Shown here piece by piece: positions 1 through 25,488 of a stretch of DNA of 25,488 bases (the stretch's first letter is position 1; every line of letters starts with the position of its first letter). Both the position numbers and the translations under genes were made by a program. The notes under the pieces are model-generated. The model ran no database searches. It worked only from the letters and a program-made list of their open reading frames with translations, and was not told where the DNA came from. The stretch comes from a virus: the IMG/VR virus record IMGVR_UViG_3300042564_004480, positions 1-25,488 of that record; one strand, given 5' to 3'.

Positions 1-146
1 AATCCATATAGGATACATGACCAGTAAAGGGGGATTTGGAACAGTGGCAGCCATGGTGATGCTACACCCAATACTAATACCCCAAGCCAGCACTTCCACA
101 CAAAATCTAAATCGATTAGTTTTGTAATCACTGTGTATCCAATCAA
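1..146 (-). CDS. Small hydrophobic membrane protein, partial at window edge
   Basis: An open frame runs from a TTG start at 146 to the window edge without a stop, giving 48 residues. It is rich in Leu, Val, Trp and Ile, with a likely membrane segment around residues 18-45. An AGGA ribosome-binding sequence sits 5 nt before the TTG, and the start lies 17 bp after the uvsE stop, so it would be the next gene of the same leftward operon. I do not recognise the family. Small phage membrane proteins of this kind can be holin-like or simply accessory, and the fragment cannot decide. The case rests on frame openness, spacing, ribosome-binding site and composition. Confidence 0.4.
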   Translation of the reverse strand, partial: MIGYTVITKLIDLDFVWKCWLGVLVLGVASPWLPLFQIPLYWSCILYG

Positions 147-163
147 AAATTCCTGTTAGTACG

Positions 164-1192
164 TTATACATTGGCCCGCCATTGATTGTACAGCATTTCA
201 CTGGCCAAGTTTTTGCCTTTGGCTTCGACCTGTATGTCCCACTGGTCAGCAAAGGTCAGTGCCCATTCATTCACAGCAGTGTTCCACATGAAGTCTGAGT
301 GTGCTCGCAGTTTTTGCTTTTTGTAGCCTTGACTGAGTAAGGCTGAGAGGTCTGGTCTAACAAAGGTATTGTGTCCCACAACAACATCTTCACGGCTAAC
401 ACTGTAGTGACAAACAGGGCGCACACCACGCCAAGACTCAACAACCCGTTGAGCACGTGGATCCAAAGGCTCAATGTATTCGCCGGTGTTGATCCAATGG
501 TGATGAATATCCAAAGTAAGAGCCACACTATCAGCCACAGCAAGAGTAACGTCCAAACCATTTGACATCTCATCATTCTCAATAGCGATTAAATTCCTAG
601 CCTCGGGTGTTAGTCGACCCAGGGTGCGCAGGAATTTGGCAGGCCCGCCTTTGCCCGACAAATGCACATTAATTTTAAAACCATGATCATGCCAGCCAGC
701 ACCAAAGCCCATCCAACGAGCCATGTCCACATGATACTCAAATTCTAGTATACTGCGTTGTACAATCTCGTCTGACTCTGACGCCAGCACACAAAACTGT
801 CCAGGATGGAAACTGATACGCACACCCAAGCGTCTTGCGGCTTCGCCCACAGGAGCAAAGATCTTTGCACAGTGTTCTTGTATTTCTGCACGTTGCCACC
901 AGTCAATCCATGACGACTCAGTATAGCCTTGTAGCATTTCACTGCCCAGTCGTACCATTCTGCGTTCAGGTGGCAGTGTGCCCACACGCTCAATCAGCTT
1001 CACAGCGGCAGCGGCATTGTGATTCATGATGTCCCATTGGCGTTGCTCGGCTTCGCCTGCGTGTTCGCGCAGCCACCTCATGGTAGTTGATCTGCCGTTT
1101 AAGTCACGGTCCTTTGCATTGACCTTCATGCCACCACATTCTGAGGGGTCATTGAGCCACTTGCAACAAAAGCCAATTTTAGGTGTAGTCAT
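164..1192 (-). CDS. uvsE: UV DNA damage endonuclease (UVDE/UvsE family)
   Basis: This protein should nick DNA immediately 5' to UV photoproducts, starting a photoreactivation-independent repair route in the cytoplasm. The 342-residue product carries the metal-site motifs of the UVDE TIM barrel: HPGQF (129-133), NVHLSG (175-180), IENDE (204-208), DIHHH (228-232), RAHSD (296-300) and the EAKGK lysine motif (324-327). Its length is normal for the family. An upstream in-frame ATG at 1207 lies inside the -10 region of a strong promoter, so the ATG at 1192 is preferred; the predicted transcript then begins at or next to this codon, with no ribosome-binding site. It follows the amidinotransferase gene by about 36 bp and reads in the same direction. 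Confidence 0.93.
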   Translation of the reverse strand: MTTPKIGFCCKWLNDPSECGGMKVNAKDRDLNGRSTTMRWLREHAGEAEQRQWDIMNHNAAAAVKLIERVGTLPPERRMVRLGSEMLQGYTESSWIDWWQRAEIQEHCAKIFAPVGEAARRLGVRISFHPGQFCVLASESDEIVQRSILEFEYHVDMARWMGFGAGWHDHGFKINVHLSGKGGPAKFLRTLGRLTPEARNLIAIENDEMSNGLDVTLAVADSVALTLDIHHHWINTGEYIEPLDPRAQRVVESWRGVRPVCHYSVSREDVVVGHNTFVRPDLSALLSQGYKKQKLRAHSDFMWNTAVNEWALTFADQWDIQVEAKGKNLASEMLYNQWRANV

Positions 1193-1198
1193 GTGTGT

Positions 1199-1227
1199 AT
1201 TATACATGAGCAGCCTTTATTGGTCAA
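1199..1227 (-). promoter_or_regulatory. Sigma70-type promoter of uvsE
   Basis: Reading leftward: TTGACC (1227-1222), a 17-bp spacer, and a perfect TATAAT (1204-1199). The -35 box begins TTGACCAATAA, the same sequence as at the two small-gene promoters near 18981 and 19673. The expected transcription start is about 1192, which is the A of the preferred uvsE start codon. The box lies just past the amidinotransferase stop, so uvsE can be expressed independently. Confidence 0.8.
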
Positions 1228-1228
1228 C

Positions 1229-2146
1229 CTAGTTTGCACGTTCCAGATCTAAGGTAACACAATGAAATCCACCACCCAGGGTGCGGCTGTGGCGCAGTTC
1301 CAATGGAATCACTGTGAAGTTGCGTTGTTCCAATTGGGCAATTAGGACTGGTTGGTTTCGGTCCATAATCACAGTGTTTGGGTTCACAGCCAACATGTTC
1401 ATGCCAACCCATTTTGATGCATATGGATACTCATAAAATCCTTGTGCCACCACATCATCCACATAGATCTTGTCCCAATTTTCAAACACTTCTGGACAGT
1501 TGGTGTCATTCACTCTGGTACCATTCAACAACACCAGGCCTTCACGTATGGGCACAATGGTTGAGTCAATGTGTACACCAGCATAGAAGTTACACATTTC
1601 AATTTTAACATCAGGAAACTGTTCACGCAACCAGTTGAGTGCGGCTCTGTTGCCGCCTGCTGATTCCAACACCAACCAGGCATCATTGAGCCTGCACACA
1701 TTGGCTGCTTCCAGTATCATGCCTTCGTTTCTGGGCATGTGCAAGTAGTGTTCGGCCTCATCAATTATGTCATAGTAACATTGTGCTTCCATGTCCCTGC
1801 AAGGATACATCATCACAGGGTTCACAATGGTCGAGCCGTATACCAACAATCGGTCTCTTGGGCAGTAGGCACTGAGGCCATCATGTGTTTGAAAGTTCAA
1901 ACAAGGATCTGGACGTAGTACCTCCACACCCAGATCTTGCAATGTCCGAGTCAATATCTCAAGGTCTTCGTTGGCTTCGTCTATGATCCATTGAGGCACA
2001 GCACCGCGTGGCACAGGAGTTTCCTTCCAGGTGGTTTTCTCTCCCTCATTTTTGAACACAGGATCATTCACAGGCCAGTTGGCTGTGTCAGCACGACCCA
2101 CCACAATGCGTTTCAGTGGATCCCACTCGTTGTATGTACTAATCAT
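1229..2146 (-). CDS. Glycine/inosamine-type amidinotransferase
   Basis: Members of this family move an amidino group from arginine to an amine acceptor (glycine in AGAT, inosamine phosphate in StrB1). The 305-residue protein opens with a YNEWDPL strand followed by VVVGR-like residues, typical of the family. It has HIDST with the catalytic His (H192), and ends with GGGFHCVTLD carrying the catalytic Cys (C296). The position of the family's conserved FDAAD motif reads LEAAN, so an active-site acid appears to be Asn (N149); the substrate or activity may differ. The start at 2146 is chosen because AGGA lies 5 nt upstream and the ATG overlaps the upstream stop as ATGA. A longer frame starting at 2224 overlaps the upstream gene and lacks homology. 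The acceptor is unknown. Confidence 0.85.
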   Translation of the reverse strand: MISTYNEWDPLKRIVVGRADTANWPVNDPVFKNEGEKTTWKETPVPRGAVPQWIIDEANEDLEILTRTLQDLGVEVLRPDPCLNFQTHDGLSAYCPRDRLLVYGSTIVNPVMMYPCRDMEAQCYYDIIDEAEHYLHMPRNEGMILEAANVCRLNDAWLVLESAGGNRAALNWLREQFPDVKIEMCNFYAGVHIDSTIVPIREGLVLLNGTRVNDTNCPEVFENWDKIYVDDVVAQGFYEYPYASKWVGMNMLAVNPNTVIMDRNQPVLIAQLEQRNFTVIPLELRHSRTLGGGFHCVTLDLERAN

Positions 2147-2670
2147 ACCCATCCTGTTATTTGTAATGTGTATCGGGGTTCTAGACCAATGTTGGCTGCC
2201 ATGTGAGGCGCATTGTACATCCATTCAATCGCATCACCAGCCTTCCATTGTGTGACTGGTGCTTGAGCACCTTCAAAATAATGTCCGCTTTTCCAGTCAT
2301 CCAAGAACACAATGGCTCTACGAATACGATGTTCTTGCCCTTGTAAGTTGAATAGCCGGATGTATTTTACATACAGGTCTTGATGCATGGGCAATACGGT
2401 ACCAGTGGTCATTCTGTAGTAACTGGTACCTATGTCTTGCCAACCCATTTCTGTGTAGATATCAACAAACGTCTGGTTCCACCGAGGCTGTGGACTGCGC
2501 ATGTCACACATGTCCCCTGTGAATCGATTGCTGTAGCCTTGTTGAGTCCACAAATCTAAATTCACAGGATCATTAAACGGCTCGTTGACATAATCGAGCC
2601 GTTTGAACTCATCATCCCAGAACACTGGGATGTGATATTTAACGAACTCGGGTGTTACCGTAGTGGACAA
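2143..2670 (-). CDS. 2OG-Fe(II) oxygenase-like protein
   Basis: This is probably a small cytoplasmic double-stranded beta-helix oxygenase that hydroxylates an unknown substrate using 2-oxoglutarate. In the 175-residue product I see HxD (H96, D98), a distal His about 58 residues later (H156), and an Arg ten residues after that (R166). That spacing fits the iron facial triad and the 2-oxoglutarate-binding Arg. The start is inferred as TTG at 2670, with GAGG 6 nt upstream; this overlaps the end of the UDP-sugar dehydrogenase gene by 32 bp. The longer in-frame ORF would overlap much further. Its stop overlaps the amidinotransferase start (ATGA), suggesting translational coupling. Such oxygenases are common in T4-like aquatic phages. 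Confidence 0.65.
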   Translation of the reverse strand: MSTTVTPEFVKYHIPVFWDDEFKRLDYVNEPFNDPVNLDLWTQQGYSNRFTGDMCDMRSPQPRWNQTFVDIYTEMGWQDIGTSYYRMTTGTVLPMHQDLYVKYIRLFNLQGQEHRIRRAIVFLDDWKSGHYFEGAQAPVTQWKAGDAIEWMYNAPHMAANIGLEPRYTLQITGWV

Positions 2671-3880
2671 CTTCGACCTCAGGGGTTGATGTGAGTTTGC
2701 GCCATGGATCAACAATGATGCTGCCGGGCTTGATGTCGCAGTAGGGCAGTGTGTCCAATTGATCACCTGTGTACTCATAGGTGATCTTGCGGTTGTGTGC
2801 CCACAAAAAGATTGCAGGTGTATCAACCGACTCTACCACGTTAGTGGGATCATCTGCTAGTGGGTCAACATAAACTACCCGGCGGCCTTCTTGTTCAATG
2901 TAGTGCCCAACAAGTGTTGAGTATGAACCAATGCAGTATTCCACATCGGGCTTGTAGGCTTTGCCGTGGATCACAATGGGCAAATTGTTGTTCATCACAC
3001 TCAAATCCAACAGGTACATGGCCAAGTTCTTGGCCTGCACTTCACGTGCATGCATCACAGTGTCAAACAAGTCGTAACCAATGTTGTATTCCTTGGCCAA
3101 CCAACGCAGTGCAATGTTGTCTCTAGGATGGCAAGCACCTGCATCGCCCATGCCGGCTGTCATGTACTTGGGTCCCATGATACGCATGGTACTACGTGCT
3201 AGAGCATCTGTCACCACGTCCACGTTGATGTTGCCAATACGCAAGGCAAAGTCTTGAATCATGTTCACAAGACCAACCTTGGCTGAAATAAATGTGTTGT
3301 AGAAGATCTTGATAGCTTCACATTCGTCCCAGGTGCCAATCTCATAGCGTGGATCGTTCACCATGATGGTTTTGTATAAGTCAATTAGTTCGCCTGCCAG
3401 GGCATTGGGGTTGCCATCTTCTGTGCCAATCATGACCATTTCAGGATTGACCATGTCCCACTTCACACTGCCCATGGCAATCAAGTAAGGATTGTACAGG
3501 AATTGATGTTTTGAATCCAACAGCGGATAGAAATGCTTGCGTGTGGTGCCAGGCAATACTGTTGAAATCAACACAACCTTTTTAGGTGTGGTTGCATACT
3601 TGTTCACGTTCTTGATAGCATCGATCACAGCCGTATGCCCAAAGTCCTTGGGCTCCATGTGGCTTGACGGCACACTACCATCGTAACCTTCAGCATGTGG
3701 TGTGGGCACGGCAATAAAGATCCATTCACTTTTGTCAACCAACTCCGCAATGTCGCAGACTTTTACTGAGTTGCTTGAACGTGGGTAAATATCGTAACCA
3801 CGCACTTCATGCTTTTCGGCCATGACTTCTGCACAATCGAGACCCAGTTTGCCAATCCCAATAAAACCAATTTTTTTCAT
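2639..3880 (-). CDS. UDP-glucose/GDP-mannose dehydrogenase family protein
   Basis: The family oxidises a nucleotide sugar twice with NAD+ to a uronic acid (UDP-glucose to UDP-glucuronate in the classic case). The 413-residue protein starts with a Rossmann motif, GIGKLG (8-13). It has ISTVLPGTT (105-113), a central-domain KxxxN segment (K191, N195), the catalytic Cys in GACHPRD (C250) and the C-terminal GKAYKPD motif (306-312). All three domains are present at normal length. AAGGA sits 8 nt before the ATG and a strong promoter lies just upstream. It heads a four-gene leftward cluster with the oxygenase, amidinotransferase and uvsE. The exact sugar cannot be read from sequence. Confidence 0.9.
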   Translation of the reverse strand: MKKIGFIGIGKLGLDCAEVMAEKHEVRGYDIYPRSSNSVKVCDIAELVDKSEWIFIAVPTPHAEGYDGSVPSSHMEPKDFGHTAVIDAIKNVNKYATTPKKVVLISTVLPGTTRKHFYPLLDSKHQFLYNPYLIAMGSVKWDMVNPEMVMIGTEDGNPNALAGELIDLYKTIMVNDPRYEIGTWDECEAIKIFYNTFISAKVGLVNMIQDFALRIGNINVDVVTDALARSTMRIMGPKYMTAGMGDAGACHPRDNIALRWLAKEYNIGYDLFDTVMHAREVQAKNLAMYLLDLSVMNNNLPIVIHGKAYKPDVEYCIGSYSTLVGHYIEQEGRRVVYVDPLADDPTNVVESVDTPAIFLWAHNRKITYEYTGDQLDTLPYCDIKPGSIIVDPWRKLTSTPEVEVVHYGNTRVR

Positions 3881-5149
3881 ATGAGTGTTCCTTTAGATAG
3901 ATTATACCACTACTTGGATGACTGTGTCAACCACGATCTACTAATTTATGGCTGGCGAGCACATGGCTCAACAAAATTAGAAGATTTTTGTATGCTCATG
4001 GACACTATAACTCCCGAAGACTGGCAGAATTTGAGAGCCAAATTCACACCACAAGAATTCATTTTGACTGCCTCACGCAATGGTCATGCTGTGATGATTT
4101 GTCATGATCAAGAGCCATTGAATGTTGATCGATACAGTTCTGATGATTTTAAAAATCAAATTAAAAAGAATCACCTAAACATTGAAAAAAATTTAAACAT
4201 CGAAAACCTTGCCTGCGATGATGTTGTTGAATATTGTGCTGGATTGGGATTAAGGGGCTTGGCTATCCCCACAAATCATTATGATTGCACTATTTTGTTG
4301 CACTCTGAAAAACACAGTACTCATGTGACTCGATACTCACAGCAGGGGTATGTTCCAGTTTATTACTGGAGTCATGGCATGATAGCGCTGGATTGGTTTA
4401 GATATGCTGAGCATGATCCAAAATTGCAGTTTAGTTCAGCAAAAATTCAACAAGATTTTTTGATATACAATCGTGCTTGGTCTGGCACCAGAGAATACAG
4501 ACTTTGTTTTGCTGAACAATTAGTACAAAACCATCTTTATGACAATTGCAAAATGGCATTTAACTCTTGTGATGACGGATACTATGGTCAGCATCAATTT
4601 GCCAATCCTGAATTTCAACTCACAAATTTTAACCTGGACAATTTTTTTCCGGCCAACACACATCCTTCTTCAGCGAGTGCAGACTATTGTGTTGATGACT
4701 ATGTCAGCACCGGTATTGAAATTGTGCTGGAAACACTGTTTGACGATGATCGATGGCATTTGACTGAAAAATCACTGCGTCCAATTGCCTGTGGGAAGCC
4801 TTTTGTATTGATGGCCACGCCGGGCAGTTTGCAATATTTGAGACAATATGGTTTCAAAACGTTTGGCGGACTGATAGATGAAACCTACGACAACATTCAA
4901 AATCCCAAGCAAAGATTGCAGGCGGTTATTGCTGAAATGAAAAGAATATCGGTTTTGCCTGTGCAGCAAAAAACCAAACTGTTTAGTGATCTTGATAGCA
5001 TTGCTAAATTCAACAAACACTTGTTTTTTACTAGTTTTTTTGATAGCCTGGTCAACGAGTATAAACAAAACATAGACTCTGCTATGATTGAGATGGCCCA
5101 ACACCGTCTTGGACACAACTGTTCTGTGATCACACAGTTGATGCAATAA
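3881..5149 (+). CDS. Putative glycosyltransferase-like protein
   Basis: A 422-residue protein without signal peptide. The C-terminal half carries a pattern I associate with glycosyltransferase-like proteins of aquatic phages and bacteria: TEKSLRPIACGKPF (about 294-307), then GFKTFGG (about 323-329) and DETYD (about 332-336). In these proteins the TEK and GKPF segments resemble the nucleotide-sugar-binding part of a GT-B fold. The N-terminal half is unrecognised. The ATG at 3881 directly abuts the start codon of the divergent dehydrogenase gene (CATATG). It has no ribosome-binding site, and the first codons carry the opposing promoter, so a later start is possible. It could glycosylate DNA, virion or host surface; function is inferred from the motif alone. 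Confidence 0.55.
   Translation: MSVPLDRLYHYLDDCVNHDLLIYGWRAHGSTKLEDFCMLMDTITPEDWQNLRAKFTPQEFILTASRNGHAVMICHDQEPLNVDRYSSDDFKNQIKKNHLNIEKNLNIENLACDDVVEYCAGLGLRGLAIPTNHYDCTILLHSEKHSTHVTRYSQQGYVPVYYWSHGMIALDWFRYAEHDPKLQFSSAKIQQDFLIYNRAWSGTREYRLCFAEQLVQNHLYDNCKMAFNSCDDGYYGQHQFANPEFQLTNFNLDNFFPANTHPSSASADYCVDDYVSTGIEIVLETLFDDDRWHLTEKSLRPIACGKPFVLMATPGSLQYLRQYGFKTFGGLIDETYDNIQNPKQRLQAVIAEMKRISVLPVQQKTKLFSDLDSIAKFNKHLFFTSFFDSLVNEYKQNIDSAMIEMAQHRLGHNCSVITQLMQ
3901..3930 (-). promoter_or_regulatory. Sigma70-type promoter of the UDP-sugar dehydrogenase operon
   Basis: Perfect TTGACA (3930-3925), an 18-bp spacer and perfect TATAAT (3906-3901), firing leftward. The predicted start near 3894 leaves a short leader with AAAGGA before the ATG at 3880. 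The promoter lies inside the first codons of the divergent gene that starts at 3881. Confidence 0.8.
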
Positions 5150-5208
5150 CCAGGAGTTTATATCGCAAACACACATAATAAGTATCTAAACCTGCAAAGG
5201 AACCGCCT

Positions 5209-5361
5209 ATGAGTTGGTTTAAACGAGCACCACGAAAAAATGAACCCCTGAAACCCCACGTGTATCATCCTCCCCAAACAACCCCTGCTGCCGAGCGCAT
5301 GCTAGAAGAAGCCAAGGCAACTGGCCCAGACAAAAAGAACAAACGAGTCAAGAAACTGTAA
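5209..5361 (+). CDS. Small basic phage protein, unknown function
   Basis: A 50-residue frame from ATG 5209 to TAA 5361, with AAAGGA 8 nt upstream. The product starts MSWFKR, is rich in Lys, Arg and Pro, has no membrane segment, and ends in a cluster of basic residues. I have seen similar short proteins beginning MSWFKR in T4-like aquatic phages, but no function is known to me. It sits between the glycosyltransferase-like gene and pstS on the same strand and could be cotranscribed with either. Confidence 0.6.
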   Translation: MSWFKRAPRKNEPLKPHVYHPPQTTPAAERMLEEAKATGPDKKNKRVKKL

Positions 5362-5382
5362 CACTACTGTAATATCTTTGTG

Positions 5383-5408
5383 TTTAAATATTATTGTGCG
5401 ATTGCACA
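5383..5408 (+). promoter_or_regulatory. TTTAAATA box and short inverted repeat upstream of pstS
   Basis: TTTAAATA (5383-5390) is one base away from the T4 late promoter box TATAAATA. It is followed by TGTGC-GATT-GCACA (5395-5408), a 5-bp inverted repeat with a 4-nt centre that would lie at the very 5' end of such a transcript. The pstS start is at 5428 with AAAGGA upstream. No convincing pair of Pho-box repeats is visible. Confidence 0.4.
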
Positions 5409-5427
5409 TATTCACAAAGGAAAACAC

Positions 5428-6447
5428 ATGAAAAAAATCTTGGCCTTGTTGGCCGCAACACTGTATTTGTTGAGTCCGTCAGCAAATGCGCAAAACACCA
5501 TCACCGGGGCAGGCGCAACTTTCCCCTTTCCCATTTACAGCAAGTGGGCCGAAATCTACAGCGAAAAACATGACGTTCAGTTGAACTACCAAAGCATTGG
5601 CAGTTCAGGCGGCATCAGACAGATCCGAGCCAAGACTGTGATATTTGGTGCCACAGATGCACCCTTGTCAGGTGCAGATTTAGAAAAAGACGGCATGGTA
5701 CAGTTTCCTGCCATAATTGGCGGTACTGTGCCTATTGTAAATCTCCCAGGATTCAAACCTGGCGAACTACGAGTTACTGGTCCAGTACTGGCAGAAATTT
5801 TTCTAGGCGACATCACCAAATGGAATGATGCTCGAATTCTTGCTCTAAATCCCGGCAAGGCCTTGCCAGATCAACTCATTACCATTGTTCACCGTGCTGA
5901 CGGTTCAGGAACCACTTTCAACTGGACTGACTATCTCAGCACAGCAAGTCCAGCTTGGCTGGACCGTGTGGGCCGTGGCGCTGCTGTGAAATGGCCTGCG
6001 CCAACTTCTGTGGGCGGCAAGGGCAACGAAGGTGTTGCTGCCAATGTGGCACGTATCAAAGGCAGCATTGGTTATGTTGAATATGCGTATGTGAAGAAAA
6101 ACAAGCTGGTATTCATGCAGATGCAGAACCGCAATGGTCGCTGGGTATCACCAGATGACACAACCTTTGCTGCCGCGGCTGCTGGTGCAGATTGGTTCAG
6201 TGTGCCGGGCATGGGCCTGAGCATTGTGGATCAAAAGGGCGATGCAGTGTGGCCAGTGACCACTGCCAGTTTTATTCTCATGTACAAGGATCCCACAGAT
6301 CGTCGTCAAAGTGCCGAAGCACTGAAATTCTTCGATTGGGCATTTCGGAATGGGCAAAAGGCTGCACTGGACCTGGACTACGTGCCGTTGCCAGATGCCC
6401 TGACTCAACAGATTCGTGACCGTGTTTGGACACAGATCAAGAAATAA
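5428..6447 (+). CDS. pstS: Phosphate ABC transporter substrate-binding protein PstS
   Basis: A periplasmic phosphate-binding protein of 339 residues that would feed phosphate to the host PstCAB transporter. The first 21 residues are a Sec signal peptide ending ANA|Q. The mature part begins with the hallmark GAGATFPFPIY, followed by SIGSSGGI, GATDAPLSG and RADGSGTTFNWTDYLS, which contribute to the phosphate site. The ATG at 5428 is chosen because AAAGGA lies just upstream and it gives a proper signal peptide; an in-frame ATG at 5380 would precede the signal sequence. No pstA, pstB or pstC is present. PstS is a known auxiliary metabolic gene of marine T4-like cyanophages. It is followed by an outer-membrane barrel gene with its own promoter. 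Confidence 0.95.
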   Translation: MKKILALLAATLYLLSPSANAQNTITGAGATFPFPIYSKWAEIYSEKHDVQLNYQSIGSSGGIRQIRAKTVIFGATDAPLSGADLEKDGMVQFPAIIGGTVPIVNLPGFKPGELRVTGPVLAEIFLGDITKWNDARILALNPGKALPDQLITIVHRADGSGTTFNWTDYLSTASPAWLDRVGRGAAVKWPAPTSVGGKGNEGVAANVARIKGSIGYVEYAYVKKNKLVFMQMQNRNGRWVSPDDTTFAAAAAGADWFSVPGMGLSIVDQKGDAVWPVTTASFILMYKDPTDRRQSAEALKFFDWAFRNGQKAALDLDYVPLPDALTQQIRDRVWTQIKK

Positions 6448-6458
6448 ATTGTGTGATG

Positions 6459-6487
6459 TTGACAACGCTATATAAAACATCTATCAT
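6459..6487 (+). promoter_or_regulatory. Sigma70-type promoter of the outer-membrane barrel gene
   Basis: TTGACA (6459-6464), a 17-bp spacer and TATCAT (6482-6487, five of six matches). The -35 region reads TTGACAACGC, identical to the -35 region of the structured RNA promoter near 14632. An AAAGGAG site follows, 5 nt before the ATG at 6516. Confidence 0.65.
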
Positions 6488-6515
6488 GATAAAGTAAATT
6501 AACAAAGGAGAAATT

Positions 6516-7073
6516 ATGACATTTACTAAAGCAATCGCAGCCGCACTTTTGGTGGCAGCAACCAGTACAGCATTTGCCACAGGCTATGCTACCTATGAGT
6601 ACAGCGAAGAAGAAAACCGTGCAACCAGCGCTAACAACATTGCCAACGCAGTGGTAGTTGGTGTCAAAGCTGCCGAAGGTTGGGACTACAGTCTCAAAAC
6701 CAACACCAGCCAAACTGCACTGGGTTCAGGCACAATCACTTCAGGATTGGAAGTTCGTGCTAGAAAATCTTTTGGTGCATTCTACTTGGGTGGACGCCTG
6801 GGTGAACGTATTACCAGCAGCACACACTTCAGCACCTATGCTATTGACGCAGGTGTCAAGTTTCCATTGGCAGCTGGTTTCACTGGTGATGTAGGCGGTC
6901 GTTATCGCAATGCCATTGACAGCGATGCTAACAGCACTTACGAAACTCGTCGTGTGCATGCCACAGTGGGCTATGCATTGACCAAAAAAGACGCAGTGGC
7001 TGTGCGTTTTTCACGCAGCTACGGTGACGAAGAAAAAGATGCCTGGCGCTTGAGCTACACACGCAGTTTCTAA
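6516..7073 (+). CDS. Outer-membrane beta-barrel protein with signal peptide
   Basis: The 185-residue product has a clean Sec signal peptide (1-21, ending AFA). After it come alternating hydrophobic/polar strands, paired around turns such as the one between LEVRARKSF and FYLGGRLG, and a final strand ending in Arg-Ser-Phe. A C-terminal Phe after an amphipathic strand is the BAM-recognition signature of outer-membrane barrels. The mature size (about 164 residues) suits an eight-stranded barrel like OmpX or the lambda Lom type. It has its own promoter and strong ribosome-binding site, and a strong terminator downstream. Possible roles are superinfection exclusion, receptor masking or nutrient entry; none is shown. 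The family is not identified by name. Confidence 0.72.
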   Translation: MTFTKAIAAALLVAATSTAFATGYATYEYSEEENRATSANNIANAVVVGVKAAEGWDYSLKTNTSQTALGSGTITSGLEVRARKSFGAFYLGGRLGERITSSTHFSTYAIDAGVKFPLAAGFTGDVGGRYRNAIDSDANSTYETRRVHATVGYALTKKDAVAVRFSRSYGDEEKDAWRLSYTRSF

Positions 7074-7129
7074 ACTGACTTAAAACCGACCGCAACGATT
7101 GAGCGGCGCTGGAACTCGTAACCAGTACT

Positions 7130-7154
7130 AAAGGTCCCTAAGGGACCTTTTTTT
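7130..7154 (+). terminator. Rho-independent terminator after the barrel gene
   Basis: A 9-bp perfect stem AAAGGTCCC / GGGACCTTT with a 3-nt loop TAA, running into seven T residues (7148-7154). It ends the pstS-barrel transcript. The complementary strand has no T tract, so it acts in one direction only. Confidence 0.9.
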
Positions 7155-7187
7155 ACGACTGCTAAATATCACACAGGAGAAGCCACT

Positions 7188-7523
7188 ATGAAAAACACAG
7201 CGGTGGTATTGTTGTTTTATGTCTTTAGTCATGCTGCCTACTGCCAGGATCTGGTACCGGCATTCACAAACGCTGTGATGAAAGATGCCTCGTTGATTGC
7301 GTTAGGCCAGCAGGTATGGGACGGTCAGTGTCGACACTGCCACGGCAACAGTGCTTATCCTGGCAAGGCACCCAAACTCAAACCTTCCAGCTACCAACCT
7401 GACTTTGTGTACGATCGGGTGACCAATGGATTTCGCAAAATGCCAGCCTGGCGAGATATCTTCAATGAACAGCAGCGTGTGGGTGTTACAGTGTACATCA
7501 TGAGTGATACATTTTCACCCTAA
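7188..7523 (+). CDS. Secreted class I c-type cytochrome
   Basis: A 111-residue protein with an N-terminal signal peptide (about residues 1-19). It has one haem-binding CxxCH motif (C48, C51, H52) and a candidate axial Met in KMPAW (M85). Order and spacing fit a small monohaem class I cytochrome c folded in the periplasm after haem attachment by the host Ccm system. AGGAGA precedes the ATG, and a CTAAATA box (7162-7168) precedes that. It sits just after the terminator and before another small secreted protein. A phage-encoded c-type cytochrome is unusual; it could donate electrons to host oxidases or serve another redox role. The haem motif is clear; the role is not. Confidence 0.85.
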   Translation: MKNTAVVLLFYVFSHAAYCQDLVPAFTNAVMKDASLIALGQQVWDGQCRHCHGNSAYPGKAPKLKPSSYQPDFVYDRVTNGFRKMPAWRDIFNEQQRVGVTVYIMSDTFSP

Positions 7524-7550
7524 TAATAAATAATTGTTTAAGGAGCCATC

Positions 7551-7850
7551 ATGCGTAATACAACAATGGCGTTCCTATTCTGCCTAATCAGCTCTATAGC
7601 CCACGCCCAGGAAATCGTAGATTTACAAAAATCTTTGAAGTGTTCAGATGCACAAATAGTCATGAACTATTTTGTAGACACCCACAAAGAAACACCAGTC
7701 TGGGTTGGAAAATCAGTACACAACACTCATATAACATTGTTGGTCAACAAAGAGACTCGTTCATGGACCATGATAGAATATGATTCAAGATTGGCATGTG
7801 TGTTGGGTGCTGGTGAAGACCGGTCCAGTAGTAGTAAACCTGAAATTTAA
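7551..7850 (+). CDS. Small secreted protein, unknown function
   Basis: A 99-residue protein with a signal peptide ending AHA|Q (about residue 19) and AAGGAG before the ATG. The mature part has two Cys residues (one soon after the signal peptide, one near the C-terminus) that could form a disulfide in the periplasm. A WTMIE segment and the final Cys-containing strand resemble small hypothetical secreted proteins of aquatic phages, but I can name no family. It is 27 bp downstream of the cytochrome gene and is probably cotranscribed. A similarly sized secreted two-Cys protein is encoded at 19010-19339; I see no clear homology between them. Confidence 0.7.
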   Translation: MRNTTMAFLFCLISSIAHAQEIVDLQKSLKCSDAQIVMNYFVDTHKETPVWVGKSVHNTHITLLVNKETRSWTMIEYDSRLACVLGAGEDRSSSSKPEI

Positions 7851-7880
7851 ACTGCCCAGTTTTCCCTGCTATATATTTGC

Positions 7881-9047
7881 ATGGAAATAAAATATTGGTC
7901 ACCTGGCGAACAGGAAAAAACAGTAACTTGCACACACGGATACTGGGTTGAATATTCCAACGGTGAAACACACCTGGATATACAATGTGGCAACATGGCC
8001 TATATCTTGGGCTATGCCAATCAGCCTATCGCTGATGCAGTTGCTGACAATTCTGTGAACTTCATTCGTGGCAACACAGGCGAAACTGCTGAACAAAATG
8101 ATGCCTTGGTTCACGAGATTTGTCAATCCGGTAACTGGGCTGCTGTGACCTGGGCAGTAAGTGGGTCAGATGCTGTGGAAGCAGCCATTGCCATGAATGA
8201 CAGTTACTGGTCAGCACGTGGTGAATCACGAGACAAGATTTTGAGCTTTTCAATGAGTTATCATGGTACCACCATGCTGGCCAAACATCTGCGTGGCGAA
8301 TATCCTGGCCTTGGTCGTGCAGTGTTGGTAGACAGCCCCAATTGGCAATATGCATATCAACAACACGGCAACGAACAATTGACCTTGAACAAGATACGAG
8401 CACAATTAAAACAACATCCAGACATTGGATGTGTGTTGTTGGAAACAGTGAGTTGGGCAGTGACCATGGCTCCTTACAGCACAGGATTTTGGCATTCCTT
8501 GCGTGATATATGTACACAAAACAATGTGTTGATGATTGTAGACGATGTGGCGTTTTGTTGGGGAACTAATGGAACCATGTTTGGTTATGAATCTTACGGA
8601 ATACAACCTGACATTTGTGCTATTGGAAAATCTTTAACAGGAGGATACAGTCCACTGGGTGCGGCTGTGTGTACAGAATCAGTGAGAAAGACTTTGAACA
8701 TACAGAGTTGGGCACATGGTCATACCTGGCAACCCAACATGTCTGGTGTGGCGGCTGCATTAAGTGCCACCCAACAGATTCGATCACAGTTGCATCTTGT
8801 GCCTGAAATTGAACGTAGGCTACAGGACATTGCTGACGAATTAGATTTAAATTCACGTGGTGCCAACACGTACCGCACATACGATTTTGATCGAGAAATT
8901 TCTTTGTCAGATCTCAACGATGTTGATTTTGCTGCATCGTTGCCTGGATACAACAGTGTAAAAGTTTTTGCACCGCTGACTGCCGATGATCAATACTTTG
9001 ATCAATTACGAACCGGGCTTCAACGTCTATCAATGAAACCAGTGTAA
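7881..9047 (+). CDS. Class III PLP-dependent aminotransferase (GSA-aminomutase-like)
   Basis: A 388-residue fold-type I aminotransferase. The PLP lysine lies in AIGKSLTGGYSPLGA (K250), with the cofactor Asp pair in IVDDVAF (D221-D222) and SGSDAVEAAI binding the PLP phosphate. SYHG, found in class III enzymes, is also present. Where many members have a conserved EPV segment this one has ETVSW. It is shorter than typical (about 420-450), with a compact C-terminal domain. The ATG at 7881 has no ribosome-binding site. The 3' end overlaps the convergent gene by 28 bp. In cells, members make aminolevulinate, ornithine derivatives or amino sugars; the substrate here is unknown, but an amidinotransferase and sugar dehydrogenase are encoded nearby. 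Confidence 0.85.
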   Translation: MEIKYWSPGEQEKTVTCTHGYWVEYSNGETHLDIQCGNMAYILGYANQPIADAVADNSVNFIRGNTGETAEQNDALVHEICQSGNWAAVTWAVSGSDAVEAAIAMNDSYWSARGESRDKILSFSMSYHGTTMLAKHLRGEYPGLGRAVLVDSPNWQYAYQQHGNEQLTLNKIRAQLKQHPDIGCVLLETVSWAVTMAPYSTGFWHSLRDICTQNNVLMIVDDVAFCWGTNGTMFGYESYGIQPDICAIGKSLTGGYSPLGAAVCTESVRKTLNIQSWAHGHTWQPNMSGVAAALSATQQIRSQLHLVPEIERRLQDIADELDLNSRGANTYRTYDFDREISLSDLNDVDFAASLPGYNSVKVFAPLTADDQYFDQLRTGLQRLSMKPV

Positions 9048-9373
9048 TCAGCACTTGGTGGGTTGGTTTGATAATTCTCAACACGTTTTAACAAGTTGGC
9101 GTAGAAACTGTCCAACTCGCCGCTCCAACGTCCTGTTAGCCCGTTGATGGCATGCAAACAATAGTCCCAGTTTTGATCTCTATAGGCCTGCATCATGTCA
9201 GTATGTACCTTGATATATGCTTCCATCAAGGGAAAATCACCCAAGGGAACTTTTTCTATCACACAATAACTGGTGCGTTTTTCACTGTCAGGAGGAAATA
9301 CAAATGTGTCTAACTCCAACACAGTATAGTTGTCTGGCAGTGTTTCTAAGGCGTCTCCAAATATAATGTTCAT
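9020..9373 (-). CDS. Conserved-looking phage protein, unknown function
   Basis: A 117-residue soluble, acidic protein with AAAGGA 6 nt before its ATG. The N-terminus (MNIIFGDAL, then LELDTF) looks like strands of an alpha/beta domain. The middle is helical and aromatic-rich, including a WDYCLHAINGLTGRW segment. No motif allows a functional call. It is a lone minus-strand gene within a plus-strand block, convergent with the aminotransferase gene (28-bp overlap) and divergent from the metallophosphoesterase gene 24 bp away. I recall similar proteins in aquatic T4-like phages, but cannot name a function. Confidence 0.65.
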   Translation of the reverse strand: MNIIFGDALETLPDNYTVLELDTFVFPPDSEKRTSYCVIEKVPLGDFPLMEAYIKVHTDMMQAYRDQNWDYCLHAINGLTGRWSGELDSFYANLLKRVENYQTNPPSADYTGFIDRR

Positions 9374-9397
9374 ACAGTTTCCTTTTAAATATGTATC

Positions 9398-10186
9398 ATG
9401 AGTGTTGCATTTGATTTAATTTCTGATTTACATGCAGAAACCTGGGCAGAGTTTGATTGGACCGGATTAGCCACCAGCCCATACTGTATTGTTGCAGGTG
9501 ACCTTGCTCGAGACCGAGAAGTTGTAGTAAACACCATGCGACATCTTGGATCGTGCTACCAGGCAGTTTTTTATATAGATGGCAACGACGAGCATCGATA
9601 TTACTATGACGACTTGAATGCCAGTTATGCTGATCTTGCTCGTAGATTAAAGAAAATACCCAATGTGGTATTCTTGCAAGACAATGTTGTAGTAGTAGAT
9701 GAGGTGGCTGTGATAGGTACCAACGGTTGGTGGACGTACCATCTTGACCCTTCAATAGATGCAGAACAAACTTCATTGTGGTTTCAAGATCAATGCAAAG
9801 TTAATGGTCAAGTTGCAAAAACTGTAGGGCGACTGGCCACAACAGATGCTAGTTATATGACTACCAGTATCAAACGACTTCAAACTCATGCGGATGTTAA
9901 AAAAATTGTTTGTGTCACACACACTGTACCCAACTCAAGTTTGATTGCACACGACATCGGTCTTGCAGACACATTGCGATTCAACACCATGGGCAACGGA
10001 TTTATGATGCGAGCATTGAGTGCAGATACAGAAAAAAAATTGCACACCTGGTGTTTTGGTCACTATCATGGGTCAGTGGATCAAATACGTCAAGGTGTGC
10101 GGTTTGTCAACAACTGTAGAGGCCGGGGAGATACCGAATGGCGTCAATACGTATATCATCCCTTGCGCATTGTTATAGACAATTAA
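9398..10186 (+). CDS. Calcineurin-like metallophosphoesterase
   Basis: A 262-residue cytoplasmic protein with the ordered metal-binding motifs of the superfamily: DLH (10-12), GDLAR (about 34-38), GNDEH in place of the usual GNHE, THTVP, and GHYHG near the C-terminus. The substrate could be a phosphodiester nucleotide, nucleic acid or phosphoprotein; the motifs do not decide. The His-to-Asp change in the GNH motif places D-E-H where N-H-E is common, so metal geometry may vary. The ATG at 9398 lacks a ribosome-binding site. TTTAAATA (9384-9391) lies just 6 nt upstream, where a transcript from a late-type box would be nearly leaderless. The 3' end overlaps the clpS stop by 4 bp (convergent). 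Confidence 0.8.
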   Translation: MSVAFDLISDLHAETWAEFDWTGLATSPYCIVAGDLARDREVVVNTMRHLGSCYQAVFYIDGNDEHRYYYDDLNASYADLARRLKKIPNVVFLQDNVVVVDEVAVIGTNGWWTYHLDPSIDAEQTSLWFQDQCKVNGQVAKTVGRLATTDASYMTTSIKRLQTHADVKKIVCVTHTVPNSSLIAHDIGLADTLRFNTMGNGFMMRALSADTEKKLHTWCFGHYHGSVDQIRQGVRFVNNCRGRGDTEWRQYVYHPLRIVIDN

Positions 10187-10494
10187 TTTACTGTTTCGGG
10201 TTCCAGTTTGATTTGCAGTGGATAACTCTGTGACCGTGCGCTGAGTGTGACTTCAATGCCTTTTTGTTCGGCAATCTCATAAGGCAACACTGCCACAGTG
10301 GCTTGGCCGGCTTGATGAATGTCCACAGTAATTTGTTCAGCAGTTTCAGCAGTGTAATTAAAGTATTCAATCAGACTGTCTACAACAAAATCCATTGTGG
10401 TTTGATTATCATTCAAATAGATAACCTTGAACATGGGCGGCTCTGTTACGGCCTCGGATGGTTTGATTCGTGTGCGGGTATCGCTTTGTGCCAT
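10183..10494 (-). CDS. clpS: ClpS-like protease adaptor
   Basis: ClpS delivers N-degron substrates to ClpAP and blocks other ClpA substrates. The 103-residue product has a disordered N-terminus, then PPMFKVIYLNDNQTTMDFV. This matches the ClpS start, including the Asn-Asp pair that binds the substrate amino group and the Met of the hydrophobic pocket. VHxxG is represented by DIHQAGQA, followed by YEIAEQKG and a C-terminal ARSQSYPLQ strand pair. The ATG at 10494 is chosen because AAGGA lies 6 nt upstream; an ATG at 10509 has no site. It is next to hsp20 and close to clpX, and no clpA or clpP gene is seen. It may redirect host Clp proteases; this is inference from context. Confidence 0.85.
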   Translation of the reverse strand: MAQSDTRTRIKPSEAVTEPPMFKVIYLNDNQTTMDFVVDSLIEYFNYTAETAEQITVDIHQAGQATVAVLPYEIAEQKGIEVTLSARSQSYPLQIKLEPETVN

Positions 10495-10520
10495 TTCTAT
10501 TCCTTGCATTGTTGCTCAAT

Positions 10521-10546
10521 CAGTGACAGCAAGATTGCTGTCACTG
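10521..10546 (-). repeat. Perfect 12-bp inverted repeat upstream of clpS
   Basis: CAGTGACAGCAA and its exact reverse complement are separated by 2 nt. The element lies between hsp20 and clpS and begins right at the predicted clpS transcription start (about 10547). It could be a 5'-terminal RNA hairpin or a repressor operator. No T tract follows, so it is not a standard terminator. Confidence 0.75.
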
Positions 10547-10553
10547 TATTTAC

Positions 10554-10582
10554 ATTATATTACTCTTTGTAGGTAATTGCAA
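10554..10582 (-). promoter_or_regulatory. Candidate promoter of clpS
   Basis: TTGCAA (10582-10577, four of six matches), a 17-bp spacer and a perfect TATAAT (10559-10554), reading leftward and overlapping the end of hsp20. A GTAAATA sequence follows immediately. The predicted start falls at the base of the 12-bp inverted repeat. Confidence 0.5.
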
Positions 10583-11015
10583 TGGTCTTTGGTTTGGCTT
10601 CTTCAGGCACTTCACGTTTTAGGTGAACGTTAAGAATACCAAGTTCAAGATGTGCATTGCTGATTTCCACATGGTCGGCCAATTGAAATTCCCTGCGGAA
10701 ACTTCGTTCGCTAATGCCTTTGTGCAAGTATTTTGTGGTAGCATCTTCGTTGTCCACAGCGTCACGATTGTGCTTGCCTTCAATTATCAAGAATTTTTTG
10801 TCCTTGGTAATACTCAGGTTGTCGTACCCAAAGCCGGCCACAGCCAAACTGATCATGTACTCATCATCATTGATTTGCACAATGTCATAAGGTGGATAGT
10901 TGTTGCTTTGTTGGGCATTCACACGCATGAGATCATCAAACAAGTTTTCGAAACCAATACCAAATTTGTGAATTGCGGGAATATCGAAACTGCGAAGGGT
11001 TAGAGTTTTTGTCAT
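10560..11015 (-). CDS. hsp20: Small heat-shock protein Hsp20 (IbpA-like)
   Basis: A 151-residue alpha-crystallin-domain holdase. The N-terminal arm contains FENLFDDLMR, like bacterial IbpA. The crystallin domain follows from YDIVQ (about 43) through LAVAGF, the FRREFQL strand and the GILNVHLKREVPEE end strand, and the C-terminal tail carries the IxI-type anchor KTIAI. Length and order are normal. AAAGGAG precedes the ATG. Hsp20 is a near-universal gene of T4-like cyanophages and pelagiphages, thought to assist folding or scaffold assembly. Here a strong promoter with an internal inverted repeat and a TATAAATA late-type box lies 65 bp upstream, so early and late expression are both possible. 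Confidence 0.95.
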   Translation of the reverse strand: MTKTLTLRSFDIPAIHKFGIGFENLFDDLMRVNAQQSNNYPPYDIVQINDDEYMISLAVAGFGYDNLSITKDKKFLIIEGKHNRDAVDNEDATTKYLHKGISERSFRREFQLADHVEISNAHLELGILNVHLKREVPEEAKPKTIAITYKE

Positions 11016-11051
11016 TTGTTTTCTCCTTTATTAAGCAAGATGACTTTTGAA

Positions 11052-11077
11052 ATGTAGCCCCACTATGGGCACTACAT
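11052..11077 (-). promoter_or_regulatory. 5'-terminal stem-loop in the hsp20 leader
   Basis: Reading leftward, ATGTAG and CTACAT pair (6 bp), then a small internal loop, then CCC/GGG around a 5-nt loop. The structure begins where transcription from the upstream promoter should start (about 11075). It does not cover the ribosome-binding site, so a stabilising role is more likely than a thermosensor. The pairing is seen; the role is inferred. Confidence 0.5.
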
Positions 11078-11080
11078 GTA

Positions 11081-11111
11081 TATTTATAACACAGATTTCA
11101 TTCTGTGTCAA
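11081..11111 (-). promoter_or_regulatory. hsp20 promoter: consensus -35, TATAAATA box and internal palindrome
   Basis: TTGACA (11111-11106), a 17-bp spacer and TATAAA (11088-11083) make a near-perfect sigma70 promoter. The -10 also forms TATAAATA (11088-11081), the exact T4 late promoter box. The spacer holds a perfect 7-bp inverted repeat, ACACAGA / TCTGTGT with a 6-nt centre (11089-11108), well placed as a repressor operator. Confidence 0.75.
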
Positions 11112-11125
11112 AATATTTGAAAAAA

Positions 11126-11350
11126 TTAATATGTTCGGGGCGGGAGTTGCTGGGCTTCTAGTTGTTTGCGCCAACGATTCTTGGCTGCACTGCGTTTGAG
11201 TTTGCGGGCTGTGGTGGGCTTGACGTAAAATTCACGTTCTCTAACATCGTTTAGTATGCCTGAGTTCTGCACTTTTTTCTTGAACTTGCGCAGGGCTTTT
11301 TCAATGTTGTTGTCCTGTACTATGACTGATCTAGCGTGTGGTTTGGTCAT
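11126..11350 (-). CDS. rpsU: Ribosomal protein bS21 homologue
   Basis: A 74-residue basic protein matching bS21: an N-terminal strand, then NNIEKALRKFKKKVQNSGI, REREFYVKPTTARK and a long Lys/Arg helix (KLKRSAAKNRWRK). bS21 sits near the anti-Shine-Dalgarno end of 16S rRNA in the 30S subunit and affects initiation. Phage copies are known from pelagiphages and huge phages and probably exchange into host ribosomes. The start overlaps the end of clpX by 20 bp, implying coupling; only a weak GGGA lies upstream of the ATG. The C-terminal tail is slightly longer than the shortest bacterial forms. Confidence 0.93.
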   Translation of the reverse strand: MTKPHARSVIVQDNNIEKALRKFKKKVQNSGILNDVREREFYVKPTTARKLKRSAAKNRWRKQLEAQQLPPRTY

Positions 11351-12554
11351 TTATTTCCCGAAGTGATTCAGGATTATTTACCAGGTCAGTGTTGATATTT
11401 AGGGTCTGAATTCCGCCTTTACGGTAGCGAGTCAAATCATACATGTGCGGCAACAGCACTCGTTCTAATTCACTGTGCAAGCCTCTAGCACCAGTTTTGT
11501 TGGCCATGGTTCGTTCTGCAATCAAATCCAAACTGTCAGCACTGAACTCTAAATTTACGTTGTCGCGTTTGAAAATCCATTGATACTGACTGACATAACT
11601 GTGCTTGATGTCTTGCAGGATGCGAATCAAGTCAGGTTTGGTGAGTTCACTCAATGCGACCCAACTGGGGAAACGTCCCACAAATTCTGGAATCATGCCA
11701 AAACGGATCAAATCTTCAGGTGTGGTTTGATCCAAGTGGTTGGTGTCCTTGTCCTCTGACACTCGGGCATTAAATCCAATGCTGGTGCCTTTAACACGAC
11801 TCTTTACAATTTTATCCAAGCCCACAAATGCCCCACCGGCAATGAATAGTATGTTGGCTGTGTCAATTTCAATGGTGTCACCTGCTGGATGCTTGCGACC
11901 ACCTTGTGGAGTGATTCTACACTTGGTACCTTCTACTAGTTTGAGCAAGGCCTGTTGTACCCCTTCACCCGACACATCTCGAGTGATACTGGCACTCTCG
12001 CTACGACGGCTGATTTTGTCAATTTCATCAATAAACACAATGCCGCGCTGTGTCTTGGCCACATCGCCACCGGCGGCTGCAAACAATCGATTGATCAGAC
12101 TCTCTACATCATCGCCCACATAACCTGCTTCGGTCAAACTGGTGGCATCGGCTATGACAAATGGCACATCCAAATAACGTGCCACAGTACGTGCCAACAA
12201 GGTTTTGCCTGATCCAGTTGGGCCAAGCATGAGTATATTGGCTTTTTCAATTTCCACATCCACATCAGCGTTGGCAATGCGTTTGTAGTGATTGGCAATG
12301 GCCACACTCAACACCATTTTGGCATGATCTTGTCCAATCACATACTGATCCAAATGGTCTTTGATGGCTCTGGGATCCAGTGTATCGTCTGTGATCTCTT
12401 TTGATTTTTCAGTCAATTCTTCTTTGAGCAAGGTTTGGCACAGGTCCACGCACTCATTGCAGATTGATACATCTGCTCCCACAATAAGTTTGGTCACTGA
12501 ATCTTTGTGTTTGCCGCAGAAACTACAGTTGTCTAACGTGTCTGGTGATTTCAT
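11331..12554 (-). CDS. clpX: ATP-dependent Clp protease ATP-binding subunit ClpX
   Basis: A full-length (407-residue) AAA+ unfoldase. It has an N-terminal zinc domain (C10, C13, C32, C35), Walker A GPTGSGKT (111-118), pore loop GYVG (144-147) and Walker B FIDEID (174-179). The RKH loop (220-222) and sensor II GARG (355-358) are present. It keeps an IGF tripeptide (259-261), the loop that docks on ClpP, so it could work with host ClpP. No clpP is present in the window. The start lies 2 nt after the upstream stop with no ribosome-binding site; TTTAAATA overlaps the start codon. It is cotranscribed with the membrane protein gene upstream and overlaps rpsU downstream. Likely role: redirecting host proteolysis or remodelling phage complexes. 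Confidence 0.96.
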
Positions 12555-12556
12555 AT

Positions 12557-14083
12557 TTAAATTGGTTTTACACGACGAGCAATGGCATCTGCTTCTGCGT
12601 CACTCAACATGTCTGGATCATATTCACCAGACGTGAGTTTGGCAATCAAATGCTCAATGTATGCATCATCGTATGTGTAGTTATCAGTTAAAGTTTTGTC
12701 CACAATAATCCAGTGGGCACCGTTGAATTTGTACAGCACATTGGGCATAGAATCCACACGCATGTATGTGTCGCCTTTGATGGGACTGGCTGGGAAATTG
12801 ATACCAAAGCCTGATGTGGGTTCTCTGCCTAGGTCGTTGTCCGCTATTAATTGCATCCAGGGCAGTTGATCAATTTTTCCTCGGGCAAGTTTGGCCCGTT
12901 CTTCTTTTATTGTTTTGTCAGGGTTTTCGCTTTTCCATTGTTTGATTGCAACTTTGACTCCTGGATCATCGTGATCTTCCGATTCAATGTCTTGTGCTAC
13001 TGCATTTAGATAATCCTGATCGAACTCCACCGGCTGTGCTCGAAGTTGATCAAATTCAGCAACAACTTCTTCTATTTGTTGGTCATTGAGAGGATTTGAT
13101 TGTAAATCACCGTACATCCAACCTGGTGGATGTGGATCAGCTGAATCTTTTCCCTCAACTTCATGATCAAAGGTGTCTGCAGGATGTTCACCAGGATCGG
13201 TGAACAGCTGACTGGTCTCAACAACCTTACCTGTGGGCAATTCTGGTTCCGCTGTTTCACGTAGTTGTTCAATCTGCTGATCTGTTAATGGGCCATCGTC
13301 AGGCTCATAGGCCGGTTGGCGTCGTCGTTCACGTTCCCACTTCATGCTCTCTGTGGAAGCCAGCACCATCATGATGGCTAGTGGATCAAACACCACAACC
13401 AATATGATAATGACCCAACGCACAGCACGTTCTAATAGATTGGCGTCTGGGTTGTCACCGTAGATGAACGCCGCGATATACTTAATTGGCCCAACTTCTG
13501 CTTCGATCTTACGTACCTCGGCGGCAATAGGCGCACGGGCATCGTTAAGTTCCGCAATAGACTTCTGCGACTGTAGTATTTCATTTTGAAGTCTAACACG
13601 CTCTTTCTGCTGGGCTCTTCGCAGAGCCACAGCCTTGTCGGCACCTTTTTCATCTGCTGAGCGGCCCAATACCGAGTCCACTCCCTCATCCATCTGTTTA
13701 AGTGCTTTACGGTTTGCTTCAATATTTTCCTTTTGGGTCTTGATTTTTTCATCATATATTGCAATCTTGCTCAGTACATCACCGCTGATTAAGTTTTGAT
13801 CTGAATGTGCTTTGGATAGGAAACCAAAAATACCCATTGACGTGATCACCATGAGCATGAACACTGCTGGCACCAAATAACATTTCATCAGCAGTCGACA
13901 ACGGTGCCAGTATTCGTGTAGCCATACTGTGACAGTGACTTTGGCCACTTCCAGGATGGATCCCATGATGATGATGGGTATGACTGCTGAAGCAAAAATA
14001 GCAGTAAGGCCTAGTATACTGTACCAGGCCGCAACCACGCTCAATGAAAGAGCGGTTAATAGTGTGAAATAACTGAGGAACAT
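12557..14083 (-). CDS. Multi-pass membrane protein with coiled coil and acidic cytoplasmic tail
   Basis: A 508-residue protein with predicted membrane segments near residues 5-20, 24-46, 67-90 and 220-245. A charged, heptad-like helical region lies between the third and fourth (about 95-200), and a long acidic tail (about 255-420) follows. The C-terminal domain (about 430-508), with MRVDSMPNVLYKFNG and DDAYIEHLI, looks like a domain I recall in T4-like aquatic phages, where the protein is annotated only as a membrane protein. No enzymatic motif is visible. The start at 14083 has no ribosome-binding site and is preceded by GGTAAATA. It lies between a small gene and clpX in one operon. A role in inner-membrane remodelling is speculation. 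Confidence 0.85.
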   Translation of the reverse strand: MFLSYFTLLTALSLSVVAAWYSILGLTAIFASAVIPIIIMGSILEVAKVTVTVWLHEYWHRCRLLMKCYLVPAVFMLMVITSMGIFGFLSKAHSDQNLISGDVLSKIAIYDEKIKTQKENIEANRKALKQMDEGVDSVLGRSADEKGADKAVALRRAQQKERVRLQNEILQSQKSIAELNDARAPIAAEVRKIEAEVGPIKYIAAFIYGDNPDANLLERAVRWVIIILVVVFDPLAIMMVLASTESMKWERERRRQPAYEPDDGPLTDQQIEQLRETAEPELPTGKVVETSQLFTDPGEHPADTFDHEVEGKDSADPHPPGWMYGDLQSNPLNDQQIEEVVAEFDQLRAQPVEFDQDYLNAVAQDIESEDHDDPGVKVAIKQWKSENPDKTIKEERAKLARGKIDQLPWMQLIADNDLGREPTSGFGINFPASPIKGDTYMRVDSMPNVLYKFNGAHWIIVDKTLTDNYTYDDAYIEHLIAKLTSGEYDPDMLSDAEADAIARRVKPI

Positions 14084-14087
14084 AGAT

Positions 14088-14405
14088 TTATTTACCGGGT
14101 GGTATACGGACTGTGACGGCTAGTTTAACGGCCAACCATGTGGCAATCTTTTGATCAGGTACATCAAACCAAACCCATATGGTCTTGCTGTCGTCCCAGA
14201 TTAGGTTTTCCAGGCGGCGTTTGATATGATGTTGGCCCCGCCAGTTGTTAACTCCAAACACTTGATTGAGTTCGCGAATAACTGCATACCAGTCTTTGAC
14301 ATCACGCAACTCAATCTGAATACGGTGCATGACCAAGGGCGTTGATTTAAGAGAGTCAAGGGATTCAAACATACTCAACGCAGAGGTTTCAATTTCAACA
14401 GACAT
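14088..14405 (-). CDS. Small phage protein, unknown function
   Basis: A 105-residue soluble protein. The ATG at 14405 is supported by AAGGA 5 nt upstream. The middle (LRDVKDWYAVIRELNQVFG, then NNWRGQHHIKR) and the strand WVWFDVPD suggest a mixed alpha/beta domain; no known motif is evident. It ends 4 bp before the start of the membrane-protein gene. Its most interesting aspect is the leader: a consensus promoter about 200 bp upstream and a strongly structured RNA lie between promoter and start codon, so its expression may be controlled by that RNA. Confidence 0.7.
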   Translation of the reverse strand: MSVEIETSALSMFESLDSLKSTPLVMHRIQIELRDVKDWYAVIRELNQVFGVNNWRGQHHIKRRLENLIWDDSKTIWVWFDVPDQKIATWLAVKLAVTVRIPPGK

Positions 14406-14436
14406 TGCTATCCTTATCACTGTTTTTATCTACAAG

Positions 14437-14597
14437 GCATACTCCACTGGGTACCAGCCAGTGTTTTGACCTGTTGCCAGGTCTAGCCAGTGTCTCATCC
14501 TACGGGATTTATGTTTCTGATGCCACGGCGCAGAGCAGGACCGGTTACAGATCTATTCCTACTCTGCCCATTAAACCACCCACCTCCCTGGTCATGC
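14437..14597 (-). ncRNA. Structured RNA of unknown class (independent ncRNA or structured leader)
   Basis: A consensus promoter fires leftward into about 190 nt without an ORF. The RNA can form an 11-bp stem with one G-U pair (14567-14557 with 14540-14530), a 4-bp hairpin ATCC-CGTA-GGAT (14508-14497), and a 6-bp hairpin capped by a GCAA (GNRA) tetraloop (14483-14468). A terminal stem CACTGG/CCAGTG (14463-14458 with 14450-14445) completes it. A direct repeat, ACACTGGCT at 14493-14485 and 14464-14456, lets the first CACTGG compete for the same partner, enclosing the GNRA hairpin. The ends have short complementarity (GCAT with ATGC). It does not fit tRNA, tmRNA or RNase P RNA by eye. No U-tract terminator follows, so it may be a cis-acting leader of the gene at 14405. 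Confidence 0.6.
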
Positions 14598-14603
14598 ACA
14601 GTA

Positions 14604-14632
14604 ATTATACTGTGAGAGTCAGGCGTTGTCAA
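14604..14632 (-). promoter_or_regulatory. Consensus sigma70 promoter of the structured RNA
   Basis: Perfect TTGACA (14632-14627), a 17-bp spacer and perfect TATAAT (14609-14604). The expected start is a G near 14597. The -35 region overlaps the 3' end of the upstream gene. This is the strongest promoter match in the window. Confidence 0.85.
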
Positions 14633-15086
14633 CTTGTTTTTTAGTTAATTCGCACACCAGGAGAAACTGCTCGTAGGCCAGTTTGACTGCAGGATTGGTT
14701 AATAATTGTTCCGCTTCCGCTTGCATAGCCTTTAGGCCGGCTTCGGCAATGTCTCTGGCGCTGGCAATTTCAATGGTGTAGACGTCATCGCCCAGGGCCT
14801 TGTTCAACCGTTGCCAAGCCTGTTGTTGTTTTTGGGTTAGTGGATGCTGGCGTGGACGCATGGCACTAGCATCACGCACAGCCTCACTCATATTGTCTTC
14901 AGCCACACGTCCAGCCGCAATCATTGGTGCCAGTGCAGGGTCAATATTGTAGCGTGTGCTGGTGCCACCAGGATAGCACATGATCAAATGATTGCCCCGG
15001 GGCATGGCATCCATGAGTTCATAGTCATGTTCCATTACAGGCACATACCTACGTCCACGTTTTTCGTAGTAGATTTTCTTGGTCAT
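14619..15086 (-). CDS. Conserved phage protein, unknown function
   Basis: A 155-residue soluble protein starting MTKKIYYEKRGRRYVPV, with a later GNHLIMCYPGG segment and an APMIAAGRVAEDN segment. I recognise this pattern from hypothetical proteins of T4-like aquatic phages, but no function is known to me. The C-terminal half is helical, rich in Gln, Ala and Leu. The ATG overlaps the upstream stop (ATGA) and has no clear ribosome-binding site of its own, so translation probably depends on coupling. The next promoter downstream overlaps its last codons. Confidence 0.75.
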   Translation of the reverse strand: MTKKIYYEKRGRRYVPVMEHDYELMDAMPRGNHLIMCYPGGTSTRYNIDPALAPMIAAGRVAEDNMSEAVRDASAMRPRQHPLTQKQQQAWQRLNKALGDDVYTIEIASARDIAEAGLKAMQAEAEQLLTNPAVKLAYEQFLLVCELTKKQVDNA

Positions 15087-15940
15087 AATCTGGTTGCTGG
15101 AAGATTAGCATTAAAACTTATTGTTTTGCCGTGTAGTAATTGTTGATCAATATCTTCTATCCATTCAACAGTATTATTAGGAATAGTTAAATTTTTAAAA
15201 ATGTTCTGTGCTGTTTTGAGATGCGACAACGGAGTTGGATGACGATCGTGTTCGTTGGTAAGCATGTTTAATTTTTTATCTTTTTTTAACAATTCTAAAA
15301 ATTCGTTTATTTCAATTTGAATTTCTGGCGTAGTACAGTATGAATTATTTTGTATGTCGTCTAGAGATGGCCAATCTGGTCCATACAACCTATCGTATAA
15401 TTCTTTTGTCAATGTATTTGATTTGTTGTTTTTAATAACTTTTTGTTTTCTATCAAAAGATAATACATTAATATTTTTAATAGTAGATGAATATAACTTG
15501 TATGCATCAGATGATGATTTGTACGAATGCCAAGCTAACATTTCAAATGTAACTTTTTTAGATTTTAAAAATTCCTCAATTGCTCTCATGTACGCAAAAC
15601 TTAATATCTCATAGCCATCCGGGCAACACACTGGATATTCTGGTTTGTTTTTTTCTGGATATGTTAAATGCAGATTCCCCCATGCATTAGACTGATAATA
15701 ATCAATACGTGATATACCGCTCCACATGATTAAAATTGTATCATTGCTGTTGAAATTATTTCTAGCATCACATTCCATTATGGAATTGAAAATATATTGA
15801 TTGCCAGCACCAGGTTGTGCCCAATTTTCAAATTTATTCCAACACGTTCCCACGATGTCTGCCCAAGTAGGCCAACGATACCTGGTCATACTACACCCAA
15901 ATGTGTATAATCTACCTGATACATTATATTGCTCAGACAT
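15083..15940 (-). CDS. SGNH/GDSL-like hydrolase
   Basis: A 285-residue protein with the block order of SGNH hydrolases: FGCSMTRY with nucleophile candidate S17, GAGN (44-47) for the oxyanion-hole Gly/Asn, a WSGISR strand (73-78), and a C-terminal DRHPTPLSH with the catalytic Asp/His pair (D232, H234). This class removes acyl groups from sugars, lipids or proteins. There is no signal peptide, so it acts in the cytoplasm or on the virion. The gene is clearly more AT-rich than its neighbours (many AAA, AAT, TTT codons), hinting at separate origin. It overlaps the upstream gene by 8 bp and the downstream gene by 4 bp, so it is fully embedded in the operon. Confidence 0.7.
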   Translation of the reverse strand: MSEQYNVSGRLYTFGCSMTRYRWPTWADIVGTCWNKFENWAQPGAGNQYIFNSIMECDARNNFNSNDTILIMWSGISRIDYYQSNAWGNLHLTYPEKNKPEYPVCCPDGYEILSFAYMRAIEEFLKSKKVTFEMLAWHSYKSSSDAYKLYSSTIKNINVLSFDRKQKVIKNNKSNTLTKELYDRLYGPDWPSLDDIQNNSYCTTPEIQIEINEFLELLKKDKKLNMLTNEHDRHPTPLSHLKTAQNIFKNLTIPNNTVEWIEDIDQQLLHGKTISFNANLPATRL

Positions 15941-16205
15941 CTAATTCCCAATTTTTTCCTACATAATCCCAATGGCGGGTATCGTAGATTTGAAATGATA
16001 TATTACGGCCGAACAATGCCAGTGCCACTGTGAGTCCAGCATGATCCTCACGCTGGGTGTAGTTGATTTCAAATCCAATCAGTTGGTTTGTTTGCAGTAG
16101 TTCTATTTCCCAGGCCTTGTGGTTGGTAATCAAACCTGATCTGTTCCACAGATTGTCAAAGCGCCGACCCCAAGGATTGCTTATACTTAAACCAAGATAA
16201 ATCAT
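15933..16205 (-). CDS. Small conserved phage protein, unknown function
   Basis: A 90-residue protein with segments SISNPWGRRFDNLW, NHKAWEIELL, DHAGLTVALALFG and IYDTRHWDY. I recognise this arrangement from hypothetical proteins of T4-like cyanophages; no function is known to me. It looks like a compact all-beta domain. GGAG lies 5 nt before the ATG, which overlaps the upstream stop (ATGA). It belongs to the ligase operon. Confidence 0.75.
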   Translation of the reverse strand: MIYLGLSISNPWGRRFDNLWNRSGLITNHKAWEIELLQTNQLIGFEINYTQREDHAGLTVALALFGRNISFQIYDTRHWDYVGKNWELDV

Positions 16206-16609
16206 GATAACTCCAAGATTTCAATCAGTTGATGTGTGTCCACACTGTTTTGTGCATAGCCTTCGTACACTGTGTTAAAGTATTGATTGCTGGGCGGCTG
16301 TTCAAATGATTGATCCACCATTTGATAAACCAGTGCAATATCGCTACCGCGGTCAGTATTAACTACAACTGAGAACCGTGTGTAGTGATACGGATAGCCT
16401 TCCAGTTGATCCAGTGCCGACAAGTTGTCATCTGTGATTTCCCACAGCACACCATCACAGTATGAGTCTACCTCGGGTTCAATGTCTGCAAAATGGCGGA
16501 ACACCAGAGCATAGTTGTCGATCCATGCTGGGCCCAAACAAACAGCACCCGGACATCGGACAGCCATCTGCGTCAAGTTGGTGTTCATGCCATAGGCAAA
16601 ATATTTCAA
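16202..16609 (-). CDS. Gamma-glutamylcyclotransferase-like protein
   Basis: A 135-residue GGCT/AIG2-fold protein. It has the N-terminal YGMNTNL (6-12), corresponding to the family's YGSNL substrate-binding loop, and the catalytic Glu in LDQLEGYPYHYTR (E70). Family members release 5-oxoproline from gamma-glutamyl peptides or amines. The start is a TTG at 16609 whose TTGA overlaps the ligase stop, with GGAG 7 nt upstream; the next in-frame ATG would delete part of the YGMN motif. Length is typical. GGCT-like genes occur in many T4-like phages; their role there is unsettled. Confidence 0.82.
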   Translation of the reverse strand: MKYFAYGMNTNLTQMAVRCPGAVCLGPAWIDNYALVFRHFADIEPEVDSYCDGVLWEITDDNLSALDQLEGYPYHYTRFSVVVNTDRGSDIALVYQMVDQSFEQPPSNQYFNTVYEGYAQNSVDTHQLIEILELS

Positions 16610-17973
16610 ACTTTTTCTCCGGCTTCAAAATCTCTAAAACGTAAAAATCTTGGGAATCTCAGGCTGTATGATCCGTCTTGGTTTTGCGTAACTGCATCAG
16701 CCTGGATCTCAACCAAATGACCGAGAAGAAGATTCCGGCTACGCCAATACTCATCCCTATCGCCATCAGACAGGCCACTGCCAACATTAACACAGATATG
16801 TCTTCCATTGTCATCTCCTTCACAGATTATAGCACCCAACCGGTCAGCATTGCGACCAGTACCTTGTTCGAAACCCACAATTTTCAAATCAACTGTGATT
16901 GTGGGTTTCCATTTCATCCAGTAATCGGTGCGTTTGCACAGGTACGGTGCATCCATGCTCTTGATCATGATGCCTTCAAAGCCACCCGCCACGGCAGCTT
17001 CAGCATAGCGTTGCATGATGTCATGTCCTTCGGCTGTGTCCAAGTCCACATCCAAGCCGTTCATGATCTGGATAGGACCATCTTCAGGCAATCGAGCACG
17101 TTCCAACATCTCAATGCGTTTGTGTTGTTGTGCGTTGTAGTGACCTTCGATAAAACTGTCCAGCGGTATGATGTCAAACACATGATAAACCATGCCATCA
17201 GTAACAGCATCTGATTTGCGGTGTGCTTGTTTCATCAATTTCTGAAAACTCTCACCCACAATCTCGCCATCCAGCACAAAACGACCACCGTGGGGAATAT
17301 TAAAAAATGCCTTGCGATGTTCCTCAATGGCTTGCACAATCTGCGGAAAGTTTTCAAACTGTTTGCCATTGCGGCTGTACAGCGTGACATCAGTACCTTG
17401 TACTACAGCCAACACACGCACACCATCCAGTTTGCATTCCAGGCGCTTGATACCTTTCAACTTCTTGGGCTGGTCTGTTGAGTCTTGTGCCAGTTGGCAA
17501 CTAAACACAGGAATCCGCCACTCTGTCTTACCCAAAACTTTGTTCAAAGTTTTCTCACTGATGCCGCATCGCAAGTCTTTTATCAACACACGTCTGCAGA
17601 GATTGTTCCACTCTACACTATCAAAGCGTTTCATTGTTTCCAAGATGGCGTCTCGAGCACGATGTCCTGAGAACGATCGTGTGCGCAGGCCTTCCAGCAA
17701 GCCCCAAAACACAGGCCAAGGATTTTCGGCATGTTCAATGCCAGAACTCTCGGGCACTTGTTTCACATGGAATGTGTAGTAGGGATTGTATGCTTGATAG
17801 CAGTTGAACAAAAAACATTGTGCATTGGCACTGCCCAACTTTGAGGCCAACAATGCTTTTTCAATCACACGCTCTTTGTGCAAGCGACTGTCAGATGCTT
17901 CTAAGTCTCTTATCCAATCGGCTGCCACAGTAATACCGTTGAATTGTTTGTGTGTGAAGTCAATGTCATTCAT
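16606..17973 (-). CDS. lig: ATP-dependent DNA ligase (T4 gp30-like)
   Basis: A 455-residue ligase that seals nicks in DNA during replication, repair and recombination. The adenylated lysine lies in motif I, ECKLDGVR (K181). Motif III is FVLDGEIVG (232-240), motif IV is FEGIMIKS, and motif V is YWMKWKP. A helical DNA-binding region precedes motif I, and an OB-fold with GSGLSDGDRDEYW follows. Layout and length fit T4 gp30-type ligases rather than NAD-dependent LigA. The ATG at 17973 lies 12 bp after the upstream stop, has no ribosome-binding site, and is preceded by TGTAAATA. It is in the leftward operon with GGCT-like and small phage genes. Confidence 0.95.
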   Translation of the reverse strand: MNDIDFTHKQFNGITVAADWIRDLEASDSRLHKERVIEKALLASKLGSANAQCFLFNCYQAYNPYYTFHVKQVPESSGIEHAENPWPVFWGLLEGLRTRSFSGHRARDAILETMKRFDSVEWNNLCRRVLIKDLRCGISEKTLNKVLGKTEWRIPVFSCQLAQDSTDQPKKLKGIKRLECKLDGVRVLAVVQGTDVTLYSRNGKQFENFPQIVQAIEEHRKAFFNIPHGGRFVLDGEIVGESFQKLMKQAHRKSDAVTDGMVYHVFDIIPLDSFIEGHYNAQQHKRIEMLERARLPEDGPIQIMNGLDVDLDTAEGHDIMQRYAEAAVAGGFEGIMIKSMDAPYLCKRTDYWMKWKPTITVDLKIVGFEQGTGRNADRLGAIICEGDDNGRHICVNVGSGLSDGDRDEYWRSRNLLLGHLVEIQADAVTQNQDGSYSLRFPRFLRFRDFEAGEKV

Positions 17974-17985
17974 ATATTTACAGTG

Positions 17986-18411
17986 TTACCATGATGAGTT
18001 ATAGAATACTTTCAAACCCAAAAACATTTCTGCACGGGCTTCCTGAATAAACTTCAAATCGTTAGGCTTGTAGTAATCGTCTGCGTCATTGCCAAAAAAG
18101 AATCCCGATGTGCCTGGCAGTTGATCGTTTTGTACTGCATACTCCAAGTTGTCCAAGTCCTCGGCGGTGAGTTCCAGTTCAATGCCATTGAAGTTGTCTG
18201 TTTCTCTCAGAGCATTGCCTTCACGTAGAAGCCACAGTTGTGCCATCCAACCATGCAGGTTAGGATGCTTGCGCCAGTAGGCAATTTCTCTTGGCCGGTT
18301 GACGTTGGGGTTGCGATGCTCTTTATGATCTGGATCCCACTCTGCACCTTCGTAAAATTCATCTTGCTGGCCTGCTCGGGCGGCCACGTATGCGTACATG
18401 TCAAGTCCCAT
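17986..18411 (-). CDS. Conserved phage protein of the MGLDMY type, unknown function
   Basis: A 141-residue protein beginning MGLDMYAY, with REIAYWRKHPNLHGWM in the middle and GFFFGNDADDYY near the end. This combination matches a family of hypothetical proteins found across many phages and some bacteria; I know no function. The ATG at 18411 is chosen because GGAG lies 6 nt upstream and the family begins at this Met. An in-frame TTG at 18426 is less likely. It precedes ligase in the operon. Confidence 0.8.
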   Translation of the reverse strand: MGLDMYAYVAARAGQQDEFYEGAEWDPDHKEHRNPNVNRPREIAYWRKHPNLHGWMAQLWLLREGNALRETDNFNGIELELTAEDLDNLEYAVQNDQLPGTSGFFFGNDADDYYKPNDLKFIQEARAEMFLGLKVFYNSSW

Positions 18412-18422
18412 GTTTGTCTCCG

Positions 18423-18641
18423 TCAATCAAGTGGAACGTTTTTCATTGGCTCAGTGCCATTCCAGTGTGCCTGTGTGACACACACGCCGCGATACTGTAC
18501 GCCCATTGGGTGCTCACCTTTTTTGGGCAGTTTTTTGATTGCTCGCTCGCATGCAATTTTGGTGGGCATGGTCACAGGCACTTTGTCCATGAAGTTGCCA
18601 CCAGGGCTGATAAAAGCAACGAGTAAGATCCATTCATTCAT
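18423..18641 (-). CDS. Small phage protein, unknown function
   Basis: A 72-residue protein with a hydrophobic N-terminus (NEWILLVAFISP), two Cys residues, and a central KKLPKKGEHPMGVQYRG segment. The ATG at 18641 overlaps the upstream stop by one base (TAATG), and GGAGG lies 7 nt upstream. The longer frame from 18677 would run into the preceding gene. I do not recognise a function. It is the second gene of the operon driven by the promoter at 18953-18981. Confidence 0.65.
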   Translation of the reverse strand: MNEWILLVAFISPGGNFMDKVPVTMPTKIACERAIKKLPKKGEHPMGVQYRGVCVTQAHWNGTEPMKNVPLD

Positions 18642-18922
18642 TATGCGGCCTCCAACATGTTGGCTGGCACTTTCCACAGCGTCACACCGTCTTTGACTGT
18701 GACATACTTGATAGCAACCTTGGTCACTATGCCCTTCACTGTGACACCACGTTTGGTGCTGTGAAACTTCACTGTGTCACCTTTGGTGAACTCACGGATC
18801 TTCACTGCACGAAGCTGGGCACGAGCATACTGTACAGCACTGGTAATTGAGTCCAGTTGTTCGTTTGAGAAATTGCTAAACATGATGGCAGTGTTGACTT
18901 CTTGGATTGTTGCGTATGTCAT
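18641..18922 (-). CDS. Small conserved phage protein with KOW/SH3-like C-terminal half
   Basis: A 93-residue protein: a helical N-terminal half (SNEQLDSITSAVQYARAQL) followed by a basic beta-rich half (FTKGDTVKFHST, then VKGIVTKVAIKYVTV, LWKVPANML) resembling a small KOW/SH3-type barrel. Similar proteins occur in T4-like aquatic phages with unknown function; nucleic-acid binding is possible. AAAGGAG precedes the ATG. It is the first gene behind a consensus promoter whose sequence is shared with the next operon upstream, suggesting early expression. Confidence 0.75.
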   Translation of the reverse strand: MTYATIQEVNTAIMFSNFSNEQLDSITSAVQYARAQLRAVKIREFTKGDTVKFHSTKRGVTVKGIVTKVAIKYVTVKDGVTLWKVPANMLEAA

Positions 18923-18952
18923 TTCAGGCTCCTTTTGTTACAATATGTTCAT

Positions 18953-18981
18953 ATTATAGCATTTTGGCAATTATTGGTCAA
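18953..18981 (-). promoter_or_regulatory. Sigma70-type promoter, cassette copy A
   Basis: TTGACC (18981-18976), a 17-bp spacer and perfect TATAAT (18958-18953). The promoter, the leader and the AAAGGAGCC ribosome-binding site are nearly identical to copy B at 19645-19673, with the same 31-base distance to the start codon. Confidence 0.85.
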
Positions 18982-19009
18982 CCGCCAAAAAGGTAATACT
19001 CTAGTTTTG

Positions 19010-19339
19010 TTATTTGTTATATGTAAGAACATCAATGGTTAAATTGGCATTTTTTGCGGAACAAGAATTTTGTGCTATATTAATCAATGTTTGGACATCA
19101 CGATTAAAAACCATTCCGCTACCGGCGTGTCTGGTAAGCAATAAATTTTGTTTATATTGTTCACTGTATTCTAAGGTAATTACACCACAGGTGTATATAA
19201 GTTTTGGACTTGGTTTGCTAATATAAAGAGAATAGAATCCAGGGTCTTCATTTTTTATTTTTTCTAAATTTTCTGCGTATGTACCAGCATTAGCAGAAAA
19301 ACTTGCAACCAACCCCAATGTAATTAAAAGTTTTTTCAT
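19010..19339 (-). CDS. Small secreted protein, unknown function
   Basis: A 109-residue protein with a textbook signal peptide (MKKLLITLGLVASFSANA, cleaved before G). The mature part has two Cys residues (in YTCGVITLEY and NSCSAKN) suitable for one disulfide. It is more AT-rich than its neighbours. The ATG at 19339 follows the upstream stop by 2 nt, with GGAG 9 nt before it; an in-frame TTG at 19354 would add five residues before the signal peptide. It is the second gene after promoter copy B. Periplasmic location is well supported; function unknown. Confidence 0.72.
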   Translation of the reverse strand: MKKLLITLGLVASFSANAGTYAENLEKIKNEDPGFYSLYISKPSPKLIYTCGVITLEYSEQYKQNLLLTRHAGSGMVFNRDVQTLINIAQNSCSAKNANLTIDVLTYNK

Positions 19340-19341
19340 GA

Positions 19342-19614
19342 TTACATGCTCCAAAAAGTTTCGCTCGAGGGTGAGCAGAAGTAAGGCGTGTCATAACGTT
19401 CCTGGTATGTTTTACCAGTCATCATGTTGCGTTTGGTAACCCAAGTCTCATGGGGTTCCACAATGAAACCCAATTTAGTTTTGGATTCAATCACAGCCCG
19501 GATATAGGCTCTGGTAACAGGAGCAAATTCTTCTTTTGCAACAAGACGCTTACCGCCTTTGACACGTTTGTCAGATTTGTACAGTTCCAATGTGTATTCA
19601 ACTAGTGCAGTCAT
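19342..19614 (-). CDS. Small conserved phage protein, unknown function
   Basis: A 90-residue protein with EYTLELYKSDKR, a HETWVTKRN segment and ERYDTPYFCSPSSETFW at the C-terminus. I recognise this pattern as widespread in T4-like cyanophages and pelagiphages, annotated as hypothetical. AAAGGAG lies just before the ATG. It is the first gene behind promoter copy B, consistent with early expression. The conserved C-terminal YFCSPSSE motif is striking, but I know no function for it. Confidence 0.8.
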   Translation of the reverse strand: MTALVEYTLELYKSDKRVKGGKRLVAKEEFAPVTRAYIRAVIESKTKLGFIVEPHETWVTKRNMMTGKTYQERYDTPYFCSPSSETFWSM

Positions 19615-19644
19615 TTTGGCTCCTTTTTGCTACTCTATGTCTAT

Positions 19645-19673
19645 ATTATAGCAAATTGGGAATTATTGGTCAA
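19645..19673 (-). promoter_or_regulatory. Sigma70-type promoter, cassette copy B
   Basis: TTGACC (19673-19668), a 17-bp spacer and perfect TATAAT (19650-19645). It is near-identical to copy A, and its TTGACCAATAA core is also shared with the uvsE promoter. Confidence 0.85.
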
Positions 19674-19678
19674 GTAGC

Positions 19679-19697
19679 AAAAAAGTACTACTTTTTA
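19679..19697 (-). terminator. Weak AT-rich hairpin with T tract after the virion-like operon
   Basis: Reading leftward, AAAAAGTA-G-TACTTTTT pairs directly after the stop codon and ends in a run of six T. It is short and AT-only apart from two G-C pairs, so termination would be inefficient. It lies just before promoter copy B. Confidence 0.35.
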
Positions 19698-20552
19698 GGT
19701 TTGTACTTGTGCCCGTGCTTGTGCAGGTGTGTATGTGCTGTCACTCAGTGTGGCCTGTGGAGGTACAGCATTGGGCAGGCTGGGTACTGCATTGTCAATT
19801 TTCAAGTTCACTGCATTGATGCCTGCGGTGTTGCGTCCTTCACGTAGCGCACCCACCATGGCCTGCCCATATTGGTTGGCAGTGTTGGCAATGGCTTCTA
19901 AAAATTCAGCAGCCATGCCTTGTTGTGTTTCTTGACCATAACCGGCTAAGGCAGGAATAAAAGCCGTGATAGGCAATTGTGCGCCGGCTGTGAGTGTGGC
20001 ATAGTCAATCGAAGCCAAGGCTTGAAATGTGTCTTCATTGGCACTGTGTGTGGTCATCTCAGTCCAGACAGTGTTCAGTGTGGCGGTGGTATTGGCACCC
20101 ATGGCTGCGATGGCTGTGCCAATGGCTGCATCAGCGGCCGGGATCAATGCAGCCAATGCAGCATTGTATGTGAGATACACACCTGCGGCCGGACCACTTG
20201 GTATGGTTATAGTAGGAGGAATACCATATCCACTGGTGACAACTTCAACCATTTGAGAGTATATGGTGTTGAGTGCGCTAAGATTTCCAGCGGTAACTTG
20301 TGCAGAGATGGTACTAGTGACTGTGGTCAAATAATCATTATAAGGAATGCCGGCCGCTGATCCAAAAAAGTCTGTGGTCAAGAACGTGCCATTGGGTCCA
20401 GATCCTTTGGCCAATTGAGTGAGATAGTATGTGGGCACCGCATCAGGTACAGGTGTAGACGAAGGTGCGTTGATCAAATCAAGACCCTTGAGTGTGCCTA
20501 GTTTTTTTGTGTAGGCTGCTGTTTCGGCTGCTGTTTGTGTGAGTGTGGTCAT
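19695..20552 (-). CDS. Ala/Thr-rich probable virion protein
   Basis: A 285-residue protein rich in Ala, Thr, Gly and Pro, with almost no charge in the centre and no signal peptide or membrane segment. Helical stretches (AALAALIPAADAAIGTAIAAMG) alternate with Pro/Thr-rich linkers; the C-terminus is Pro/Gln-rich. I do not recognise a family. Its start overlaps the upstream gene stop (ATGA), and that gene follows a PAAR gene, so a structural role in the tail tip or baseplate is a reasonable inference. Composition resembles the larger neighbour at 20549-21703, suggesting they work together. Confidence 0.65.
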   Translation of the reverse strand: MTTLTQTAAETAAYTKKLGTLKGLDLINAPSSTPVPDAVPTYYLTQLAKGSGPNGTFLTTDFFGSAAGIPYNDYLTTVTSTISAQVTAGNLSALNTIYSQMVEVVTSGYGIPPTITIPSGPAAGVYLTYNAALAALIPAADAAIGTAIAAMGANTTATLNTVWTEMTTHSANEDTFQALASIDYATLTAGAQLPITAFIPALAGYGQETQQGMAAEFLEAIANTANQYGQAMVGALREGRNTAGINAVNLKIDNAVPSLPNAVPPQATLSDSTYTPAQARAQVQT

Positions 20553-21703
20553 TGCAGTATTGTCGCCAGTTGTTGTGTGGTGGTGCCAGTTATGCCCTTG
20601 ACCTGTTGATAGGCAATTTGTAGTGCGCGATTGGCCTGTGCCTGTGCTGATGGCACAATCTTGGCCAAGTCGTCACAGCCCTTGGGACTCACTGTGCCAG
20701 AATTTAATATGGGCTCAATCGCACTGTTGACACTGCCATCAGTGTTGTAGATCAACACAGGACCATTAGGGGTGGGCAACGTCAAACTGCTAAAACTGGT
20801 AGGGTATAATTTTACGGGATTCAGCAGATCTGCCATGGTGGCAATGTTGGGAGTGGTGCAATCCAAAATTGACAGAACTTCGGCCAAGCAATCACCAGTA
20901 ACATTAACCAATGCTGGATATGCACGTTTTTGTAAAGTATCAAATTGATTTTGTGTAAGTCCATTCTGATTGTACAGGCTTTGCACATTGTCATTCACAA
21001 GATCTGAAATATCTTGGTCAGTTAACCCTTCAGATTTTAATGCGGTAGTTACGCAAGGAGTAGACCCATTCAACATGTTGCCACATTCGGCTAAATTTTG
21101 CAGCAATCCCGCAGGGGTGCCAATACGTTCTAATCTAGTGAACTTGATTGCACAACCAATGTTGGCTAGATCTGCACCGAATGCCGGTCCGGCCAAGTTG
21201 ACTTTGTAGATGTCTCCAGAAATGGTGTCGTCCATGTTGGTAAATGTGGGACCAAGATAATCATCACTGTTGACGTTGACTGCACTGTTGATAATACCAT
21301 TGGTGAGACTGATATAGCCTTGTGCTGCGCCGAATGCCTGTGCAAATTTACCAAAGTCTCCTCCACCAAGATAAGTGCTGGCTGCTGTGGTTATGCTGGT
21401 GGCATAACCTGCATTGCCCACAGTCCATGACACATTGCTGGGCACACTGTCTCCCAAAGCCGGACAGTAGTTGCCACTCACACTGGCACCAATGGTTTTG
21501 AGATTAGCTATAGTGCCAGCAGTGATACCAAGATTTGCATTGCTGGTGGCCAACCCAATGGTCAGCAACAAATTGGCCACAGGTACCAATGCATTGTAAG
21601 CAGCAATATTGTTGGCCAAAGCAGTGTTGGCTGTGATGGCATTGCCGGCATACATGCCCACACCAGCCCACAGTTGCAGTGGTGTTGCCACTGATTGTGT
21701 CAT
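20549..21703 (-). CDS. Probable virion protein next to PAAR, unknown function
   Basis: A 384-residue protein rich in Ala, Asn, Thr and Gly with seven Cys residues, no signal peptide and no clear membrane segment. The start at 21703 is chosen because ATG overlaps the PAAR stop by one base (TAATG) with GAGG 8 nt upstream; a longer frame to 21751 runs through the PAAR gene. Segments such as NGLTQNQFDTLQKRAYPALVN suggest folded helical parts. Gene order (PAAR, this protein, an Ala/Thr-rich partner) suggests a spike- or baseplate-associated virion component. No known family assigned. Confidence 0.65.
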   Translation of the reverse strand: MTQSVATPLQLWAGVGMYAGNAITANTALANNIAAYNALVPVANLLLTIGLATSNANLGITAGTIANLKTIGASVSGNYCPALGDSVPSNVSWTVGNAGYATSITTAASTYLGGGDFGKFAQAFGAAQGYISLTNGIINSAVNVNSDDYLGPTFTNMDDTISGDIYKVNLAGPAFGADLANIGCAIKFTRLERIGTPAGLLQNLAECGNMLNGSTPCVTTALKSEGLTDQDISDLVNDNVQSLYNQNGLTQNQFDTLQKRAYPALVNVTGDCLAEVLSILDCTTPNIATMADLLNPVKLYPTSFSSLTLPTPNGPVLIYNTDGSVNSAIEPILNSGTVSPKGCDDLAKIVPSAQAQANRALQIAYQQVKGITGTTTQQLATILQ

Positions 21704-21987
21704 TATGCTGCCCTCACTGAAGCAGATCCTGCTGTGCGAGGATGTCCGCAAGTGTCTGCATCACCATCACGTATCACAGGACGTCCGCCAGCACGTACTG
21801 TGCCTGATCCACCTGAGGTCACTGCCGAACAGTGTATACCGCAACCGGGTGATCCACAACAAGGATGCGGTGTAACCCCAATACCAGGTATAACAATGGG
21901 ACGGCCGTTTACTCGTACAGAAGCCACACCTGAAGTGTTTATTCCTCCTGACGTGTTTGGATCACCTTGTCGTTGTACTGCTGGCAT
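21703..21987 (-). CDS. PAAR-domain protein (tail spike tip)
   Basis: A 94-residue PAAR-repeat protein that should cap the central spike of the contractile tail and help pierce the host outer membrane. It has the expected Gly-rich repeat layout: an N-terminal GDPNTSGG, a SVRVNGRPIV hairpin, a central CCGSPGCGIHC segment and a C-terminal GRPVIRDGDADTCGHP. The Cys/His residues fit a metal site at the tip. T4 gp5.4 is the comparable phage protein. Length is typical. A weak GGGA precedes the ATG, which follows the upstream stop by one base. Confidence 0.88.
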   Translation of the reverse strand: MPAVQRQGDPNTSGGINTSGVASVRVNGRPIVIPGIGVTPHPCCGSPGCGIHCSAVTSGGSGTVRAGGRPVIRDGDADTCGHPRTAGSASVRAA

Positions 21988-21988
21988 T

Positions 21989-22285
21989 TTATCCCATTAA
22001 GATTTTACTGCGCACAGGCTTGATACCTGTTGTGGCTTCCAAATAACTGTCCCCAACGTCTTCACGCACAGGGGCAATCATGGCCACGCTAGATCTATTT
22101 ACCGTGACTTCTGCCTCGGGATCTGCTGTGAACAAACTATTCATCAACTGTATACCTTGCTGTCCAGGCACCACTGCCACAGGCTTGCTCAACGTGAGAG
22201 TACTGCTGTCAAATGCTGTGATTTTTGCCACTATCTCTTCACCATAGCCCATGCGCATGGTGTATGTTTTTCCTATTTCAACCAT
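21989..22285 (-). CDS. Conserved phage protein, probable small beta-barrel, unknown function
   Basis: A 98-residue protein with a beta-rich N-terminus (KTYTMRMGYGEEIVAKITAF, then STLTLSKPVAVVPGQQGIQL), a NRSSVAMIAPVRED strand and a C-terminal YLEATTGIKP. The strands suggest an Sm-like or OB-like small barrel. I recall related hypothetical proteins in T4-like aquatic phages. It overlaps the glutaredoxin gene by 8 bp and precedes the PAAR gene by one base. It could be virion-associated or regulatory; the sequence does not decide. Confidence 0.75.
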   Translation of the reverse strand: MVEIGKTYTMRMGYGEEIVAKITAFDSSTLTLSKPVAVVPGQQGIQLMNSLFTADPEAEVTVNRSSVAMIAPVREDVGDSYLEATTGIKPVRSKILMG

Positions 22286-22502
22286 TTAGTTTCTTTCTAA
22301 GTTCGTTAAATCCACCCACGTATTCTTCATCCAAGAAGATTTGTGGTACTGATCTGGCAGTTGGCACTGCTTCTAATAGTTGTTCACGTGTCCAGTCGTG
22401 ACTGATGTTGCGCACTTCATATTCAATGCCTCGACTTTCCAACAGGCCTTTGGCTTGTTCGCAAAAGGCGCATTGGTCCTTGGACCATACTATGGCTTTC
22501 AT
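22278..22502 (-). CDS. grx: Glutaredoxin
   Basis: A 74-residue glutaredoxin with the dithiol active site CAFC (C11, C14), the cis-Pro loop SVPQIF and the GGF segment that binds glutathione. It most likely reduces the phage ribonucleotide reductase, as T4 NrdC does, given that nrdB is immediately upstream. AAAGGA lies 6 nt before the ATG, and the gene begins 11 bp after the nrdB stop. Length and motif order are typical of short phage and bacterial glutaredoxins. Confidence 0.93.
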   Translation of the reverse strand: MKAIVWSKDQCAFCEQAKGLLESRGIEYEVRNISHDWTREQLLEAVPTARSVPQIFLDEEYVGGFNELRKKLNG

Positions 22503-22513
22503 GTTTTTTCCTT

Positions 22514-23626
22514 TTATAAATCTGGTAATTCGTCGTAGTCCAGTTGATCACTCATGACGCCAATAACGTAGTTAGTTGATTCGTTCTCCTGCAGTGCAGT
22601 TTGTTTCTTTGACGTGTCCACATGCTTCATGAACCAGGGAATTGGTGTGCTACGTGGTGCAGGTTCCAGATACTTGACACCAATCTCTTTGAGTGCGCCC
22701 ACTGCGGTGTAGTCCACAAAGTCTTTGAGAATGTTGGCATTGAGTCCAATCACAGGACCTTTCTGGAACAAGTAGTCAGCCCAGGCTTTTTCTTCGCGGA
22801 TCACATCCAGGTACAGTTGATAAACTTCGGCTTCGCACTCTTTTTTGGCTTGTGCAAATCGCGGATCCTCTTTCACAACTTGATTGATGATCCAAGCAGT
22901 CCAGTCCTTGTGCAGGATTTCATCTTGCAGGATTAGGCTGATGATGTTGCCGTTGCCAATAAAGATGCGATTCTCTACCATGGCCAATGACGTAGCAAAA
23001 CTTACCATGAAGCGGAATGCCTCCAATGCGTAACTTGCGTTGAGGGCAAGCCAAATTGCTTTGATATGTTCTTGTTCGAGAACCATACCTGTCATTTCAC
23101 TGCTTAATTCTTTATGACAATTTATTCTGTGTAACTCGTCGTAGTATTTGCCCACACTTGATGCCATGTCCACAATCTCTTTGGTGTCGTGGATGGTGTT
23201 GAACACATCCTTGGGCACGTTGTAGATGTTGCGAATAATGTGACTGTAACTTCTACTGTGAATGTTGGTTTCAAAGAAACTCCAGTTGTACATCAAGGCT
23301 TCCAGTTCAGGAATGCCCACAACAGGAGTAAACACCTGTGCTGGTCCACGTCCTTGCAAACTGTCTAGTGCTGTTTGTCTTAGCAAGTTGCTGGTAAAGA
23401 TATGTTTCACAGTATCACTTGATTCCTTGAAGTCGTTGGCATCTTTGGTAAGCGACACTTCCTCAGGGATCCAAAAGAAGCCACGTGCCTCTTGTTCGAA
23501 CTTCACAAGTTTGTTGTACTTGACTTCTTCAAATCGCTGTATGGTCACAGGACCTGCTGGATCCAAAAACATCTTGCGATGCAGGTAGTCTGTTTTGGTG
23601 GCTAGATTGTATTGTGCTTGGCTCAT
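22514..23626 (-). CDS. nrdB: Ribonucleotide reductase class Ia beta subunit NrdB
   Basis: A 370-residue R2 subunit that generates the tyrosyl radical for deoxyribonucleotide synthesis. Metal-site candidates are D88 (ALDSLQGR), E119, H123 (HSRSY), E202, E236 and H239 (QDEILH), with radical Tyr Y127. The E-to-H interval is ETNIH, one residue longer than the ETIH of E. coli NrdB, while flanking spacings match, so one residue seems inserted between two iron ligands. The C-terminal tail (DQLDYDELPDL) should dock on NrdA. GGAG lies 5 nt before the ATG, which overlaps the upstream stop as ATGA. It is followed by its glutaredoxin. Confidence 0.96.
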   Translation of the reverse strand: MSQAQYNLATKTDYLHRKMFLDPAGPVTIQRFEEVKYNKLVKFEQEARGFFWIPEEVSLTKDANDFKESSDTVKHIFTSNLLRQTALDSLQGRGPAQVFTPVVGIPELEALMYNWSFFETNIHSRSYSHIIRNIYNVPKDVFNTIHDTKEIVDMASSVGKYYDELHRINCHKELSSEMTGMVLEQEHIKAIWLALNASYALEAFRFMVSFATSLAMVENRIFIGNGNIISLILQDEILHKDWTAWIINQVVKEDPRFAQAKKECEAEVYQLYLDVIREEKAWADYLFQKGPVIGLNANILKDFVDYTAVGALKEIGVKYLEPAPRSTPIPWFMKHVDTSKKQTALQENESTNYVIGVMSDQLDYDELPDL

Positions 23627-24612
23627 TGTTGCTCCAAATTATAGGTTATTCTTCCGTATTTTAAATTGTGTGTCACTGTGAGATTTTGATTGACACAATT
23701 CAGCAACACAGGGTTTTCGGCTGGTCCCCAGTGTCCAGTGTCAAGATACATCACATTTGTACCATGTTGCATGCCAACTCTGGGAGTTAACAAAATCAAT
23801 GATTGGGACCAGGCAGATGTGTCTATGTGCATGCGATATTTCAGTTGACCAAAATCAATGGGGTTGTCATTAATTGTAACTTTTTGGGTATCCAAGGTGT
23901 ATCGAGCCACACAAGTGCCAGTAGCAGACATTCGAATGTGTGGTATCCAGCCCCATACTGTGTTTTGTTGTCGGGGGAAGTGAACAATACCCTGTTCAAG
24001 TTTAGTGCTGTCTTTGGCCTTTATGGGGTGTTGATATTTTTTGGCCATAAAGAGATTTACAGCAGCAACAAATCTCGAATCAATATCTATGCCTGGGGCA
24101 AAAGTCAATGGTGCATCTGGTTTGACTTCTTGAATCAACCCACGGGCAAATGCCTCACTCACTGGTCTTGCATAAAATTCTAAAAACAACTGAGATGGCA
24201 AAAAGCAAACACCTGGATCACGCGGCATGCTGTGCCACAGTCCCTCACCCCATAGGTTGCCAGTTAGTGTTTCAGTGAAAACAACAGTGGCATTGTGTAG
24301 GCCTTTGGTGTGGTTGTATTCTTCGTTGATGAGATGCACCTTTTGTTGTAAACCCAATAGATCAATGATGTATTGACCCAACACAAAACGGTCAGAATCT
24401 GATTCATAGGCCACCACGGAGGTTGCCCCATGTTTAAGTGCCAACACAGTGAGTAAACCTGTGCCAAATCCTATGTCCAAACATGGTTGACCTGACACAT
24501 GGGATGCCAACATTTTGTCATAGAAGTCATTGCGTAGATAGTCATTGATCATGCTCAACAATACCCCGTTGTGATGTTCAAAATCAATACTGTTTAAAAA
24601 ATCCATGGTCAT
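23623..24612 (-). CDS. PRMT-like class I SAM-dependent methyltransferase
   Basis: A 329-residue methyltransferase. Motif I is CLDIGFGTG (44-52) and the acidic end of strand 2 is YESD (E70). A segment FTETLTGNLWGEGL carries two Glu residues nine apart (E114, E123), the spacing of the double-E loop that holds the substrate arginine in protein arginine methyltransferases. FLPSQ follows, and then a long beta-rich C-terminal half, also PRMT-like. It lies between nrdA and nrdB, with ATGA overlaps at both ends, so it is tightly coupled to them. The ATG at 24612 is preferred over an in-frame TTG at 24621. The substrate is unknown; methylation of protein arginine is inference. Confidence 0.8.
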   Translation of the reverse strand: MTMDFLNSIDFEHHNGVLLSMINDYLRNDFYDKMLASHVSGQPCLDIGFGTGLLTVLALKHGATSVVAYESDSDRFVLGQYIIDLLGLQQKVHLINEEYNHTKGLHNATVVFTETLTGNLWGEGLWHSMPRDPGVCFLPSQLFLEFYARPVSEAFARGLIQEVKPDAPLTFAPGIDIDSRFVAAVNLFMAKKYQHPIKAKDSTKLEQGIVHFPRQQNTVWGWIPHIRMSATGTCVARYTLDTQKVTINDNPIDFGQLKYRMHIDTSAWSQSLILLTPRVGMQHGTNVMYLDTGHWGPAENPVLLNCVNQNLTVTHNLKYGRITYNLEQQ

Positions 24613-25488
24613 AGTTTGCAACTTTCGCAGTCTTCCGCATCATCAAAATCAATGACCTCGAGGGGCGCATCTTCTTTATCGGCCTTGGCACCTTGTTTGT
24701 TGATCAGGCTATAGTAGAATGTTTTGATGCCCCAGTGATGTGCTTGCATTAGGTTTCGAGCAATCAGCGTGGTGGGTACTTTACGATCTGGCCAGTGTGC
24801 TGGATTGTAAAATGTGTTTGTGGAGATTGATTGATCAATATATGCTGCCAACACCGCGGCTGTTTTTAAATAGCCCACACAATCCTTTTGCGCCCACATC
24901 ATTTGATATTTGTTTTTGAGTCTATGATATTCAGGCACCACTTGTGTGAGGCTACCTGCTTTTGATTCTTTAACTGAAATCAGGCTCATGGGCATTTCAA
25001 TGCCATTGGTTGAGTTGATAACAACACTGCTGCTTTCAACAGGTGCCACTGCCATCAAGGTGGCGTTGCGTACACCGTATGCTCGCATGTTGCCACGCAA
25101 GGTATTCCAGTCCAATCCAGGATCAGGTGTGAAGTCTGTGAGTTCATTCACACCTTTGGCTCTGCGTTCCCAAGGAAACTCGCCCCGACCATAGCGTGTT
25201 TTGTCCGAGTCTAAGCAACGACCACGTTCCTTGGCCAGTTCCACAGTGGCTTCGGTCAAGTAGTAGGCTTGATGTTCCATCCACGTCTTGACTTCAGCCA
25301 AGGCATCTCGTTCTCCGTACTTGAAGCTTCGTTTGGCGTGCCAGTAGGCAAGGTTGGTGATTCCGATGCCCAAGGGTTGGATCTCATCGTTTGAGAGTTT
25401 AGACTGGATGGAGAGAAAGTCTTGATAGTCAAGAATGTTACACAGGCTACGCTGAAGTATACGGCAAGCACGGCGCATGTCTTCTGGA
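24609..25488 (-). CDS. nrdA: Ribonucleotide reductase class Ia alpha subunit NrdA, C-terminal part
   Basis: The last 292 residues of the catalytic subunit, open to the window edge (the true start lies outside). It contains LDYQDF, LGIGITNLAYW, a SSSVVINSTNGIE strand matching the family's substrate region, and the radical-transfer Tyr pair in GIKTFYYS. The C-terminal CESC-KL holds the shuttle dithiol that passes electrons from glutaredoxin. All agree with class Ia NrdA. It leads a coupled unit with the PRMT-like gene, nrdB and glutaredoxin, supplying dNTPs for phage replication. Confidence 0.95.
   Translation of the reverse strand, partial: PEDMRRACRILQRSLCNILDYQDFLSIQSKLSNDEIQPLGIGITNLAYWHAKRSFKYGERDALAEVKTWMEHQAYYLTEATVELAKERGRCLDSDKTRYGRGEFPWERRAKGVNELTDFTPDPGLDWNTLRGNMRAYGVRNATLMAVAPVESSSVVINSTNGIEMPMSLISVKESKAGSLTQVVPEYHRLKNKYQMMWAQKDCVGYLKTAAVLAAYIDQSISTNTFYNPAHWPDRKVPTTLIARNLMQAHHWGIKTFYYSLINKQGAKADKEDAPLEVIDFDDAEDCESCKL

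Follow-up and report, generated by a model that had tools for sequence, protein, structure and literature searches.

A PstS gene followed by exchangeable outer-membrane protein genes in phages, probably T4-like and of freshwater Burkholderiales

Phage-encoded pstS is a textbook auxiliary metabolic gene. Copies are found in many records of Synechococcus and Prochlorococcus phages, in agreement with the first-pass annotation of the present locus, which had listed PstS as a known phage auxiliary gene. Viral porins are also known, in one case beside a nutrient transporter: Gazitua et al. 2020 (PMC8115048) described marine viral glnK-amtB-ompL contigs, in which a porin gene lies directly downstream of a nutrient-transport gene. 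In our literature search, no paper was found on an outer-membrane protein or porin gene beside phage pstS.

Here, we describe such an arrangement in a 25.5-kb IMG/VR fragment, IMGVR_UViG_3300042564_004480, the whole of which (25,488 nucleotides) is referred to as the window. Four consecutive open reading frames (5428-7850) encode PstS, a small outer-membrane barrel, a c-type cytochrome, and a small secreted protein. Table 1 lists the features of this region.

Table 1. Features of the PstS region, in window coordinates
Feature	Position	Strand	Evidence or remark
Conserved 50-aa protein	5209..5361	+	Precedes PstS in the window's lineage
PstS, periplasmic phosphate-binding protein, 339 aa	5428..6447	+	NCBIfam, PHROG, and solved-structure matches
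Sigma70-type promoter, TTGACA-17-TATCAT, between PstS and barrel	6459..6487	+	11 of 12 consensus matches
Outer-membrane beta-barrel, 185 aa, predicted 10 strands, occupant of the exchangeable slot	6516..7073	+	Alignment, AlphaFold2 model, structure matches
Terminator-like hairpin, AAAGGTCCC-TAA-GGGACCTTT followed by a T-run, at the end of the PstS-barrel module	7130..7154	+	Fold -15.2 kcal/mol, z -3.0
Secreted monohaem c-type cytochrome, 111 aa, CRHCH, candidate ligand Met85	7188..7523	+	PF13442
Small secreted protein, 99 aa, helix and four strands, invariant Cys31 and Cys83	7551..7850	+	PHROG 25396, E 0.0012

Phage origin of the window and its two modules

The four genes lie between UV endonuclease-like, amidinotransferase-like, UDP-glucose dehydrogenase, and 50-aa protein genes on one side and ClpS-like, Hsp20, S21, and ClpX genes on the other. 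Since this order recurs, complete or partial, in the PstS neighborhood of viral contigs that come from several independent metagenomes, and since one syntenic 212.6-kb contig encodes a T4 gp23-type capsid protein (E 2e-97), the contig is not a host/phage chimera at the four-gene block, and the phage origin first assigned to this stretch stands. All four genes showed dN/dS values of 0.06-0.23 against their relatives, indicating that they are maintained under purifying selection. Reading by eye found a signal-peptide-like leader at the start of each of the four open reading frames, in agreement with the earlier prediction that all four products are targeted to the envelope.

Two further regions of the window were observed. 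The ClpS-like, Hsp20, ribosomal protein S21, and full ClpX (407 aa) genes form a protein-quality block on the minus strand (10183-12554), and the best matches of this ClpX in the phage collection were 49-57% identical. Positions 19695-21751 encode two low-complexity alanine/threonine-rich proteins with no PHROG match.

The window PstS is a full-length family member, scoring 398.6 bits against the NCBIfam PstS equivalog NF008171 (E 2e-119; cut-off 339) and 365 bits against TIGR00975 (cut-off 205). It also matched PHROG 5385 (E 3.5e-64) and aligned to the solved PstS structure 8ods, with a solved-PstS match at E 1e-106. Among 12 phage copies, the ligand-loop motifs GATFP and RADGSGT are invariant and GSSGG is nearly so, and phosphate binding is predicted. 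The nearest bacterial copies are mostly from Comamonadaceae/Burkholderiales, with identity up to about 76%; because of this closeness, a freshwater Burkholderiales host is likely, as judged from this one gene. We regard the window as a piece of a freshwater phage from a lake, probably T4-like, that probably infects Burkholderiales. In the bacterial genomes read, pstS is followed by pstC-like and pstA-like genes, with no porin gene next to it.

The four genes had first been described as one block, a description that did not hold. A four-gene operon was rejected because the hairpin and T-run, which are absent from the consensus-scan list, separate the barrel gene from the cytochrome gene, and because in relatives some 4-6 kb with other genes lies at this point. 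The inserted genes vary in set and include amidotransferase-like, Pol III alpha-like, phosphoesterase, and glycosyltransferase genes. In one contig of another lineage (IMGVR_UViG_3300027782_003512), the PstS-barrel pair (L017) and the cytochrome-small protein pair (L007) lie at separate places. The stretch is, then, composed of two modules. A 558-aa protein is encoded between the modules in two relatives (L003:5810-7486 and L071:5810-7486), and that of L003 matches the NTPase and finger domains of DNA polymerase III alpha.

Exchange of outer-membrane proteins after PstS

An outer-membrane protein gene directly follows PstS in 16 contigs, the window included, and belongs to one of three unrelated types. 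These are the small barrel in seven (window, L010, L016, L017, L018, L055, and L071), Porin_4 (PF13609) in seven (L080 and L082, E 3.5e-43 and 2.7e-39, with the relatives L081, L174, L175, L177, and L181), and Porin_O_P (PF07396) in two (L003 and L004, E 1.4e-39 and 1.8e-38). When the count was started from the porins, which avoids selection by PstS, PstS was found directly upstream in both Porin_O_P loci and in 7 of the 9 viral Porin_4 loci that include upstream sequence. The PstS proteins of the window and L003 are 95% identical and their outer-membrane proteins are unrelated; the window and L010 share barrels of 92% identity, with PstS at 67%. The PstS tree requires at least two changes of barrel label, and the type of outer-membrane protein does not track PstS ancestry. 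A homology between the barrel and Porin_4 was rejected, since hhalign aligned the signal peptide/leader only.

The slot genes are thus exchanged independently of PstS ancestry, behind a common start region and under constraint. Among 160 gene starts from seven relatives, those closest to the barrel start (ribosome-binding site and first 15 bases) belonged to slot genes, with each of the three types represented; the weakest of them was tied with one PstS start. The slot proteins share an MKFTK start, and beyond the ribosome-binding site and first codons the three types have little in common. Between PstS and the slot gene, a TTGAC-(15-17)-TATAAT-like promoter was recognized by eye in about 11 of 13 aligned loci, covering all three types; it is absent in L175 and doubtful in L082. 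We propose that whole outer-membrane proteins would be exchanged by recombination, with the upstream part (PstS, promoter, ribosome-binding site, and first codons) conserved and the downstream genes varying.

An unlikely alternative is that envelope genes simply pile up where insertion is tolerated, as unrelated single-gene cargo with no common function. Such a hot spot would fit the region from PstS to the small-protein gene, which varies by kilobases among relatives, and the occurrence of the cytochrome and small protein in other phages without an adjacent PstS-barrel pair. It would also fit the lack of a general association of PstS with nearby porin-like genes: in 80 loci retrieved through PstS and scanned with a crude heuristic, porin-like open reading frames numbered 6/289 within 3 kb and 7/425 farther away (Fisher p 0.44), so a general PstS-porin linkage was rejected. 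Because no enrichment was seen in these loci, the pairing appears to be confined to certain lineages. In the window's lineage, however, only outer-membrane proteins occupy the first slot, at a gap of about 60-72 bp from PstS and with the common start region, which argues against indiscriminate insertion. So does the interchange of the barrel and Porin_4 in three different gene surroundings, among them after an NrdB-type gene (barrel in L021, L022, L024, L052, and L078; Porin_4 in L178) and upstream of a 92-aa gene (barrel in L027-L051; PstS-Porin_4 in L175).

The small barrel of the window showed no match in Pfam, PHROGs, or NCBIfam. An AlphaFold2 model built from an alignment of 30 viral relatives (pLDDT 88.8) shows a leader helix followed by ten beta-strands, and all 30 relatives keep the C-terminal Phe. 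The best VIA-align match was a designed 10-stranded transmembrane barrel (Z 18.6, 139 residues, rmsd 2.0), followed by OpcA (18.4), a Legionella porin (17.8), and omptins; Foldseek against the PDB likewise identified the model as an outer-membrane barrel. With its leader, amphipathic strands, C-terminal aromatic residue, and modelled fold, the protein is an outer-membrane beta-barrel. The first-pass annotation had called a phage-encoded barrel with a C-terminal Phe unusual; the barrel and its Phe are real, and such barrels are less rare than supposed, since 54 viral contigs carry this one and many phage outer-membrane proteins are found in BFVD. A bacterial origin was sought in a scan of genome contigs, which gave no match, and in 301 genomes of one bacterial family, where a single, marginal hit was obtained (E 7e-4). 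Other PstS phages encode a second family of secreted proteins, 177-181 aa long with a terminal F and probably likewise small barrels (L096:7277-7813, L128:12230-12763, and L138:8354-8896); one of them gave a weak match to the second half of Porin_4 (E 4e-4).

The structural matches raise the question of whether the barrel is a channel at all. We consider it very unlikely that it is a structural, adhesive, or protease-like protein of the OpcA/omptin type: the best matches do include OpcA and omptins (Z 14.6-18.4), but the window protein has no Pfam match although its fold aligns with omptins, its mature chain of ~163 residues compares with 225-297 residues in the OpcA/omptin crystal structures, and its extracellular loops are predicted to span only about 3-8 residues. 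Taking the hydrophobic face of the alternating strands as outward, the predicted inward face carries 13 conserved Lys/Arg versus 7 Asp/Glu. The seven acidic lumen residues could neutralize the basic ones, which would count against anion supply through this barrel. Ten-stranded barrels of known structure (OpcA, OmpT) are not known to be open pores, and the main caution is that barrels this narrow may be closed. In a porin classification from 2016, a 10-stranded class is listed without any member (PMC4849052).

The large porins give further signs of anion passage. Their closest solved relatives are OprP/OprO and Omp32. All 10 phage Porin_4 proteins examined carry Arg at the positions aligned with R38, R75, and R133 of Omp32, which we take to be its constriction arginines, placing them with this porin; the L080 protein also matches E58 and D105. 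The L003 and L004 porins belong to PF07396 (136.9 bits, cut-off 20.9). Compared with the phosphate-binding-site residues of OprP as given in PMC5877670, the L003 porin keeps R59, R60, D94, S124, S125, R133, R226, and R242; unlike in OprP, K121 is replaced by Glu and K126 by Asn, and the ladder positions 218, 220, and 222 are not Arg. The phosphate-selective arginine ladder and K121 are, therefore, mostly absent, and phosphate selectivity of this OprP-family porin is unsupported because K121 and three ladder arginines are lost. Taken together, the residues suggest with moderate confidence that the slot proteins pass anions. Porin_O_P was not found in 151 genomes of the bacterial family scanned for the barrel, in a search without a positive control.

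We tentatively favor the interpretation that PstS and its outer-membrane channel form a modular anion (phosphate) supply cassette in phages that are probably T4-like and probably infect freshwater Burkholderiales. The outer-membrane barrel would admit anions into the periplasm, where PstS would capture phosphate and pass it to the host PstCAB, which is not encoded in the cassette. Phosphate is the obvious solute because PstS lies beside the slot proteins; we infer it as the relevant solute, together with an open state of the barrel and the time of expression. The change in host phosphate uptake that was first suggested for this locus is supported as a probable effect on phosphate supply. A bolder version, in which the channel is swapped like a cartridge between a minimal 10-stranded basic mini-porin and two large porin classes and a second cassette adds a cytochrome through which infected cells can use a periplasmic quinoprotein dehydrogenase, seems improbable to us.

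The "surface access" suggested in the first-pass annotation, as a receptor or exclusion function, is a rival reading. The slot proteins would alter the outer-membrane profile of the host against competing phages, in superinfection exclusion, receptor replacement, or a receptor arms race, and adjacency to PstS would be incidental. Lambdoid prophages that replace porins alter phage sensitivity (PA-2 Lc, NmpC), and the exchange of unrelated barrels at one site fits receptor-type switching; moreover, PstS is not adjacent to the small barrel in most of the contigs that carry it. However, receptor-type diversification is hard to see in a barrel with short predicted loops, 55-94% identity among relatives, an invariant GDEEKD loop, and low dN/dS, and the direct succession of PstS and porin in most Porin_4 and both Porin_O_P loci argues against incidental adjacency. 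We therefore regard this rival as rather unlikely and retain the phosphate supply reading.

Cytochrome and small secreted protein

The window cytochrome matched the Pfam family Cytochrome_CBB3 (PF13442; E 2e-13, 50.7 bits, cut-off 27). The CRHCH motif and the candidate axial Met85 are invariant, and the core is nearly so. By its CXXCH motif, downstream Met, and export signal, the protein is a class I c-type cytochrome, with haem attachment predicted. A secreted haem protein is as unusual in phages as was first supposed, since it was found in only 8 viral contigs and had no match in a collection of 50,697 phage records. The small-protein gene lies directly downstream in 6 of the 8 viral cytochrome loci, with one divergent copy at 35%. 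We propose that the two genes would constitute a second, mobile module.

The model of the small protein (pLDDT 79, core above 90) combines a single helix with four strands. No PDB fold matched it with E <1, and the protein was found neither in the 50,697 phage records nor in 151 bacterial genomes, the latter searched without a positive control. In two relatives (L004:10001-10660 and L005:10001-10336), the cytochrome and small-protein genes have a near-identical leader of the AFLFCLISSIANAQ type. Leaders may act as recombination points for secreted cargo. Upstream of the cytochrome, one of these contigs (L005:6075-9920) encodes secreted repeat-rich proteins, of which one appeared curli-like and one FecR-like by eye.

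Close bacterial relatives of the cytochrome are few: one in 301 genomes of one family and a second from a class-level sample of 321 genomes. Both (G096 and G397; 55-59% identity) adjoin a gene for a GSDH-family (PQQ glucose/sorbosone) dehydrogenase, and a weaker relative (L263) adjoins a PQQ dehydrogenase. A bacterial contig (L281:227-3729) carries genes for a GSDH-family dehydrogenase, a cytochrome relative, a TMEM220 membrane protein, and a dehydroquinate-synthase-like protein in a row. Since no GSDH-family dehydrogenase (PF07995) was detected in 11 viral records, mostly fragments, the phage cytochrome would need a host enzyme as its partner. From guilt by association in these few cases, we infer a cytochrome-dehydrogenase partnership; the cytochrome would most likely take electrons from a host periplasmic dehydrogenase and feed a host oxidase.

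Significance and comparison with known systems

A binding protein is useless if the outer membrane limits phosphate entry. If PstS is indeed coupled to exchangeable outer-membrane proteins that probably pass anions, some phages would deal with both barriers. The natural swaps provide matched variants for asking whether a 10-stranded barrel can be a channel, and the phage cytochrome family offers a case in which to test whether a virus alters periplasmic electron flow. Among the 50,697 records of the phage collection, the small barrel and Porin_O_P had no match and Porin_4 had one weak match; surveys based on cultured phages would, therefore, miss the slot proteins.

The phage cytochrome resembles the CBB3/c6-type cytochromes encoded beside PQQ dehydrogenases, which include the bacterial proteins 55-59% identical to it. 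Unlike those, it has no adjoining dehydrogenase and is usually paired with a small secreted protein.

The window PstS is, like that of T4-like cyanophages, a phage-encoded periplasmic phosphate-binding protein. The cyanophage copies listed are only 34-38% identical to it; unlike them, it has an outer-membrane protein gene next to it and is nearest to Comamonadaceae/Burkholderiales copies. Omp32, the anion-selective porin of Comamonas/Delftia acidovorans (PDB 1e54), is matched by phage Porin_4 at E 2.4e-13; it corresponds not to the window's own protein but to that filling the same slot in relatives. The L003 and L004 porins belong to the same family as OprP and OprO, the phosphate and pyrophosphate porins of Pseudomonas (2o4v, 4rjw).

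The marine glnK-amtB-ompL contigs share with the present locus a porin gene directly 3' of a nutrient-transport gene. Those contigs concern nitrogen, are derived from Bacteroidetes, and contain three genes inherited together from the host. In contrast, the present locus concerns phosphate; its PstS is of the Burkholderiales type, and a single site takes up several alternative outer-membrane proteins.
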